Source: Chitinophaga pollutisoli (GTDB lineage: Bacteria; Bacteroidota; Bacteroidia; Chitinophagales; Chitinophagaceae). From it: a stretch of DNA of 64,000 bases. A model generated the notes under the pieces. That model did no database searches, was not told the DNA's origin, and worked only from the letters and a program-made list of their open reading frames with translations. This document shows, piece after piece, positions 1-64,000 of this stretch. The stretch lies in assembly GCF_038396755.1 (NCBI RefSeq), contig NZ_CP149822.1, positions 3,224,001 through 3,288,000 of the forward strand, read 5' to 3'. The position numbers were made by a program, and so were the translations under genes. The first letter of the stretch is position 1. Each line of letters begins with the position of its first letter.

Positions 1-2
1 CC

Positions 3-1295
3 CTGCCTTTCAGCGCCCGTAAAAGCGCCAAAGGCGACGTGCTCCCGGGCGTCAACGAAATCGACAACGTCTGGCTCATCGACGTACAAAAATCCAAAGA
101 CGAAATAAATCCCCACGCCTCACCACTGGAATTCTACCTGAAAAAGACCAAAGCTGCCATTGAAAGCCATGCCACCGGCATCGTATTCTTCAACGGCGGG
201 GAAGACCTCCAAACCGCCAGCCAGTGGCTCGACCTCCCCCACGAAACCCTGTCCATCCCCGCCATCTGGGTAGGAGCAGACGGGAGCAAGGCGCTATCGG
301 CCGACGATGCCAACGGCTTCCAGCTGGAGCTCCAGGCCGAACTGGTACCGTCCAGGCGCACGGGTACCAATGTAATCGGGTACATCGATAACGGCGCCCC
401 CGCCACGGTAGTCATCGGCGCGCATTACGACCATTTGGGTTATGGTGAAGACCGAAACTCCATGTCCCCCGATGAAAAATCGATCCACAACGGGGCCGAC
501 GACAATGCTTCCGGCACCGCCGCCCTCCTGGAAGTAGCGCGGTTGCTGAAGGAATCCAAACTCAAGAGCGCCAATTACGCCATCGTCGCCTTTTCCGGCG
601 AAGAACTGGGACTGTTCGGCAGTAAATATTTCGCGGAAAAAGGCCCTGTACCCATGCAGCAGGTGAATTACATGGTGAATATGGACATGGTGGGCCGGCT
701 GTCGGCCGAGAAAGGGCTGCAGATTGGCGGTTATGGCACTTCCCCTTCCTGGGGCCAGGTGGTGCCGGCCGCGTTGCCGAAAGGGCTGAAGGTAAGTTAC
801 GACTCTTCCGGCCTGGGGCCCTCCGACCATGCTTCGTTTTACCTGAAAAACGTGCCCGTGCTGTTTTTCTTTACCGGCACCCACGGCGATTACCATAAAC
901 CCGGCGATGATGCGGAAAAGATTAATTACGACGGGCAGCTGACCATCGTAAAAACCGTATACGGCGTTATCGAAAAAACGAACGGCAAACCCAAACTGGC
1001 TTTCAGCAAAACGCGCGACCCGCAACCCATGACAGGCAACGGTTTCACCGTAACACTCGGCATTATGCTCGATTATACCTACAACGGTGGCGCCAAAATA
1101 GAAGCCGTGCGCGACGGGAAGCCCGCCAAAGCGGCCGGCATCCTCGCGGGAGACGTGATCGTGCAACTGGGCGAATACCCCGTTACCGACGCCATGACCT
1201 ATACAAAGGCCCTCGGTACTTTCAAAGCGGGCGACAGCACCACGGTGAAAGTGAAGCGCGGAAGCGAGGAGAAAGTATTTGACATTCAATTTTAA
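3..1295 (+). CDS. M28 family metallopeptidase with C-terminal PDZ domain (5' partial)
   Basis: Zinc aminopeptidase-type exopeptidase, probably exported. The reading frame is open to the left edge, so the start lies outside the window; the GTG at 39 is internal. Counting from that GTG, metal-site motifs are AHYDH (~128-132), NGADDNASG (~151-159), SGEELG (~186-191), a later NMDMVGR aspartate and a THGDYHKP histidine near 285. Residues ~30-110 look like a PA-type insert. The last ~85 residues, with GIMLDY and AGILAGDVI, form a PDZ domain. A peptidase-PDZ architecture is common in Bacteroidota secreted M28 enzymes. Substrate is unknown. The next gene starts 22 bp downstream. Confidence 0.93.
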   Translation: MPFSARKSAKGDVLPGVNEIDNVWLIDVQKSKDEINPHASPLEFYLKKTKAAIESHATGIVFFNGGEDLQTASQWLDLPHETLSIPAIWVGADGSKALSADDANGFQLELQAELVPSRRTGTNVIGYIDNGAPATVVIGAHYDHLGYGEDRNSMSPDEKSIHNGADDNASGTAALLEVARLLKESKLKSANYAIVAFSGEELGLFGSKYFAEKGPVPMQQVNYMVNMDMVGRLSAEKGLQIGGYGTSPSWGQVVPAALPKGLKVSYDSSGLGPSDHASFYLKNVPVLFFFTGTHGDYHKPGDDAEKINYDGQLTIVKTVYGVIEKTNGKPKLAFSKTRDPQPMTGNGFTVTLGIMLDYTYNGGAKIEAVRDGKPAKAAGILAGDVIVQLGEYPVTDAMTYTKALGTFKAGDSTTVKVKRGSEEKVFDIQF

Positions 1296-1317
1296 GCCCA
1301 TTTTTTTATCTTGCGGC

Positions 1318-1698
1318 ATGCGTTATATATATATGGCCGCGGCCCTGCTGGCATTTTCGTGCAACCAGGTACGTGAGCAAACGGATACCACGAATTACCA
1401 GGTGATAGGAGAGAAGTGCTACGTGCTGCGCCAGCATCCGCTGCAAGACAGTGCCGTGAGCATCGCGAAAGACAGTATCGTGCAGTATCTGGACGGCCAG
1501 GGTTTCACCGCCAAATTCATTGAAAAAGATAGTCTGATGTTCCAGCGGGCCAACGGCCAGCAGGTGGCGATCATATTGCCCACGGCGCAGAACGCGTGGG
1601 AGTCGAATGCGATTATCGTGTTCGACCCGCAAAAAAACCCTTTGTTCGTGAACCTGCACAAGGGCACGGCACAGGTGAGACAGTACGCCGGACAGTAA
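1318..1698 (+). CDS. Small hypothetical lipoprotein
   Basis: 126-residue protein of unknown function. It starts with a short lipoprotein signal: MRYIYM, a hydrophobic AAALLAF core, and a lipobox ending in Cys (LAFSC) around residue 15. I chose ATG 1318 over an in-frame ATG at 1279, because 1279 would overlap the preceding peptidase gene and bury the signal peptide; the sequence TATCTTGC just upstream resembles a Bacteroidota -7 element. The mature part is soluble, with no recognised domain. It probably sits on the periplasmic side of a membrane. Confidence 0.75.
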   Translation: MRYIYMAAALLAFSCNQVREQTDTTNYQVIGEKCYVLRQHPLQDSAVSIAKDSIVQYLDGQGFTAKFIEKDSLMFQRANGQQVAIILPTAQNAWESNAIIVFDPQKNPLFVNLHKGTAQVRQYAGQ

Positions 1699-1773
1699 GC
1701 CACATTATCCCGACAGCAGACACTAACAGACAGTAGCCAACATCAAACCCTTAGAATATCCTAATCCCTGACC

Positions 1774-2460
1774 ATGCATCAACACATACGGGTGACGGCG
1801 GAAGCCGTCGTACTCCGGTACTCTTCCAAAGAAGGCATGATGGTGTTGCTGACCAAGCGCACTATTCCGCCGCATATATTTAAATGGGGCCTTCCGGGAG
1901 GATTCGTCCATAACGACGAGCCCCTCGAGGCCTGCGTGCACCGTGAATTGAAAGACGAAACAGGCCTTCGGGCCAATTACCTGGAGCAGATGAGCACCTG
2001 GGGGAATCCCGACCGGGATCCCCGGGGCCGCGTGTTGTGTGTGGCGCACCTGGCGCTCATCCGGCATTCGGCGAGCAAGATCGTGCTGGGCGCTGGCACG
2101 AAAGAATCCAAATGGTACCCGGTCCGGGAGTTGCCGGTGACCGCGTTCGACCATGCGGAGATCGTAGCTGCAGCGATCGATCACCTGCGGGTGCGGTTGC
2201 ATACGGAGCCGCTGGCTTTCGAAATGCTGGACGAGAAGTTCCCGGTTTCGGAGTTGGAGAAGTTGTATGAATGGGTGTACGACCGGTCAGTGGACCGCCG
2301 GAATTTCCAGAAAAAGATCAACGGTCTTGGTTTGCTGGCGGCCCGTCCGGAGAAGTTGAAGCACCCTTTGCAGGGGCGTCCGGCGCAATTATACAGCTTC
2401 AACCGGGAGAAGTTCCTGGAGTTGAAGGAAAGCGGGGCACCGGTGGAGATTTTCTCGTAA
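1774..2460 (+). CDS. Nudix domain protein with C-terminal winged helix (NrtR-like)
   Basis: 228 residues. The N-terminal Nudix fold carries an almost canonical Nudix box, from GGFVHNDEP to RELKDETGL at ~47-71; the usual REUxEExGU has Asp in place of the first Glu of the EE pair. The C-terminal ~75 residues match the winged-helix half seen in NrtR-type regulators, including the FxxKINGLGLL and RPAQLYSF segments typical of the family. Members are either ADP-ribose-responsive repressors of NAD or sugar genes, or active Nudix hydrolases. The box is intact enough for catalysis. No neighbouring target operon is obvious. Confidence 0.88.
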   Translation: MHQHIRVTAEAVVLRYSSKEGMMVLLTKRTIPPHIFKWGLPGGFVHNDEPLEACVHRELKDETGLRANYLEQMSTWGNPDRDPRGRVLCVAHLALIRHSASKIVLGAGTKESKWYPVRELPVTAFDHAEIVAAAIDHLRVRLHTEPLAFEMLDEKFPVSELEKLYEWVYDRSVDRRNFQKKINGLGLLAARPEKLKHPLQGRPAQLYSFNREKFLELKESGAPVEIFS

Positions 2461-2660
2461 TAAATTCATTATCAATTTTTATTGGCTTTTACACAAATTG
2501 ATTTTTAAAGATTTCGAGAAAATACCCAATTTGTGTATTAGCAACATAAATTGTATTGAAATCCTTTACTGCAAAGGGTTTGCAATATCAAGCGACAAAA
2601 TGCTGGAAATAACCTAATTGGAGCAGATTGCCTGACATTATCCAACCTTCTCCGCGATGA

Positions 2661-2789
2661 AAAATCAAACCGCATTCGTTTTTGCTTTGGGCAACCGGCA
2701 TGCCGTTCACCGGGATGGTGCTGGCCAGTCAATTGGCGTTTGCCTGTAACCTGGTTTGGGGATGGATACGTGGGAAACAGCTTGCCTAA
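2661..2789 (+). pseudogene. Remnant C-terminus of a paralogous small membrane protein
   Basis: In the frame ending at TAA 2787-2789 the DNA reads as a hydrophobic tail with ASQLAFACNLVWGWIRGKQLA. This resembles the C-terminus of the next gene (GHLAFGVNLVAGFVRGKQIKT) and of the gene at 4574 (GQTAFLANLAIGFIRGKK). The frame is closed by TGA at 2658 and has no N-terminal half. I read it as the surviving end of a decayed member of the local membrane-protein family. The intergenic sequence upstream also resembles that at 3204-3430. Confidence 0.65.
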
Positions 2790-2810
2790 AATGAAAGTAC
2801 ATATTCGCAT

Positions 2811-3203
2811 ATGCAAATAATCAAGCCTTTTACCGCGCTTACTATTTTGGGGTTGCTGCTGGTAACAGGAGGAATCGTGTCGCTGTTCATGACCCGATCA
2901 TTTGCCGAAAAAGAATATTGGTTCGCCGTATTTCTATTTTCTGCAACTGCCGGATTACTTCTTTTCCTGGAAGCATTCGTCTACCACTATACGAAAAGCT
3001 ACCGGCAAATTCCCTGGTTGGCTGTTATTCATATCGGGTGCTGGGGGCTGGCCGTATTACTGATCTGGGGTAAGATCATCACAGACCGCTTCGCATCCGG
3101 TCTTCCAATTTATTTATACATCAGTATCCTTTCCATCGGGCATCTGGCTTTTGGCGTTAACCTGGTTGCGGGTTTTGTTCGCGGCAAGCAAATCAAGACG
3201 TGA
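2811..3203 (+). CDS. Small four-helix membrane protein (local paralogous family)
   Basis: 130 residues with four predicted membrane segments (about 8-26, 37-56, 68-86 and 103-122) and a basic cytoplasmic tail, GFVRGKQIKT. Function not recognised. It belongs to a local family with the genes at 3456, 4021 and 4574. Shared features are a (Y)T(K/R)xYRQI loop between helices 2 and 3 and a (Q/H)xAFxxNLxxGF(V/I)RGK ending. ATG 2811 is the first in-frame start. Confidence 0.7.
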   Translation: MQIIKPFTALTILGLLLVTGGIVSLFMTRSFAEKEYWFAVFLFSATAGLLLFLEAFVYHYTKSYRQIPWLAVIHIGCWGLAVLLIWGKIITDRFASGLPIYLYISILSIGHLAFGVNLVAGFVRGKQIKT

Positions 3204-3455
3204 GTCTCCATAATTTATTGCAATTCAATTTAAATGGCGTTTTGCACAAATTATATATTTGATTTTCAATAAAAATGGCGCATTTGCGTATCCCAAACGC
3301 AATTGACGTTAAAATCCTTTACCAGTAAGCATTTCCGATAAACACTATTATTCTCCGCGAATCACGGGTTACGATCATCACCAGGGATGACGGCGCTCAC
3401 CGGAAACGTGACGTTGGTGCGGTAATTTGGGTGGAAAGAACTCAATACCCTATCC

Positions 3456-3887
3456 ATGAGCACACTTCACTTCTTTACGCGTCCGCACGTTCAATTGCTT
3501 TTGTTTTCGCTGGCCTGCATCATTTGGGGCGAAAATTTCGCATCGCTGGAAGCATTGATAACGGATGCGCATACACATTGGTATTGGCCGAACGTGTACG
3601 GCTATATGTCGGCAGTGTTATTGGCCGAAGCGGTCATTTATTGGCTGGCGGCGCGTTTTCTCCAATGGCCCTGGATGCAGCATTTCCATATTGCCACGAT
3701 GTTATTGTTCGCGGCGGTGATGTGGCTGTTTGAATTCATGGGACAACACCCGGGATCTTCGATGCAACCGGGTTCGTTCGCCGTTCTTTGCATCGTCCAA
3801 TACCTCCTGCTGGCGGGGCACCTGGCCTTTTTTACACATATCACGGCGGGTATTATCATTGGTCGCACAATACCCGCCAGATCCTGA
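3456..3887 (+). CDS. Small four-helix membrane protein (local paralogous family)
   Basis: 143 residues with four hydrophobic segments (about 14-32, 49-66, 77-94 and 110-133). The C-terminal GHLAFFTHITAGIIIGRT matches the family ending seen in the neighbours at 2811 and 4574. No known domain recognised. The 250-bp spacer before it is similar to the spacer before the decayed copy at 2661, which supports tandem duplication of gene plus leader. Confidence 0.65.
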   Translation: MSTLHFFTRPHVQLLLFSLACIIWGENFASLEALITDAHTHWYWPNVYGYMSAVLLAEAVIYWLAARFLQWPWMQHFHIATMLLFAAVMWLFEFMGQHPGSSMQPGSFAVLCIVQYLLLAGHLAFFTHITAGIIIGRTIPARS

Positions 3888-4020
3888 TCCGGATTTTTCC
3901 ACTGTGCATATTTCGGCGGCGCAGCCGTCCGGTTGAAATGACCGGTTTCTTTATTTTTGCTTCGCAGCGATTTGATAATTGCTATATAAAACCGCTTGCG
4001 CGAAACAAAAATCCGTACCT

Positions 4021-4554
4021 ATGAAACACCTGCTGGTTACTTCGGCACCCCTCTTTCATTTCCAAAAACAACAGCCCCGTTCCGCTATCCTTCGCCGGCT
4101 CCTCCGGCCGGAAGCGCTATTGTCCATTTCAGCAGCGCTATTCCAGATCCGGCACTGGAGCTTCCAAAGCCACGGGCTTCGCCTCCGCAGCGACACCGCC
4201 GATTTCGTCACCACCATCGTTTTCGATAACTGGTATTCCCCATTTGCACTCACAGCGCTCTTAACGGCTGGAGCCTTCTGGCTCGCGCGGAAGTTTCCCG
4301 AACGCAAGTGGCTCCCGTTTGTAAGTTTCATCACCGTTTTAGCTATCCCGCTATTGGCATACAAAATCATCTCCATTTACAGGGTCACGTATTTCACCGG
4401 GAATTCCACATTTTTCATCGCCGGAACCGCATTTTGGAAATTTATGCTGAATGGCTCGCTGATAGCGGTTTTCGGAGCCTTTGGAACCGGGCAGGCGATT
4501 TATCTGTCCAGGCTGGCGGCATCTTATACGAAAGGTGTTAAATTCGATACATGA
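4021..4554 (+). CDS. Four-helix membrane protein (local paralogous family)
   Basis: 177 residues from ATG 4021; an in-frame ATG at 3979 would only add 14 non-hydrophobic residues. A basic N-terminus contains LLRPEALLSISAA, nearly repeated in the next gene as LLRPEALLVLMA. Hydrophobic helices lie near 35-50, 80-98, 107-123 and 140-160. It ends 19 bp before the next start, so the two are probably co-transcribed. Function unknown; membership in the family rests on the shared N-terminal motif and helix layout. Confidence 0.65.
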   Translation: MKHLLVTSAPLFHFQKQQPRSAILRRLLRPEALLSISAALFQIRHWSFQSHGLRLRSDTADFVTTIVFDNWYSPFALTALLTAGAFWLARKFPERKWLPFVSFITVLAIPLLAYKIISIYRVTYFTGNSTFFIAGTAFWKFMLNGSLIAVFGAFGTGQAIYLSRLAASYTKGVKFDT

Positions 4555-4573
4555 AAAATCCCCAAATTTCATC

Positions 4574-5047
4574 ATGAATAAACTGCAAATGTTCCGAAAA
4601 CTCCTCCGACCGGAAGCGCTCCTGGTTCTCATGGCCGTTTTCTTCTACATCCGGCAACTGATGGCGGGAAAAGAAGGGTACACCATCCACTTTCATGACA
4701 CCTTTTACTTGATCCGGTGGCCTTGGTGGTTTGCGCCCGGCGCCATGCTCCTCCTCCTATTGGCCTTCATTTACCGGCAAACGCGCAACTACCGCCAAAT
4801 CCAATCCCTGCAGTATTTCCATGTGCTGAGCTTTATTGTCGTACCGGTATTGACGTGGATGCTTTCCCCGGGCTTCCAGCCGGAGGTGCTATCCGGGCAT
4901 CAAAACGGCTCCTTCACGCCTAAAACATATCTGCCTTACTTAGGGTTGGTCATGTTATTATTCCTCGCCCTCGGCCAAACCGCGTTTCTCGCCAACCTCG
5001 CTATCGGGTTCATCCGGGGTAAAAAAAGCGCCGGCCCGGTACAATAA
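4574..5047 (+). CDS. Four-helix membrane protein (local paralogous family)
   Basis: 157 residues from ATG 4574. Features: LLRPEALLVLMA near residue 10; a periplasmic-looking YTIHFHDTFYLIR segment (~37-49); YRQTRNYRQIQSL loop; and the GQTAFLANLAIGFIRGKK ending. The HDTF(Y)(L/V)I motif is familiar from short Bacteroidota membrane proteins of unknown role; I cannot assign a function. It is the most complete representative of the local family. Confidence 0.68.
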   Translation: MNKLQMFRKLLRPEALLVLMAVFFYIRQLMAGKEGYTIHFHDTFYLIRWPWWFAPGAMLLLLLAFIYRQTRNYRQIQSLQYFHVLSFIVVPVLTWMLSPGFQPEVLSGHQNGSFTPKTYLPYLGLVMLLFLALGQTAFLANLAIGFIRGKKSAGPVQ

Positions 5048-5092
5048 CGCATTTGCGCCGCGGTGTCCGTTTTTTTTGCATCTTGCGGGCCT

Positions 5093-6235
5093 ATGCGTAA
5101 AGTTGTTTCTGTCCTGACAATGTGTTTGTTTACTTCGGGCCTCCAGGCCCAGGATTCCATTGACTCCCTCATGGCCGCACGAAAACGCTCGTTCCTCCCC
5201 GTTCCTGTGCTGGGCTATTCCCCGGAAAAAGGGCTGGAATTTGGCGTGGTGGCGCTTTACAGCTATTACGGCGATAAAAAGAACCCTCACCCGCGGACGC
5301 GCAATTCCTCCGCCAGTGTACTTTCCACATTTACCACCAACAGCCAGTTCAAAATCGACCTCCGCTTCGAAAACTGGACCCGCGACAATCTCTGGCACAT
5401 CCGGACCAACTTCCGGTACCACGACTTCCCGCTATATTTCTTTGGCATTGGCGATACCACGCATTACGACAACCGGACGCTGGTGGGCAACCGCCGCTAC
5501 AAGGTGTCCGCGGAAGCCGAACGCCGCGTGTCCCGGCACTTTTACGCCGGGATGTCCCTGCTTTTCCAGCACGACAAATATGATGCAGAAGACCCCAAGG
5601 GCGTGTATCCCTCCATGAACCTGATCGATAAATCGGGCGGATATTACACCTTCATCGGTGCCACCGGCATTTTCGACAACCGCGACAACCAGAATTATAC
5701 GACCAAAGGCTCGTTCGTTCGCCTGAATGTTTCCTGGGCGCCGGACTTCTTCAGCTCCAGGGCGCTGTGGCGGCTCGAGGGCAGGGCCAGCCACTTCATC
5801 CCGCTGTCGAAGAAAAGCACGCTGGGGCTGAATGGCTACGCCGTGTCTACCCAGGGAGATGTGCCGTTTTATATGATGGGGGAGATGGGGAATGATAACA
5901 TCATGCGGGGCTACTACACCGGCCGTTACCGCGACAAAAATTACGTTGCAGCGCAGGCCGAGTATCGATATTTCCTGGATCCCGGCATCCGGATCAAATT
6001 CTGGTTCATCGACACACATCCCACTTTCGCGCTGGCGGGTTTTGCCGGGGCGGGGAGCGTTTTTTCCAACCGCAATATCGACGTTAATCTGAAACCGAAC
6101 TATGGCGCGGGTATCCGCTGGTTTTACGATAAGAGCGCCCGCCTTACCGTGCGCCTCGATTACGGCATTGGTGAACAACGCGCCGGAGAGAAGCGCCAGG
6201 GCGGCTTCTACCTATCGATCGCGGAGGCATTCTAA
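5093..6235 (+). CDS. BamA/TamA-superfamily outer membrane beta-barrel protein
   Basis: 380 residues from ATG 5093; the GTG at 5063 precedes the signal peptide and is less likely. Signal peptide MRKVVSVLTMCLFTSGLQAQ with cleavage near AQ-DS. The rest consists of alternating amphipathic strands rich in aromatic residues and glycine, with the surface-antigen (D15/Bac_surface_Ag) feel: FIGATGIFDNRDN, YTTKGSFVRL, MGEMGNDNIMRGYY, and a terminal aromatic (F). There are no POTRA domains, as in many short Bacteroidota members. A role in outer membrane protein or lipid transport is possible, but no partner gene is adjacent. TTTGCATCTTGC just upstream resembles a -7 promoter element. Confidence 0.82.
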   Translation: MRKVVSVLTMCLFTSGLQAQDSIDSLMAARKRSFLPVPVLGYSPEKGLEFGVVALYSYYGDKKNPHPRTRNSSASVLSTFTTNSQFKIDLRFENWTRDNLWHIRTNFRYHDFPLYFFGIGDTTHYDNRTLVGNRRYKVSAEAERRVSRHFYAGMSLLFQHDKYDAEDPKGVYPSMNLIDKSGGYYTFIGATGIFDNRDNQNYTTKGSFVRLNVSWAPDFFSSRALWRLEGRASHFIPLSKKSTLGLNGYAVSTQGDVPFYMMGEMGNDNIMRGYYTGRYRDKNYVAAQAEYRYFLDPGIRIKFWFIDTHPTFALAGFAGAGSVFSNRNIDVNLKPNYGAGIRWFYDKSARLTVRLDYGIGEQRAGEKRQGGFYLSIAEAF

Positions 6236-6263
6236 GCTGATTTTCAAATTATTGGAGCAATAA

Positions 6264-6297
6264 AAAAGGCAGCTTCCTTTCGGGAAGCTGCCGTGTA
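6264..6297 (-). terminator. Rho-independent terminator (minus strand)
   Basis: Perfect 10-bp stem GGCAGCTTCC (6268-6277) / GGAAGCTGCC (6283-6292) with a 5-nt loop. The run of six A on the plus strand at 6262-6267 gives a U-tract only for minus-strand transcripts, so it serves the 43-residue gene to its right. Confidence 0.85.
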
Positions 6298-6323
6298 TGT
6301 AAGCTTTTGATTCTTCGGGGAAA

Positions 6324-6455
6324 TTACGGTTTCACGTATTTCACCATCGCATACAGGAACATCAGACCAAACAGGATGATGAAAAACCAACAGCCATAGT
6401 GGCCGATCTTATTACCGATCTCGTAAAAGGAATTAAGGAAAACAGTCATCAACAT
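6324..6455 (-). CDS. 43-residue membrane microprotein
   Basis: Minus-strand frame from ATG 6455 to TAA 6324, encoding 43 residues: a short amphipathic N-terminus (NSFYEIGNKIGHYG), one membrane helix (CWFFIILFGLMFLYAMV) and a basic end (KYVKP). Support: a strong minus-strand terminator 30 bp downstream, and upstream TAACTTGC resembling a -7 promoter element. An alternative start is ATG 6449. No function recognised. It is an isolated monocistronic gene between a barrel protein and a lipoprotein, and too short for routine gene calling. Confidence 0.65.
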   Translation of the reverse strand: MLMTVFLNSFYEIGNKIGHYGCWFFIILFGLMFLYAMVKYVKP

Positions 6456-6542
6456 GATATACAGTTTTAAGATTTCAGGGGGCAAGTTAGCGCATATTCC
6501 CCGGTTTTAAAAATTTCCCGGCGGGTTTATGACAACAATCAG

Positions 6543-7250
6543 CTATTTCTTCTTTTCCGATTTTACCGTTTCCACCAGTTTATACGCATACGCGCCTACG
6601 TCCTGCCGTGGCGGATCGTGCGGGATGCGGTTCACTTTCAACAGGTAAATATTTCCTTTTTCGAATTTGAAGCCTTCGATCTCGCCCATAAGTTTTTCCC
6701 ATAAGTCAGGATCATCGACGTAACGGTCTCCGTATTGAACGGAATAGCATTTTACTTTACCGAAGCCCGGGCCGTCTTCGCATTCTTCTTCCGAGCTTAC
6801 CCACACCAGCAGTTCTTTGGCAGCGGGTGCGGGCGGGTCTTTTTTCGTTAGCGTGAGGCCGTCGGAGCCGTAGGCGTCGCCGAGGTAAACGAGGGAGGAA
6901 CCGTCTTGCCGAAAGATGAGCGTGTCTTTCGCGGGGTTGCCAGCGCCGACGGTAACGAGCGTGATGAGGATTTTACCGCTGTCGATCGTGCTCCAGTTAC
7001 CCATTTGTATGATTTCCGGGGTGGAATTGAGGTAATCGGTGGACATTCTCGCATCGTTGGTGGAACGCAGGCTGAGGCCGATGAGGCGGCCGGGCGAGGA
7101 AGCGGCGGGCATATTGGCCTCGTAATAACCGTCCAGCGCGGGGATGGTGGCCTCAGTGGTTGTAGAATCCTTTGTGCCGGGCTTATTGCTGTTACCACAG
7201 GCGGTAAACGTGAGGGCGCCCGCCAGCAATAGCATCGTATGTGTATTCAT
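6543..7250 (-). CDS. Lipoprotein with NlpE-like and DUF4377 domains
   Basis: 235 residues. Lipoprotein signal MNTHTMLLLAGALTFTAC, Cys at 18. Residues ~38-135 form an NlpE N-terminal-type beta domain (LDGYYEANMP, DTLIFRQDGSSLVYLG), known for copper or envelope-stress sensing in other bacteria. Residues ~145-225 match DUF4377 (VWVSSEEECEDG, WEKLMGEIEGFKFEKGNIY, LKVNR). The combination suggests an envelope-associated stress or META/NlpE-type protein; the actual ligand is unknown. The gene is alone. Confidence 0.8.
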   Translation of the reverse strand: MNTHTMLLLAGALTFTACGNSNKPGTKDSTTTEATIPALDGYYEANMPAASSPGRLIGLSLRSTNDARMSTDYLNSTPEIIQMGNWSTIDSGKILITLVTVGAGNPAKDTLIFRQDGSSLVYLGDAYGSDGLTLTKKDPPAPAAKELLVWVSSEEECEDGPGFGKVKCYSVQYGDRYVDDPDLWEKLMGEIEGFKFEKGNIYLLKVNRIPHDPPRQDVGAYAYKLVETVKSEKKK

Positions 7251-7338
7251 GTAGTGGATTTATGCAAATAACAACAGAAAAAGGTTTGGGTTGAAGGAAG
7301 TTTTTAGTGCAGGAGGATGGTTTCCAGCCTGGGACTAT

Positions 7339-7368
7339 TAAAAAGTCGCCCGGAGCGACCATTTTTTC
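7339..7368. terminator. Hairpin, probable terminator
   Basis: Stem GTCGC (7345-7349) / GCGAC (7355-7359) with loop CCGGA, flanked by AAAAA on the left and a T run on the right. It could end transcripts from either side; on the minus strand it follows the pseudogene at 7390-7740. Confidence 0.6.
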
Positions 7369-7389
7369 TTGCACCGGGATGTTTTTGCC

Positions 7390-7740
7390 TTAGCGTTTTT
7401 GCAGGGTGGCTTTCACGGTAGGATGTGAAAGGTCGTGGAAGCGGAGGGGTTTGAGTGCGCAGATATCGATGCCCGCGGCGTGGTATTCCGCAGCCGCCAG
7501 GCTTCGAGGATGGTGACGCGGACAGGTTGCACGGCTTCCAGGACCATCCATCGGCCGTTGCCGTCGCGGTAGCGCATGCCGCAGTGGGTATATTCGGAAA
7601 ACGTGGCGCGGCGGATGGCTTCGCATTGCGGGGATTGGCTGACCTGAAACCCAATTTCTCCTTCGTTGAAATTGTTTTGTGCGGAGTCGGCAAGCCCCGG
7701 GACGAGGGCGGCGAAATGAAAGGAGGCGGAACAAATACAT
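7390..7740 (-). pseudogene. Decayed YiiX/YebB-like (NlpC/P60 superfamily) hydrolase
   Basis: Starting at ATG 7740 the frame gives a signal-peptide start MYLFRLLSF. The homology then continues only in another frame (AALVPGLADSAQNNFNEGEIGFQ), as if one C had been inserted near 7713. That second frame carries the family hallmarks: GEIGFQVSQSPQCEAIRRAT, YTHCGMRY and VLEAVQPVRVTILEAW. Near 7500 a second frame change is needed to reach AAGIDICALKPLRF and a stop at 7390. The C-terminal half of the family, including the catalytic Cys region, is absent. Two frameshifts plus truncation indicate a pseudogene, unless the base calls are wrong. Confidence 0.62.
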
Positions 7741-8214
7741 GCCGGCGAATTGAATGGAAAAGGGATTGCAATTATACAAAAAGGGTGAAGACGAATTGGG
7801 GGAGAGGGGCCATTTGCGCCGGGCACTATGGAAACCCATTTTGGATTTTTGGTTCCCCGGATTTTACCTTTCGATGCCATTAACATATTCCCGTGTACAT
7901 TTACCTGTCATACCTTTCCACATACAGATTAAGACGATCCGATATATACGACACAATAAAAATACATGGTTGTCCCGGATCCACCAGCATCTTCCCGCAC
8001 AATAACATTTCCCCTACTCACATTCGTACAACTACACTTAATAATTATATTATATGTTTATTTTCAAGAATGAGCAGCAACCAATAATGAACCAATGATT
8101 TTTTGGAGAACCTAAACCCTACAGGCACCGTTATCAGCTTTACATCTTATTAACAATCAATTCATTAACAAAAATTTTACGGGTCAACATGCGGAAGTAA
8201 AGGGGGAACGGCTG

Positions 8215-8222
8215 TAACTTTG
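8215..8222 (+). promoter_or_regulatory. -7 promoter element for the first CAP lipoprotein
   Basis: TAACTTTG matches the Bacteroidota TAnnTTTG element exactly. It lies about 150 bp before the start at 8371, implying a long leader. No good TTTG was seen 19 bp upstream. The interval 7741-8214 (about 470 bp) holds nothing else I can recognise. Confidence 0.5.
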
Positions 8223-8279
8223 CATCAGCTTTTTAACCCAAATTATACCTGCACTTTAACCGGGTACACCTCATGGTGA

Positions 8280-8322
8280 TTTTTGACCGCATCACGGAAA
8301 ACCATTTGTTTTTGACCGCATC
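8280..8322. repeat. Pair of 14-bp direct repeats in a leader region
   Basis: The 14-mer TTTTTGACCGCATC occurs exactly at 8280-8293 and again at 8309-8322, a 29-bp step, inside the presumed leader of the CAP-domain gene at 8371. Possible regulator or RNA-binding site; function unknown. Confidence 0.6.
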
Positions 8323-8370
8323 CACCCGAGAAGCCAACTTTTTTTGACGCTTTAAACCAGTTTTCTGATT

Positions 8371-8922
8371 ATGTCAAGACATATGATGCGTCCCGCATTG
8401 GCGGGAATGGCAGCGCTTTGCCTGTTAGCGGCAGCCTGCACCAAGGAACCATTAGAAAGCATTACGCCTCCTCCTGCCATACCGGTGCAGGATACGACTT
8501 TCGCCATGAACAACCCGGTAAACGCCGCACTGCTGCTCACCCTGGTGAACGACATCCGCACCAAAGGCTGCAACTGCGGAGATTCCTTCTATGCGCCCGC
8601 GCCGCCCATCGCCTGGAACAAAGCACTGGAAAGGGCCGCGTACCTGCATAGCCTGGATATGAAAGAATTCAATTACTTCAGCCACGAAGACCGCAACGGG
8701 CAATCAGCCGGATTCCGCATTTCCAGCATGGGCTACACCTGGGCGGCGTGGGGAGAAAACATCGCGCTGGGCGTACTCAACGAAAAAACAGTCGTGAATG
8801 GCTGGTTCAATAGCATTACGCATTGTAAAGTGTTGATGAACAGCCGTTTTACAGAGATGGGTGTGGCAAAGGTGGGCAACTTCTGGAGCCAGGAACTGGC
8901 GGTACCCAGATCAGGCAAATAA
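8371..8922 (+). CDS. CAP-domain (SCP/PR1-like) lipoprotein
   Basis: 183 residues. Lipoprotein signal with lipobox LAAAC (Cys ~23), a short Pro-rich linker, then a CAP domain from ~50: LLLTLVNDIRTKGCNCGD, AAYLHSLDMKEFNYFSHED (putative metal His), WGENIALG, THCKVLMNSRFTEMGV and WSQELA. CAP proteins bind sterols, lipids or peptides or act as proteases; the role here is unknown. The GCNCGD insertion after the first helix is shared with the tandem paralogue at 9121 and may form a disulphide. Likely surface or periplasmic and membrane-anchored. Confidence 0.88.
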   Translation: MSRHMMRPALAGMAALCLLAAACTKEPLESITPPPAIPVQDTTFAMNNPVNAALLLTLVNDIRTKGCNCGDSFYAPAPPIAWNKALERAAYLHSLDMKEFNYFSHEDRNGQSAGFRISSMGYTWAAWGENIALGVLNEKTVVNGWFNSITHCKVLMNSRFTEMGVAKVGNFWSQELAVPRSGK

Positions 8923-9120
8923 TGGCTTATACATACAGGTTTTCCATCATAGCGGATTGATTATTAATTTATTAATTTCGTTAACATAATTTTTGCATAG
9001 ATTTACGGACAGCGGCTTATTTTTGAGTCCTGTTTCGTTTTTAGCCCTTCCTCTGAAAAGCCAACGTGCTTAACCTCCTCCTATCAAAGACCCAGTATCT
9101 GACATTCAAACACTGGGATT

Positions 9121-9669
9121 ATGTTACCGAAAACGGTCCGCTTTATACCTGTATTCGCCGCGGTATGCCTGATGGCTTCCTGCGCAAAAGATGATCGCCT
9201 GCAACCTCGGGCGGCTGGCGCCGAAAAGCCGGGAGATCCGCCTACCGCCGTTGTCATCGAAAACAAGGCGAATAAAGACGTTGCGCTCCAGCTTGTCAAC
9301 AACGCACGCGCCAAAGGCTGCCAGTGTGGCGATACCTGGATGCCACCCGTTTCGCCCGTGACCTGGAACGTACTGCTCGAACTCGCTGCCATTAAGCATT
9401 CTAAAGATATGCTCGACCGCAAATACTTCTCCCATAACAGCCCCGGCGGCGCCACGCCTTCGCAACGCATCACAGCAGAGGGTTACAACTATAACTGGTG
9501 GGGAGAAAACATTGCTACCGGACCGCAATCCGAGGCCGATGTGGTAAATGGCTGGCTGAACAGCCCGGGCCATTGTAAAAACCTCATGAGCGCAAACTTC
9601 CGGGAAATGGGCGTAGGCCGTACCGGCAACCTGTGGACGCAAGTGTTTGCCGCGCCAGCTGGCCGCTGA
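9121..9669 (+). CDS. CAP-domain (SCP/PR1-like) lipoprotein, tandem paralogue
   Basis: 182 residues, a clear paralogue of the gene at 8371: lipobox LMASC (Cys ~21), LQLVNNARAKGCQCGD, AAIKHSKDMLDRKYFSHNS, WWGENIATG, SPGHCKNLMSANFREMGV and WTQVFA. The CAP core is closer to the general family than its neighbour, with the standard SPGH motif. The ~200-bp spacer separating the two has its own AT-rich promoter-like region, so they may be expressed independently. Confidence 0.9.
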   Translation: MLPKTVRFIPVFAAVCLMASCAKDDRLQPRAAGAEKPGDPPTAVVIENKANKDVALQLVNNARAKGCQCGDTWMPPVSPVTWNVLLELAAIKHSKDMLDRKYFSHNSPGGATPSQRITAEGYNYNWWGENIATGPQSEADVVNGWLNSPGHCKNLMSANFREMGVGRTGNLWTQVFAAPAGR

Positions 9670-9673
9670 TCCC

Positions 9674-9928
9674 TCACGGCGGCGGCATCTTCCTCCGCCA
9701 CATCCGCCACAACAAATACACGAACCCCACGGAACTGAGCACCAGCCAGGTGTAGAAGCCACCCATGCGCATGGGCGTCGACTCCTCCGGAATCGCGAAC
9801 CCCAGGTACAGCCCGAAAAAGATGTTGATCATCAGCCAGAACATCCCGTAAAAAACGGTACGCATGATCTTGATGAGAAACATCATCATCTGCCAGTCTG
9901 AATTTTTACGGGGATCTTCCTGTTCCAT
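9674..9928 (-). CDS. Small two-helix membrane protein
   Basis: 84 residues, unknown function. Two hydrophobic segments (~25-48 and ~59-77) separated by EESTPMRMG, with basic RMWRRK at the end. It lies 9 bp downstream of the lysozyme gene on the same strand and is probably co-transcribed with it. Confidence 0.65.
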   Translation of the reverse strand: MEQEDPRKNSDWQMMMFLIKIMRTVFYGMFWLMINIFFGLYLGFAIPEESTPMRMGGFYTWLVLSSVGFVYLLWRMWRRKMPPP

Positions 9929-9937
9929 GCTATAAAG

Positions 9938-10705
9938 TTACGGAATGCACAATTTACGCAGCGCGGCGCTGTCGCCCCGAAAAACGTTGAAATCCACCAT
10001 CGTCCGTATACCATTCACCCGCCCGATATCCGAATGTTGCCAGAACACCCAGTTGCGGGCGCTGCGGGGCCTTTCCTTCTGATAATAATGCGCCACCCAG
10101 AGCGGGTAATCATCGAATTCCTTCCCGAGATAGGTTTCGTAAAAGTGAATATTAGTGTAGATGATCGGCTTTACACCATATGCCTTTTCCATTTCCTCCA
10201 GCCAGATGCGCGCGGTGCTGCGGATCACGGCGGGCGTTTGGTTGTTGTGGACTTCGATATCCAGGACGGGAGGGAGGTCCCCCGGTTCGAGTTGCACCAC
10301 ATTTTTAAAGTTGATCGCCTGCTTGAGAGGGTCGCGGGTGGAGTAGAAGAAATGATACGCGCCCCGGATGATCCCCGCGTCGCGGGCTTTATCCCAGTTG
10401 CGGCGGAAGGTCGCGTCCTGCCGCGTAATGCCTTCCGTGGCTTTGATGAAGGCGAAGGAAATTTTGATATTGTCGACTTCCATCTGTTTCACCGCGCGCC
10501 AGTTCACATTTCCCTGGAACTTGGAAATATCGATGCCATGCACGGAATAATTAACAGGAATATCGATGCCGAATTCTTCGTAGCGGACGAAATTCGCGGG
10601 CTCCTGTTGCCGCAGGAGCCACCATACGCCGGCGATTGCGGCCAGCGTCAACAATACAACGATCAGGAAAAACGCGCGGAGGCGCCTCCGGTTCTTTTTA
10701 GCCAC
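9938..10705 (-). CDS. Glycoside hydrolase family 25 lysozyme, membrane-anchored
   Basis: About 255 residues from GTG 10705 (VAKKNRRRLRAFF). Upstream in-frame codons to 10903 would overlap the divergent radical SAM gene and lack a hydrophobic start. A type II anchor (FFLIVVLLTLAAIAGVWWLL) follows the basic N-terminus. The GH25 barrel then shows GIDISKFQGNVNW, SFAFIKATEGI, AGIIRGAYHFF, the catalytic PPVLDIE, IIYTN and YPLWVAHYY. GH25 enzymes cut the MurNAc-GlcNAc bond of peptidoglycan. The start codon is less certain than the domain call. Confidence 0.88.
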   Translation of the reverse strand: MAKKNRRRLRAFFLIVVLLTLAAIAGVWWLLRQQEPANFVRYEEFGIDIPVNYSVHGIDISKFQGNVNWRAVKQMEVDNIKISFAFIKATEGITRQDATFRRNWDKARDAGIIRGAYHFFYSTRDPLKQAINFKNVVQLEPGDLPPVLDIEVHNNQTPAVIRSTARIWLEEMEKAYGVKPIIYTNIHFYETYLGKEFDDYPLWVAHYYQKERPRSARNWVFWQHSDIGRVNGIRTMVDFNVFRGDSAALRKLCIP

Positions 10706-10826
10706 TGTTTGGGAAATTCTGTAGGTTGTCCTTGAAAAATCAGCAGCAAGTATAGGGCAATTTTCGCAAGCTTGCGCGAAAGCCCGGGATGTTGTTGTAT
10801 TTTTATCGGCCAAACAAGGCCCTATT

Positions 10827-11858
10827 ATGCCGAAACCGAATATCAACGACGCGCTCAACTTCCTTTCCAAGTTCACGCTCCGCAGAGCCTGGAACGCCGG
10901 CAAGGTGCTGGGCAGCTTTTATTATAGCAAGTGGCGCAAGAAACCCATCCAATGGGGTTATCCCATTTCGATCTCCTTCGAGCCCACCACTTCCTGCAAC
11001 CTCCGCTGCCCGGAATGCCCCAGCGGGTTAAGAGCATTTACCCGCCCCACCGGGATGCTCGACAACCAGTTCTTCCGGCAAACGATCGACGAGCTGCACA
11101 AGGATCTCATGTACCTGATCTTCTATTTCCAGGGAGAACCGTACCTCAATACCGCGTTCCTCGACATGGTGCAATACGCTTCATCCAAAGGTATTTACAC
11201 CGCCACTTCTACCAACGCCCACTACCTGACCGACGCGAATGCGAAGAAAACAGTGGAATCAGGGCTGGACAGGCTCATCATTTCTATCGACGGCACTACC
11301 CAGGACGTGTACACGCAATACCGTGTGGGCGGCCACCTAGAAAAAGTGATCGCCGGGGCTAAGAATATCGTGAAATGGAAAAAGGAGCTGAATTCGAAAA
11401 AGCCTTTCGTGTTCTTCCAGTTCCTGGTGGTGAAGCCGAACGAGCACCAAATAGAGGATGTGAAGAAGCTGGCGGCGGAAATCGGGGTCGACGAAGTGCG
11501 GTTCAAGACCGCGCAGGTATATGATTACGAAGAAGGCAACCGCCTTATCCCCACGATCGATAAATATTCCCGCTATCATAAGAACGACGACGGCACATAT
11601 TCCATCAAAAACAAGATGGAAAACCATTGCTGGCGCCTCTGGCATTCGCCGGTGATCACCTGGGACGGGTTGGTGGTGCCGTGTTGTTTTGACAAGGACG
11701 CCACGCACCGGCTGGGCGACCTGAAGCAGAGTGATTTCAAAACCCTCTGGCACAACGAGCAATACGTCAACTTCCGCACCCAGCTGATCAAGGGCAGGAA
11801 ACACATTGATATTTGCGCGAACTGTAGCGAAGGCACCCAGGTGTGGGGCAGCGCTTAA
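10827..11858 (+). CDS. Radical SAM / SPASM domain protein
   Basis: 343 residues. The radical SAM cluster motif CNLRCPEC (~57-64) is followed by FYFQGEPYLN (GGEP-like), STNAHYL and LIISIDGTTQDVY. The C-terminal SPASM-like region has C-W (~270), VPCCFD (~286-289) and CANCS (~333-336), which should hold an auxiliary iron-sulfur cluster. The substrate cannot be inferred: it could be a peptide, cofactor or lipid, and no small precursor peptide was found adjacent. Transcribed divergently from the lysozyme. Confidence 0.9.
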   Translation: MPKPNINDALNFLSKFTLRRAWNAGKVLGSFYYSKWRKKPIQWGYPISISFEPTTSCNLRCPECPSGLRAFTRPTGMLDNQFFRQTIDELHKDLMYLIFYFQGEPYLNTAFLDMVQYASSKGIYTATSTNAHYLTDANAKKTVESGLDRLIISIDGTTQDVYTQYRVGGHLEKVIAGAKNIVKWKKELNSKKPFVFFQFLVVKPNEHQIEDVKKLAAEIGVDEVRFKTAQVYDYEEGNRLIPTIDKYSRYHKNDDGTYSIKNKMENHCWRLWHSPVITWDGLVVPCCFDKDATHRLGDLKQSDFKTLWHNEQYVNFRTQLIKGRKHIDICANCSEGTQVWGSA

Positions 11859-11891
11859 AGAGCGGAGCGTCCGGCATAGGCAGCGGGGAAA

Positions 11892-12260
11892 TTATTCCCC
11901 GTCGGCGGCATCGGGTTCGGTGCCGTTTCTTTTTCTCCGGTGTCTTCTGTTCCGGATTTTGTTGAATAAGTTCACACCCAGCTTAACGCCGAGGAATTCC
12001 ACCGCGCCGATGAGGATGTTGGTCAGCATCGATTTGCCCGTTCCCGACTTGAAAGCCGTTTTGGCGAGGCCGCCAACGATGCCGAGGACTCCGCTGCCGG
12101 CGATCCCGGGCACCACGGCATTCATGGCCATGGACTTGTAGTTGTCGCGCAGATGATCCACCCGCGCGCCTAGTTCGTCTTCCAGCCGGCGGCGCCTCCG
12201 CTGGAGGCGCTCCACTTCCTGGTCGAGCATTTCGATGTTTTTGATTTTAATTTTCGCCAT
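11892..12260 (-). CDS. Hypothetical protein of YtxH/holin-type operon
   Basis: 122 residues. An N-terminal coiled-coil-like stretch (~5-45; ends RRRRRLEDELGARVDHL), a Gly/Ala-rich hydrophobic middle (~50-95, two weak helices), and a basic tail RNRRHRRKRNG. No domain recognised. Third gene of an operon with the holin-family and YtxH proteins, 17 bp downstream of the former. Suggests a membrane-associated envelope stress module, which is inference. Confidence 0.7.
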   Translation of the reverse strand: MAKIKIKNIEMLDQEVERLQRRRRRLEDELGARVDHLRDNYKSMAMNAVVPGIAGSGVLGIVGGLAKTAFKSGTGKSMLTNILIGAVEFLGVKLGVNLFNKIRNRRHRRKRNGTEPDAADGE

Positions 12261-12277
12261 GGGGGAGAGAGTAGTGT

Positions 12278-12688
12278 TTAGTCATTCACAGCCTGTTTTC
12301 TTGCTTCTCTTCTTTCTTCCGCGCGTTCGTCCATCTCTTCGATTTCTTCCACCAGTTCGGCCGCCAGCATATTGGCGAGCGGGCGCTGGATGAGGGATTT
12401 GCGGCCCACGAGCAGCACCACGAACAGCAACACGAAAACGCCTGCCGCGCAGCCGAAGCCGAGCGTCATGCTGCCAGTCTTTTCACCGATCCAGAAGCCG
12501 AGCACCATCCCAAGAAATACGACGACAAAGAAAAACAGCAGGAAAGCCATGATCAGCGAAAAGAATAATCCCATCGCTTTCGACAGCTTTCCTGCGGCCT
12601 GCAGTTTGATAATGTCCAGCCGGGTTTCAAGGTATTCCTTGGCCACCTTGCCGGTTTCCGAGAAGTAATTGGAAAAGTTATCTTCCAT
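12278..12688 (-). CDS. Phage-holin-superfamily (YqjE/DUF1469-like) membrane protein
   Basis: 136 residues. Start MEDNFSNYFSETGKVAKEYLETRLDIIKLQ is typical of Bacteroidota DUF1469-like proteins, followed by two membrane helices (~40-65 and ~72-95) and a charged tail rich in Glu and Arg. Despite the family name there is no sign of a prophage. It sits between the YtxH gene (23 bp upstream) and the 122-residue gene. Confidence 0.82.
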   Translation of the reverse strand: MEDNFSNYFSETGKVAKEYLETRLDIIKLQAAGKLSKAMGLFFSLIMAFLLFFFVVVFLGMVLGFWIGEKTGSMTLGFGCAAGVFVLLFVVLLVGRKSLIQRPLANMLAAELVEEIEEMDERAEERREARKQAVND

Positions 12689-12711
12689 GCAATGTTTTTT
12701 TAGCGCGGGGC

Positions 12712-12906
12712 TTAGGTTAATTCGTTTTCAATAGCATCTTCCAGTTGCTGCTTTTTGTTGCGGAATTTATCCTTCAGCTTATCGGTCTGGTATTTCAGTT
12801 TACCTACCCATTCTTCCTTCTTGTCGGAATTCAGAAAATAACCAACGGCCACGCCCACGGCGGCGCCCACGATGAAAGAAACGACTGCTTTTGAATTTCT
12901 GCTCAT
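12712..12906 (-). CDS. YtxH domain small membrane protein
   Basis: 64 residues. One glycine-rich membrane helix with GAAVGVAVGYFLNSDKKEEW, then an amphipathic tail (LKYQTDKLKDKFRNKKQQLEDAIENEL). This is the YtxH layout, found in general-stress operons. First gene of the three-gene minus-strand set ending at 11892. In the 210 bp upstream, TAACCTTA after TTTTG on the minus strand may be its promoter. Confidence 0.82.
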   Translation of the reverse strand: MSRNSKAVVSFIVGAAVGVAVGYFLNSDKKEEWVGKLKYQTDKLKDKFRNKKQQLEDAIENELT

Positions 12907-13069
12907 GGTATGAGAGTTTTTTAGTGAAGTAATCGGGTTTCCTGGAGCTGGGGTGCCAATGCTCCATTTCGCTTTAAGGTTACAAAATTTGTTCCATAAT
13001 TGTTCACATCCAACTGCGATTTGGTTAAATCAGCATTATTATTGCTTTTCATCCTTCCGGCGGCAGTTC

Positions 13070-13100
13070 TTTGCGGAACTGACAAAATGCCGTAGGTTTG
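13070..13100 (+). promoter_or_regulatory. Bacteroidota-type promoter for the AI-2E transporter gene
   Basis: TTTG at 13070-13073, then exactly 19 bp, then TAGGTTTG at 13093-13100. This matches the primary-sigma consensus TTTG-N19-TAnnTTTG described in Bacteroidota. Gene start is 20 bp further at 13120. Confidence 0.85.
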
Positions 13101-13119
13101 AATAACACCCCTGAATCAT

Positions 13120-14193
13120 ATGAGTTACATCGATAACGACCGGCTGAAACAGATAGCGTTCCTGTTGATCATCACCTTCCTGGGCATCATCCTGTTCAAG
13201 GAATTATATGCATTTTTCCCCGGATTCCTCGGCGCCGTAACCCTTTACGTCCTCTCCCGCCGGTGGATGTTCCGCCTCGTGGAAGTCCGCAAATGGAAAA
13301 GGCCCCGGGCCGCGGCTGTGATCATGATCCTGTCTTTCCTCGTGTTCCTGCTTCCCATCGGCCTCCTCGTGAATATGCTCACCGCCAAAGTGGGATGGGC
13401 TATCAACCACTCGTCCGAACTGATCGAAGGGCTGAAAGGCATGAACGAAAAGCTCGTCAGCGCTACCGGCATCAACATTATGGCCGACGGGCGCCTGGCC
13501 AAATTGCAGGAATATATCACCAATGTGCTGCCCGGATTCCTCGGTGCCACGTTCAACACCCTCACGGCCGTGGCCATGCTTTATTTTATTCTCTATTTCA
13601 TGCTGGTCAACGCCCGCGAAATGGAAGAAGCATTATGGGAATATATTCCCCTGAAAGATGAAAACGTGGAACTGCTCGCCAGCGAAATGAAAAATATGGT
13701 GGTGAGCAACGCCATTGGTATTCCGCTGATCGCTCTCATCCAGGGCGTTGTTTCCCTCATCGGGTACCTGATCTTCGGCGTTCCGGAGCCTGTTTTCTGG
13801 TTCGTGGTGACAAGTTTCACCGCCATGCTGCCCGTGATCGGCGCCGCCGCGGTGTACGTGCCCATGGGGATTTATCTCCTCGCCATCGGAAACACCTGGC
13901 AGGGCATTGCCGTACTGGTGTATGGGTTCGGGGTGGTGGGCACCTGCGACAACCTCTTCCGGATGATGCTGGCCAAGAAAATCGGCGACGTGCACCCGCT
14001 GATCACCATCTTCGGCGTCATTATCGGCGTGAGCCTGTTCGGGTTTGTGGGACTGATCTTCGGTCCCCTGCTCATCTCGCTTTTCATCGTCCTCATCCGT
14101 ATCTACTCCAACGAATACCTCGTCAAGAAGCGCGAAGTGAAAGTCGTGAAAACGGCCCATTCAAAAGAAAAGGTCATGAAGAAAGACCAGTAA
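13120..14193 (+). CDS. AI-2E family transporter
   Basis: 357 residues, usual for the family. Two hydrophobic pairs at the N-terminus, a loop with GLKGMNEKLVSATG, and a dense set of C-terminal helices. Family signatures visible: IPLIALIQGVVSLIGYLIFGVPEPVFW, VIGAAAVYVP and LIFGPLLISLF. Named for E. coli TqsA, an AI-2 exporter, but family members also transport other solutes or act as Na+/H+ antiporters, so the substrate is open. Charged C-terminal tail. Preceded by a consensus promoter. Confidence 0.9.
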   Translation: MSYIDNDRLKQIAFLLIITFLGIILFKELYAFFPGFLGAVTLYVLSRRWMFRLVEVRKWKRPRAAAVIMILSFLVFLLPIGLLVNMLTAKVGWAINHSSELIEGLKGMNEKLVSATGINIMADGRLAKLQEYITNVLPGFLGATFNTLTAVAMLYFILYFMLVNAREMEEALWEYIPLKDENVELLASEMKNMVVSNAIGIPLIALIQGVVSLIGYLIFGVPEPVFWFVVTSFTAMLPVIGAAAVYVPMGIYLLAIGNTWQGIAVLVYGFGVVGTCDNLFRMMLAKKIGDVHPLITIFGVIIGVSLFGFVGLIFGPLLISLFIVLIRIYSNEYLVKKREVKVVKTAHSKEKVMKKDQ

Positions 14194-14194
14194 G

Positions 14195-14764
14195 CTATTT
14201 GTAGTAGTTATTTTCCTGGATATACTTCCATACGGCGTCCGGCACCATGTACCGGGCGCTTTTTCCTTCTTTTATGAGCTGGCGGATGCGGCTGCTGGAT
14301 AATTCGAGCAGCGGCGCGTCCACGATCCTGCAATTGGCGCCGAAGGTGTCGGTAACGGGATGCTGCGAGCGGTTGTAAATATAGATTTCGTAGTTATCGA
14401 GCAGCTGCCGGTAATTCTTCCACCGCGGGATGTTCTGGAAACTATCGCTCCCCATGATCACGGCGAATTGCTGGGTGGGGAATTTTTCTGTGAGATAGGT
14501 GAGCGTATCGATGGTGAAGGAAGGACGGGGAAGGGAGAACTCGATATTGCTGACACGGAGCTTCGGCTCGCCGTCCACCGCCACCTCCGTGAGGTGCAGG
14601 CGGTGATGCTCGTTCAGCAGCGATGCGGATTCCTTCAACGGGTTGTGCGGCGACACGATGAGCCAGACCTTATCCAGGTCCGTGTTGTACGCCATGTAAT
14701 TGGCGATGATCATGTGGCCGGTGTGCACGGGATTGAAGGATCCGAAATATAAACCGATTTTCAT
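14195..14764 (-). CDS. nadD: Nicotinate-nucleotide adenylyltransferase
   Basis: 189 residues from ATG 14764 (MKIGLYFGSFNPVHTGHM); codons up to 14779 add only MYIAV. The nucleotidyltransferase GSFNPVHxGH motif is at ~7-16, and the ISSTxIR-type motif appears as LSSSRIRQLI near the end. NadD adenylates NaMN to deamido-NAD in NAD synthesis. nadA, for the early quinolinate step, is also in this window at 54876 but not in the same operon. Convergent with the AI-2E gene, one base apart. Confidence 0.95.
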   Translation of the reverse strand: MKIGLYFGSFNPVHTGHMIIANYMAYNTDLDKVWLIVSPHNPLKESASLLNEHHRLHLTEVAVDGEPKLRVSNIEFSLPRPSFTIDTLTYLTEKFPTQQFAVIMGSDSFQNIPRWKNYRQLLDNYEIYIYNRSQHPVTDTFGANCRIVDAPLLELSSSRIRQLIKEGKSARYMVPDAVWKYIQENNYYK

Positions 14765-14791
14765 AACGGCAATATACAAGAAAATCCCACT

Positions 14792-15277
14792 TTACCCGAG
14801 CGGTTTGAAATGCTCGAAAACATATCCGCAGTTGCGGCAATAATGAATGGCCCTGCATAACGTGGAGCCGAAAGGGGAGCGGAGGTAAGTATTTTCGCTG
14901 TTGCAATGCGGGCATGCCGTATGCAGCTCTATTTCCGCACGCTCCTCACCCTGCTGCACCTGCGGCGGCGCGATGCCGAACTGCTTCAGCTTCTCGTGCG
15001 CTTCGGCTGACATGCGGTTGCTGTTCCACGTCGCTTCCTTGTCGATTTCCACCATCACTTTCGCATCCAGTTCCTTTTCCAGCGTACTGCGGATGTTTTG
15101 TTTGATGTAGTCGACGGCGGGGCAGGCGGAGAAGGTAGGGATCATCTTCACATGAACCCCTTCCTCCTCCACACGCACGCCCGTGATCATACCCAGGTCG
15201 ATGACGGAAAGCACCGGGATTTCCGGGTCCATCACCTGCTCCAGGGCTTTGTAAATATCTTTTTCAGTGATTGGCAT
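14792..15277 (-). CDS. paaD: Phenylacetyl-CoA epoxidase-associated protein PaaD
   Basis: 161 residues. N-terminal MIP18/DUF59 domain (DPEIPVLSVIDLGMITGV, FSACPAV) and a C-terminal zinc-ribbon with CPHC (~132-135) and CRNC (~153-156). PaaD is needed for maturation of the PaaABCE epoxidase, probably in iron-sulfur or metal insertion. Last gene in the paaABCD set, 6 bp after paaC. Confidence 0.93.
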   Translation of the reverse strand: MPITEKDIYKALEQVMDPEIPVLSVIDLGMITGVRVEEEGVHVKMIPTFSACPAVDYIKQNIRSTLEKELDAKVMVEIDKEATWNSNRMSAEAHEKLKQFGIAPPQVQQGEERAEIELHTACPHCNSENTYLRSPFGSTLCRAIHYCRNCGYVFEHFKPLG

Positions 15278-15283
15278 GATGCG

Positions 15284-16048
15284 TTACCAGGTGGCCTGCG
15301 GATCGGAGCGGAACACCGCGCCCATTTCCTCCAGCAGGGGTTGAAGATATTCGGTATGATATCCTTTCCGGCCGCCGTACTCCGGCGTTACGGACGATTC
15401 CGCCGGCAGGTTGAGCCCCGCGGCGGCACAGAGGTTATACACCCTGTCGAGCCACATCTCTTTCAGCTTCGTTTCCCCGGGGTAAATCCCTTCGGCTTCC
15501 AATATCGTCCCCGCTTCCTGATCCGGCTCAAAAATGCCGAGCGCGAGCGGGAAGCAGATGTTGAGGGCGGATTGCATCCGGGCGTAGCTTTCGTCGCCCG
15601 CGCGGCAAAGCTGCGTGATCCAGGCGTTGGCGTGGAGCGTGTGGTATTTGATCTCGCCTTTCAGCTTTTCGGCCAGTGGCCGCAACGGCGCAAAAGTGCT
15701 TTCGCGCAGCTGCTGGTAACGGATCGCCTCGGCATGGTCGAACAGGAAATGCCGCATGAGGCTGAAGTCGTATTCCCCGTTGGGATATTCCACGAAATGG
15801 CAGCAGCGGTAATCTTTTTCGTTCCGGAGGAAGGCGAAAGAATCGGGGTCTTCGCCGTTCAGCTCTTCCTGTAATATTCTGTACAGCGCCCAGGCGTGGC
15901 CGATTTTATCCTGCGCCATGGAAGAAAAAGCGATGTCTTCTTCCATGATGGGGCCGAGGCCGGTCCATTCAGAATTCCGGTGCCCCTGGATCAGGGCGTC
16001 GTCGGCCATGGCGGTGAGCATCCGGGCGAGGGCGTCATTTTTTGTCAT
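15284..16048 (-). CDS. paaC: Phenylacetyl-CoA epoxidase structural subunit PaaC
   Basis: 254 residues; ferritin-like fold. Recognised by MADDALIQGHRNSEWTGLGP, EEDIAFSSMAQDKIGHAWALY, and YHTLHANAWITQL. PaaC forms the non-catalytic partner of PaaA in the multicomponent monooxygenase that epoxidises phenylacetyl-CoA. It overlaps the end of paaB by 14 bp, a sign of translational coupling. Confidence 0.95.
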   Translation of the reverse strand: MTKNDALARMLTAMADDALIQGHRNSEWTGLGPIMEEDIAFSSMAQDKIGHAWALYRILQEELNGEDPDSFAFLRNEKDYRCCHFVEYPNGEYDFSLMRHFLFDHAEAIRYQQLRESTFAPLRPLAEKLKGEIKYHTLHANAWITQLCRAGDESYARMQSALNICFPLALGIFEPDQEAGTILEAEGIYPGETKLKEMWLDRVYNLCAAAGLNLPAESSVTPEYGGRKGYHTEYLQPLLEEMGAVFRSDPQATW

Positions 16049-16421
16049 GCGTGGATTTTTTGAACTGGTTGATTTTTTCCATCACCTTGAAGCCGCTGGC
16101 GTCGCGGTATGTTTTCTCGGCGTTGTTGGCGAACATGTCTTCGTCTTCCGCATTGAACGCCAGTATATCGGCGCTGCGTACCACCCAGAGGTTGACGCAT
16201 TTTTTGCGGCGGGCGAACTGTTCTTTGGCGAAAACGAGCGCCAGCTGCGCGTTGGGGGCATGTACGCAGCCCACATGCTCGTGGTGCGCGCCGCGCTTTT
16301 CCTGGTGGAATACTTCGAACGAATTCCAGTTTTCGCCTTCCTGCACTTCTACCGGCTCGCCGGATTCGCGAAGCTGGAGGCGGTTTACGCGGGGGTCAAG
16401 GGAGTATTGCGGTTGGTCCAT
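16035..16421 (-). CDS. paaB: Phenylacetyl-CoA epoxidase subunit PaaB
   Basis: 128 residues, slightly longer than the usual ~95. The core WNSFEVFHQEKRGAHHEHVGCVHAP and ALVFAKEQFARRKKCVNLWVV matches PaaB. The added C-terminus (residues ~95-128, MFANNAEKTYRDASGF...KKSTHDKK) is seen in other Bacteroidota PaaB proteins. PaaB bridges PaaAC heterodimers. Overlaps paaC by 14 bp. Confidence 0.94.
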   Translation of the reverse strand: MDQPQYSLDPRVNRLQLRESGEPVEVQEGENWNSFEVFHQEKRGAHHEHVGCVHAPNAQLALVFAKEQFARRKKCVNLWVVRSADILAFNAEDEDMFANNAEKTYRDASGFKVMEKINQFKKSTHDKK

Positions 16422-16438
16422 TTTTGATCAATTGTGTG

Positions 16439-17434
16439 TTAAGCGACCGGGGCGGTTTTTACGGCGCCGGGGTTCATGAGCGCTTTGCGCACCCATCTTC
16501 CGTGTTCTTCGGCCCATTGGCGCACCTGCAGACGCTCTGCGTTGCAGGGGCCGCCGCCATTGATGACTTTTTTAAACAGGTCCCAGTCCGGATCGGAGAA
16601 GCGCCATTTCCCGGTTTCGTCTTTCTGCAGCTCGGGGTCGGGAAGCGTCATGCCCAGTTCGCGGATTTTGGGAACGTACTGGTCGAGGAATTGATTGCGC
16701 ATATCGTCGTTGCTCGCCATCTTCACCTTCCATTGCATCAGCTTTTCGCTATGGACGGAGGTTTTATCCGGCGGGCCGAAGAAGTGCATAATGGGTTGCC
16801 ACCAACGGTTGAGCGCATCCTGCAGCATCTGTTTCTGCGCGGGGGTGCCCGTCGCCAGTTCAATGAAAGCGTCGTGCCCCTGTTTGAGGTGGAAGCTTTC
16901 TTCGTAGCAGATGCGTTCGAGCGCGCGGCAATAAGGCCCGTACGAGCCTTTCGCATTGGCGACCTGATTCACAATGGCGGCCGCATCAATGAGAAAACCG
17001 ATCACGGTCACATCCGCCCAGGTTTCCGCCGGGTAGTTGAACACATTGGAATACTTGGATTTGCCGCTGAGGAGATCGTTGATCATGGCTTCGCGGCTTT
17101 TGCCGAGGGTTTCGGCGGCGTTGTAGAGCAGCTGTCCGTGCCCGATCTCATCCTGCACCTTGGCGATGAGCGCCAGTTTGCGTTTGAAGCCCGGCGCCCG
17201 GGTGATCCAGGTGCCTTCGGGCAATGCCCCGATGATCTCGGAATGGGCGTGCTGTTCGATGAGCCGGATCAGCTGGCGCCGGTATTCCGATGGCATCCAG
17301 TCGCCCGGTTCGATTTTTTCCCCTCTTGCGATGCGGGCTTCGAATTCGGCCAGCTTAACGGGGTCGTCGTGCAATTGCTCTTCTTTCAACTGCCGTTTAT
17401 TGGGTTCGTCGAAAATGTATCCTCCACCGTACAT
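16439..17434 (-). CDS. paaA: Phenylacetyl-CoA epoxidase catalytic subunit PaaA
   Basis: About 331 residues from ATG 17434 ([16 protein letters not shown]). The longer frame up to 17527 was rejected because a promoter-like TTGG-N19-TAATTTAC pair lies inside it on the minus strand. Hallmarks: [39 protein letters not shown], diiron ligands in [20 protein letters not shown] and [15 protein letters not shown]. It oxidises the ring of phenylacetyl-CoA using the PaaE reductase. paaE and downstream paaFGHJK are not in the window. Confidence 0.95.
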
Positions 17435-17550
17435 AGGTGATTGTTTTGGTCTACCGTAAATTACGGATTTCCCCAGACCCGACCAATTTCCTTTCCCGTG
17501 GCGGCTTTCCGGATTTTTTGAAGTCAAATTGATTTGCGAACTTTAAGGAT

Positions 17551-18165
17551 ATGCGCTCCTTCTTCACCATGTTCCTGTCCCTGGCTCCCTTTGGTGTGCC
17601 GCCTTCGCCGCCGGTGGAGCGGACAGAAGTGCTGAAGGTCGTATTCACGGAAGACCTGCGCCCGTACGACATCACTTCCGACACGCTGTTCTACCACCAG
17701 GGCCATGCCTCCGCAACCGATTTCAGAGGGCTCCCCGGCACGGGGAAACGCTCCGACGCCGTCAGCTTCACCAGCTTCGGGTTCGACGGCACCACCCGCC
17801 GCTACCGCGACACGCTCGAAATCCGCCTCACCCTCCAGGTCTTCTGGGTGCGCTCCTCCTCCTGGACCCGCATCATGCCCCCTTCCCGCCACATCCTCAC
17901 CCACGAACAACTTCACTTCGACATCACCCGCCTCGTCGCCGAACGATTCCGGAAAAAAGTGCTGTCTATGCCCATGACGATCGACGATCATGACAGCCGC
18001 ATCCAATACGAATACCTCGAATCTTTCCGGGAAATGAACCGCCTCCAGGAAGCCTTCGACGATGAAGCCCTCCACGGCGCCAACGGCGTCGTCGAGGAAC
18101 ATTGGATACGCCGCATCCGCTCCGCCCTCCGGGAAGAAGGCGTGACGCCGCCGGAACTTCCCTGA
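17551..18165 (+). CDS. Putative secreted HEXXH protein (DUF922-like)
   Basis: 204 residues. Short hydrophobic start (MRSFFTMFLSLAPFG), a beta-rich N-terminal half (VSFTSFGFDG, LEIRLTLQVFWVRSSSWT), then ILTHEQLHFDITRLVAERF at ~116-135. HEQLH fits the HEXXH zinc metallopeptidase motif and this exact context is seen in DUF922-type proteins. Whether it is an active protease is unproven. Divergent from paaA with ~115 bp between. Confidence 0.7.
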   Translation: MRSFFTMFLSLAPFGVPPSPPVERTEVLKVVFTEDLRPYDITSDTLFYHQGHASATDFRGLPGTGKRSDAVSFTSFGFDGTTRRYRDTLEIRLTLQVFWVRSSSWTRIMPPSRHILTHEQLHFDITRLVAERFRKKVLSMPMTIDDHDSRIQYEYLESFREMNRLQEAFDDEALHGANGVVEEHWIRRIRSALREEGVTPPELP

Positions 18166-18254
18166 TTCCGCCGCCCGGCTTCCGGCCGATTTCCTATCTT
18201 TATAAAATATCCCACCCAGGATATACGTTTAATTTCCAACGCTTAAACCTCCTT

Positions 18255-19688
18255 ATGAACAAGCTCCAGACGTTCGGCGCCTGCCTCGCAGCGGGAATCG
18301 CCCTCTTCACCCAGATCGCATGTAAAAAAAGTAACAAAAAAGACGATAACCCTGACGTCAACCAGTACAAACACGTCAACGACTGGATTTACCAAAACAT
18401 GAAGGAGGTCTACTACTGGAACGACCAAATGCCCGCCAGCCCCAACTACGCCCAAATGCCTCCCGCGTTTTTCAGTTCGCTGCTGAAGCAACCGGAAGAC
18501 CGTTACTCCTGGATCCAGGATAATTTCGAAGAACTGCTGGCCAGCCTTTCCGGTGTGACGAAAGAGTCCGGCATTGATTTCGACCTGTTTCCCATCACCG
18601 GCAACGGCGGCACTCTGATCGCAGGCATTATCAGTTATGTAAAGAAGGGCAGTCCGGCAGAAGCCGCGGGCATCGTGCGCGGCGACGTCTTTTTCCAGAT
18701 AAGCGGCAAAACATTCCCGTATACCGGCCGGCAGGCTGAAGTAAACGCTTTCGTGGATGCCCTCGGCGCCAATCACAGCCTGGGGATCCGCAAGATGCTG
18801 AAAGGTTCGGATGGCCGCGACAGTATGTCCGACGCGCGCATTGTGCCTTTGACCGTAGTAGAATTCGCGGAAAACCCGGTGTACCTCGATTCCGTGTATA
18901 CGATCGATGGCAAGAAGATCGGGTATTTCGTTTATAACTTTTTCGCGCCGGATAAAGGCGACGACAGTTTCGCCTACGACAACCAGGTAGACGCAGTATT
19001 TGGCCGCATGAAAGCCGCCGGTGTGCAGCATTTCATTCTTGACCTGCGCTACAACCCCGGCGGAGATGGCCGTTCTACCATCAACATCGGCAGTAACCTC
19101 GTAAAAGGCGCCGCGGCCGGCGACGAATTCTTCCACCGCAAATTCAACACCGCGTTCGAAGCCGCGCTCAAAGCGGAATACGGCGCAGATTACCCGATCA
19201 GCAAATTCACGGCCGAAGCGAACAACATCGGCAACCAGCTCACCGATCTGATCATCCTGACCTCTTCCGGAACGGCTTCCGCGAGTGAGTTGGTCATCAA
19301 CGGGCTGCGCCCATATATGAACGTTTACCTCATCGGCGATACCACCGAAGGTAAAAACCTCGGTTCTTTCTCGATCTACGAGGAAAACGACGCGCGCAAC
19401 AAATGGGGCATGCAGCCGATCGTGTCGCAGACGTTCAATAAACTCAACCAGAGCGATTATTCCGGCGGCTTCGCGCCTAACGAAAAATACCAGGAAACCC
19501 TTCATCTCGGCGTACTCGGCAGCATCGAAGAGCCCATGCTCGCCAAAGCGCTGACCCGCATCCTTGGCCACGCGCCCGCAGCCCGGAAAGCCGCGCCCGC
19601 AGGCAGCCGCACCATGATGAATAAAATCGGCACCAGCCGGAGCTTCAAAGCATACAGCGGCCGGATGACGGATCAGTTCCCCCGGTAA
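18255..19688 (+). CDS. S41 family (C-terminal processing) peptidase, lipoprotein
   Basis: 477 residues from ATG 18255, chosen because MNKLQTFGACLAAGIALFTQIAC is a lipoprotein signal (Cys ~23); the open frame upstream overlaps the previous gene. A short helical cap (~35-90), a PDZ-like domain (~110-200, AGIVRGDVFFQISG), then the S41 catalytic core: FILDLRYNPGGDG, LTSSGTASASELVINGL (nucleophile Ser of the SSGTASASE block) and GDTTEGKNLGS (general base Lys). Probably a periplasmic serine protease. TATCTTTA upstream resembles a -7 element. Confidence 0.92.
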   Translation: MNKLQTFGACLAAGIALFTQIACKKSNKKDDNPDVNQYKHVNDWIYQNMKEVYYWNDQMPASPNYAQMPPAFFSSLLKQPEDRYSWIQDNFEELLASLSGVTKESGIDFDLFPITGNGGTLIAGIISYVKKGSPAEAAGIVRGDVFFQISGKTFPYTGRQAEVNAFVDALGANHSLGIRKMLKGSDGRDSMSDARIVPLTVVEFAENPVYLDSVYTIDGKKIGYFVYNFFAPDKGDDSFAYDNQVDAVFGRMKAAGVQHFILDLRYNPGGDGRSTINIGSNLVKGAAAGDEFFHRKFNTAFEAALKAEYGADYPISKFTAEANNIGNQLTDLIILTSSGTASASELVINGLRPYMNVYLIGDTTEGKNLGSFSIYEENDARNKWGMQPIVSQTFNKLNQSDYSGGFAPNEKYQETLHLGVLGSIEEPMLAKALTRILGHAPAARKAAPAGSRTMMNKIGTSRSFKAYSGRMTDQFPR

Positions 19689-19705
19689 TTCAATACTTTT
19701 TCCCA

Positions 19706-19736
19706 TAAAAAAGGCGCCTCACCGGGCGCCTTTTTC
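19706..19736. terminator. Bidirectional Rho-independent terminator
   Basis: Stem GGCGCC (19713-19718) / GGCGCC (19725-19730) extended by flanking A6 on the left and T5 on the right, between the convergent S41 and M28 peptidase genes. Confidence 0.88.
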
Positions 19737-19739
19737 AAT

Positions 19740-20630
19740 TTATTTATCCATCTGCCGGACCACTTCCAGCACGGTGTTCGCCGCCTGGTAAAAGAAGGAA
19801 GGCTGGATGCGTGAAAACTCGTCGCTGGGCCGGTGGTAATCTGGATGATCCTCTACTCCAAAATAAATAAAAGGAATCTTTCGGGCATGGAACGCGCCCT
19901 GGTCGCTTTGCGACGTCCAGTCCTGGCTGCCGCTTCCGGGATTATCGTGCCCGGTGAGTAGTTTAATGCTCGAAGTGGCGGCGGCAGCGGTGATATAAGG
20001 TTTGAGTTGGGGATAATGGAAAGTACCGCAGGCGTAAAGTTCGTTTTTATCATTGCGGCTCACCATGTCAAGGTTGATATTGGCAACGATTTTCCCGATC
20101 GGCACGGGCGGGCGGGCCACGAATGCCCTCGCGCCCTGGAGCCCCATCTCTTCCGCGTCGAACGCGGCGAAAATGAGCGTGTATTTCGGCGGGTGTTTAG
20201 CGAACCATGCGGCGATCCCGAGGATGGCGGCCACGCCGGAAGCGTTATCATCGGCCCCGTTGTAAATGCTGTCCGCAACGCCCTGCGCATGTCGCGTGCC
20301 CACGTGGTCGTAATGCGCGGAAATGACGATCACGCTGTCGGATGTGCCGGGGATGTAGCCGTACAGATTGGTGCCCATGATACGCTCCGTGCCATGGGTG
20401 AAATAGAACGATTGTTCGAAGGTGCCCGACATGGGTTGGATGCCGGCTTGTTTGAAGCGGTCGAGCAGGTAGAATTGCGCCAGCCGGTTGCCTTTGGAGC
20501 CCGTGAGCCGGCCCATGAACTTGTCGGCGCTGAGGGTTTCCACGTCTTTCAGCAACCACGCGGAATCCACTTGCGCGCTGGTGGCGCTTGCCACAAAGGC
20601 GCAACAGATCAGGGTCAGGATTTTCTTCAT
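19740..20630 (-). CDS. M28 family peptidase, secreted
   Basis: 296 residues from ATG 20630 (MKKILTLICCAFVASATSAQ, a signal peptide cleaved near AQ). The frame upstream of this ATG does not look like protein. Zinc-site motifs: ISAHYDHVG, YNGADDNASGVAAILGIA, DAEEMGLQGA, NLDMVSR and HPDYHRPSDEF. The single-domain form, without PA or PDZ, differs from the M28 enzyme at the left edge of the window. Expected to be a periplasmic aminopeptidase. Confidence 0.93.
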   Translation of the reverse strand: MKKILTLICCAFVASATSAQVDSAWLLKDVETLSADKFMGRLTGSKGNRLAQFYLLDRFKQAGIQPMSGTFEQSFYFTHGTERIMGTNLYGYIPGTSDSVIVISAHYDHVGTRHAQGVADSIYNGADDNASGVAAILGIAAWFAKHPPKYTLIFAAFDAEEMGLQGARAFVARPPVPIGKIVANINLDMVSRNDKNELYACGTFHYPQLKPYITAAAATSSIKLLTGHDNPGSGSQDWTSQSDQGAFHARKIPFIYFGVEDHPDYHRPSDEFSRIQPSFFYQAANTVLEVVRQMDK

Positions 20631-20688
20631 CTGGATCGCATTTTCCCAAATGTAGCGAATACCGGCTGCTAAATCCGGCAGCGGCATA

Positions 20689-20720
20689 AAAAAACCGGCC
20701 CCTGTCAGGAGCCGGCTGTA
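20689..20720. terminator. Hairpin terminator after feoB
   Basis: CCGGC (20695-20699) / GCCGG (20711-20715) with a CCCTGTCAGGA loop that itself can pair, preceded by seven A on the plus strand. This gives a U tract for the minus-strand feoB transcript. Confidence 0.7.
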
Positions 20721-20737
20721 TGTAAATAAATGACGTG

Positions 20738-22861
20738 TTATTGGAAGATATTGTACACCGCCCAGCTGCACACGTAAGCGAGGAGGGTCATGTACACGAA
20801 CTGGATGATGGGATATTTCCAGCTTTTTGTTTCGCGCTTCACGATGGCGAGCGTACTCATGCACTGCATGGCAAAAGCGTAGAAGATCATGAGCGACAGC
20901 CCCGTGGCCAGGGTATACACCGGCCGCCCGTCGGACCATTTGGCAGCGGCCATTTTCTCCCGCAGCGTAGCGTCACTTTCTTCCGCGTCCACACTGTACA
21001 GCGTGGCCATCGTACCCACAAACACCTCGCGGGCGGCGAAGGAAGTAATCAACGCGATACCGATTTTCCAGTCGTAACCCAGGGGTTTTACCACCGGCTC
21101 GATAGCGTGGCCTACAATACCGGCGTAACTGTTGGCCAGTTTGGCGGATTGCATTTCACGGTCGAGCTGCGTAAGCGTTTCTTCGTCCGTAACAGCCGCC
21201 ATTTGCGTTTCGTACTGCTGGTGGACGGCTTCCATTCGGTTAGACGGGCCGTAGGAAGCGAGGAACCACAGTATGATCGAAATCACCATGATCACCTTAC
21301 CGGCGTCCGTGATAAATATCTTCGATTTTTCTACCATCGTGGTACCAACGTTTTTCCAGCGGGGTGCGCGGTAAACGGGCAATTCCATGATGAAGTAGCT
21401 TTTTTCCCTGATCTTGATGAACAGTTTCATCACCGCGGCCACGATAAATGCCATCACAAAACCAAGCAGGTACAACACCATCATGGCGAGCCCCTGCAAA
21501 TTGAATACGCCGAAGACCGGAGTGTCCGGCACCACCAGGGCGATCATGATGGTATAAACGGGCAGCCTGGCGGAGCAGCTCATCAGCGGCGTGATCATAA
21601 TGGTAATAAGGCGCTCTTTCCGGTTTTCGATGTTCCTCGCCGCCATGATGGCGGGCACAGCGCAGGCTACACCGGAAATCAAAGGCATCACTGATTTCCC
21701 GTTCAGGCCCACCTGCCGCATGAGACGGTCGGTGAGGAAGGAAATGCGCGCCATATATCCCGTATCTTCCAGGATAGTGATCAACCCGAAGAGAATGGCG
21801 ATCTGGGGAATGAAGATGACGATCCCCCCGATACCGGCGATAATACCGTTCACCAGTAGGTCGGTCCAGCTGTTGTCGGGCAGCACTTCCGATACCCAGC
21901 CGCCTAACGACCCGAATACGCCGTCGATCAGGTCCATCGGGTAGGAGGCGAGCCAGAAAATGCTTTGGAACATGAGGAAAAGAACGCCCAGCAAGATGAC
22001 ATATCCCCAGACGCGGTGCAGGAGGATATTGTCGATCCGTTCCGTCTGTAGCTGCTGCTGCAGGGGATCGGTTTCCACCACCGTTCCATTCATGATATGC
22101 TTGATGCGGGCGTAACGCTGCATGATCTCGTCGGCCTGCACTTTGGTCTTATTGAAATTTTGCGCTTTCAGTAATTCACGGATGTCGTGCTGCTTGTTTG
22201 CAGGGATGAAAGGCAGCTCCTCGTGGTTGGCTGCGACGTGTAGCGCGGCATAATCGCTCGACACGGGGAAGATCGCCTTCACGCCGTCAATCACCGCGGG
22301 CGCGAGCTGACGGCTGTCGATGAACTCACGCGCGGGCGACTGGAATTTCTCCTGCGCGATCAGTTCTATATTCTTTTTTAACGGTTGAAGCCCTTTGTTC
22401 TTACGCGGATTGATAGCCACCACGGGCACGCCCAGCTCGCGTTCCAGCCCTGCCAAATCGACTTCGATGCCTTTTTTCTTGGCCAGGTCCATCATGGTAA
22501 GACCGATAATTACCGGCATTTTCAGATCAATGATCTGCGAGCAGAAGAGCAGGTTGCGTTTGAGATTGGAAGCGTCCGCGATGATGATAATCATATCCGG
22601 CCGGTCGGTCCCTTCGGGATGGAGGAGCACATCATACGTCACAAATTCGTCCGCGCTTTTCGGGTACAGGGAATATGTGCCGGGCAGGTCGATGATATTC
22701 GCCTCAAGCGTCGGCGAGATGCGGGCGCTGCCGGTTTTCTTGTCTACCGTAACGCCGGGGAAGTTGCCTACTTTCTGATTTAATCCTGTCAGCGCATTAA
22801 AGAGCGAGCTTTTGCCGCTGTTCGGATTGCCGACCAGCGCAATATTGATTGGTGCCTTCAT
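20738..22861 (-). CDS. feoB: Ferrous iron transport protein B
   Basis: 707 residues, full length. N-terminal G domain: G1 GNPNSGKSS (~11-19), G2 around FPGVTVDKKTG, G3 DLPGTYSL; helical GDI region; then the eight-plus-helix pore with Gate motifs (ISGVACAVPAIMAAR, MSCSARLPVY) and a C-terminal MSTLAIVKRETKSWKY. At G4, where NMxD is usual, the sequence reads LTMMD (Thr instead of Asn). It transports Fe2+ into the cytoplasm. No feoA is adjacent; a stand-alone feoA is ~30 kb away at 52877. Confidence 0.95.
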   Translation of the reverse strand: MKAPINIALVGNPNSGKSSLFNALTGLNQKVGNFPGVTVDKKTGSARISPTLEANIIDLPGTYSLYPKSADEFVTYDVLLHPEGTDRPDMIIIIADASNLKRNLLFCSQIIDLKMPVIIGLTMMDLAKKKGIEVDLAGLERELGVPVVAINPRKNKGLQPLKKNIELIAQEKFQSPAREFIDSRQLAPAVIDGVKAIFPVSSDYAALHVAANHEELPFIPANKQHDIRELLKAQNFNKTKVQADEIMQRYARIKHIMNGTVVETDPLQQQLQTERIDNILLHRVWGYVILLGVLFLMFQSIFWLASYPMDLIDGVFGSLGGWVSEVLPDNSWTDLLVNGIIAGIGGIVIFIPQIAILFGLITILEDTGYMARISFLTDRLMRQVGLNGKSVMPLISGVACAVPAIMAARNIENRKERLITIMITPLMSCSARLPVYTIMIALVVPDTPVFGVFNLQGLAMMVLYLLGFVMAFIVAAVMKLFIKIREKSYFIMELPVYRAPRWKNVGTTMVEKSKIFITDAGKVIMVISIILWFLASYGPSNRMEAVHQQYETQMAAVTDEETLTQLDREMQSAKLANSYAGIVGHAIEPVVKPLGYDWKIGIALITSFAAREVFVGTMATLYSVDAEESDATLREKMAAAKWSDGRPVYTLATGLSLMIFYAFAMQCMSTLAIVKRETKSWKYPIIQFVYMTLLAYVCSWAVYNIFQ

Positions 22862-22997
22862 CCTTATCTGTTCCTCCGGTGGTTTTTTGAATATGCAAAA
22901 TTAGCAATTAATCAGGGAGGGAAATGATCGGATCGGGAAAAAAGGAGGAGCGGCGGCCCGATTTACGGGGAATCTCCCGCAAAACCCCGCGGAAATG

Positions 22998-23024
22998 AAA
23001 AAGCCGCGGTGAATACCGCGGCTC
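22998..23024 (-). terminator. Rho-independent terminator for the PadR-PspC operon
   Basis: AGCCGCGG (23002-23009) / CCGCGGCT (23016-23023) with loop TGAATA; five A on its left give a U tract to minus-strand RNA. It lies 45 bp after the PspC gene stop. Confidence 0.85.
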
Positions 23025-23068
23025 CTCAGGTTTTAGAAACTAAACTTATTGTGACGAATTGCTATATA

Positions 23069-24856
23069 TTAAGAATAGGCTACCGGTGTGTTGAACAGGA
23101 AACCGACGAACGGTCGGCTTGCCGTGGCTTTGGGTTCCGCTGCCGCAGGAACGGTGTCCGTTTTGGCGGGAGCGGGGTTTTCCCTGTCGGGGCCCCGGTA
23201 GCGGTAGTTGCGATCGAGCGAGTCGCGCTGGTGGCGTTCTGAACCCGGTGCGGGCGGCAGATCTCGTCTTTCCCAATCACCGTTATCGTTCATTTTCAAT
23301 TCCATGCGATCATGTTCATCCCAGTTATGCCCTTCATCCCACCAGCGGCCCCGGCGGTAGCCGTCGAAGTGGAAATGGTTGCGTGCTTCCCGGTCCACGA
23401 TCACCTCTTTGCCGGCCGGTACATAAATCGTGAGATACACACGCTGCAGCCGGTATTTGGAATCGCGCGGGATGGAGAAACCGCTGGGCAGGAAAATCAC
23501 CGAATCACGCTGGCTGATCTGGAACTGGATCTGGCGGGCCAGGTCGCGGGCTTCAGCGCTGGAGCGGCCCCTCGACTTCTTGCCCATCATGATGCTGAAC
23601 TTATCGTCCAGGCTCTTTTCCATATTGATGACGATGTGCCCTATCACGATGGTATCTTCCGAGATCCGTACATGGTCGTCGAACATCGGGTGGTCATCGA
23701 TATCCAGCATTTCGTCGGCCGTTGAAATGATGAGCCGGCCGGTGGAGGGCTGCTGGATGGTGAGCTGTTCCCGTACGCCGTTTTCAGTTGAGAAGTCGCG
23801 GGAAACGGATACGGCCAGGGCGATGGCGAGCACGATACCGAGGATCCAGAAGAACCCGAGCGTCATGCCGGCGTATTTATTCGGCATCCGGTTGCCGGTG
23901 ATTTTGCGCACCAGAAAGAGTATGAGCGAAAGGATGGGAACGCCTATCAGCAGGGCAAGGGCAGGCCAGAAGAGCATCGACTGGGTACCTTCTGCGAAGA
24001 TGAGGTCTTTGATCGGCACCAGGACCGCGGAAAAGGAGGCAGCGGCGATCAGACCCACTACCATCACGAAGAGCAGAACAAATCCGAAGAAGAGGAAGAA
24101 CCCTTTGGCAATCCACACGATGGCGTTGCCCAGTCCCCGGAAGAAAGACTCTATTGCAGATCCGGCATCTCTACCGAACTGTTTCCCGCGGCCCGCGGAA
24201 AAATTTCGCACATCCTCCCCCATACCTTCCATGCGGGCGCGGATCTGGTTCATTTCTTCCTGAACGGTTGCTTTGATATTATTTACGTCTACGCGTTCCC
24301 CCCGCATTTCCAGTTTTTCCGCCGCGGAATCTGCTTCAGGCGTGGCAAACCAGAGGATGAGGTACACGAGGATACCGCCGCCCCAGAAGAGGGCTGTGAT
24401 CACGAAAAGGATGCGCAGGATCACGGGATCGATGCGGAAGTAAGCAGCCAGGCCGGAGCACACGCCGCCGATTACCTTATTATCCCCGTCGCGGTAAAAG
24501 CGTTTACGCGGACGAACATACGAAGGATCGAAAGCGTATTGCTGTTGTTGTTGCTGGGATTGGGAATTATTGGCGTTGTTGCCGGCGGGTTGTTCGTCGC
24601 CGAATTGTTCGGGCGTGCCCATGGCGGCTTTGATCTCGTTGACGTCTACATCGGTGATACAGTGTGCGCCCTTTTTAATCTTATCCTGGAAGATTTCCGC
24701 GATGCGGCTTTCAATATCGCTCACGATCTCGTCGGCGCCCTCTTCCTGCGAGAAATATCGCTTGAGGCTGTCCAGATACTGCCTGAGCAGCTCGTATGCC
24801 GAATCCTCGATGGGAATCAGGCGGCTGGAGAGGTTTATGTTGATAATCTTTTTCAT
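23069..24856 (-). CDS. PspC domain envelope-stress protein
   Basis: 595 residues. The first ~105 residues form a soluble helical module (MKKIININLSSRLIPIEDSAYELL, VDVNEIKAAMGTPEQFG) typical of Bacteroidota PspC proteins, then a Gln-rich linker. The PspC domain (~117-175, RFYRDGDNKVIGGVCSGLAAYFRIDP) follows. Four more membrane segments cluster between ~240 and 365. A long C-terminal beta-rich periplasmic domain ends in low-complexity charged sequence. It follows the PadR gene by 35 bp, and is likely controlled by it. Confidence 0.9.
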   Translation of the reverse strand: MKKIININLSSRLIPIEDSAYELLRQYLDSLKRYFSQEEGADEIVSDIESRIAEIFQDKIKKGAHCITDVDVNEIKAAMGTPEQFGDEQPAGNNANNSQSQQQQQQYAFDPSYVRPRKRFYRDGDNKVIGGVCSGLAAYFRIDPVILRILFVITALFWGGGILVYLILWFATPEADSAAEKLEMRGERVDVNNIKATVQEEMNQIRARMEGMGEDVRNFSAGRGKQFGRDAGSAIESFFRGLGNAIVWIAKGFFLFFGFVLLFVMVVGLIAAASFSAVLVPIKDLIFAEGTQSMLFWPALALLIGVPILSLILFLVRKITGNRMPNKYAGMTLGFFWILGIVLAIALAVSVSRDFSTENGVREQLTIQQPSTGRLIISTADEMLDIDDHPMFDDHVRISEDTIVIGHIVINMEKSLDDKFSIMMGKKSRGRSSAEARDLARQIQFQISQRDSVIFLPSGFSIPRDSKYRLQRVYLTIYVPAGKEVIVDREARNHFHFDGYRRGRWWDEGHNWDEHDRMELKMNDNGDWERRDLPPAPGSERHQRDSLDRNYRYRGPDRENPAPAKTDTVPAAAEPKATASRPFVGFLFNTPVAYS

Positions 24857-24891
24857 CTCTGAATCTTGGTTTTTAGGTTTTGGATGGGTAT

Positions 24892-25233
24892 TTATTGATG
24901 AGATTCCGATTGCTGGGTGAGTTGGTGAACAGCGTTGGCGAGTTCGTTCCAGGTGGCCTCCAGGACTTTGTAAAAGGATTCACCTTTATCCGTCATGGAG
25001 AAGTATTTGCGCGGGGGGCCCGAACTGCTTTCTACCCAGCGGTAGGTGAGGAACTCCGCGTTCTTGAGGCGTGTCAGAAGCGGATATAAAGTCCCTTCCA
25101 GGATATCCAGCTTCGCTTCTTTCATTTTTTCAATAATGTCTGAAGGGTAAGCCTCGCCTTGCTTGATGATGGAAAGGATGCAGAACTCGAGCACCCCTTT
25201 TCTCATCTGTGATTGTGTGTTATCTATATTCAT
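24892..25233 (-). CDS. PadR family transcriptional regulator
   Basis: 113 residues. Winged helix with QMRKGVLEFCILSIIKQGEAYPSDIIEKMKEAKL, LEGTLYPLLTRLKNAEFLTYRW, GPPRKYFSMTDKGESF, and a short C-terminal dimerisation helix. PadR proteins respond to small molecules or cell-envelope signals. Pairing with the downstream PspC gene is common in Bacteroidota, and suggests autoregulated envelope stress control. A perfect TATCTTTG -7 element lies on the minus strand at 25283-25290. Confidence 0.92.
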   Translation of the reverse strand: MNIDNTQSQMRKGVLEFCILSIIKQGEAYPSDIIEKMKEAKLDILEGTLYPLLTRLKNAEFLTYRWVESSSGPPRKYFSMTDKGESFYKVLEATWNELANAVHQLTQQSESHQ

Positions 25234-25282
25234 GGCAAGTGAGCTTTTTTTATTTTGGGCTGATTCTTTCAGCTTGACAATT

Positions 25283-25290
25283 CAAAGATA
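25283..25290 (-). promoter_or_regulatory. -7 promoter element for the padR-pspC operon
   Basis: The minus strand reads TATCTTTG, an exact TAnnTTTG match, about 50 bp upstream of the PadR start. The AT-rich flank (25291-25330) with ACTATGCAATACACAAT could hold a PadR operator, but no clean ATGT-N8-ACAT was found. The rest of 25234-25560 appears empty. Confidence 0.6.
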
Positions 25291-25599
25291 CAAACAATTT
25301 ACTACTATGCAATACACAATACCCTTTAATGCAAAATAACTTGTTTAGAATGTTACCGGCAAAATGCCGATAATGCCGTTGGTATTGAGTTTGGGGAGAA
25401 AGAAGGGAGTAGGATTGCGACGATTGAATTGTGATGAGCGGTAAATGGGAATGATGGGCTTTCTGGTAGTTATTTAATTGTAATCACCGGATTTATAACG
25501 GCTTAAGGGTTATTTAACATTTTTTTGACCGGGAAAAATATGATTTATGGATTTGGGGGGTTACTTTTGCTCAACAAGAAAGTGTGTAATTTACAATTG

Positions 25600-25899
25600 A
25601 TGAAAAAGCTAATCAGTATTTTCCTTTTCGGCCTGATGTGCATTCAGGTGCTTCCTATCAAGGAAGTAGGGAAATTGCTGTTTAATAATCAGATTGTAGA
25701 AGAGCATGTGGAAGGGAACTGCAGCGCGAAAGGCATCAAGCTTTCGCCGAGCGATCTCAACTGCCATAAATATGGTGAGGAAGAGACCGAGATGAACCCG
25801 GCCCTGTTTCTGAAAACACTTACTTATCGTTTAATGGAAGATATTCCTGCCGGTCCTGTGCAGGAAATCCAAACCCCTCCTCCGAACGTGCTTGCTTAA
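25600..25899 (+). CDS. Small hypothetical exported protein
   Basis: 99 residues from ATG 25600 (MKKLISIFLFGLMCIQVLPIKEVGKLLF); the frame upstream to 25525 contains the promoter-like TACTTTTG at 25562-25569 and is not coding. The mature part has two Cys (NCSAKG, LNCHKY) and a proline-rich end. This size and layout (short signal, IKEVGKLLFNNQ, HVEGNC) recurs in Bacteroidota as uncharacterised small proteins. Function unknown. Confidence 0.65.
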   Translation: MKKLISIFLFGLMCIQVLPIKEVGKLLFNNQIVEEHVEGNCSAKGIKLSPSDLNCHKYGEEETEMNPALFLKTLTYRLMEDIPAGPVQEIQTPPPNVLA

Positions 25900-26162
25900 T
25901 AGCCGTTCGCGCCACCCCGCTCCGGGGCCTGGCGCATTGACTTTTCATTTTTAATCTATTACTCTCTACGGAAGACGCATTGCAAAGCCGGTCCTGAGGC
26001 TGTTTCGATGTTCCCGTTCATGAGCTGCTCCGCGGGCGGCTAATGCACGGCGATGATCGCGACGGGCCCGATGTGCTGGCGACAAACGTTCCGGCATGGC
26101 CTTTAACGACTGCAGGCCAGCCAGTACGCGCGATGCCGGGTTTCCGAATAAAAACAAGCTAA

Positions 26163-27809
26163 ATGAGCAAGCAAATTAGTGCTACGTCCAATATCAAAGG
26201 CGACCTCTCTGCGGGTCTGGTGGTATTTCTCATTGCGGTACCCCTCTGCCTCGGCATTGCCCTGGCTTCAGGCGCGCCTTTATTCTCCGGCCTGATCGCC
26301 GGCATCGTTGGCGGTATCGTGGTAGGGTTCTTCAGCGGTTCCAACCTAAGCGTGAGCGGCCCCGCCGCAGGCCTCACCGCCATCGTCCTCACCGCGATCG
26401 GCAAGCTCGGCGCATTTGAAGCGTTTCTCATGGCAGTTGTACTGGCTGGCGCCTTCCAGCTGCTGCTCGGGTTCATCCGCGCAGGGGTTATCGCCAATTA
26501 TTTTCCATCCAATGTTATTACCGGGATGCTCACTGCCATCGGTATCATCATTGTCTTAAAACAGATCCCCCATGCCTTCGGATACGACCAGCATGCAGAA
26601 GGGGAACTTGCATTCATCCAACACGATGGGGAGAACACTTTCACCTCCATCCTGAGCACCATTAATCATATACAGCTGGGCGCCGTGATCATCACCGCGA
26701 TCTCCATCCTGATCCTGCTGTATTGGCAGAAGGTTCCGAAACTGAAAGCCATCCCGGCACCGCTTGTTGCCGTTCTCGCCGGTATCGGTCTCAATGCCCT
26801 TTTTATCTCAACCGGCTCCACCCTGGCCCTCGAGCAAAGCCACCTGGTAACGCTCCCCGTCGCAGATTCCATCAGCGACTTCGCCGGCCAGTTCACACTG
26901 CCCGATTTCAGCAAAGTTTTCTCCACCGACGTTATCACCGTTGCGATCACCATCGCCGTGGTAGCATCGATCGAGACTTTGCTGAACCTCGAGGCAACCG
27001 ACAAGCTCGACCCGCTGAAACGCTACTCCGATCCCAACCGCGAACTCCGCGCGCAAGGTATCGGCAATATGCTAAGCGGCCTCATCGGCGGCCTGCCCGT
27101 AACATCGGTGATCGTTCGTTCCTCCGCCAACATCAACGCTGGCGGCCGGACCAAAATGTCGACCATCTCCCACGGTATCCTGCTGTTGGTGTGCGCAGCG
27201 CTTATCCCCACTATGCTGAACCTCATCCCGCTCTCAACCCTAGCGGCTGTACTGCTGGTGACTGGCTACAAGCTATGCAAGCCTACCATATTCAAACAAA
27301 TGTTCGCGAAAGGAAAATACCAGTGGATCCCTTTCGTGGTGACCGTGGTGGTGATCGTGCTTACCGACCTGCTCATGGGCGTGGCCATCGGTCTGGGTGT
27401 AAGCGTGCTGTTCCTGCTCTGGGGCAACATGAAAACACCGTATATGTTCCGCAAGGAGCGTTACCGCACCGGCGACATGTTCGTCCTTGATCTTTCCCAG
27501 GAAGTGTCTTTCCTCAACAAAGCCAATATCCTGCTCACGCTCGATAAAATGCCGGAAAACAGCACCGTGATCATTGACGCGGCACAAACCGTGTACATCG
27601 ATCAGGACGTGCTCGACATTATCCGCGAGTTCACGCAGATCAAGGCGCCGCAGAAACAAATTAAAGTCGTGTTGCGTGGTTTTAAGGACGCGTATAAAAT
27701 CAACAACACCGACCATCTCTTCCTGAACGGAGAGAAAGAATCACCAGTTGTGGTGCCAAACTCACAAGGCACCCACAAGGAATTGTTAAAAGAATTATCA
27801 GTCAATTAA
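26163..27809 (+). CDS. SulP family inorganic anion transporter (probable bicarbonate)
   Basis: 548 residues. A SulP core of about 12-14 helices with GDLSAGLVVFLIAVPLCLGIALASGAP and GLPVTSVIVRSSANINAGGRTKMSTI; a STAS domain at ~440-530 (FVLDLSQEVSFLNKANI, STVIIDAAQTVYIDQDVLDII). The gene immediately downstream is a beta carbonic anhydrase, 12 bp away. That pairing points to bicarbonate or carbonate uptake rather than sulphate (inference). Bacteroidota lack a carbon-fixation need here; likely use is for carboxylases or pH balance. Confidence 0.9.
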   Translation: MSKQISATSNIKGDLSAGLVVFLIAVPLCLGIALASGAPLFSGLIAGIVGGIVVGFFSGSNLSVSGPAAGLTAIVLTAIGKLGAFEAFLMAVVLAGAFQLLLGFIRAGVIANYFPSNVITGMLTAIGIIIVLKQIPHAFGYDQHAEGELAFIQHDGENTFTSILSTINHIQLGAVIITAISILILLYWQKVPKLKAIPAPLVAVLAGIGLNALFISTGSTLALEQSHLVTLPVADSISDFAGQFTLPDFSKVFSTDVITVAITIAVVASIETLLNLEATDKLDPLKRYSDPNRELRAQGIGNMLSGLIGGLPVTSVIVRSSANINAGGRTKMSTISHGILLLVCAALIPTMLNLIPLSTLAAVLLVTGYKLCKPTIFKQMFAKGKYQWIPFVVTVVVIVLTDLLMGVAIGLGVSVLFLLWGNMKTPYMFRKERYRTGDMFVLDLSQEVSFLNKANILLTLDKMPENSTVIIDAAQTVYIDQDVLDIIREFTQIKAPQKQIKVVLRGFKDAYKINNTDHLFLNGEKESPVVVPNSQGTHKELLKELSVN

Positions 27810-27821
27810 AAACATTGGAAA

Positions 27822-28493
27822 ATGAGAACACACAACAAACTCTCCCAAAGCAACACTACGCCTGAAATGGCACTGGAAATACTTAAAGAAGGGAACGCAA
27901 GGTTCGTGAACAACCTGCGTATCAACCGCAACCTGCTGGGCATGGTGAACGACACAAAAGAAGGCCAGTGGCCCGTTGCCGCCATCGTAAGCTGCATGGA
28001 CTCCCGGACTTCCGCCGAACTGATCTTCGACCAGGGCCTGGGTGATATCTTCAGCATCCGCCTCGCCGGCGCCGTGATCAGCGACAACGTGCTGGGCAGC
28101 CTCGAATACGCCTGCAAGGTAGCCGGCTCCAAATTCATCGTGGTACTGGGGCACACCCATTGCGGGGCCATCAAAGGCGCATGCGATCACGTGGAAATGG
28201 GCAACCTCACCGGCCTGCTCGGCAAAATCCGCCCCGCCGTTTTCCAGGAAAAAACCATCACCGAAAACAGGAATTCCAAAAACCACGATTTCGTGGAAGC
28301 AGTTACCAATATCCACACCGACCGCTCGGTGCAGGCTATTCTTGAACAAAGCATCATTCTCGCAGAGATGATCGATAACGGGGAAGTAGGCATCATCGGA
28401 GCCATGTATGATGTCGAAACAGGTGTCGTAACTTTCCATGAGCATACCCTGCGGATCGGACGACCGCTGGAAGTAGCCGGGGAAACCGCCTGA
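27822..28493 (+). CDS. Beta-class carbonic anhydrase
   Basis: 223 residues. Zinc ligands and catalytic dyad are all visible: SCMDSRTS (Cys, Asp-Arg dyad) at ~58-65 and GHTHCGAIKGAC (His and Cys ligands) at ~108-119. It interconverts CO2 and bicarbonate in the cytoplasm. No signal peptide. Operon partner of the SulP transporter. Confidence 0.95.
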   Translation: MRTHNKLSQSNTTPEMALEILKEGNARFVNNLRINRNLLGMVNDTKEGQWPVAAIVSCMDSRTSAELIFDQGLGDIFSIRLAGAVISDNVLGSLEYACKVAGSKFIVVLGHTHCGAIKGACDHVEMGNLTGLLGKIRPAVFQEKTITENRNSKNHDFVEAVTNIHTDRSVQAILEQSIILAEMIDNGEVGIIGAMYDVETGVVTFHEHTLRIGRPLEVAGETA

Positions 28494-28507
28494 CCCCTGA
28501 AAAGTCA

Positions 28508-28542
28508 AAAGCTGGAAGAGCAGTCGCTTCCGGCTTTTTTTA
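28508..28542. terminator. Rho-independent terminator
   Basis: AGCtGGAAG / CTTCCgGCT stem (28511-28519 with 28528-28536) followed by seven T. It separates the carbonic anhydrase operon from the convergent manC gene. Confidence 0.82.
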
Positions 28543-28566
28543 TGCAATAAAGTGAAGGGATTTTTC

Positions 28567-29658
28567 CTACATGAATTTATCGCCTTTGTGGCGCTTCACT
28601 TCGGCTACGTATTCCTTGATCTGTTGTTCGTTTTGTTTTTTGCAGATGAGCAGCACGTCGGTCGTGTCGATCACAATCATGTCATCCAGTCCCTGCAGCA
28701 GCACAAGTTTGTCGTTCGGCGCTTTCACCATGCACTTCGTGGCGTCGATCACCATCACGTTTTTCCCCTGAACGGCGTTGCCGAGGTAATCCTTTTCCAG
28801 GTTCTCGTAAGCCGAAGCCCAGGTGCCGAGGTCGCTCCAGCCGAAGTTGGAAGGGATCACGTACACGTTGTCGGCCTTTTCCATAATACCGTAGTCGATG
28901 GAAATATTGGTGCACTGCGAGTAGATGCGTTCGATGGTTTCTTTTTCGGCCGGGGTATTGAGTGCTGCGTTGGATTGCACGAACAACTCATCCATTTCCG
29001 GCAGGTAAGTGGCCAGCGCCTGGACGATGGATTTGGCGTTCCACACGAAAATACCGGCGTTCCAAAGGAAGTCGCCGCTTTTCAGGAAGGTTTTGGCCAA
29101 TTCCAGGTTTGGCTTTTCGGTGAAGGTTTTCACCTTGTACACGTTATCCGCTACCTGTTCGGTTTCGTACTGGATATAACCGTAACCGGTATCCGGCCGG
29201 GTAGGTTTGATACCAAGTGTGAGGAGGGCCGAATGTTTCTGCGCGAACAGCAGGGCGTTCAGGCAAGTGGTGGTGAAAGACGTGGCGTCCATGATAAGAT
29301 GGTCCGCAGGGGCGCAGATCATGCTGGCCTTGGGATCTTTCTTGTGGATTTTGTGGGAAATATACGCCACACAAGGTGCGGTGTTTTTCCGCGACGGCTC
29401 GCTCACGATGTTATCTGTGGGCAGGTTGGGCAGTTGCTTGGCCACGGTGTCGGCATAATGATGATGCGTCACCACGTAAATATTCTCTTCGGGAATGAAC
29501 TGCGTGAACCTTTCGTAGGTCCATTGCAGGAGGGTTTTGCCAGTATTCAGGATATCCAGGAATTGTTTTGGATAGTCTGTACGGCTATAGGGCCAGAAGC
29601 GGCTGCCGATTCCGCCGGCCATAATGGCCACGTAAAAGTGATTATTCAACGGTGTCAT
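28567..29658 (-). CDS. manC: Mannose-1-phosphate guanylyltransferase
   Basis: 363 residues. Nucleotidyltransferase with AIMAGGIGSRFWPYSR (~12-27), PKQFLDIL, NTAPCVAY, CAPADHLI, TFTEKP, FLWNAGIFVW and WSDLGTW. Catalyses GTP + mannose-1-P to GDP-mannose, for polysaccharide or glycoprotein synthesis. The long bifunctional form with a PMI domain is not present. It lies 3 bp after the kdsD-like gene, so the two sugar-phosphate genes are co-transcribed. Confidence 0.93.
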   Translation of the reverse strand: MTPLNNHFYVAIMAGGIGSRFWPYSRTDYPKQFLDILNTGKTLLQWTYERFTQFIPEENIYVVTHHHYADTVAKQLPNLPTDNIVSEPSRKNTAPCVAYISHKIHKKDPKASMICAPADHLIMDATSFTTTCLNALLFAQKHSALLTLGIKPTRPDTGYGYIQYETEQVADNVYKVKTFTEKPNLELAKTFLKSGDFLWNAGIFVWNAKSIVQALATYLPEMDELFVQSNAALNTPAEKETIERIYSQCTNISIDYGIMEKADNVYVIPSNFGWSDLGTWASAYENLEKDYLGNAVQGKNVMVIDATKCMVKAPNDKLVLLQGLDDMIVIDTTDVLLICKKQNEQQIKEYVAEVKRHKGDKFM

Positions 29659-29661
29659 CGC

Positions 29662-30636
29662 TCAGATAATTCCTTCTCGGATTAAGTCGTGTAAATGTAT
29701 AATTCCATGATACTGATCACCTTTCATGACCAGTAATTGGGTGATGTCATTATTCCTCATCATGTCGAGCGCGTTAACGGCGAGCTCGTCGGCCCCGATT
29801 GTTTTCGGGTTACTGCTCATGATGTCAGCCGCGGAAACGCCGGCGGCATTCATATTCTTTTCCAGCATCCGGCGCAGGTCGCCGTCTGTAATGATGCCGC
29901 GGAGCCGGCCCTGATCGTCCACCACGCCGGTCACGCCGAGCATTTTGGACGAGATTTCCACGATCACTTCGCGGAGGCTGCTTCCAAGGCTTACTTTCGG
30001 CACCTGGTGCAGGCGGCTGAGGTCGCCTACCTTGAGATAGAGCTTCTTACCGAGGGTGCCGCCCGGGTGGAACCGTGCGAAATCTTCGGCGGTAAAGCCT
30101 TTCATCTCAATAAGACAAACGGCGAGGGCATCGCCCATGACCATCTGAGCCGTGGTGCTGGAAGTAGGGGCCAGGTTATTGGGGCAAGCTTCCTGCGGTA
30201 CATATGTATTCAGCACAAAATGTGCCGATTGTGCCAGGTAAGAGTCAGATTTCCCCACAATCGCCACCAGCTTGTTGCCAAGGTTGCGGACAAGCGGTAC
30301 CAGCACCTTAATCTCCGGGGACTCGCCGCTTTTAGAAATACAAACCACCACGTCGTCAGGAGTAATCATCCCCAGATCGCCGTGGATCGCGTCGGCCGCA
30401 TGCATGAACAACGCCGGCGTACCTGTGGAATTGAACGTAGCCACGATCTTCTGGGCGATTATGGCGCTCTTGCCGATACCCGTAATCACCACACGCCCCG
30501 TACAGGCCGCCATCAGCTCCACCACACGCTCAAAATCGGCATTGATGTACTGTTCCAGGCTCCCGATCGCCGAAGATTCCAGCCTGATCGTCCTGATTCC
30601 CGTTTCCCGGATATTTACCGAAGTCTTCTGTTTCAT
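29662..30636 (-). CDS. kdsD: Arabinose-5-phosphate isomerase (KpsF/GutQ family)
   Basis: 324 residues. SIS domain (~40-175): VITGIGKSAIIAQKIVATFNSTGTPALF, MHAADAIHGDLGMI, SKSGESPEIK. Two CBS repeats (~205-320): HQVPKVSLGSSLREVIVEIS, GIITDGDLRRML, AVNALDMMRNNDITQLLV. The enzyme converts ribulose-5-P to arabinose-5-P, first step in Kdo synthesis for LPS. First gene of the operon with manC; both feed surface glycan synthesis. Confidence 0.93.
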   Translation of the reverse strand: MKQKTSVNIRETGIRTIRLESSAIGSLEQYINADFERVVELMAACTGRVVITGIGKSAIIAQKIVATFNSTGTPALFMHAADAIHGDLGMITPDDVVVCISKSGESPEIKVLVPLVRNLGNKLVAIVGKSDSYLAQSAHFVLNTYVPQEACPNNLAPTSSTTAQMVMGDALAVCLIEMKGFTAEDFARFHPGGTLGKKLYLKVGDLSRLHQVPKVSLGSSLREVIVEISSKMLGVTGVVDDQGRLRGIITDGDLRRMLEKNMNAAGVSAADIMSSNPKTIGADELAVNALDMMRNNDITQLLVMKGDQYHGIIHLHDLIREGII

Positions 30637-30810
30637 GCGACAAACACAAATTTATCAATTTTTAGCCAAGGTTCCCGATCCTGTAAATTATCATTGACAA
30701 CACGGGGTTTTTTAAGTAATTTCGTGTCCCCCAAAATTATATATCAATAATATTTCATCTATCGGCGGCGTTTATACCGCTGCATTTTACACGGATCTAA
30801 AACAAATGTG

Positions 30811-33012
30811 ATGGCTGTTGCAAAGGTAAGTTTGTTGGATGCATTACACGAACATTTTGGGTTTGATTCTTTCAAAGGGAATCAGGAAAAGATTATTAAA
30901 AGCATACTTTCCGGAAAAGATACATTTGTGATCATGCCAACCGGCGGCGGCAAATCGCTTTGCTACCAACTGCCGGCCCTGATGAGCCCCGGAGTAGCGC
31001 TCATTGTAAGCCCGCTGATCGCGCTGATGAAAAACCAGGTGGACCTGGTCCGTTCCTACAGCAGCAAAGACAATGTGGCCCACTTCCTGAACTCGACCCT
31101 GACGAAAGCGCAAATCAAGAAAGTTCGTACAGACCTGCAGACCGGCAAAACAAAAATGCTCTACGTTGCGCCCGAAACGCTGACGAAACAGGAAAATATC
31201 GACTTCTTCCGGGAGCTGGAGATTTCCTTCATCGCCGTGGACGAGGCGCACTGTATCTCCGAATGGGGGCACGACTTCCGTCCGGAATACCGCCGGCTGA
31301 AAGAAATGATCGATATGATCAGCCCCAATCTGCCCATCATCGCCCTCACCGCTACGGCTACACCCAAAGTACAGAGCGATATCGTGAAGAACCTGGAGCT
31401 GCGCGCCCCCGAAGTCTTCATGTCCTCCTTTAACCGCCCGAATCTCTATTATGAGATCCGCCCCAAGCGTAAAAAGGAGCAGACCATCAAGGAAATCGTC
31501 AAGTTCATTCACCTCCATAAAGGCAAATCCGGCATCATCTACACCCTCAACCGTAAAACCACGGAAGAGCTGGCCGATATGCTCGTGGCCAACGGCATCA
31601 AGGCCGTAGCCTACCATGCCGGCCTCGACGCCACCACCCGCGCCCAGCGCCAGGATATGTTCCTCCACGAGGAAGTGGAAGTGATCGTGGCCACCATCGC
31701 TTTCGGAATGGGGATCGACAAGCCCGATGTGCGCTTCGTTATCCACTACAACATTCCCAAATCGCTGGAAAACTATTACCAGGAAACCGGTCGCGCCGGT
31801 CGCGACGGGCTGGAAGGTAACTGTATCTGCTTCTATTCTTACCAGGATGTGCAGAAACTCGAACACCTCATGCGCGACAAGCCGCTGTCGGAACGGGAAA
31901 TGGGCGCCCAGCTCATCAACGAAACCGTAGCCTACGCCGAAAGCGCCGTGTGTCGCCGCAAAGTGATCCTGCATTACTTCGGCGAAAAATATGAAACCGA
32001 AGATTGCGGCAAATGTGATAACTGCCGTAATCCAAAAGAGAAAATCGAAGTCAAAAACCGCGTTGTGATCGCCCTCAAAGCCATTTCGGCCCTCGAGGAG
32101 CGCTTCGGCTCGGATTATGTCGTGAATATCATCACCGGTAAATCCAATCCCCAGATCACCACGTTCCGACACGATAAGCTGGATGTGTTCGGGGAAGGGA
32201 AGGAGTTCGACGCCCACTTCTGGAATTCGCTCCTGCGCCAGATGATGCTCGAAGGGCTCATCGAAAAAGACATCGAAGAATACGGCCTGCTGAAGATTAC
32301 CGAAAAAGGCCGGAAGTTCATGAAGAAGCCTTACCTCATTCATGTGGCGCTCAACCACCAGTTTGAAGAGGAAGTGGCGGAAGAAGAGGAAATGGCAGCC
32401 CAGGAAGCACAGCCTACCGCGGATCCTGTGCTTTTCGAAATGCTGAAAGACCTTCGCAAAAAAGTCGCGAAAGAAAAGAACCTGCCGCCGTTCGTCATCT
32501 TCCTCGAAACTTCGCTGGAAGATATGGCCACGCAATTCCCCACCACCACCCAGGAGCTGGAAAAGATCCAGGGTGTGAGCAAGGGCAAGGCTATCCGATA
32601 CGGGAAGCAGTTCATCGACGTGATCTCCAAATTCGTGGAGGAAAACGACATCGTGAAGCCCGACGACTTCGTGCTGAAATCCGTTGTCAACAAAAGTGGC
32701 CTGAAGGTGTTCATCATTCAGAACATCGACAAGAAAATGCCGCTCGAAACCATTGCCCGCAATAAGGAACTGTCGTATTCCCAACTGCTCGACGAGATGG
32801 AAACCATCGTAGCCAGCGGCACCAAGCTGAACCTGGACTACTGCATCGACGAGGAGCTGGACGATTACGCGCAGGACGAGATACTGGAATATTTCAAAGG
32901 CTGCGAAACATCGAGCCTGGCGTTGGCGAAAGAAGAGCTGGAAGAGGGCAATTACTCGATTGAACAGTTGAAATTAATGCGTATCAAGTTTTTGGTGGTT
33001 TATGGCAATTAA
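30811..33012 (+). CDS. recQ: ATP-dependent DNA helicase RecQ
   Basis: 733 residues from ATG 30811. Motif I MPTGGGKSLCYQ (~43-54), DEAH box VDEAHCISEWGHDFRPEYRRL, motif VI QETGRAGRDG, RecQ-Ct zinc cysteines (CRRKVILHYFGE, CGKCDNCRNP), winged helix, then an HRDC-like segment near 540-610 (FVIFLETSLEDMATQFP, IQGVSKGKAIRYG). An acidic Gln-rich linker precedes HRDC. Involved in recombination and fork repair. The last 11 bp overlap the DUF3050 gene. Confidence 0.96.
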   Translation: MAVAKVSLLDALHEHFGFDSFKGNQEKIIKSILSGKDTFVIMPTGGGKSLCYQLPALMSPGVALIVSPLIALMKNQVDLVRSYSSKDNVAHFLNSTLTKAQIKKVRTDLQTGKTKMLYVAPETLTKQENIDFFRELEISFIAVDEAHCISEWGHDFRPEYRRLKEMIDMISPNLPIIALTATATPKVQSDIVKNLELRAPEVFMSSFNRPNLYYEIRPKRKKEQTIKEIVKFIHLHKGKSGIIYTLNRKTTEELADMLVANGIKAVAYHAGLDATTRAQRQDMFLHEEVEVIVATIAFGMGIDKPDVRFVIHYNIPKSLENYYQETGRAGRDGLEGNCICFYSYQDVQKLEHLMRDKPLSEREMGAQLINETVAYAESAVCRRKVILHYFGEKYETEDCGKCDNCRNPKEKIEVKNRVVIALKAISALEERFGSDYVVNIITGKSNPQITTFRHDKLDVFGEGKEFDAHFWNSLLRQMMLEGLIEKDIEEYGLLKITEKGRKFMKKPYLIHVALNHQFEEEVAEEEEMAAQEAQPTADPVLFEMLKDLRKKVAKEKNLPPFVIFLETSLEDMATQFPTTTQELEKIQGVSKGKAIRYGKQFIDVISKFVEENDIVKPDDFVLKSVVNKSGLKVFIIQNIDKKMPLETIARNKELSYSQLLDEMETIVASGTKLNLDYCIDEELDDYAQDEILEYFKGCETSSLALAKEELEEGNYSIEQLKLMRIKFLVVYGN

Positions 33013-33769
33013 TGATGTTAAAAGAGAGATAGCCGGCGTCCGCGGGCAAATCGTGCATCACCCATTGTACGGGCATTTGCAGTCGGTCGAAGACGTCCGC
33101 CGGTTCATGGAGCACCATGTGTTTGCCGTATGGGATTTCATGAGTTTGTTAAAAGGCCTGCAGCGCGCGCTAACCTGCGTGACGACGCCCTGGGTGCCGG
33201 TGGGCACGGCGGAAACAAGATTCCTCATCAACGAGATCGTAACGGGGGAAGAGAGTGATGTGGATGCTACGGGCACGATGCACTGCAGCCACTTCGAGCT
33301 GTATATACTGGCGATGGAGCAGGCCGGAGCGGATACGCGCAGGATCAACAACTTGCTGGCAGGGATCCGCGGCGGGCAGCCGTTGGACGCTTTACTGGAG
33401 GGATTTCCGCCGTCGGTGAAAGGGTTTCTTGAGTTTACATTCGAAGTGATCGCAACGGGCAAGCCGCATATCATGGCGGCGGTTTTTACTTTCGGAAGGG
33501 AAGATCTTATTCCCGATATGTTCTACGCGCTTGTTAAAGATCTCAACGAGCAGTTCCCCGGTAAATTTGACATTTTCATCTATTACCTCGAACGCCATAT
33601 CGAAGTAGACGGCGATCATCATAGCAAACTCGCGGAAAAAATGGTGGAAGAATTGTGTGGGAATGATGCGGACAAATGGGCTGAAAGTGCCGCCTATGCT
33701 ACGAAAGCGCTGGAGTGGAGAAATAATCTCTGGAACGGAATTATCACAAAAGCAGAAATTTTCGAATAA
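33002..33769 (+). CDS. DUF3050 (haem-oxygenase-fold) family protein
   Basis: 255 residues. Signature blocks for DUF3050: HPLYGHLQSVEDVRRFMEHHVFAVWDFMSLLK, TRFLINEIVTGEESD, FTFGREDLIPDMF and YYLERHIEVDGDHH. The family has a haem-oxygenase-like all-helical fold, and its conserved His/Glu suggest a metal site; no activity is established. It overlaps recQ by 11 bp, so it is translationally coupled to it. Confidence 0.9.
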   Translation: MAINDVKREIAGVRGQIVHHPLYGHLQSVEDVRRFMEHHVFAVWDFMSLLKGLQRALTCVTTPWVPVGTAETRFLINEIVTGEESDVDATGTMHCSHFELYILAMEQAGADTRRINNLLAGIRGGQPLDALLEGFPPSVKGFLEFTFEVIATGKPHIMAAVFTFGREDLIPDMFYALVKDLNEQFPGKFDIFIYYLERHIEVDGDHHSKLAEKMVEELCGNDADKWAESAAYATKALEWRNNLWNGIITKAEIFE

Positions 33770-33772
33770 TGT

Positions 33773-33803
33773 TTTGGAGATTTCAATAATTGTCCTACTT
33801 TTG
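33773..33803 (+). promoter_or_regulatory. Consensus promoter for tRNA-Phe
   Basis: TTTG at 33773-33776, exactly 19 bp, then TACTTTTG at 33796-33803. A perfect match to the Bacteroidota primary promoter TTTG-N19-TAnnTTTG, placed directly upstream of the tRNA. Confidence 0.9.
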
Positions 33804-33830
33804 CATTCCCCTTTAACGACGGGGTGCCTT

Positions 33831-33903
33831 GGTGCGGTAGCTCAGTTGGTAGAGCAATGGACTGAAAATCCATGTGTCGCCGGTTCGATCCCGGCCCACA
33901 CCA
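33831..33903 (+). tRNA. tRNA-Phe (GAA anticodon)
   Basis: 73-nt cloverleaf. D stem GCTC/GAGC with loop AGTTGGTA, anticodon stem ATGGA/TCCAT with loop CTGAAAA (anticodon GAA), variable loop GTGTC, T stem GCCGG/CCGGC with TTCGATC. Acceptor GGTGCGG with CCACACC pairs except for a C5-A68 mismatch. CCA is not encoded. Ends with discriminator A. Confidence 0.96.
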
Positions 33904-33905
33904 CG

Positions 33906-33941
33906 AAAAAAAGAGATCATCGGAAGATGGTCTCTTTTTTT
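33906..33941. terminator. Rho-independent terminator (bidirectional)
   Basis: AGAGATCATC (33912-33921) / GATGGTCTCT (33926-33935) stem with GGAA-like loop, A run on the left and T run on the right. It ends the tRNA transcript and the convergent small gene. Confidence 0.85.
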
Positions 33942-33943
33942 GT

Positions 33944-34135
33944 TTATTGCGTTTTAACGAACGATTCAACAGCAATAGCAATGTCGAGTTTGATAAGCTC
34001 CCAGTCCTTCCCTTTCAGGCATATCGGAGTCAGATCGTCATCTGCATTTTGGAAATTACTCAACCCCTCGCAGACAGCATTCACATGATGACCAAAGGGA
34101 TAACGCTCACCATGCAACTGAATCATTTTTTCCAT
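33944..34135 (-). CDS. Possible small hypothetical protein
   Basis: 63 residues from ATG 34135 (MEKMIQLHGERYPFGHHVNA; an earlier start at 34165 is possible). The sequence has an acidic-aromatic soluble character (LSNFQNADDDLTPICLKGKDWELIKLD) that looks protein-like. It ends right at a terminator shared with tRNA-Phe. No domain recognised; could be a phantom. Confidence 0.45.
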   Translation of the reverse strand: MEKMIQLHGERYPFGHHVNAVCEGLSNFQNADDDLTPICLKGKDWELIKLDIAIAVESFVKTQ

Positions 34136-34352
34136 TTTACAAAAGATAAGCAAATTTGCTTTCATAACATTCCTTCAAATGGTGGGCTTAATCGCCGCAA
34201 AATATGTGGAGATTAAGTCCTTTATTCTCCGCATACTCATTTCTAAGTATTGCCCTCGCTCCGGGGATTTCGCATCTTTGTCCTTCGGTACACCTTGCTT
34301 GCCTCTGCCTCATTGGCGAGGATCATTCTTCCATCAAATCATTCTCCGGCCT

Positions 34353-35792
34353 ATGATCGCTTTCCACCGGCTACTTTTTTCGGGAACTCTTGTCTGTATT
34401 TTCCTGCTGAACGGCGCCCGCGCGCAAGACATTCCGCTTTCTCGGAAGGGATTCGTGGATGTATATTACTGTTATGTGAAATCGTCTGTCGCCCCGGCAG
34501 ATAAATCTTTCACGATGAAATTCGGCGACCCGGACAACCGGCATTACGGCCTCCCCGACCGAGACGCCCTCTCCAACGCATCAACCGTTGTGCTGAGGTT
34601 CCGCGCCTGGACCATCCTCGGCGAACTCGTTACCCATCCAACGCTTTACTGGACCATCAACAAGCAATTCCTTCACGGCCGGAAGCACCGCGTGGAATAC
34701 GCCAAAATCTCCAAATACCCGGATCTCGTCAAACGGTATGAAGCGATCCGCCCTTCCGCCCTCAGGGCCATCGTGGGAATGGGGCTCAACCCGGCCGACA
34801 CCTATGCCGGCGGCGCCTATGCCTGGTTTAAAGTTTCCGATAACGATGTGCTGATCTATCCTTCCGGAAAATCCCCCATGACGTTCCCCACCGCCCCGCT
34901 CAACGCAGGGGAGGGAATGATCGCCCGGTCGGAGGAGGCTCCCTCGGGCCAGTGGTCATTCGTCAGCAACTTCGCCGACTTCAAACCCGTCGAAAAACCC
35001 GCCGAATACTGCTCCCCGCTCCGACAGGCCACCTCCGCCGGCGATCATGCCATGATCCGTGTTGGGGAAGGTCAAGCACGCAAAAACGGTACATCCCGCG
35101 ATCAGAACATCTGGCTGGAACTCAAATGGCCGCTCGATGCCATCGATAATATCCACGACTTGTTCCTGCAATACGAAAACGGCGTTCCTCCTTCGCCGCT
35201 CGAAGAAGCGGATAGCACCCTGGCCGCCGAAAGCCCCCGCGCCTACAACGGCCCGGGCGAATGGAGCGAAGCCTACGAAGACGACCTGAAAGGCGTTACC
35301 GCTTTCGGCGACGGGAACGTCTACGGCCTCAAAGCCAACGGCCGCACCATCGCCACTTTCAGTAGGAAAGTATACGCCAACATCCAGGGCTTCAATAACG
35401 GCGGCAAGTTCTTCGCGCTCATCGCGCGGGAAAGCGCTACCCAAAAATACCCGAACTACCTCATCAACAAAAGAGGTGTGAAGCAAACCATCAACGGCCA
35501 TTCGGAATTCCAATCGGTGCAGCAGCTGGAAGACGGAACCATCGCGGCAGACGCACTGCTGTCTCCCGGCGAATTCCAGAAAAAGATCGCAGTGCGCACA
35601 TTTGGCGGCGGTCAGCCGCAAGGCATTTTCAACACCCTGGCCGAAGCCCGCAACGTGATTGAGAACTATGATCCGGGACAGGGCACTTTCTACGGTTCGG
35701 AAAGGGATTATTCGGTGGACAAGGTGCAGCGCATCATTCTTTCGCCGGAAATGACCGTTCTCTCTTCAAAAACCATGTGGAAAATCCGTTAA
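34353..35792 (+). CDS. Hypothetical secreted protein
   Basis: 479 residues from ATG 34353 (MIAFHRLLFSGTLVCIFLLNGARAQ, signal peptide); the in-frame start at 34179 was rejected because the codons before the signal look random and contain a CATCTTTG promoter-like box. The rest is a soluble extracytoplasmic protein with no domain I recognise; segments such as DQNIWLELKWPLDAIDNIH and QGIFNTLAEARNVIENYD look globular. The next gene starts 12 bp downstream, so they likely act together. Confidence 0.72.
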   Translation: MIAFHRLLFSGTLVCIFLLNGARAQDIPLSRKGFVDVYYCYVKSSVAPADKSFTMKFGDPDNRHYGLPDRDALSNASTVVLRFRAWTILGELVTHPTLYWTINKQFLHGRKHRVEYAKISKYPDLVKRYEAIRPSALRAIVGMGLNPADTYAGGAYAWFKVSDNDVLIYPSGKSPMTFPTAPLNAGEGMIARSEEAPSGQWSFVSNFADFKPVEKPAEYCSPLRQATSAGDHAMIRVGEGQARKNGTSRDQNIWLELKWPLDAIDNIHDLFLQYENGVPPSPLEEADSTLAAESPRAYNGPGEWSEAYEDDLKGVTAFGDGNVYGLKANGRTIATFSRKVYANIQGFNNGGKFFALIARESATQKYPNYLINKRGVKQTINGHSEFQSVQQLEDGTIAADALLSPGEFQKKIAVRTFGGGQPQGIFNTLAEARNVIENYDPGQGTFYGSERDYSVDKVQRIILSPEMTVLSSKTMWKIR

Positions 35793-35804
35793 CCGACTAT
35801 CATC

Positions 35805-36929
35805 ATGAAGAAAATATATCTCTCCGCCGCCCTTCTTCTCACCATGACATCCGTTTCCGCGCAATCCGCGCGCGAGCTTTTCGACGCGGCGAAAACCGCT
35901 TATGAAAACGGCAGGTTCAATGAATCCATCCGGCTCATCCGGCAGTGCGAGCAATTGTTGGGGCGCAGCAATCCGAAAATAGAATCGCTGAAAACGCATG
36001 TCTATTATTCCACCAGCGACTGGAGCAACGCATACCTCGCCGCCAGCCGCTATTTCAACATGGCGCCCGCTTCCAACGCGGGGTCCGTGGCGCATAAGGA
36101 ACTGGAAACGATCCGGCAGGAAGTAACCGGGAAGATGAAATCGCTCCACAAAGACCATTTCAAAACCATCGACGACAAACGGATGGAACAGGCGAATAAA
36201 GTGACCGCTTTGCAAGATGCTTCCGCCAACACGAAGTCCACATCCATCCGCAACCGTTCCGAGAAAAGATTGAAATCCATTTACCTCGCGTCGAGCGATG
36301 CCGCGGTGCTGAAGGAATACACCGATATGTTCGGGCAATCCGGCGACAACAAAGTGTTTGAAGAGAAAAAAGTATACCTCCGCCACATCGTTCTCGGCGA
36401 CAAATTTCTCGAAGAAAAGAATTACCGGAAAGCGCTGGATCATTACGAATCCGGCTATCAATTCATCAAATCCGATACCCTCGCCCTGCGTATCGCCAAA
36501 ACGAAAGAGGAATTCCTGTACCGAACCGCCGAAAAATCCAACAACCTCGAAGATTACCTGGCTTACGCGGAGAAATATCCCTCCGGCCGGTATGCGCATT
36601 GGGTGCATACCACGCTGGTCCGTTATTACAAAGAGGAAACCGAAGGTTATTTCAAGAAGAAATCTTACCCCGAAATCGCCACCAACCTCACGGAAGGCAG
36701 CAAATACCTCAAACACTGCAGCCGCGAGATGAAGGAAAAGTATTATGCAACCCTGCTGGCTGCCGCCAACCTGTTGGAAAACGACCGGAAAGCCATCCGG
36801 AAAGACGTGATCCGTTGCCGGGAAGTGATCACCTATTACACTTATTACCAGGCGTACAAACCCACCGTAGTCATGGAAAAAAAGATAAACGAGCTGAAGG
36901 CTTCACGGAAAAAGTGGCATAAGGAATAA
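35805..36929 (+). CDS. Periplasmic TPR-like helical repeat protein
   Basis: 374 residues. Signal peptide MKKIYLSAALLLTMTSVSAQ, then helical pairs resembling tetratricopeptide repeats: LFDAAKTAYENGRFNESIRLIRQCEQLL (~27-53), GDKFLEEKNYRKALDHYESGYQFI (~203-226). Remaining sequence is Lys/Glu/Tyr-rich alpha helix. Probably a protein-protein interaction scaffold; function unknown. In operon with the gene at 34353. Confidence 0.72.
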   Translation: MKKIYLSAALLLTMTSVSAQSARELFDAAKTAYENGRFNESIRLIRQCEQLLGRSNPKIESLKTHVYYSTSDWSNAYLAASRYFNMAPASNAGSVAHKELETIRQEVTGKMKSLHKDHFKTIDDKRMEQANKVTALQDASANTKSTSIRNRSEKRLKSIYLASSDAAVLKEYTDMFGQSGDNKVFEEKKVYLRHIVLGDKFLEEKNYRKALDHYESGYQFIKSDTLALRIAKTKEEFLYRTAEKSNNLEDYLAYAEKYPSGRYAHWVHTTLVRYYKEETEGYFKKKSYPEIATNLTEGSKYLKHCSREMKEKYYATLLAAANLLENDRKAIRKDVIRCREVITYYTYYQAYKPTVVMEKKINELKASRKKWHKE

Positions 36930-37012
36930 TTTCCGCTCGTCCCTCCTTCAAACGTTGTAAACGGGCTTTCCGGGGTTAATTGTGGATGGCGGGTTGGAAT
37001 CCCCCGCAGGGA

Positions 37013-37028
37013 TGCCTATTTTTAGGCA
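37013..37028. repeat. Short perfect inverted repeat before the ThuA operon
   Basis: TGCCTA TTTT TAGGCA, a 6-bp stem with 4-nt loop, 45 bp before the ThuA-like gene. It could be an operator or small hairpin; nothing more can be said. Confidence 0.4.
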
Positions 37029-37072
37029 ACAGGGTATTTCCCTGCTCGAATTCCACAGTCAATCAGTCATTT

Positions 37073-37933
37073 ATGATAGATAAGCGTTTCCCTGCCCGGG
37101 GAATTTTGTTGTTAAGCTGTCTCTTCCTGCTCAACGCCTGCGCTACCCAGCGCGGTACGCAAGGCAATGTTAACTGGAAACAGAAGAAAGTCCTGGTGTT
37201 CACCAAAAACGGAAAAGGGTTTGTCCATGACAACATCCCCGAAGCCTCAACCGCATTCAAAAAGATGGGCGCCGACCATGGTTTTGCCGTAGACGTGACA
37301 GACGATGCGGCCGTATTTTCCGAATCCAACCTCGCCCGTTACGATGCGCTTGTTTTCACTTCCACCAACAACGATGTTTTCGACACCGACGCGCAGAAAG
37401 TTGCGCTCATGCGATATATCCAGTCGGGCGGCGGGTTCATGGGCGTGCATTCCGCGATCGGTACGGAACGGAAATGGGATTGGTTTAAACGGATGATCGG
37501 CGGCACCTTCGCCTGGCATGCCAAATATCAAAAGTTCCGTCTCGTCGTAACCGACCCTTCGCACCCTTCGCTGAAAGATGTCCCGAAAGTATGGGAGCGG
37601 GAAGACGAATGTTATTTTTCGAAAGAAATGTACGCCGGCATCCATACCCTGTTGGCCCATGACGTTTCCAGCCTGACGGACGTTAACGACACGGTGTTGC
37701 TCCGCAACCAGGGTTCGTATGGTAATTATTATCCCGCCGCCTGGTACCAGCACTTCGATGGCGGTTTTGTTTGGTTTACTTCGCTGGGGCACCGGAAGTC
37801 CGATTATTCCGATCCCGTTTTCGTGAATCACCTTTACCAGGGGCTTCACTGGCTCGTAGGCCACACCGGCGCGAGAAACCCATCCAAAGCATATGCCACC
37901 ACGCCCTCAACTCCCGTGGACTATCAACGTTAA
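37073..37933 (+). CDS. ThuA-like domain lipoprotein
   Basis: 286 residues from ATG 37073, chosen for its lipoprotein signal (MIDKRFPARGILLLSCLFLLNAC, Cys ~23). The ThuA/trehalose-utilisation fold (class I glutamine amidotransferase-like) shows KVLVFTKNGKGFVHDNIPEA, YDALVFTSTNND, GGGFMGVHSAIGTERKW, GGTFAWHAKYQKF and WYQHFDGGFVWFTSLGH. In characterised cases ThuA acts on 3-keto sugars or relatives. First gene of a four-gene operon with two Gfo/Idh/MocA proteins and an SDR. Anchored to a membrane. Confidence 0.9.
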   Translation: MIDKRFPARGILLLSCLFLLNACATQRGTQGNVNWKQKKVLVFTKNGKGFVHDNIPEASTAFKKMGADHGFAVDVTDDAAVFSESNLARYDALVFTSTNNDVFDTDAQKVALMRYIQSGGGFMGVHSAIGTERKWDWFKRMIGGTFAWHAKYQKFRLVVTDPSHPSLKDVPKVWEREDECYFSKEMYAGIHTLLAHDVSSLTDVNDTVLLRNQGSYGNYYPAAWYQHFDGGFVWFTSLGHRKSDYSDPVFVNHLYQGLHWLVGHTGARNPSKAYATTPSTPVDYQR

Positions 37934-37934
37934 T

Positions 37935-39320
37935 ATGATCAACATGCAACAATACCGTTACAGTTATTTTTTGGGCGCATCGCTGCTGATGGCAGCCTGC
38001 GGACCCGGCCAACCGAAAGAAGAGCAAGATATGGTTCACCTGATCACCCTCGCGCCCGGCCATTTTCACGCCGCGCTCGTTCAGAAAACGGCAACGCCCG
38101 GCATCGACAGCGTGGTGCACGTTTACGCCCCGCAAGGCCCCGAACTGGATGCACACCTCAATCTCATCAAACAGTATAACGAACGTGCCGACCAGCCGAC
38201 CAGCTGGAAAGAAGAAGTATATACCGGCGGCGACTGGCTGGAGAAGATGAAATCCGACCGCAAAGGGTCTGTAGTCGTTCTCGCCGGCAACAACCACGAC
38301 AAAACGCGCTACATCGATGCGGCGGTGCAGGCGGGGATGCATGTGTTGGCCGACAAGCCGATGGCCATCACCCAGGAAGATTTTGTTTCCCTGCGCAAGA
38401 GCTTCGCCGATGCCGACGCCGCCAAAGTGCTCCTGTACGATATTATGACGGAGCGTTCTGAGATTACCAACATCCTTCAGAAAGAGTTGCTCCGCGACGC
38501 TTCCGTTTTCGGGGAGATGCAACCCGGAACCCCGCAGCAGCCGGCCATCGAAATCGAAAGCATCCATCATTTCTATAAAATGGTGTCGGGCAAACCGCTC
38601 CGCCGCCCCACCTGGTTCTTCGACCCCTCGCAACAGGGCGATGCGCTCGTGGATGTGAACACGCACCTGGTAGACCTCACGCATTGGATGCTGTTCGATA
38701 CCACCGAGCTCGACTACAAGCAAGACATTCAATTGACCAGCGCCGTGAAATGGAAAACGCCGCTCACGAAGTCGCAGTTCTCGACCATCACCGGCGCTGA
38801 AACGTTTCCGGAGTTTTTGTTGCCGTATGTAAAAGACACTGTGGCCGGCATTGCCGCTAATGGAACGGTGGATTACCAGGTGAAAGGATTCCATGTGCGG
38901 CTGTCCGCTTTGTGGAATTTCGAAGCGCCGGCCGGCGGGGGAGACACGCATTACGCCATTGCGCGCGGAAGCCGTTGCAACATCGTCATCCGCCAGGGTA
39001 AAGAAGAATCGTGGAAGCCTGAACTTTTTGTAGAGCCGGTTGCTGCGGATACGGCATTTACTTCCGCGTTGGAAGCTTCGGTGAAGCGCCTGTCCGCAAA
39101 GTATGCCGGGATTTCCGTGGAGCCCCAGGGCAAACGTTTCCGCATTTCCATTCCGCAGGAACTGAAAACGGGGCACGAGGCACATTTCGCTGAAGTGCTC
39201 CAACGTTATCTCGGCTTCCTGAAAGCCGGCGCGGTGCCTGCCTGGGAAGTGAAAAACATGATCGCGAAATATTACGTGACCACCGCCGGTCAGGCGATGG
39301 CTAAAGAGATCAATAAATAA
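37935..39320 (+). CDS. Gfo/Idh/MocA-type oxidoreductase, lipoprotein
   Basis: 461 residues from ATG 37935, one base after the previous stop codon. Lipoprotein signal (YFLGASLLMAAC, Cys ~20). N-terminal NAD-type fold is degenerate at the start: VHLITLAPGHFHAALVQ, where a GxGxxG would be, but continues with the family ADKPMAIT (K-P motif) near 150-157. A C-terminal ~300-residue domain follows, containing HHFYKMVSGKPLRRPTWFFDP. The sugar-oxidoreductase architecture with lipid anchor suggests it acts outside the cytoplasm, with the ThuA partner. Confidence 0.85.
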   Translation: MINMQQYRYSYFLGASLLMAACGPGQPKEEQDMVHLITLAPGHFHAALVQKTATPGIDSVVHVYAPQGPELDAHLNLIKQYNERADQPTSWKEEVYTGGDWLEKMKSDRKGSVVVLAGNNHDKTRYIDAAVQAGMHVLADKPMAITQEDFVSLRKSFADADAAKVLLYDIMTERSEITNILQKELLRDASVFGEMQPGTPQQPAIEIESIHHFYKMVSGKPLRRPTWFFDPSQQGDALVDVNTHLVDLTHWMLFDTTELDYKQDIQLTSAVKWKTPLTKSQFSTITGAETFPEFLLPYVKDTVAGIAANGTVDYQVKGFHVRLSALWNFEAPAGGGDTHYAIARGSRCNIVIRQGKEESWKPELFVEPVAADTAFTSALEASVKRLSAKYAGISVEPQGKRFRISIPQELKTGHEAHFAEVLQRYLGFLKAGAVPAWEVKNMIAKYYVTTAGQAMAKEINK

Positions 39321-39325
39321 AAGTC

Positions 39326-40081
39326 ATGCACGATTTCGATCTGTCGGGTAAAAGAGCATTGATAACGGGCGGCGGCTCGGGCCTCGGGCTGGCCGTTGCC
39401 CGTACTTTCGCCGGGTACGGCGCCGACGTGATCATTGCCGGCAGGCGGGCCGATGTGCTTGAAGCCGCGGCCGTGGCCATCGGGGGAAATATCCGGACCA
39501 TCGCCTGCGACCTTTCGCAGCTGGAAATGATTCCCGAGCTGGTGGATGGAATTGAATCCGCTTTCGGGCCGATAGACGTGCTCGTCAACAATGCGGGCAT
39601 CCATCTGAAAAAAGACGCTCTCGAAGTGAGCGACGCGGAATTCGAATCCGTGCTGCGTACCAATCTCCAGGCCGTTTTCGCATTATCACGGGAAGTGGCG
39701 CGGCGGATGACGGCGCGTAAATCCGGAAGCATCGTCATGATCAGTTCCATGGCTGCGAAATACGGCATCCCGAAAGTAATCGCGTACACCGCAGCCAAAT
39801 CCGCCGTGGAAGGGATGACGAAAGCGATGGCCGTGGAGTGGTCGCCCGATGGCGTGCGCGTCAACTGCATCGCACCGGGTTTTATTGAAACGGAGATGTC
39901 GGCCAAGGCACTGAACAACGACCCCGACCGGAAGAACCGGGTACTCGGGCGCACGCCCATGCGAAAATTGGGCAAGCCGGAAGACGTGGCCCTGGCGGCC
40001 GTGTTCCTCGCATCGCCGGCGGCGGGTTTCATTACGGGAACCAGCCTGGCGGTAGACGGCGGCAATTCAATCGGATTCTGA
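39326..40081 (+). CDS. SDR family oxidoreductase
   Basis: 251 residues, classical short-chain dehydrogenase: TGGGSGLGLAVART (NAD(P) Gly motif at ~13-26), NNAGIHL, SSMAAKYG, YTAAKSAVEGMTKAMAVEW (catalytic Tyr-Lys) and IAPGFIETEMS. Closest in feel to gluconate 5-dehydrogenase or 2-keto-sugar reductases. Cytoplasmic, unlike its operon neighbours. 5 bp from the preceding gene and 21 bp from the next. Confidence 0.92.
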   Translation: MHDFDLSGKRALITGGGSGLGLAVARTFAGYGADVIIAGRRADVLEAAAVAIGGNIRTIACDLSQLEMIPELVDGIESAFGPIDVLVNNAGIHLKKDALEVSDAEFESVLRTNLQAVFALSREVARRMTARKSGSIVMISSMAAKYGIPKVIAYTAAKSAVEGMTKAMAVEWSPDGVRVNCIAPGFIETEMSAKALNNDPDRKNRVLGRTPMRKLGKPEDVALAAVFLASPAAGFITGTSLAVDGGNSIGF

Positions 40082-40102
40082 TCACCTTCAATCATATTCC
40101 AC

Positions 40103-41512
40103 ATGCGACCCAAGAAAAACACCGGCGGCGGATCGCGCCGGACATTCCTCAAGAACGCCCTTACCGGAGCCGCCGGTAGCCTGGCCCTCAGCCACATTCC
40201 CATGATCGTTCCGGCACACGTTATCAGCGGCCCCCTGGCTCCGAGCAATCGTATCAACGTCGGCGCCATCGGCAACGGGCGCATCTCCCGCGAACACGAC
40301 ATGCCCGGCGTCTGGAAACACGAACAGGCCAACGTGATGGCCGTCTGCGACCTCGACAGCAACCGCCTGCAAAGCGCACGTAAGCTCGTCAACGATTACT
40401 ATTCTAAAAAGACCGGCAAAGCGTACAACGGCACCAAAGCATACGAAAATTACCAGGAGCTCCTGGCCGATAAAGACATCGACGCCGTCATCATCTCCAC
40501 GCCCGACCACTGGCATGTGATTCCCGCCGTGGCAGCCGTACGCGCGGGGAAAGACGTCTACATGCAAAAACCGGCCTCGCTCACCATTTCCGAAGGGCGC
40601 TACCTCAGCAATGAAGTGCACAAGAACGGACGCATCCTGCAGATCGGAAGCCAGCAACGATCCATGCCGCAATTCAAAAGAGCCTGCGAGCTGGTGCGCA
40701 ACGGCAGGATAGGGAAAGTACACACCGTATATGTGGGCCTCCCGATTGACGATCCCTCTCAAAGTACCCCCGAAAAAGAAATGCCCGTTCCGGTGGGATT
40801 GCAATATGACGCCTGGCTCGGCGAAACGCCCTGGGCGCCTTATACCCTGAAACGCGTTCATCCTACCAACGACTTCAGCCGACCAGGTTGGCTCCGCTGT
40901 GAGCAGTTTGGCGCCGGCATGATCACCGGTTGGGGCGCGCATCACTTCGATATCGTGAACTGGGGACTGGGGTACGAATATACCGGTCCGGTGGAAGTAT
41001 CCGCCAAGGCGGAGTTCCCTGCGGCAGGGAGCCTTTGGGATGTGCACGGGCCGTTCCAATCCGAAAATATTTATGCCGACGGCGTGAAGGTGCTCGCCAG
41101 CAACACATATCCCAATGGCGTGAAGTTCGTAGGCTCCGACGGATGGATCTTCGTTTCCCGCGGAAACTATGCCGCTACCGCCAACGACCCCGCGAGCCTG
41201 GCAAAAAACAGTAAAGCCCTCGACGCATCAGACCCGAAAATTCTCACTTCAATAATCGGTGAAAACGAAATCCGGCTGACCGACAGCAAAGACCACCACG
41301 GCAACTGGCTCGAATCCCTTCGCACGCGCCAACAGCCGATCACACCGATTGAAGTGGGCCACCGGGCCTGTACCGTTTGCCTCCTCAACCACACGGCCAT
41401 GAAACTGAAGCGCAAACTTTTCTGGGACCCCGTAAAAGAAAGGTTCATGAACGATGATGCCGCCAATGCAACGCTAACGCGGCCGCAAAGATGGCCTTAT
41501 GTACTGGATTAA
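40103..41512 (+). CDS. Tat-exported Gfo/Idh/MocA oxidoreductase
   Basis: 469 residues. Twin-arginine signal: SRRTFLKNALTGAAGSLALS (~12-31). Then the Rossmann fold (INVGAIGNGRISREHD), CDLDSNRL, IISTPDHWHVIP, GKDVYMQKPASLTI (K-P motif), and the C-terminal GAHHFDIVNWGLG. Export with bound nucleotide through Tat is characteristic of these sugar oxidoreductases (glucose-fructose oxidoreductase type). Last gene of the operon, followed by a strong terminator. Confidence 0.92.
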   Translation: MRPKKNTGGGSRRTFLKNALTGAAGSLALSHIPMIVPAHVISGPLAPSNRINVGAIGNGRISREHDMPGVWKHEQANVMAVCDLDSNRLQSARKLVNDYYSKKTGKAYNGTKAYENYQELLADKDIDAVIISTPDHWHVIPAVAAVRAGKDVYMQKPASLTISEGRYLSNEVHKNGRILQIGSQQRSMPQFKRACELVRNGRIGKVHTVYVGLPIDDPSQSTPEKEMPVPVGLQYDAWLGETPWAPYTLKRVHPTNDFSRPGWLRCEQFGAGMITGWGAHHFDIVNWGLGYEYTGPVEVSAKAEFPAAGSLWDVHGPFQSENIYADGVKVLASNTYPNGVKFVGSDGWIFVSRGNYAATANDPASLAKNSKALDASDPKILTSIIGENEIRLTDSKDHHGNWLESLRTRQQPITPIEVGHRACTVCLLNHTAMKLKRKLFWDPVKERFMNDDAANATLTRPQRWPYVLD

Positions 41513-41521
41513 TAAATAGAA

Positions 41522-41543
41522 AGCGGCTCCGGCCGCTTTTTTT
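41522..41543 (+). terminator. Rho-independent terminator for the sugar-oxidoreductase operon
   Basis: AGCGGC TCCG GCCGCT followed by seven T (41537-41543), 10 bp after the last gene. Confidence 0.9.
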
Positions 41544-41634
41544 GCGGCTCGGCCAGGTAAATTATTAGCCCGACCTATAAAATTAACAGGTTGTTCGGGT
41601 AATTTGGCGGCTCGACCAGATAAATTAATAACCC
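41544..41634. repeat. Imperfect 28-bp direct repeat pair
   Basis: GCGGCTCGGCCAGGTAAATT-type sequence at 41544-41571 recurs with few changes at 41607-41634 (63-bp step). Intervening DNA contains a CCCGACC / GGTTGTTCGGG inverted pair. Located between a terminator and the winged-helix gene; may be a leftover duplication or an operator pair. Confidence 0.5.
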
Positions 41635-41685
41635 AACGAGCGCATACATGGATGATTCCCGGTCCCAATTCCATATTTTCGAAGG

Positions 41686-42753
41686 ATGAATCACGCCGCC
41701 ATCCTCGCTACCCGGCTCACCCGGCAACGTTTGACACAACCCTCGAAGCTGGCCCCCGCCGACGTGGCCGCACACCTTTGCGCTATCCAGGCACAGGACT
41801 TCGCCGGAGCGAAATGGTCGCTGGGCCAGCGTTGCTACGGGCTCACAGATGCCGGCGCAGAGCAACTTTTAGCGGAGAAAAAACTGATCCGTATTTCCAG
41901 CCTCCGGGGAACGCTGCACCTGATGCACCCGAAAGACGTCCGCTGGATAACGGCCCTCGTAACACCGCGTATTAAACTCCAGGCCGCCAGCTTGTGGAAA
42001 AAACTGGGGGTGGACGATGCGATCCTGTCCAAAGCACTCCACCACATCGACGACGCACTCAAAAACAACGAAGCACTCACCCGCGCCGAACTGAAATCCA
42101 TCCTCGACAAAAGACACATCGACACCACCGACCATCGCATGAACCAGTTCCTCACTTTCGCGGGACTGCAACAGGTGGTATGCTGCGGCCCCCGGCGGGG
42201 AAAAGAATTCACTTACGTACTGCTTCGCGATTGGTTGCCGGACGACATTGCTCCAATGCCGAAACACCCGTTGACGGAATTGGCGATCCGATACCTGGAA
42301 AGTCATTCCCCTGCTACGGCGGAAGATTTTTCGTGGTGGAGCGGATTCCCCGTAACGGCCTGCCGGCGGGCCTTTGAAGATGCTGGAATTACGGAACGGT
42401 TTGTATTCGGCGAGAAGACGTATTTCCTCCCGAACGGTGAAACCGCTTCCAAGCCAGACGGGAAAGTGCGGTTGCTATCAGGGTTTGATGAATATTACAT
42501 CAGCTATGCCGATCGATCACTGGTAGCGGAAAATGTACCTCCGGGAATATTATCTCCCCCGAACGGTATTTTGCCGTATCTGGTAGTTTCAAAAGGAAAA
42601 ATCGTAGGAACTTGGCGACGGGAAATCGGGAAAAAATCGGTTGAAATGGTATATATACCTTTTGGCAAAACAGCGATCGGGGAGGAGCGGTTATCAACCG
42701 CCGCGAAGACCTACGGCAAATTCATGGGTTTGCCTGCGCAGTGGGCGTTATGA
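41686..42753 (+). CDS. Winged-helix DNA-binding domain protein (HTH_42/YcaQ-like)
   Basis: 355 residues. Family features: RLTRQRLTQP, AHLCAIQAQDFAGAKWSLGQR, RISSLRGTLHLMHPKDVRWI, HSPATAEDFSWWSGFPVTACRRAFED and LLSGFDEYYISYADRS. This group includes AlkZ/YcaQ-type DNA glycosylases that act on alkylated or cross-linked bases, but close Bacteroidota homologues are unstudied. TATTTTCG at 41674-41681 could be its -7 element. No operon partner. Confidence 0.85.
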   Translation: MNHAAILATRLTRQRLTQPSKLAPADVAAHLCAIQAQDFAGAKWSLGQRCYGLTDAGAEQLLAEKKLIRISSLRGTLHLMHPKDVRWITALVTPRIKLQAASLWKKLGVDDAILSKALHHIDDALKNNEALTRAELKSILDKRHIDTTDHRMNQFLTFAGLQQVVCCGPRRGKEFTYVLLRDWLPDDIAPMPKHPLTELAIRYLESHSPATAEDFSWWSGFPVTACRRAFEDAGITERFVFGEKTYFLPNGETASKPDGKVRLLSGFDEYYISYADRSLVAENVPPGILSPPNGILPYLVVSKGKIVGTWRREIGKKSVEMVYIPFGKTAIGEERLSTAAKTYGKFMGLPAQWAL

Positions 42754-42939
42754 CTCCGACTCGCCGGGCCAGAGACTATTCATCCGGTCGATGATGTAAT
42801 TCATCTTCCGGTTCCTGTCCCGCGACGATTGTGAAAACTGACGGCGGAAGCGAATGATCTCCTGCGACAATAAACGGATTTTCATTTGCTGCCGCACCCA
42901 TTTCAATTTGTATCTCCTTTTCTTCTTTTTCATCATCCT
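42748..42939 (-). CDS. Possible small basic protein
   Basis: About 63 residues from ATG 42939 (MMKKKKRRYKLKWVRQQMKI; start at 42978 also possible). Highly basic and helical, ending NYIIDRMNSLWPGESES. It overlaps the previous gene end by 6 bp (convergent). No domain; the protein-like C-terminus and tight fit between genes give modest support. Confidence 0.42.
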   Translation of the reverse strand, partial: RMMKKKKRRYKLKWVRQQMKIRLLSQEIIRFRRQFSQSSRDRNRKMNYIIDRMNSLWPGESES

Positions 42940-42977
42940 CCATAATCGGTTTTTCGGGGAATGAGACGCGTGAAGCA

Positions 42978-43011
42978 TTTGTTAAGGATGTGCCGGAAAT
43001 ATTTATTTTTG
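42978..43011 (+). promoter_or_regulatory. Promoter of the MHS transporter gene
   Basis: TTTG (42978-42981), 22 bp, TATTTTTG (43004-43011). The gene start ATG is at 43016, only four bases after the -7 box, which implies a leaderless or almost leaderless mRNA. Confidence 0.65.
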
Positions 43012-43015
43012 AGAC

Positions 43016-44317
43016 ATGACCACCAATTCCATTCCACGTGCAGCCACAACATCGTGGCGACTGAAAGCAATCTTTACCGGATCCGTCGGCAACCTCGTGG
43101 AATGGTACGATTGGTACGCCTATTCCGCCTTCGCGATTTATTTCGCGCCGGTCTTTTTCCCTTCCGGCAATGCCACCGCGCAACTCCTGAACACCGCCGC
43201 GATATTTGCCGTCGGTTTTCTTATGCGCCCACTCGGCGGATGGCTCTTCGGCACCATCGCCGATCGCCAGGGCCGGAAAACGGCGATGACGCTTTCGGTA
43301 CTCCTGATGTCGCTCGGTTCGTTGCTGATCGCCTGCACGCCCGCATTTTCCACCATTGGCGTAGCCGCGCCAGTGCTGCTTTTGCTCGCGCGACTCATGC
43401 AAGGCCTTAGTGTCGGCGGCGAATACGGCACTTCCGCCACGTACCTCAGTGAAGTGGCGGACTCCTCACGCCGGGGTTTCTTCTCCAGCTTCCAATACGT
43501 AACGCTCATCGGCGGACAAATCCTCGCACTCGGGGTGCAAATGCTCCTGCAAAGAGTTTTCCTTACACCCGAACAACTCGCGGAATGGGGATGGCGCATC
43601 CCATTCGTCATCGGTGCACTGCTGGCGATCACCGCACTTTATCTCCGCCGCAACATGCACGAATCCGTGAATGTGAATATCAAAAAGAAAGACCGCGGCT
43701 CCGTGAAAGCGCTCTTCCGAAATCACCCGCGCGCCGTGCTGACTGTGGTGGGACTTACTATGGGCGGTACTTTGGCGTTCTACACTTATACCACTTACAT
43801 GCAAAAGTTTCTCGTAAACACCGTGAAACTTTCTAAAGAAGAATCCACGCTGATTTCGTTTTTCCTTGTGCTGATCTTCGCATGTATTCAGCCGCTGTTC
43901 GGTAAACTGTCCGACCGGATCGGGCGAAAGCCTTTGCTGATCGGCTTCGGCGTGTTGGGAACATTGTGCACGGTGCCGCTGCTGACGGCGATCAGCCAGG
44001 CCACTTCGGTATGGAGCGCATTCTTTTTGATCCTCGCCGCGCTCTTGATTGTAAGTGGTTACACGTCGATCAATGCCGTTGTTAAAGCGGAAATGTTTCC
44101 GGCGGAAATCCGGGCACTCGGCGTGGGTTTTCCGTATGCGCTGACCGTCGCCATTTTCGGGGGAACGGCGGAAACCATCGCGTTTGCGTTGAAAGACGTT
44201 GGCCACGAATCGCTGTACTATTGGTATGTGACCATCTGCATTTTCATCTCGCTGCTCGTTTATGTTTTCTCCCCCGACAGCCGGAAAGGTTCGTATATGG
44301 ACAGGGAGCAATTATAG
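43016..44317 (+). CDS. MFS transporter, metabolite:H+ symporter (MHS) family
   Basis: 433 residues, twelve helices. MHS signatures: VGNLVEWYDWYAYSAFAIYFAPVFFP (~22-47), GFLMRPLGGWLFGTIADRQGRK, LMQGLSVGGEYGTSATYLSE and PLFGKLSDRIGRKP. Homologues such as KgtP and ProP carry dicarboxylates or compatible solutes with protons. No catabolic gene next door points to a substrate. TATTTTTG just upstream is its promoter box. Confidence 0.92.
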   Translation: MTTNSIPRAATTSWRLKAIFTGSVGNLVEWYDWYAYSAFAIYFAPVFFPSGNATAQLLNTAAIFAVGFLMRPLGGWLFGTIADRQGRKTAMTLSVLLMSLGSLLIACTPAFSTIGVAAPVLLLLARLMQGLSVGGEYGTSATYLSEVADSSRRGFFSSFQYVTLIGGQILALGVQMLLQRVFLTPEQLAEWGWRIPFVIGALLAITALYLRRNMHESVNVNIKKKDRGSVKALFRNHPRAVLTVVGLTMGGTLAFYTYTTYMQKFLVNTVKLSKEESTLISFFLVLIFACIQPLFGKLSDRIGRKPLLIGFGVLGTLCTVPLLTAISQATSVWSAFFLILAALLIVSGYTSINAVVKAEMFPAEIRALGVGFPYALTVAIFGGTAETIAFALKDVGHESLYYWYVTICIFISLLVYVFSPDSRKGSYMDREQL

Positions 44318-44365
44318 TCCGGGCGCCGGTTTCGGGCTAACAACGGACGCAGGGTTTATTTTGAT

Positions 44366-44373
44366 TATTTTTG
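44366..44373 (+). promoter_or_regulatory. -7 promoter element for hemJ
   Basis: TATTTTTG, exact TAnnTTTG, six bases before ATG 44380. With the usual initiation distance the transcript would begin at or next to the start codon. Confidence 0.6.
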
Positions 44374-44379
44374 CAGAAT

Positions 44380-44913
44380 ATGTATCTCACCATCAAGGCG
44401 CTTCATATCATTTTCATCGTGACCTGGTTCGCCGGACTGTTCTACATTGTGCGGCTGTTTGTGTATTTCACGGAAGCGCAGGAGATGGAAGAGCCCCAGC
44501 GCAGCATCCTCCAGGATCAATACCGGATCATGATGAAACGGCTTTGGTTCGGGATTACCTGGCCCTCGGCAATCCTCACGTTGGTCTTCGGTCCGTGGAT
44601 GGCTTTTTTGCTGGGAAGCATTCCGGTTTGGTTGTGGATAAAACTTGCGTTTGTATTGGGACTATATTTTTACTTCTTTTTTCTCCACGGCATTTACAAA
44701 GATCTCCATGCCGGCGTGGTGAAACGCAGCTCTACGCAATTGCGTGTCTGGAATGAGGTAGCCACGATCTTCCTGGTGGCGATCGTTTTCCTGGTGGTGC
44801 TGAAAAGTTTTTTAAGTATGATCTGGTCGATGGTGGGCCTCATCATTTTCACCGCCTGCCTGATGGTAGCGATCAAGGTGTACAAGCGGGTCCGCGAAAA
44901 GAAGAATAAATAA
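44380..44913 (+). CDS. hemJ: Protoporphyrinogen IX oxidase HemJ (CopD-like)
   Basis: 177 residues from ATG 44380 (MYLTIKALHIIFIVTWFAGL); an in-frame TTG at 44371 is part of the promoter. Four membrane helices. HemJ hallmarks: the H in ALHIIF near residue 8, WFAGLFYIVRLFVY, MMKRLWFGITWPSAILTLVFGPWM and the WIKLAFVLGLYFYFFF segment with the conserved Lys. Oxidises protoporphyrinogen IX to protoporphyrin IX in haem synthesis. Monocistronic here. Confidence 0.9.
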   Translation: MYLTIKALHIIFIVTWFAGLFYIVRLFVYFTEAQEMEEPQRSILQDQYRIMMKRLWFGITWPSAILTLVFGPWMAFLLGSIPVWLWIKLAFVLGLYFYFFFLHGIYKDLHAGVVKRSSTQLRVWNEVATIFLVAIVFLVVLKSFLSMIWSMVGLIIFTACLMVAIKVYKRVREKKNK

Positions 44914-44919
44914 CTCGTT

Positions 44920-46305
44920 TTACTTTTTCCCCATTGTCAGCTGCAGGCTAAGGCCGGCAGAATACAACTTCACTTTTCCTTCTCCCACGCCGCCGGCCGG
45001 GATTTTCAGATAGGGGTGCAAGCCCCAGTTCAGTCGTCCTTTCGTGTTTTTTTCCCAGCCCGCGCTGATATTGATCACAGAAAACCAGTGTTGGTTCTGG
45101 TTGCTGAAAACGCGGGTGCGTTTATAATTGTTGGGATAATAGTAGTCGTATTTTTCGCGGAGCATGAAATAAGTGGAAGCGCCAACGCTCACGTTCCATC
45201 GGCCGGAGGGATTTTCAGCAAATACATAATGCACTTGCAGCGGCACATCGATCACATCGCAATCGGCATCGATATCCACATAATTTCCGGGGTAGGGAGA
45301 ATTATATTCTTTTGGAGACGCCTGGTACAACTTTTTTGTGTAGGCGGCCCCGGTACTCAGGTACCATTTGTTATTCACATGGTACCTTATCAGGAGGCCT
45401 CCGGTAAATCCGGCACGTAAACCTGTGAGCGATCCGGTGGCATTTACATCCGGACCGAGGTGGATGCCACCATCGAAACCCTTTCTCCGCGGGGCTTTCC
45501 AGGTTTCATTGGAAAATTCCTTCACCGTATTTGTGTCTGGTACGGCCGGGTTGGCCGAGTTGTTCACAGGGGTGGGCGCGCTGGTGTTTGGAGCATGATT
45601 TTTATCGGACGTGGCCGGCGGAAGGGAGGGGTTATCCACACTTGCCGGAACATGTAAAGCATTTTTATCTTTTTGGGAAGATAAGGGAGCTGTTGAGACA
45701 GTTTTATCCACATCTTTTCTCCTTTCATCCTCCAACTTCGATTTTTGGAAAGTTAAAACGGAAGGAGCGATAGGTTTGTCCACACCTGTTTTAATCGTTT
45801 CGTTCGTAGTCGTTTTATGAAAAGAAAGAATGGAGGCGTTAGCCTGTTCGTTCACATCTTTATTCCTTTCAGAATTTGCCGGCGATTTATTCACCGCATC
45901 CGATTCTTTAAAAATCGGTATTATCGCTTTGCGGGAAGATTTTTCTGTGTTGTTGCTTTCCGAGATTGTCGCACCATCCGGTTTATCCACATTCAATTTG
46001 TTGTCCTCTTCAGGTATTGCATTTTTATCAGGAGATCCATTTTCCACATCATTTTCCGGTACGGTGGTACTGGCGGAATTTTCCGTTTTGGGGGAAGATG
46101 AAAAATTATAGCTGGCAGGGCGTGTGAACCACCACCAACCGCCGAGCCCGAGGATAATGGCGAGGCCGCCGAACCACCACCACATCGGGCGCCGGTTGCG
46201 GGGTTGGTCCAGCAGTTTTTCCATCCGGTCCCAGGCCTGGGGCTCGAACGGAACTTCTGCATCCTGCAGCTTCTTTCGGATATTATGTTCAAACTGTTCG
46301 CTCAT
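44920..46305 (-). CDS. Anti-sigma factor fused to an outer-membrane-type beta-barrel
   Basis: 461 residues. N-terminal cytoplasmic segment (MSEQFEHNIRKKLQDAEVPFEPQAWDRMEKLL), one membrane helix (WWWFGGLAIILGLGGWWWF, ~43-61), a long Ser/Asp/Lys-rich linker (~65-270) with about four degenerate ~25-residue repeats, then a beta-rich domain from ~275 (FDGGIHLGPDVNA, LRAGFTGGLLIRYHV, YLSTGAAYTKKLY) like the PorT/OMP_b-brl family. The 4-bp overlap with the ECF sigma gene shows it is its partner. It would bind sigma inside while the barrel contacts the outer membrane; this last step is inference. Confidence 0.82.
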   Translation of the reverse strand: MSEQFEHNIRKKLQDAEVPFEPQAWDRMEKLLDQPRNRRPMWWWFGGLAIILGLGGWWWFTRPASYNFSSSPKTENSASTTVPENDVENGSPDKNAIPEEDNKLNVDKPDGATISESNNTEKSSRKAIIPIFKESDAVNKSPANSERNKDVNEQANASILSFHKTTTNETIKTGVDKPIAPSVLTFQKSKLEDERRKDVDKTVSTAPLSSQKDKNALHVPASVDNPSLPPATSDKNHAPNTSAPTPVNNSANPAVPDTNTVKEFSNETWKAPRRKGFDGGIHLGPDVNATGSLTGLRAGFTGGLLIRYHVNNKWYLSTGAAYTKKLYQASPKEYNSPYPGNYVDIDADCDVIDVPLQVHYVFAENPSGRWNVSVGASTYFMLREKYDYYYPNNYKRTRVFSNQNQHWFSVINISAGWEKNTKGRLNWGLHPYLKIPAGGVGEGKVKLYSAGLSLQLTMGKK

Positions 46306-46880
46306 GACGGTTGGGTGGCGCCGATCGGGCCGGAGCCGGAAATATTCATGGATGTTAACGCATCGATTTTTTCTTTGAGAATCCTTTTCGCCTTAAACAA
46401 ATTGGATTTTGAAGTGCCCTCCGAAATGCCAAGCATCTTAGCAATCTCCTGGTGTTGGAATCCTTCAACAACATATAAATTGAAAACAGTCCGGTAAGCA
46501 GGAGGGAGCACCTGGACCAACCCGAGAATTTCCTCATACGTCAATTTGCTGATCGCATGTTCGTCGGGCATACCGAGATCATAGACTTGTGTGATGTCTT
46601 CGGTAAAATGAATTTTCTTCCGGCTGCGCAAATGGTCGATGGAAGTATTCGCCATGACTTTGCTCAACCAGCTTTTGAAAGGTCGGGACGAATCGTAAGA
46701 ATCGATGTGGTGAAAAATTTTCAAGAACCCGTCGTTTAAAATTTCAATCGCCTCATCTTTGTTATTCGCATATCGCAAACAGATTGCCATGGCATATCCG
46801 AAGAATTGCCGGTAAAGTGCTTCCTGACTGGAGCGGTCCCACTTTTTACAGCCCGCTATAATTGCTGATATGTCTTGCAC
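46302..46880 (-). CDS. ECF RNA polymerase sigma factor
   Basis: 192 residues. Sigma region 2: ALYRQFFGYAMAICLRYANNKDEAIEILNDGFLKIF, with SYDSSRPFKSWLSKVMANTSIDHLR. Region 4: YEEILGLVQVLPPAYRTVFNLYVVEGFQHQEIAKMLGISEGTSKSNLFKAKRIL. Non-essential-type Bacteroidota ECF. Overlaps the anti-sigma gene by 4 bp. Target regulon not visible. Confidence 0.93.
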   Translation of the reverse strand: MQDISAIIAGCKKWDRSSQEALYRQFFGYAMAICLRYANNKDEAIEILNDGFLKIFHHIDSYDSSRPFKSWLSKVMANTSIDHLRSRKKIHFTEDITQVYDLGMPDEHAISKLTYEEILGLVQVLPPAYRTVFNLYVVEGFQHQEIAKMLGISEGTSKSNLFKAKRILKEKIDALTSMNISGSGPIGATQPS

Positions 46881-47206
46881 TAGATTTTTAATTCGGGTTT
46901 CCCGAAACCGCGGGAAGACGGAATGGTTAAAATTTTTTTTCGGGCGTTTTCTACCTTATGTACGGTTTTCGTGAAACAAGGGTTGCCTTCATGCAAAAAA
47001 TCCTCATTTCTTTTACCAGTTGATCTTCTAAAATAACCCTTTCAAATTTAAGCCACTTTTCCGCCCGAAATTTAAACGATAATGGTTTTTGATATATATA
47101 CCTGAAGCACATCGAGATCATCGAAATTTGAGGATTTTTTTATTTAGTTGAAAATCAATCATTTATGAATTTTCGATGGTAAAGTGACATATTCCATGTG
47201 AAACAT
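46881..47206. other. Non-coding stretch upstream of the sigma gene, between it and mnmG's terminator
   Basis: About 325 bp, AT-rich, with no protein-like frame. It should contain the sigma gene promoter (reading left). Near its right end TATTCCATGTGAAACA (47190-47205) matches the parS palindrome at 13 of 16 positions. Confidence 0.55.
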
Positions 47207-47234
47207 AAAAAAAGCGCTCTTTTCGGAGCGCCTT
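47207..47234 (-). terminator. Rho-independent terminator for mnmG
   Basis: GCGCTC (47214-47219) / GAGCGC (47226-47231), with seven A on its left providing the minus-strand U tract. 28 bp downstream of the mnmG stop codon. Confidence 0.85.
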
Positions 47235-47261
47235 TCTATTTTGTATTTGATGATTTTTTTA

Positions 47262-49130
47262 TCATCGGCCCATGTAGACCATGAGGATTTGCACATCGCT
47301 CGGATTCACTCCGCTAATCCGGCTGGCCTGGCCAAGTGTTCTCGGTTTGATGCGTGTAAATTTCTGGCGCGCTTCGTTCGACAACGAAACGAGTTTCGAA
47401 TAATCGAATGCTTCAGGGATCATCAAATCTTCGAGTTGGCTCATGCGTTGCACGAGTTCATTTTCCTTCTCGATATACACATCATACTTTACCTGGATTT
47501 CCACTTGCTCCAACACTTCTCTTGAATAATTTTCCAGTGCTTTAGCGACTTTAGGTAAGTTTTCGCACATCGAGAAAATGTCGATGCCGGGGCGGAGGAG
47601 GACCTGGTGCGCGCGTTGTTTTTGTGTAAGCGATGCGGAGTTATTGGCTTGCAACCAGGAGTTAGCCTCCTCTGGTTCGAGTGGTAACTCTTTCAAAATC
47701 GCTTTTATTTTTTCTACCCCTTCCAATTTTTCGCGGGTGCGGGTCATGCGCTCGTCGCTCGCGAGGCCAAGCGCATGGCTGCGTTCGGTCAAACGGAGGT
47801 CGGCGTTATCCTGGCGGAGGAGCGTTCTGAACTCCGCGCGCGAGGTGAACATGCGGTAAGGTTCGTCAGTTCCTTTGTTGATAAGGTCGTCGATCAGCAC
47901 CCCAATATAAGCTTCGCTGCGTTTCAAAACGAGCGGCGCCTGCGCCCGGACTTTCAAATGTGCGTTGATTCCGGCCATCAAACCCTGGCAAGCAGCTTCT
48001 TCGTAACCGGTAGTTCCGTTGATCTGACCGGCAAAAAACAGGTTAGACACTTGCTTCGTCTCCAGTGAAAATTGCAATTGTGTTGGTGGGAAGTAATCAT
48101 ATTCGATCGCATATCCCGGGCGGAACATGCGTACATTTTCGAAACCCGGCACGAGGCGAAGCGCTTTAAGCTGGACGTCTTCGGGGAGGGAGGTTGAAAA
48201 TCCGTTCACATAAATTTCCACGGTATTGAAACCTTCTGGTTCCACGAAGAGCTGATGTCTTTCGCGTTCCGCGAAGCGGTTGATTTTATCTTCGATCGAA
48301 GGGCAATATCTCGGTCCGGTTCCCTGTATTCTTCCCTGGAACATAGGCGACCGGTCGAATCCGGTTTTCAGAATGTCGTGTACTTGTTCGGAGGTGTAGG
48401 TGATCCAGCAGGAGCGTTGTTGTTCCGGGCGGATTTTTTCTACATCCATATAGCTAAAACCAACGATTTCATCGTCGCCTTTTTGTTCTTCCATTTTGGA
48501 ATAATCGAGGGAGCGGCCATCGATACGGGGAGGTGTTCCTGTTTTGAGACGGTCGCTTTCGAAGCCGAGGGAAACGAGTTGTTCAGTGATTCCGGTTGCC
48601 GCTTTTTCTGCAACGCGGCCGCCGCCGAACTGTTTATCTCCGATGTGAATGACGCCGTTGAGGAAAGTGCCGTTTGTGAGTACAACAGCCCTGGCAGAAA
48701 TTTCATGTCCGAGACCGGTGATCACGCCCCGGCAAACGCCATTTTTGATGATGAGCCCTTTCACCATATCCTGGTAGAAGTCTACGTTCGGTGTATTCTC
48801 CAGAGCTTCGCGCCATTTGGCGGCGAAAAGCATGCGGTCGTTTTGGGTGCGGGGGCTCCACATAGCAGGCCCCTTACTACGATTCAGCATGCGGAACTGG
48901 ATCATGGATTGGTCGGTCACGATGCCGGAGTACCCTCCAAGGGCATCAATCTCACGAACGATCTGGCCTTTTGCGATACCACCCATGGCGGGATTGCAAC
49001 TCATTTGGGCAATCGTCTGCATGTTCATGGTAACGAGGAGTACCCGGGAGCCCATGTTGGCGGCGGCAGCAGCGGCTTCACAGCCGGCATGTCCGGCGCC
49101 TACTACAATAACATCGTAAACTGGGAACAT
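47262..49130 (-). CDS. mnmG: tRNA uridine-5-carboxymethylaminomethyl modification enzyme MnmG
   Basis: 622 residues, full length. FAD-binding start YDVIVVGAGHAGCEAAAAAANMG, MSCNPAMGGIAKGQIVREIDALGG, LKTGTPPRIDGRSLDYS, FFAGQINGTTGYEEAACQGLMAGINA and the C-terminal helical domain with ALENYSREVLEQVEIQVKY. With MnmE, it installs the cmnm5 group at tRNA wobble U34. mnmG (gidA) is often near bacterial replication origins, which fits parS and oriC nearby. TAACTTTG on the minus strand at 49150-49157 is its probable -7 element. Confidence 0.96.
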   Translation of the reverse strand: MFPVYDVIVVGAGHAGCEAAAAAANMGSRVLLVTMNMQTIAQMSCNPAMGGIAKGQIVREIDALGGYSGIVTDQSMIQFRMLNRSKGPAMWSPRTQNDRMLFAAKWREALENTPNVDFYQDMVKGLIIKNGVCRGVITGLGHEISARAVVLTNGTFLNGVIHIGDKQFGGGRVAEKAATGITEQLVSLGFESDRLKTGTPPRIDGRSLDYSKMEEQKGDDEIVGFSYMDVEKIRPEQQRSCWITYTSEQVHDILKTGFDRSPMFQGRIQGTGPRYCPSIEDKINRFAERERHQLFVEPEGFNTVEIYVNGFSTSLPEDVQLKALRLVPGFENVRMFRPGYAIEYDYFPPTQLQFSLETKQVSNLFFAGQINGTTGYEEAACQGLMAGINAHLKVRAQAPLVLKRSEAYIGVLIDDLINKGTDEPYRMFTSRAEFRTLLRQDNADLRLTERSHALGLASDERMTRTREKLEGVEKIKAILKELPLEPEEANSWLQANNSASLTQKQRAHQVLLRPGIDIFSMCENLPKVAKALENYSREVLEQVEIQVKYDVYIEKENELVQRMSQLEDLMIPEAFDYSKLVSLSNEARQKFTRIKPRTLGQASRISGVNPSDVQILMVYMGR

Positions 49131-49997
49131 TATTTGAATTTTGAAAGTGCAAAGTTAAGTCAAAAGATTGATGGGCAGGGGATAAGTTGGGAATTCAGAT
49201 GCCAGCATTTCACAAGCGTTGTATTTTAAGGAAGAATATGCTGTCACTTCCTAAACAAACGATATTTGATCCCTGAAGGGGAATATTTGAATAGAAGGAA
49301 CAAGTCTATATTAGGAATATTTTCTGCTGAAAAGGAGAAGGATACCAGGATTCAAATAGGAGGAAGGTGAGAAAAATGCATTTCATATAGGCGAGAGCGA
49401 CCCATGAATAGATCCGATTTACCCTTAAAACTGCAAAGAACCCGAAGCCGGACTTCTCCCCGCGCTATTAAAACCGCTTAGAACGAGACGCAAGCGCCTA
49501 AGATAGATGAATTGCAACGTTATCCCATAGCAACCCGTTAAACAAATACCTTTATTTATCGAAGTTTATCAACACTTACATACTTCGTTGTTAGTTTCCC
49601 TAAGCTTCCCCACTCTTAAAACTGAAATCCAAAAAGGAACCTGGTCCATTCATTGTTTCCTTATGAATGCCCCCTTATCTTATATGACATCCCTCGTCGA
49701 CACCTGAAAAACATTCATGTGTAATACCCACGGTAGGTGATACAGCAAACTATTTTAACAAATCACACTTAATTTGAAGGAAACCGGCAATATCAACAGG
49801 ATTAAATAAGGCAAGCATTGGGGCAAACTCACTGTAAGCAATTGGAATCATCTAAATCTACCCATATCCTATAAAATATATCTTAGTAAACGCCTAATTC
49901 GCTCACACTACTAACCAATAAACAATTATATCAGAACAATTAGAGCTAAAAAGACTGTAAATATGAGTAAGCGCTAAATATTCATTTACTATAGTAA

Positions 49998-50013
49998 TGT
50001 TCCACGTGGAACA
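49998..50013. promoter_or_regulatory. parS centromere site 1
   Basis: TGTTCCACGTGGAACA, a perfect 16-bp palindrome matching the chromosomal ParB-binding site (consensus TGTTNCACGTGNAACA). One of four in 2.3 kb. Confidence 0.9.
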
Positions 50014-50180
50014 ATTGTCCCTCTGAATGATCAATAAATTCACCAGTAGCTATAACACACAACATAAATACTATTAGAAACAACTGCAAATTGGTCTATT
50101 TTCTACTATATAAACTCTTATCTCAGTTCAAATGACTGGCAAGGACCACCGATTATACGGAATCCACTCCTATCCCACAT

Positions 50181-50196
50181 TGCTCCACGTAGAACG
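50181..50196. promoter_or_regulatory. Degenerate parS-like site
   Basis: TGCTCCACGTAGAACG differs from the perfect palindrome at three positions, and lies 183 bp from parS site 1. Possible weak ParB site or a decayed copy. Confidence 0.5.
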
Positions 50197-50678
50197 CTAC
50201 ATCTTAATACCTAAAGTATCCCGCAGCCATTATCATTAACAGCATTGGGTGTCTCATCTGCAAATACAGACGATAAACGTCATAAGCCAGTACTATCTAT
50301 CTGATTCCCTCCCAAGGGGTCTATCTACTCTAAATTTGGCACCCCTGACTATATACTAATACGACATTATTTCAAATTACCTGATTCAAAGTTGTGTTGA
50401 AAACCGAAAAACTTAGGCTGGACTTTATCCCTAGGGTACATCTATGGAAAGGTTAGACTCAAATGTTCTATGCCCAGCGGGAATCCGGCCGTCACATGCC
50501 ACAACAAACACATGTTAACGTCCACTTGTTGCTACCTATATAATCATGAACCATATATACCCGCGATCTCGTAGCATTGGCTTAACATGTATAATCTCAC
50601 CCCAAATTAACCTATAAGCCTAGTGTAGACAGCTCATAAACGCCTCCAACCTTGCAAATCCATGATCCTAATCTATGA

Positions 50679-50694
50679 TGTTCCACGTGGAACA
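50679..50694. promoter_or_regulatory. parS centromere site 2
   Basis: TGTTCCACGTGGAACA, identical to site 1, 681 bp further right. Confidence 0.9.
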
Positions 50695-51028
50695 TCTCAT
50701 ATTAATGTAAAGCAGGGCATTATTCACTATAAAACTGTTTTTACACCCGATATATCCCAGAGTTCCTCGACATAGAAGAAGTCATAAGGCAATCCTACTC
50801 CAATGTGATGAATTCCATACTTGAAGGAAGTATTGTCAACTGATAACATACACATGCATCCGTGTCGAACGTCTGTTCATTACTCCAGAGCAACAATAAT
50901 CTCATAATGAAAACAACAAACCAAAATTCCATTATTACATACTACAAGAAAAGCCAAAACTACCATTCAATATTCTAAGGACCATCACCATTCCCCTAAA
51001 AACCCTGGTAAAATCTGCCAACTGCCAT

Positions 51029-51044
51029 TGTTCCACGTGGAACA
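51029..51044. promoter_or_regulatory. parS centromere site 3
   Basis: TGTTCCACGTGGAACA, identical to sites 1 and 2, 350 bp beyond site 2. Confidence 0.9.
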
Positions 51045-52253
51045 TCCTTTTCTAAAGAAATCCTAGCTTTAATTACTCCTAATAACCGCTTATCCATAGA
51101 AACTAAACATTTAAACCTATGCCCCGTCCGAAGGCTTACCTCATATAATCACCGGAAAAGTGAAATGCCAATAGCCCATAAAGCAAGCATAAGGAGAGTT
51201 CGTATCTTTAAGACAGCTGTAACTGTACCGTTTCCCTCAGATTTATAAGAAAAGAAGTAGGGAAATAGACCAAATTCAGGTGCTTTGACGCCAGGAAGGG
51301 TAAGCAAAGTATGGAAGTACTAATTGAAAGCAAAAAAGCGCGATTTTATACTGCCCTTTACCAAGTAGGTGAGCTCAGTCCTATGTTGCCAATCAATAAA
51401 TCACGTCATTTCCAAATCCGTATCAGGAGGTGCTTAACTCAAAAAACAATACCCTGACTGATATTCAAAAGAACCGAAAAGTTGCCCAATAACCCACTTA
51501 TTAAGGGAATTTGATCCGAATGTGACCTGATAGCCCATCTTAACACCATAACATCTGTACAAATTGCGCAAAATACCTTGGGTTTGAAGCAAGAAGAATA
51601 TGTAACATCCATCGCAAACAACTAGAAAATAAACAACAGAGGAAATCCCGAGAAGGCCATGCTCAGCCTGGTATTAGATGGCAACTTAACATCACCCTTA
51701 GTAAAATGCCAACGTCTCCAGAGTATTCCATCCCTATACCTTTGATTCTGCCTAGGCTTTAACAAACATAACATCTCTGCCATCCAAACTCTGATGGCCA
51801 ATAATATGTCACGCCAATAATACGTTTCGGCTTCTGGCTTCCAACATACCCAATTAACAAACCTCTTGGCTTGTTTGAACCATAATTCATATGGATACTA
51901 CTGCATGATAAAAAAGTATAGGAAAGCATCCAGGCATGAAAGCTAAATTCGCACCCGGCAAATCTAAACCAAGTGACTTGCGTAGCTGAAATCCAAGAGG
52001 GATGCAAGACAACATATCTGACCAGGAAAGCCATTCGCAAATGTAAATCAGTGTGTTCCTGAAGAAGCGATGAAGTGATAAGGAAATCGGGTCATGCACC
52101 GTGAATTGCCTTAGAAAGCCAACATACTAGCCGCGGTGAAATCCATTTCAAATCCCAGGACACATAATAACCAAATACCTGCATCACCAAGGTTTAAAGA
52201 TGAGTAGATAGAAGGCGAATATAAGTATACAGCTATAGCGGGGAATACATATA

Positions 52254-52280
52254 AAAAAAGCTCCCAGTCCCGGGAGCTTC
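52254..52280 (-). terminator. Rho-independent terminator for ybeY
   Basis: AAGCTCCC / GGGAGCTT stem around AGTCCC, with a run of seven A on the left to give a minus-strand U tract. Sits 40 bp downstream of the ybeY stop. Confidence 0.88.
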
Positions 52281-52293
52281 AATCTTTATAATA

Positions 52294-52309
52294 TGTTCCA
52301 CGTGGAACG
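52294..52309. promoter_or_regulatory. parS centromere site 4
   Basis: TGTTCCACGTGGAACG, 15 of 16 positions of the palindrome, between the ybeY stop codon and its terminator. Confidence 0.85.
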
Positions 52310-52319
52310 TAAGTCAAAT

Positions 52320-52745
52320 TTAATGTCCGAAATACAGACGAAGGTTCTCATCCTCCTTTTCACGCATGAGGATCTCTTCCTGCTTTGACTTGTCCCTATA
52401 CCCACATAAATGTAAAGCACCGTGGAAAATTACGCGGTGCAGCTCATATTCTTCCGTTACGCCAAATTCCCTTGCATTCTCCAGCACCCGATCAATACTG
52501 ATGTAAATCTCACCCTCCGTAATATCCGGATTCTCCGAAAGTTCAAAAGTAACGATATCCGTGTATGTATCATGCTGGAGGAATTCCTGGTTGATCTTTA
52601 ACAGATACTCATCCGAACAAAAAACATAATGAAGTCCCTTCAATCTCCGATCCTCCCGTTTGAACAAATCCTTTAAAAATGCCTTCAGCTTTGTACGCTC
52701 CTTCAGCCGGATCTTTACCTCGTGTGCTATAAAATTGATTGCCAT
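52320..52745 (-). CDS. ybeY: Endoribonuclease YbeY (16S rRNA maturation)
   Basis: 141 residues. The zinc site HGALHLCGYRDKSKQEE near 110-126 gives two of the three His ligands; the third is replaced by Asp (GYRD), which is normal in Bacteroidota YbeY where GYDH is found elsewhere. Also TYTDIVTFELSE and GEIYISIDRV. Involved in 16S 3' end maturation and ribosome quality control. Its transcript contains parS site 4 in the 3' untranslated region. Confidence 0.92.
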   Translation of the reverse strand: MAINFIAHEVKIRLKERTKLKAFLKDLFKREDRRLKGLHYVFCSDEYLLKINQEFLQHDTYTDIVTFELSENPDITEGEIYISIDRVLENAREFGVTEEYELHRVIFHGALHLCGYRDKSKQEEILMREKEDENLRLYFGH

Positions 52746-52876
52746 TGTGTAAAATTATGGTGAAAAAGCGTTTCATGATCCCCCTTTTTTGCATTATGAC
52801 CGTGGAGCGGTACCTTTGCCACGTAATAGCTGGGACGATAGTCACAGATTGGTTTTAACTCGCTCAACAAATAGTT

Positions 52877-53107
52877 ATGATTAAACTTTCTTCCCTCACA
52901 CTTGGCAAAAGCGCGGTCATCCGGGAATTTGAAAAAAGCGATCTCCATATAAAACTCATGGAAATGGGATGTGTTCCGGGGGAAACAGTTAAGATTGAGA
53001 AAATCGCTCCGCTGGGTGATCCGATTTGCATCATCGTAGCCGGATACAATTTATCTCTCCGCAAAACCGAAGCCGATCATATCTGGGTAGAAGAAGTTGC
53101 TGTCTAA
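52877..53107 (+). CDS. feoA: FeoA domain protein
   Basis: 76 residues, an SH3-like FeoA: KLSSLTLGKSAVIREFEKSDLHIKLMEMGCVPGETVKIEKIAPLGDP and IIVAGYNLSLRKTEADHIWV. Short FeoA proteins assist FeoB in ferrous iron uptake. The only feoB in the window is at 20738-22861, without an adjacent feoA; whether these two work together is unknown. Divergent from ybeY (131-bp gap). Confidence 0.88.
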   Translation: MIKLSSLTLGKSAVIREFEKSDLHIKLMEMGCVPGETVKIEKIAPLGDPICIIVAGYNLSLRKTEADHIWVEEVAV

Positions 53108-53342
53108 CCAGCATAACCCAATTTCTACTTTCCAGCCGTCTCCATCGAGATGGCTTTTTTATTGACTGGGGCAGGAGGTGAACTATCTCCCAGCAATCCC
53201 ACAATGCGTACATATACTATTACACAGGACGATTACAGAATCCATCTTCCTCCATCAATCTCGCTGAAATACAATTTAACTATGCTGATGAAAAAAACGG
53301 TATTCACAATCGACGAAGCAAAAACCGGTATTCCTTCACTTA

Positions 53343-54590
53343 CAGACATATCTTCCCCTGTCCGAGATAATCCTCAGAAAAAAATCGCCCGCATGATCTT
53401 TCGCGGAGAAAATCATTACCTGAAAACCGGCTGTATGGAATCCGGATATTCCCGATAAGACATCACTTCTCCATCCTGAAAATCATTCAGAAAAAATCTG
53501 TCGTCTAAAAAATTTACAGCGGGAAACATCACAAGTAACGACCGCCTGGATCATGCAACTATCACAGCATAAAAACAGGCATCACATCGTACAAGACATA
53601 ACTTTCCCAGTCCGAAAATCATTCAGAAAAAAAGTCCTGATCCAATACTCCTTCGGCGGAAAAAATCTTCCGATCATTATAAAACGCCGCACGAATCTAT
53701 CACTTCATCCGACACTCCCAATACGTCGTGTAAAGACATAACTTCTCCAACCCGAAAAAATTTTTAGAAAAAGACACGCCATAAAACAAGATTCCCTCAG
53801 CGGAAAAGCCCATCTATTAACAAGCGCCAGCACGCATCTATCACTACGTGTAACGCCATGTAAAGAAATCAGGCACTACATCTCCATCCCGAAAAAATCC
53901 TCTCACAACTTGTTCATCCAACATCCCGGCAGGATCACCAATAACCTGAAGCAGATTCCTGGTATCATATCTATCACTATAGACACCAATCATTCTTCAC
54001 TACAAGACATAGCCTACCAAGTCCGAAAAAAATGTTCAGAAAAACAAAACAACAAACGATTATTCAGTTGCTGTGCACCTTAAAAAATCATCCCAGTCAA
54101 ATTGCATCTATCACTGCAGTAACCGGGTTTCAATTCCAAAAGCCTTCACTTCCAAACCGAATAATCTCCCATAAAAATTCTTCCAAAATCTCCAGGTGAA
54201 AAAGCCGTAGGAAATAATCCTGGAAAATGTATCTATCACTACTTAGTCCATATACATTTCCTACAAAACATACCTTCTCCACTCCGAAAAAACTTTCAGA
54301 AAAACTGCATCCGAAAAGATCTCCGGCGAAGAATACTCCGGCAAATTATCCGGTGCAGCATCTATCACTACAAGCACCTTCATCTATCTACCTGACAAGA
54401 CATACCTTCTTCACCCCGAAAAAAAATTTCAGAAAAACCTACTTCCCTAAAAGACATCCGGCGGAAAAATCCCCGGGTCAACAAATCCGAATACCCGCAT
54501 CTATCACTGCAGGAATCCATTTTCCACCGACCCGACAAGGCACAACTTCTCCATCCCGAAAAATCTTTCAGAAAAAATTCCATCTCCGGA
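53343..54590. repeat. Degenerate tandem repeat array, ~134-bp unit, about ten copies
   Basis: Two motifs recur in fixed order. Motif A, GCATCTATCACTRC, has clear copies beginning near 53557 (weak), 53695, 53836, 53969, 54106, 54231, 54360 and 54499. Motif B, close to AAGACATAACTTCTCCA followed by CCCGAAAAAA and TTTCAGAAAAA, begins near 53343, 53457, 53593, 53732, 53870, 54004, 54140, 54268, 54399 and 54538. Steps run 114-141 bp, mean ~134. Several units also carry CCGGCGGAAAA-like sequence. The step is not a multiple of three and frames are not kept, so it is not a repeat protein. No dyad or spacer pattern typical of CRISPR. Confidence 0.85.
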
Positions 54591-54824
54591 TCCGGGAGAC
54601 CACTTCAATTATCCTGAGACCTGCTCCCAAAAGAGAGATTACAGGATTATCGAAGCGGCAAATGTATCGGATGGTTCGCCTGAACCAAAGAAATAGTTAT
54701 TCATGTGGAAAAATCCATCGTCATTGTAGGGTAAAATTGCTTCCCGGAAAAGCTAATCTTCCGAAAGTCAATGCCACACTGTACTGGTAATATGTACCAA
54801 TTTGCTATTCAGAATTATACAACA

Positions 54825-54855
54825 AAAAAACCGCCCCTTTCGAGAGACGGTTTTC
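54825..54855 (-). terminator. Rho-independent terminator for nadA
   Basis: On the minus strand, CCGTCTCT CGAA AGGGGCGG pairs fully when G-U pairs are allowed, followed by a run of seven T. Located 21 bp downstream of the nadA stop. Confidence 0.75.
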
Positions 54856-54875
54856 AATATCGGAAACATCCAGTT

Positions 54876-55850
54876 TTACAATCCTGCCTGGGCGCTGATT
54901 TCCAGCATCCGGTCGATCGGGCGCTTCGCCGCAACGCGCAGCGCCTCGTCCATCGTGATTTCCGGTTGTTCATACTCCATGCACAAATACAGTTTCTCGA
55001 GCGTATTCAGCTTCATGTGCGGACAATCGTTGCAAGCACAGGCATTGTTCGGTGGCGCGGGAATGAACGTCTTATTCGGGTTCTCCTTCTGCATCTGGTG
55101 CAAAATCCCGGTTTCCGTTACCACGATATATTCCTGCGCATCATCGCGCTGCGTGAATTTGAGCAGTCCCGTCGTGGAACCAATGAAATCCGCGATCGCC
55201 AGGACGGGCGCTTCACATTCCGGGTGCGCGATAATCTTGGCTTTGGGATGCCGCACTTTGAGTTTCGTGATCTTTTCCAGGCTGAAAATCTCGTGCACCA
55301 TGCAGGCGCCGTTCCACAATACCATGTCGCGGCCGGTCTTCTTCACCAGGTAGGAGCCCAGGTTACGGTCTGGCGCGAAGATGATGGGTTGGTCTTTCGG
55401 CACGGCTTCGATAATCTTTTCAGCGTTGGAGCTGGTGCAGATGATGTCGGAGAGGGCCTTGATGCCGGCGGAGCAGTTGATATACGAGATCACCAGGTGG
55501 TCCGGGTATTGCGCTTTAAAACGGGCGAAAAGCTCCGGCGGCGCACTGTCGGCCAGCGAGCAGCCGGCTTTCAGGTCGGGGAGGAGCACTTTTTTCTGCG
55601 GGCTGAGGATTTTCGCGGTTTCCGCCATGAAGTGAACGCCGGCGAAAACGATGATGTCGGCATCCGTTTTGGCGGCCTGCTGGCTAAGCCCGAGGCTGTC
55701 GCCTATATAATCGGCCACGTCCTGGATATCGGGTTCCTGGTAATAATGCGCGAGGATGATGGCGTTTTTTTCTTTTTTGAGCCGCTCGATTTCAGCAAAG
55801 AGATCCAGGCGTACGTCCACCTCCATATCCAGAAATCCCTTTTTCTGCAA
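54876..55850 (-). CDS. nadA: Quinolinate synthase
   Basis: 324 residues. [50 protein letters not shown] (first cluster Cys), [30 protein letters not shown], and [10 protein letters not shown] near the end supply the [4Fe-4S] ligands. Condenses iminoaspartate with dihydroxyacetone phosphate in NAD synthesis. Transcribed leftwards away from the proposed oriC; nadB and nadC are not in the window. Confidence 0.96.
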
Positions 55851-55959
55851 ATTTTTTTTGCTTCCGTTAACTCCGTAAACATAGCTATAGATTAAATTTT
55901 CTTTTTAAAAAGAAGAAAAAGCCCACTACTATTAGGGGTGTGAATTTGGGGGAAACTTG

Positions 55960-56520
55960 TTTTTTCCTCCTGATACAAATGTAGTTGTTATTATTTTGTT
56001 GCGCGCTATCCACAGGAAATTAACAACCGTATTCCGCGCCCCTGCTGATTTTCGTCCGCTTTATCCACAGTGTTGACAAGAAATTTACTGAACAACTTTT
56101 TCGTGGGCATGGTATTAAGAAAGTGTTAAAACAACCGGGTTTTTCACAGCCGGAATTCCCGGACCGGATCCGGCCAGAAAAACAAATTTAGTTTTACCTC
56201 CACCGGAAGGCGGCTTTTCCCACAAAAAACAGCCTTAACAACAGGTTTATCCACAACAATTGTGGGAAAACAACCCCCTTTTTCTGAAATCGTAAAAGAC
56301 CGGAAATTTTCATGCGTTTTCAGTTTTTAAGGCCGATTAATACACAATTTGTTGTGGATTATATGGATGTATTGCTTATTTTGTGGATAACCGCAACATC
56401 CGTTCCGCGAAAAAAATCTCCCGAAACTGTACACCGGCGGTCGTCTAAACCTGATTGATAACAACCAATACCTGTGCATTAAAACTTTATGAAATGTGGA
56501 TAATGTGTGAATGAAGGATA
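55960..56520. other. oriC: Chromosomal replication origin (oriC), DnaA-box cluster
   Basis: Perfect DnaA boxes TTATCCACA at 56061-56069 and 56247-56255 (plus strand) and TGTGGATAA at 56382-56390 and 56495-56503 (minus strand). One-mismatch boxes: CTATCCACA 56006-56014, TGTGGATTA 56353-56361, TGTGCATTA 56473-56481; weaker TTTCCCACA-type boxes lie near 56215 and 56260. Boxes face inward from both sides. AT-rich segments at 56300-56390 and 56570-56640 are candidate unwinding elements. The region lies between divergent nadA and ppiD with no gene in 800 bp. dnaA itself is not in the window. Assignment is inference from box density. Confidence 0.85.
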
Positions 56521-56586
56521 AAAACCACCCCTCCTTAAATCGCTCAAACCCTCTACTGTATTGGCTTTTGGGGTAATAAAAGCTAT

Positions 56587-56618
56587 TTTGCAGTTACAAT
56601 TAAATTATTCTATTTTTG
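56587..56618 (+). promoter_or_regulatory. Promoter of ppiD
   Basis: TTTG at 56587-56590, 20 bp, TATTTTTG at 56611-56618. Close to the consensus with one extra base in the spacer. ATG follows at 56648. Confidence 0.78.
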
Positions 56619-56647
56619 CTACCTCTTAAAATCAGACTATATATTAT

Positions 56648-58756
56648 ATGTCAGTTATTCAGAAAATCAGGGACAAATACGCTGTCTGGATCATCGTATT
56701 GATCTGCCTGGCCATTGTGAGCTTTTTATTACAAGACGTATTTTTCGGTAGATCCGGTATGAGCCAGTCCAATGTTGTGGGCAAGGTGAACGGAGAAGAG
56801 CTGACCATCGCGGATTATCAGCGCCGGATCGAATTCACCACCGACCAGATGCGCCAGCGCATGCCGGGGCAAACCTTCGACGAAGAAGCGCAGCAGTATT
56901 TCCGTGAAGAAGCCTGGAACGGTTTCCTCCGCGAAAACATCATGGCGAAACAGTACGAAGCCCTGGGTATCGTAGTTACCGACGCCGAACTGGTAGATGC
57001 CTACAGTGTGAACAACCCGCACCCCATGGTTCGCCAGCAATTTTCCAACCGCGAGACCGGCGCTTACGATCCTTCCCTTCTGCAGCAATTCAACCAGGCT
57101 GCCCGGCAGGATCCCAACATGAAAGCGCAAATCCTGGCTTTCGAACAATCCATCGTCGAATACCAGCAAAACCTGAAATATTACTCCTTAATAAATAAAG
57201 GTATCTATTATCCTAAGTGGCTCGCCAAGCAACAACAGGAAGATGCCGCCAAAAACGCCAACATCGGTTACGTGCAGGTGCCCTACGCTACCATCGCCGA
57301 CAGCACCATCAAACCGACCGATTCCGAACTCAACAAATTCATCGCGGATAACAAAGCCATGTTCGAAGTTCCGGAAGGCCGTAAAATCGAATACGTTTCT
57401 TTCGATGTGATCCCCACCGCTGCAGACTCCGCAGCCGCTTTCGCCGAAATCCAAAAACTGAAGGCTGAAATGGATACCACGCCCGATGTTACCCAATTCG
57501 TAAAACTCAACTCCGAATACAACCAGTACGACGGTTACGTTTCCCGCAGCGCCATCCAGGTACCGAACAAAGATTCGATCATCGACCTGCCGAAAGGCGC
57601 TTCCTTCGGTCCTTATATTGATGGTAACATGCTGGTATACGCCAAAATGCTCGACCGCAAAAACATGGCCGACACCGTGAAAATCCGCCAGGTGCTGATC
57701 TTCGCGCAACAAGGCAGCGATTCCATCGCCAAAAGACAAGCTGACAGCGTGGAAGCAGTAGTACGCGGCGGCGGCGACATTGCAGCCATCGCGTCAGCGA
57801 TCAGCCAGGACCCTGCCGCCAAAGAAAACGGTGGTGAAGTTACCCTGGCCCCCCACACCGATGTTCCCGCTGAACTGGCAGAAGTGAAAACCTTTGCTTT
57901 CGAAGGAGCCACTGGCGCCGTTAAAACCGTGAAACTTCCCATCGGCTATGCTGTAGTGAAAATCACCGAGCAGAAAAACATCGGCCCCGCGTTGAAAATC
58001 GCGTACCTCGGCAAACGTGTAGACGCCAGCTCCGCTTCCAGCAACGACATGCTGACCGCAGCCAACGAATTCGCAGCCGCCAACACCAACCGCACCGCTT
58101 TCGATAAAACCGTTCAGGAAAAAGGCCTCAACAAACGGATTGCAGAAAACATCCAACCGATGGACTTCGTGCTCCCCGGCCTGGGTTCCTCCCGCGAAAT
58201 CGTAAGCTGGGCTTATAGCGCCGGCAAAAACGAAGTAAGCCGCGTGTTCTCGCTGGAAGACCGATTCGTGATCGCAGTGCTCACCAGCATCCGCGAGAAA
58301 GGTACCGCTCCGCTCGACGAGGTTCGCCCGACCGTAGAAGCGGAAGTACGTAAACTGAAGAAAGCCGAGCAGATCATCGCTAAACTGGGTACGCCCGCCA
58401 ACCTGGATGCAGCTGCCAAAGCTACGAACCAGCCGGTGCTCACCGCAGAGGGCGTTAACTTCTCCTCTTCCTACGCTCCGGCGCTCAACTTCGAACCCCG
58501 TGTGATCGGCGCAGCTTTCAACAAAGCCTGGGGAACCAATAAAGTTTCCGCTCCCATCCAGGGTCAGGCCGGCGTGTTCGTGATCCAGGTGAATAACTAC
58601 ACCACCGCCGACGTTCCCGCACTCGACTACGCCCAGCAAAGCCAGGCGTTCGAAGGTGGCATCCAGCAGCTGATACAGCAGCAGTTGTTCCAATCCGTGC
58701 TGAAGAAAAACAGCAGCGTGAAAGACAACCGCGCTGAATTCTACCGAGGCAACTGA
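56648..58756 (+). CDS. PpiD/SurA-like peptidyl-prolyl isomerase chaperone
   Basis: 702 residues. A single N-terminal membrane anchor (YAVWIIVLICLAIVSFLL, ~11-28) followed by SurA_N-like helices with VVGKVNGEELTIADYQRRIE. A parvulin-like domain is near 345-450 (VKIRQVLIF, GGGDIAAIASAISQDPAAKENGGEV, LPIGYAVVKITEQ), with another parvulin-like or helical region toward the C-terminus. Anchored periplasmic folding factor like PpiD, which assists outer membrane protein folding. Starts right beside the proposed oriC. Confidence 0.9.
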   Translation: MSVIQKIRDKYAVWIIVLICLAIVSFLLQDVFFGRSGMSQSNVVGKVNGEELTIADYQRRIEFTTDQMRQRMPGQTFDEEAQQYFREEAWNGFLRENIMAKQYEALGIVVTDAELVDAYSVNNPHPMVRQQFSNRETGAYDPSLLQQFNQAARQDPNMKAQILAFEQSIVEYQQNLKYYSLINKGIYYPKWLAKQQQEDAAKNANIGYVQVPYATIADSTIKPTDSELNKFIADNKAMFEVPEGRKIEYVSFDVIPTAADSAAAFAEIQKLKAEMDTTPDVTQFVKLNSEYNQYDGYVSRSAIQVPNKDSIIDLPKGASFGPYIDGNMLVYAKMLDRKNMADTVKIRQVLIFAQQGSDSIAKRQADSVEAVVRGGGDIAAIASAISQDPAAKENGGEVTLAPHTDVPAELAEVKTFAFEGATGAVKTVKLPIGYAVVKITEQKNIGPALKIAYLGKRVDASSASSNDMLTAANEFAAANTNRTAFDKTVQEKGLNKRIAENIQPMDFVLPGLGSSREIVSWAYSAGKNEVSRVFSLEDRFVIAVLTSIREKGTAPLDEVRPTVEAEVRKLKKAEQIIAKLGTPANLDAAAKATNQPVLTAEGVNFSSSYAPALNFEPRVIGAAFNKAWGTNKVSAPIQGQAGVFVIQVNNYTTADVPALDYAQQSQAFEGGIQQLIQQQLFQSVLKKNSSVKDNRAEFYRGN

Positions 58757-58781
58757 TTTTAGAAAATCCTGATATCCAGAA

Positions 58782-58809
58782 GGCCGGGCGCATCGCCCGG
58801 CTTTTTTTT
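58782..58809 (+). terminator. Rho-independent terminator after ppiD
   Basis: GCCGGGCG CAT CGCCCGGC (58783-58801) followed by eight T. Confidence 0.92.
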
Positions 58810-58860
58810 GCGCCCGGCGGCCGGGGACAGGCTTCGCCGGAAAATCCGTAAATTTGCAGT

Positions 58861-59364
58861 ATGGAAGAAATTGTTAATAAAGTAGCGCAGAGCGCGCTCG
58901 TCACTATAGATCTCGAACAATATTACCCCCAGGAAACCATCATGGTGTTTGACCTGAAAGATTACCTTTTCATGGAACTGATCCTGAAGGAAAAAGACTT
59001 TCGGGCGGCCCTGCAGGAGCACGATTGGGAGCAATACCGTGGAAAAGCCGTAACCATCACCTGCACGGCGGACGCCATCATTCCCTTCTGGGCCTACATG
59101 CTGCCGGCCGCTTACCTGGAGCCCGTTGCGTCGCGCGTGGGTTATGGCGACGAAACATCTTTACGCAACACGATTTTCCTGGAAAAAATTGCCGGGATCG
59201 ACGCGAATGCTTTCGCCGACCAGCGCGTAATCATTAAAGGATGTGCGGATAAAGCCGTGCCCGAAGCCGCGTATGTGGAAATCACGCGAAAGCTGCGGCC
59301 GGTAGTGAAAAGTATCATGTACGGGGAACCCTGTTCCACCGTTCCGGTCTATAAAAAGAAGTAA
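58861..59364 (+). CDS. DUF2480 family protein
   Basis: 167 residues. Bacteroidota-specific uncharacterised family: MEEIVNKVAQSALVTIDLEQYYP, VFDLKDYLFMELILKEKDFR, WEQYRGKAVTITCTADAIIPFWAYML and DQRVIIKGCADKAVPEAAYVEI. The Cys residues in TCTAD and KGCADK are conserved-looking and might bind metal or an iron-sulfur cluster, but this is unproven. Stop codon abuts the convergent corA stop. Confidence 0.88.
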   Translation: MEEIVNKVAQSALVTIDLEQYYPQETIMVFDLKDYLFMELILKEKDFRAALQEHDWEQYRGKAVTITCTADAIIPFWAYMLPAAYLEPVASRVGYGDETSLRNTIFLEKIAGIDANAFADQRVIIKGCADKAVPEAAYVEITRKLRPVVKSIMYGEPCSTVPVYKKK

Positions 59365-60462
59365 TTAAAACCATCCGCGTTTCCTGAAGAAAATGATCAT
59401 TCCCAGGAAAATCAGGAGCATTACCCCAATGGTTATAAAATATCCGTTGGGGTTTTTTAATTCCGGCATGTGATCGAAGTTCATCCCATAAATCCCGGTG
59501 ATTACGGTTAACGGCGCCAACAGTGTAGTCACCACCGTTAATACCTTCATTACTTCGTTCAGCTTTTGGTTCATCTGCGCGTGGTACAGCTCCTGCAGGT
59601 TGATGACGATATCGCGGTAACTTTCTGCTAGGTCCACCGCCTGGATGATATGGTCGGACACATCCTTGAAATATTTCCCGGTATTCTCTTCCAGCAGCAC
59701 GTTTTCAGATTTCATGAGACCGCTCATCAGGTCGCGGACGGGCGTGATGCCGCGCTTGAATTCCATCAGTTCGCGGCGGAGGTAATTCACGCGCGCCAGC
59801 GTGCGGTTGTTGGGCTGGCGGGGAATGATGTCTTCCATCAGCTCGATGCGGTCGCCGAGGTGATCCATGACGATGAAATAATTATCGACGATAACATCGA
59901 GCAGCGCGTAAAGCAAATAATCGGAGCCAGACACGCGGAGCTTGGTGCCGGCGGTGCGCAGGCGCTCGCGGATCGGGTTGAAGACGTCGCGGTTGGGATC
60001 GTCCTGGAAAGAGATGACTACATTTTTCCCCAGCACGAGGCTCACCTGCTCGATATCCACCGCGGAACTTTCCATTTTGAAATAGCACATGGGCAAGAGG
60101 CAGAAGAGGTTTTCGCCAATCTCGTCCATCTTCGCGCGCTGGCCTTCGCTCATGATATCTTCCATGAGGAGGAAGTGGATATTGAAATGCCGGCAAAGCG
60201 CTTCCACTTCTTCGCGGCGGACGCCGTCGACATTGATCCATTTTTTGGTGTCGGTTTCGGCGAACCGGAAACAGTCGGCCACGGTGTCGGTGGTTTCTTC
60301 ATGAAAATATCCGCTGTCGTATTCGTACACGGTAATGCGGACATGATCCACCGGTTTCCGGGAAGCAACGGCCGTAACGGGATTAAAGTTCATCAACCTT
60401 TTTTTGCGGATTTTGAAAGGGTTGATGGCATCAGCAATCGGCTGTATCGGGTTTTTGGCCAT
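59365..60462 (-). CDS. corA: CorA-family magnesium/cobalt transporter
   Basis: 365 residues from ATG 60462 (MAKNPIQPIADAINPFKIRKKRL); the longer frame to 60516 is less likely. Soluble alpha/beta N-domain (INVDGVRREEVEALCRHFNIHFLLMEDIMSEGQRAKMDE), long stalk helices (YLRRELMEFKRGITPVRDLMSGLM), and two C-terminal membrane helices with the CorA selectivity motif YGMNF (GIYGMNFDHMPE) and a basic end FFRKRGWF. Pentameric Mg2+ channel. Confidence 0.95.
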   Translation of the reverse strand: MAKNPIQPIADAINPFKIRKKRLMNFNPVTAVASRKPVDHVRITVYEYDSGYFHEETTDTVADCFRFAETDTKKWINVDGVRREEVEALCRHFNIHFLLMEDIMSEGQRAKMDEIGENLFCLLPMCYFKMESSAVDIEQVSLVLGKNVVISFQDDPNRDVFNPIRERLRTAGTKLRVSGSDYLLYALLDVIVDNYFIVMDHLGDRIELMEDIIPRQPNNRTLARVNYLRRELMEFKRGITPVRDLMSGLMKSENVLLEENTGKYFKDVSDHIIQAVDLAESYRDIVINLQELYHAQMNQKLNEVMKVLTVVTTLLAPLTVITGIYGMNFDHMPELKNPNGYFITIGVMLLIFLGMIIFFRKRGWF

Positions 60463-60576
60463 ACCGGGGTAATTTCTGCTAATGTACAATTTTTGAAAGG
60501 GATGAAAAAAGAACAAGCCGCCGAAGTGAGTGACACAACGGCGGCTGATGGCGGAAGGAGAAGCTGGCTGAAACCA

Positions 60577-60777
60577 TCAATCTTCGTCGGTCAACAGGAA
60601 AATTTCCTCGACCGGCTTTTCGAAAACCCGGGCAATTTTCAGGGCCAGAATGGTGGACGGAACATATTTGTTGGATTCGATCGTATTAATGGTTTGCCGC
60701 GAAACGCCTGTCAGCCGGGCGAGTTCGTCTTGCGTAAGATTCATCCGCGCCCTTTCGATTTTTATATTGTTTTTCAT
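60577..60777 (-). CDS. XRE-family helix-turn-helix regulator
   Basis: 66 residues from ATG 60777 (MKNNIKIERARMNLTQDELARLTGVSRQTINTIESNKYVPSTILALKIARVF). Helix-turn-helix TQDELARLTGVSRQTINTIES. This YozG-like size is a minimal repressor. The upstream membrane-protein frame runs 92 bp into it (to 60686). A -1 slip at a dnaX-type heptamer would instead stop that frame at TGA overlapping this ATG. Probably autoregulates through the repeats at 61231-61279. Confidence 0.9.
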   Translation of the reverse strand: MKNNIKIERARMNLTQDELARLTGVSRQTINTIESNKYVPSTILALKIARVFEKPVEEIFLLTDED

Positions 60778-61198
60778 GCGGCGGCTTTTTTTGTCGGTAA
60801 AGCAAGAAGTGGAAACGGGCAATAAAAATGATGAGAATCGTGAACATGTTGTACATCATGACGGAGAGAAAATCGAGCCAGTGCCAGATAAATGACGCGA
60901 TGATGAGCAGCACGTAATTCACGATGACGGCGAGTTGCAGCGATTCGAGCCTGAGGCGGCCGATGTACTCGTCTTCATCTTTTTCGCGGCTGTACGAAAC
61001 GAGCAGCAACCCGGCGAATAACAGCAACATCGTGATTTCTTCGATGGCTTTACCGAAAGTTTGCTGCAGCCATTCGCTTGGCGGGAAAGACATTTCGTTG
61101 ATCGGTGTAAAGCAAATGATTCCCAAAATCATCGACGGTGCGAGGATAAACCAGCCGATTTTTTTGTAGACATGGGGTAAGAGATACTTAGGTTTCAT
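60686..61198 (-). CDS. Four-helix membrane protein partner of XRE regulator
   Basis: 170 residues as read. Membrane segments near 13-30, 53-68, 87-108 and 111-130, with EKDEDEYIGRLRLESLQLAVIVNYVLL typical of DUF-type Bacteroidota proteins paired with small XRE regulators. After residue ~133 (RQKKPPHEKQYKNRKG) the frame enters the regulator gene and looks non-native. The heptamer A AAA AAG at 60791-60785 sits at that junction. If the ribosome slips -1, the protein ends RQKKAAA at TGA 60774-60776. Alternatively one A was lost from the run. Confidence 0.75.
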   Translation of the reverse strand: MKPKYLLPHVYKKIGWFILAPSMILGIICFTPINEMSFPPSEWLQQTFGKAIEEITMLLLFAGLLLVSYSREKDEDEYIGRLRLESLQLAVIVNYVLLIIASFIWHWLDFLSVMMYNMFTILIIFIARFHFLLYRQKKPPHEKQYKNRKGADESYARRTRPADRRFAANH

Positions 61199-61230
61199 AA
61201 ATAGCGATTTTATAATACTAAGTTAAGGGT

Positions 61231-61279
61231 TTTTTACAAAAAGTCAAGTACATTTTACATATAGACAAGTTAATTTTAC
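61231..61279. promoter_or_regulatory. Operator-like 21-bp spaced direct repeats
   Basis: AGTCAAGTACATTTTAC at 61242-61258 and AGACAAGTTAATTTTAC at 61263-61279 are 14 of 17 identical, step exactly 21 bp; a partial third copy (TTTTTAC) ends at 61237, also 21 bp away. They lie 32 bp upstream of the membrane protein/XRE gene pair. Two-turn spacing suits cooperative binding of a helix-turn-helix dimer. Confidence 0.6.
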
Positions 61280-61292
61280 TTTTTATAGCACT

Positions 61293-61319
61293 AAAAAAGC
61301 CCTCCTGCGAGGGCTTTTT
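61293..61319. terminator. Rho-independent terminator (after DUF3472-type gene)
   Basis: AAAAAGCCCTC CTGC GAGGGCTTTTT perfect stem, 22 bp downstream of the DUF3472-type gene stop, minus strand; symmetric, so usable from either side. Confidence 0.9.
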
Positions 61320-61340
61320 CGTATCTGAAGCGTTTATAAT

Positions 61341-62597
61341 CTAGAAGTTCGGTAATTCGATCATGGGCGCTTTTCCGATAGCGGGGCGCTCGAAAATATC
61401 GCCCAATTTGGCATTGGCGGGGATGAAACCGGCGGTCCAGAGGTAGAACAAGCCCTTTTCGGAGCCGCCGCCGAAGTCGAGGCGGTCTTTGGCGCGGGCG
61501 GTAGCATCATTGGTGAATTTCGCTTTCGTCAGCTCGATCCATTCACCTTCGGGCGTTTTGATCCAGTGATTTCCGAAATAACCTTTGCGGTACATATGGC
61601 CGTTTTCGAAGCTGAAGTTTTCGAGGAAGGAATAAAGATGGCCCATGTATTTGCCGTCTTTCGGTGCGCGAAAGGATGCGATGAGCTTCCATTCGTTGTG
61701 CTCCGGCACGAAGAAATACGCGGAATATTGCGTGGTGGTGCCTTTGGGGACTGCGTGCATGAGGAATCTGTAAGTCTGGCCGGCTTTCCAGTCGTAAACC
61801 CAATGGCTGTGGCCGCCGGTGCCTTCGCCACCGAAACCGTGTGCTACCACGGAGTCGCCTTTGGCGAGGAGCGTCACCTGGTCTTCGTAGCGGACTTTGG
61901 CGCGGTCGTCGGGCTCCTTGCCGGAATCCCAGACGGAGAAGATGATCCTTCTTTCGGAGGGGCCGTTGACCTGCATCCCGAAATAGCCGCGGTGCCATCC
62001 GCAGGACATGAAGTAGGTGCCGATTTTATCCTGGCCTTCCGGGACAGTGATTTCGCCATAGAACCATTCCACGCTTTTACCTTCGGGGGCGGTGTAGTTG
62101 AGATGGACGGAAGCGGAGCGGCGCCAGGATTTGGGATTGAACTGGATGCCTTTGGTCGCGGGGCCTTCGAGGGTCACGCCTTTGATATCCGCGTAGACAT
62201 TACCCTGTTTGGAGATGCCTTTGACGGCGATATCGTAGAAACCGGTTTTTTTCAGTTTGGTGGAAAGGACGGGGATTTCCGCGAAGTCGCTGCCGGCGGG
62301 GACGTTCACCGTTTTTTCCGCGCCGTTGACGCTGACGCGCAGTGTGGCGGGTGCGTCGGCTTTAGCCTGTAGGCCCAGTTTGAGGGCGCCGGTGTTGGCG
62401 GCATGGAAATAGAAATGGACGGCGTTGGAGCTGTCGGTCCAGCGGACCACGCCGTTTCTGCCGGAGATATCCACACCGGTTTCGGCGGGATCTGCGTAGG
62501 CGGTAAATCCCGGGAGCACGACCGGGGTGTTTTGCGCGAAGGAAGGCGCGGCTGCGGCAAGGGTGCAGCAGAGGAAAGAGTAGCGTATCATTTTCAT
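61341..62597 (-). CDS. DUF3472 domain secreted protein with N-terminal DUF5077
   Basis: 418 residues from ATG 62597 (MKMIRYSFLCCTLAAAAPSFAQ, signal peptide). Residues ~25-145 form a carbohydrate-binding-like beta sandwich (FTAYADPAETGVDISGRNGVVRW, VHFYFHAANTGALKLGLQAK), and ~150-400 match DUF3472 (SASVHLNYTAPEGKSVEWFYGEITVP, YFMSCGWHRGYFGMQVNG, HWIKTPEGEW). Family members occur with polysaccharide-related genes, but no enzyme activity is known. Monocistronic. Confidence 0.85.
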   Translation of the reverse strand: MKMIRYSFLCCTLAAAAPSFAQNTPVVLPGFTAYADPAETGVDISGRNGVVRWTDSSNAVHFYFHAANTGALKLGLQAKADAPATLRVSVNGAEKTVNVPAGSDFAEIPVLSTKLKKTGFYDIAVKGISKQGNVYADIKGVTLEGPATKGIQFNPKSWRRSASVHLNYTAPEGKSVEWFYGEITVPEGQDKIGTYFMSCGWHRGYFGMQVNGPSERRIIFSVWDSGKEPDDRAKVRYEDQVTLLAKGDSVVAHGFGGEGTGGHSHWVYDWKAGQTYRFLMHAVPKGTTTQYSAYFFVPEHNEWKLIASFRAPKDGKYMGHLYSFLENFSFENGHMYRKGYFGNHWIKTPEGEWIELTKAKFTNDATARAKDRLDFGGGSEKGLFYLWTAGFIPANAKLGDIFERPAIGKAPMIELPNF

Positions 62598-62686
62598 AAA
62601 ACAAATAAAACTTTCCCGAAGCCGGGATGCAAGTTTGTTCGTCAAAATTGACAAAACACAGACGTGGTGGGGATTGGAAAGAAAAA

Positions 62687-63217
62687 TCAGGGTGTATGGA
62701 TGATACATTCACACCAGTCCACGAAAACCAGGGAAAAATAACGGACGATGCGCGGCACTTCGTATTCCGCCCGCGGATTGGGATCGCAGAGTGCGAGGGA
62801 TTTGATGATCCCGTTTTCTTCGGTACCGTAATAACAACCGCCGCGTGAAGTGATGGCGAAACCATTTTTCACAAACCCTGGTTGGTCGTTGATGGCGATG
62901 GCGCCAAGCGAATCACTATTAAGAAATGAACGCATTTCGAAAAGGGGGATGAAAAGCTCCGGCGCGCCAATGGCCTTGCGGATATGCACCTGGCCGAACG
63001 CACGAATCCCTTCAGCCAGTTCGCGGCTGTGATTGATATGGATTTCCTTGATTTCGTCCACTTCCGCGCCGACTATTTTCAGCTTGGAGATATTGACAAA
63101 CTCTGCCTGTCGCCAGTGTTCTCCGGAAAGGGTTACGGTAAAATCCGGGTAAGCGGGCAGGTTGGTCATCGCGGGGAGTTCATTGGAAACTGTAGGTATG
63201 GGAAAACAGTAGTCCAT
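62687..63217 (-). CDS. Hypothetical protein
   Basis: 176 residues, no signal peptide or membrane helix. Soluble, beta-rich (FTVTLSGEHWRQAEFVNISKLKIV, GAPELFIPLFEMRSF, AIAINDQPGFVKNGFAITSRGGCYYGTEENG). Not recognised. The sequence looks genuine (balanced composition, protein-like frames). Stands between the DUF3472 and RlpA genes, both also minus strand. Confidence 0.65.
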   Translation of the reverse strand: MDYCFPIPTVSNELPAMTNLPAYPDFTVTLSGEHWRQAEFVNISKLKIVGAEVDEIKEIHINHSRELAEGIRAFGQVHIRKAIGAPELFIPLFEMRSFLNSDSLGAIAINDQPGFVKNGFAITSRGGCYYGTEENGIIKSLALCDPNPRAEYEVPRIVRYFSLVFVDWCECIIHTP

Positions 63218-63277
63218 AGGTGAACACGTGATGTTACCCGAATATATGACGAAAAATTGTTAAAAGAAAGGATCGGT

Positions 63278-63652
63278 TTAGCCTTTGGGCTTTTTATACT
63301 TTATTTTTACATTGGCGACGCCGGCGTTGACCATACCGAGTTTTTTGGCGGCTTTTTTAGAAAGGTCGATGATGCGGCCGGCAACGAAGGGGCCGCGGTC
63401 GTTGATGCGGACTTTAATGGTTTTGCCATTGTCGAGGTTGGTGACTTTGACTTTAGTGCCGAAGGGGAGGGATTTGTGGGCGGCGGTCATTTTTCCCTGG
63501 CGGAAGGTTTCGCCGTTGGCGGTTTTGCGGCCCTGGAATTTGTCGGCGTAGAATGAGGCTTTTCCGGATTGGGAGATTTGGCGGGCGCAGGAGCTGAAGC
63601 ACAGCAATGCGGCCGCGGCGAGGGTTGGCAGGAGGTGTTTTCGTTGGATCAT
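63278..63652 (-). CDS. RlpA-like (double-psi beta-barrel) septal lipoprotein
   Basis: 124 residues. Lipoprotein signal ending LCFSSC (Cys ~22). RlpA domain: [78 protein letters not shown] with the key N-D-R-G-P-F and D-L-S. RlpA proteins cut naked glycan strands of peptidoglycan. No SPOR domain. It is immediately downstream (8 bp) of the truncated acetyltransferase gene. Confidence 0.93.
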
Positions 63653-63660
63653 ATTCCGCT

Positions 63661-64000
63661 TTACAGTTTCTTGGTCATGATATAGTCGTTCATGAAAAAG
63701 CCGTGGCCGATGTCGATGTCTTCCTCTCCGGAAATCACGAAACCGTTTCGTTTGTAAAAGCCCGTAGCTTTATTGTCGCGGTTCACGTTGAGCGACAGCT
63801 TTTCCATGCCGGCGTTGCGCGCGATGCGTTCCACTTCCGCTATGAGCGCGAGGCCCATGTTTTTGCCTTGCATCTGCGGCAGCACGTATATCTTGTGCAA
63901 TTTTGATACCGGTTCGTCTTTATAATTCAGTTCGTATCCTGCGAATCCTCCGAATTTCCCGTCTGCTTCAGCCAGCAGATAAACATACCCTTTCTTTTCT
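63661..64000 (-). CDS. GNAT family N-acetyltransferase (5' partial)
   Basis: Frame open to the right edge: visible 113 residues read [20 protein letters not shown], then [58 protein letters not shown]. The acetyl-CoA binding loop is Q-x-K-N-M-G-L/A (usual QGxGxG/A), and [10 protein letters not shown] is the standard GNAT ending. The TTG at 63898-63900 is an internal Leu codon, not a start. Acceptor unknown. Confidence 0.9.

Follow-up and report, generated by a model that had tools for sequence, protein, structure and literature searches.

The repeat array lies in a 64,000-nt stretch of the Chitinophaga pollutisoli genome (the window), between nadA and the convergent gene feoA, with YbeY encoded beyond; all three neighbours were recognised by their Pfam families (Table 1). 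A repeat search detected nine copies of a 45-nt motif (at least 60% identity) between positions 53338 and 54576. These copies are 60–82% alike to the reference copy and are spaced by 114–140 bp apart from a single double step of 271 bp; the motif GCATCTATCACT is repeated as well. At E≤0.05, a covariance model (R1) recognised ten window units between 54561 and 53307, of which the final one is weak (E 0.036), while the array was missing from the output of Tandem Repeats Finder. Across the 6.08-Mb genome there are four exact copies of GCATCTATCACTRC, all within the array; with one mismatch allowed, one further copy was found in the array and three elsewhere, and the reversed control gave one. The existence of the array, as claimed in the original prediction, is thus confirmed, and so is its position near DnaA boxes and parS: DnaA-box forms are clustered at 56061–56503, 1.5 kb from the array, and the nearest parS-like site (52294–52309, one mismatch) is 1.0 kb off. 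The extent had to be revised: the lower end reaches to about 53307, and with leader and promoter included the locus runs up to 54713.

Table 1. Features of the array locus in window coordinates.
Feature	Position	Strand	Remarks
nadA	54876..55850	-	upstream gene, same strand as array; Pfam NadA
Terminator-like hairpin between nadA and array promoter	54855-54826	-	terminator scan
22-nt block TTTTTCCACATGAATAACTATT, upstream of promoter	54692..54713	-	genus-wide exact search; leader alignment A3
DnaA-box form TTTTCCACA inside 22-nt block	54704-54712		box match
Promoter-like TTTG-N19-TACATTTG, Bacteroidota form, reading into array	54659..54689	-	pattern match
Predicted start and structured leader (~80 nt)	54577..54658	-	global fold; partly conserved; start site inferred
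First repeated linker TTTTTCTGAAAG	54565..54576	-	motif B profile search
Rod unit 1	54455..54561	-	apical loop 54500-54507; R1 E 4.3e-20; R1 seed
Rod unit 2	54320..54421	-	apical loop 54361-54368; R1 E 2e-14
Rod unit 3	54189..54289	-	apical loop 54232-54239; R1 E 2.8e-15; R1 seed
Rod unit 4 (diverged motif B)	54061..54162	-	apical loop 54107-54114; R1 E 5e-5
Rod unit 5	53923..54028	-	apical loop 53970-53977; R1 E 1.8e-8
Rod unit 6	53794..53894	-	apical loop 53837-53844; no clear linker ahead; R1 E 1.7e-16; R1 seed
Rod unit 7	53650..53757	-	apical loop 53696-53703; R1 E 4.5e-20; R1 seed
Rod unit 8	53513..53617	-	apical loop 53558-53565 (GTGATAGT); R1 E 9e-12
Rod unit 9, shortened, without GTGATAGA loop	53398..53481	-	R1 E 1.1e-7
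Rod unit 10, degenerate end unit, without GTGATAGA loop	53307..53367	-	R1 E 0.036; motif B match E 2.2e-7
Other linkers	starts near 54437, 54304, 54044, 53772, 53631, 53495, 53382	-	motif B profile search
feoA	52877..53107	+	convergent, downstream of array; Pfam FeoA

Among 79 genomes of the genus, strong DNA similarity to the array was seen in G006, G011, G036, G042, G064 and G072, and the array gene is found beside nadA in seven of the 79, those closest to C. pollutisoli. Five other carriers could be read across the locus; all have the array in the nadA-feoA gap as in C. pollutisoli, with gaps of 1.8–2.2 kb. Seven of 23 non-carrier nadA loci show feoA in the flank, adjacent to nadA without an array (gaps of 340–941 bp); at the other 16, feoA lies outside the fetched flank and these were judged by genome-wide searches only. 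With a profile of motif B, 60 copies were recovered at E≤1, of which 59 pass E≤0.1, and every one lies on the nadA-sense strand of an array-bearing gap. The profile found none in the seven short gaps and nothing better than E 1.4 on the opposite strand. Neighbouring units are 91–142 nt apart, mostly 125–142, with larger steps where the motif of a unit went unrecognised. At E≤0.05, R1 matched nine of the 79 genomes, comprising six arrays and three single weak matches (G026, G027 and G050); the latter were judged to be chance hits, and the DNA there reads as mostly protein-coding. G072 gave no match at this threshold but a partial one at a contig end, and the 8-kb locus L084, in which R1 found no match, ends about where the array starts.

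PpiD is 97, 87, 87, 84 and 84% identical to that of C. pollutisoli in carriers with an intact copy, 80–89% in the separate pieces of the broken G064 copy, and at most 66% in every non-carrier genome. This gap, a measure of identity rather than a tree, suggests that the carriers form one tight group. In wider samples searched at E≤0.001, R1 matched three genomes in a family sample of 394 (101 genera) and three in an order sample of 396 (164 genera). The three family matches are the three order matches, all in the genus Chitinophaga; the array was not found in the other sampled genera with these stricter filters, at which weak matches are lost. The expectation that related genomes carry the array therefore held for the closest relatives, where it occupies the same nadA-feoA gap and is neither absent nor reduced to decaying duplicates, and failed for 72 of the 79 genus genomes.

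Some further observations were made on these genomes. In G064 (65% complete by listing) nadA and ppiD match in pieces, which may reflect sequencing errors. Several more repeats around TAATAATATATAG follow the array in G006 (L060, ~4920–5260), and shorter traces are present in G042. The gidA-ybeY stretch of the window (49231–52250; 3 kb without evident genes) contains three exact parS-like sites (TGTTCCACGTGGAACA) at 49998, 50679 and 51029, the fourth, at 52294, lying beyond it. Five parS-like sites are found in the corresponding gap of G006 (~4.4 kb), four each in those of G042 (~2.9 kb) and G011 (~3.4 kb), and two in the ~1.1-kb gap of the non-carrier G002. Six DnaA-box forms were also noted within 1.4 kb at 44633–46048; five of them fall in ORF 44920–46305 and may be a by-product of its repeated VDKP/VDNP codons.

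Read on the minus strand, the region from 54576 to ~53307 consists of ten units with a period of ~134 nt, each predicted to form a rod-like hairpin of ~100 nt, and U-rich linkers UUUUUCUGAAAG connect the rods. The elements of a rod are, in order: (i) a closing helix, in which UCGG and, 2 nt further, UGGAGA pair with UYUCCG CYGA; (ii) a UAUGUC segment, bulged in part; (iii) a unit-specific middle helix; (iv) an internal loop; (v) an apical helix capped by a loop of 8 nt. In eight of the ten window units this loop is GUGAUAGA, seven times exactly. The two ordered motifs originally described can be placed in this structure: motif A, which on the minus strand includes GTGATAGA, is the antisense of the apical loop, and motif B that of the linker, the closing strand and UAUGUC. 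To these a third element has to be added, motif C (TCCGCYGA), whose pairing partner is a portion of motif B. Motif A was found in most window units and is absent from the last two.

Unit statistics were based on 58 units from six genomes, namely those anchored by motif B; window unit 4 is outside this set and also bears the loop, which brings the window count to eight of ten. GUGAUAGA occurs exactly in 29 of the 58 units and with at most one mismatch in 33 (7/9 in C. pollutisoli, 6/10 in G042, 7/11 in G006, 6/8 in G064, 3/9 in G036 and 4/11 in G011), compared with 0 and 1 in the reversed-sequence control. These counts cover all 58 units, unlike a set of 25 of 59 motif-chosen units in which high loop conservation was partly due to the choice. 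UAUGUC is present with at most one mismatch in 44 units and motif C in 26. In single-unit folds, GUGAUAGA forms the entire apical loop in 24 of 33 cases, and UAU stays largely unpaired in 23 of 44.

The sequences flanking the loop differ between units and are nevertheless complementary to each other. When the arms of 38 loops (at most one mismatch; three off-place matches were kept) were compared with randomly dealt partners, they matched their own partner with z 9.4. Single-unit folds of the 58 units had a mean z of −2.28 in sense and −0.85 in antisense orientation. The middle helix is likewise specific to the unit: matched pairing energy, calculated for 25 of the 58 units, gave z −6.75, a value reached by none of 10000 shuffles. 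Complementarity alone does not identify the strand, since the arm test returned z 8.9 with A-C counted instead of G-U, and the middle-helix test z −5.2 in antisense. Predicted transcripts of 1250 nt were more stable than 20 shuffles each in the sense orientation (z −6.8 in C. pollutisoli, −7.6 in G042, −8.2 in G006, −4.2 in G064, −4.6 in G011 and −5.7 in G036), with antisense values between +1.4 and −2.8 in the six genomes. In their global folds the exact GUGAUAGA loops closed in 6/7, 5/6, 7/7, 1/4, 2/4 and 2/3 cases, respectively. A standard single fold of 54358–54497, a piece that ignores unit borders, was unremarkable on both strands (z −0.39 and −0.83).

Compensatory changes were analysed in two alignments. 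No consensus fold emerged for either strand when 59 full units were simply aligned with MAFFT; loop anchoring and use of a subset resolved this. The resulting alignment A1 (20 units) holds 18 of the 22 seed units (L060:3959-4062, L061:3660-3759, L061:3782-3886 and L061:4049-4152 were dropped by hand) plus window:54189-54291 and L062:3049-3151, a hand selection that favours the structure. The arm-partner test and the fold z scores of the 58 units are independent of this selection. In A1, 89.9% of cells were paired compared with 80.0±1.2 after shuffling, 42 cells were double-changed compared with 17.8, and covariation was 0.422 compared with 0.237 (reached by 0/500 shuffles); common ancestry of the units inflates such shuffle tests. 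Sliding the partner by 1–3 columns lowered covariation to 0.10 or less. Double changes were seen in all nine apical pairs and in only two of 11 closing pairs. Unguided RNAalifold recovered the closing and apical helices, and 13 of its 21 predicted pairs had double changes. Alignment A2, which has been fitted to the model, comprises all 49 model matches, three chance hits among them, but none of the window units; here double changes occurred in 16 of 20 pairs compared with 12.3 after shuffling (5/500 reach), with covariation of 0.348 compared with 0.207 (0/500). Compensatory changes thus exceed both the shuffled and the slid controls, most strongly in the apical helix.

The type of mismatch tolerated in the helices was informative with regard to the strand. 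In A2, 12 A-C cells were observed compared with 41.6 expected, 153 G-U cells compared with 165.8, and 123 other mismatches compared with ~189 (by subtraction). The corresponding values in A1 were 2 compared with 9.3 for A-C and 74 compared with 76.4 for G-U, so that observed-to-expected ratios are 0.92 to 0.97 for G-U and 0.2–0.3 for A-C. As a G-U pair exists only in minus-strand RNA and corresponds to A-C on the other strand, selection appears to see minus-strand RNA. Judged from sequence, the functional strand is the minus (nadA-sense) strand.

The depletion of A-C with G-U retained disfavours two functions that had been proposed for the array, a binding platform for a nucleoid or segregation protein and a replication-control titration locus. 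A double-stranded DNA platform of this kind, for a replication protein or for DnaA titration as well, is highly improbable. DnaA boxes and parS sites are nearby and the motifs are ordered, but the motifs turned out to be a loop and helix strands, the covarying stems are needless for duplex binding, and the A-C depletion is strand-asymmetric. For titration of DnaA, the interval 53300–54720 offers a single DnaA-box form, located in the promoter block. Tandem imperfect palindromes might also act as hairpins once the DNA is single-stranded, in the manner of attC, primosome or cruciform structures; G-U counts as a mismatch in DNA and yet occurs at close to its expected rate, unlike A-C, which leaves this idea with very little probability.

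Comparison of the C. pollutisoli and G042 arrays showed how conservation is distributed. The promoter block was 85% identical, the loop 79%, the closing 5' strand 75%, the UAUGUC segment 72%, the linker 70% and motif C 59%, compared with 44% for the apical stem arms, 46% for the remainder and 48% for the sequence upstream of the promoter; loops and motif positions were found through their own motif, which favours them. The close pair G006-G042 showed a small contrast (for example 88% in the closing strand compared with 77% in the remainder). The assumption of selection on the motifs against diverged spacers was upheld for the motifs; the "spacers" are largely helices which change while still paired. 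That the units are functionless tandem duplicates in neutral decay is the least probable of the readings considered. It would fit the degenerate end units, the loss of loops in G036 and G011 and the small motif/rest difference of G006 and G042. It does not fit the compensatory changes in A1 and A2, the exact upstream block, or the loop-to-arm difference between C. pollutisoli and G042, even though location of the loops by motif favours the latter.

Bacteroidota promoters follow the consensus TTTG, then TAnnTTTG, and both elements are retained upstream of the array in seven aligned leaders (A3). In the window this form was matched eight times compared with 1.5 expected; on the minus strand there were two such matches, one upstream of unit 1 and the other, far from the array, at 35442. 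Sigma-70-type matches were at chance level (four compared with 4.5 expected), with one on the minus strand inside the array. The adjoining 22-nt block occurs exactly once in each of the seven array carriers and exactly in none of the other genomes among the 79; with three mismatches there were 11 matches in ten other genomes, and reversed controls matched too. Five named public genomes carry the block, and it was absent from the viral contigs searched. A convincing terminator of the array was not found: the scan gave a weak minus-strand match past the array (53113–53098, five pairs) and terminator-like matches in the leader and unit 9, with five in total on both strands compared with 2.1 expected. 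Neither scan revealed a promoter or terminator that recurs in each unit. Of the proposed array of small RNA genes the RNA is thus supported, as one transcript with one promoter-like site and not as ten genes.

These ends also bear on the view that the array is a cis element, either a long nadA 3' region or a means of antisense or convergent control of feoA, which we regard as quite unlikely. The array does have the strand of nadA and converges on feoA, in the same order in C. pollutisoli and five other carriers. However, a terminator-like hairpin after nadA is followed by a separate conserved promoter-like site, nadA and feoA are adjacent without an array in seven non-carriers, and ten copies would be superfluous for a cis switch.

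The coding potential of the locus was considered as well. In most units GGAG is followed ~5 nt later by ATG, which might indicate an array of leader-like small ORFs; ATG is present in 42 of the 58 units and GTG or TTG in eight more, the frames often reading MS.... This interpretation was rejected and has hardly any likelihood left, since the predicted peptides range from 2 to 54 aa with neither length nor sequence in common, the start codon is not universal (ATA or ATT in 8/58 units), and GGAG sits in the closing helix. On the plus strand a 187-aa ORF (54227–54790) spans the array without a Pfam match; it is probably open only owing to the G/T-rich opposite strand. Another plus-strand ORF (53150–53458) had no Pfam match either. 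A CRISPR array, whose pre-crRNA resembles the present case in its periodic hairpins on one transcript, was dismissed because the repeats are merely 60–82% like the reference copy and the interval between them is a unit-specific helix instead of an unrelated spacer.

Comparative sequence evidence makes it very likely that the array is a gene for a structured noncoding RNA of ~1.3–1.4 kb, encoded on the minus strand. The best explanation overall, with chances close to even, is that this RNA displays its many loops to an RNA-binding protein. In the proposed mechanism, one transcript would start from the promoter-like site upstream of unit 1 and present many copies of one loop and UAUGUC site on interchangeable stems. 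Such a multivalent RNA would bind many copies of an RNA-binding protein, as CsrB and RsmZ titrate CsrA, with a different partner. A recurring tip, freely changing stems, about ten repeats and one promoter are the expected look of a multivalent binding RNA. That one long G/U-rich transcript binds or titrates the protein as a decoy or scaffold is plausible at slightly less than even chances. The absence of the loop from 25 of the 58 units, mostly in G036 and G011, speaks against the mechanism, and so does the fact that the majority of the genus manages without the array.

RsmZ is bound by up to five protein dimers. CsrB, CsrC and RsmZ share with the array the principle of one RNA with many repeated hairpin sites. 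They differ in that no CsrA (PF02599) was detected in the C. pollutisoli genome by a search that was positive in three of 14 control genomes. Moreover, the GGA of the array (GGAGA) is paired as the 5' strand of the closing helix, its loop is GUGAUAGA and not GGA, and it consists of tandem ~134-nt domains over more than 1 kb. GOLLD, ROOL and OLE, which form homo-oligomeric complexes and are not known to be made of tandem units, resemble it as long, highly structured noncoding RNAs; the array RNA, in contrast, is a chain of similar rods. LhrC of Listeria comprises multicopy tandem sRNAs with conserved loop motifs, encoded by separate genes each having a promoter and a terminator. The array shares its tandem related copies and differs in that its units have no promoter or terminator of their own that was seen. 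RbpB is an RRM-type RNA-binding protein. According to PMC11697453, it acts with paralogous sRNAs in Bacteroides, and FopS consists of 14 paralogous sRNAs with their own promoters at several loci. The array resembles FopS and GibS with RbpB in its host phylum (Bacteroidota), in its paralogous RNA units and in its promoter-like site of the sigma-ABfr type. Its layout sets it apart, with one promoter-like site and a head-to-tail arrangement. An RRM protein, as in the FopS/RbpB system, is present in C. pollutisoli: PF00076 gave two matches above cut-off, at 1502424–1502633 and 5441640–5441849, and the two RRM-domain proteins are candidate partners.

No CsrA, two RRM proteins and the RbpB precedent in Bacteroides led us to place a protein decoy or scaffold first and sibling sRNAs second. 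According to the latter explanation, a precursor would be cut in the U-rich linkers to release about ten sibling sRNAs that pair with mRNAs via GUGAUAGA (target complement UCUAUCAC). This is a possible but rather doubtful alternative. Units of ~134 nt with conserved linkers and a common loop in 33 of 58 units would suit it, as would the paralogous sRNAs at work in Bacteroidota (PMC11697453), and fixed loops on variable stems suit a base-pairing seed equally well as a protein site. Against it, per-unit promoters or terminators were not seen in two scans, the rods are extended structures with tight pairing, and a target was not found. The single 23S locus searched contains no exact complement of the loop; matches tolerating G-U numbered four on its plus and one on its minus strand. 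As to rRNA itself, a second 23S copy at 4052535–4054390 of the genome was matched in pieces only, and a 16S model that was positive in nine of 14 controls had no match in this genome; masked sequence may be the reason.

No family of Rfam 15 matches the array. At E≤1 there was one match in 49000–57000 and one in L059–L063, each to a leader family; neither lies in the array, and both score far below the gathering cut-off. A literature search, with subscription papers mostly outside its scope, retrieved no description of such an RNA for Chitinophaga and no paper on tandem hairpin RNAs. Long multi-domain noncoding RNAs are, to our knowledge, few in bacteria. Returning to the protein-binding RNA, its oriC-proximal position would mean a high gene dosage, and its expression might be tied to replication by the DnaA-box form of the upstream block, which is a guess. 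It is unlikely, though conceivable, that a chain of more than 1 kb of self-similar, freely diverging rods with a recurring tip acts as a multivalent scaffold, coupled to replication or oriC dosage through an origin-linked promoter with a DnaA-box form. At the same low probability, such a scaffold would be a new architecture of bacterial regulatory RNA, following by analogy the logic of repeat-domain lncRNAs. The analysis turns an unexplained origin-proximal repeat into a defined, testable RNA gene with a strand, a promoter form, a domain structure and a species range, and its 58 natural units, drawn from six genomes, are equivalent to a mutational scan of a single RNA domain that may help to find its partner and the rule of recognition.
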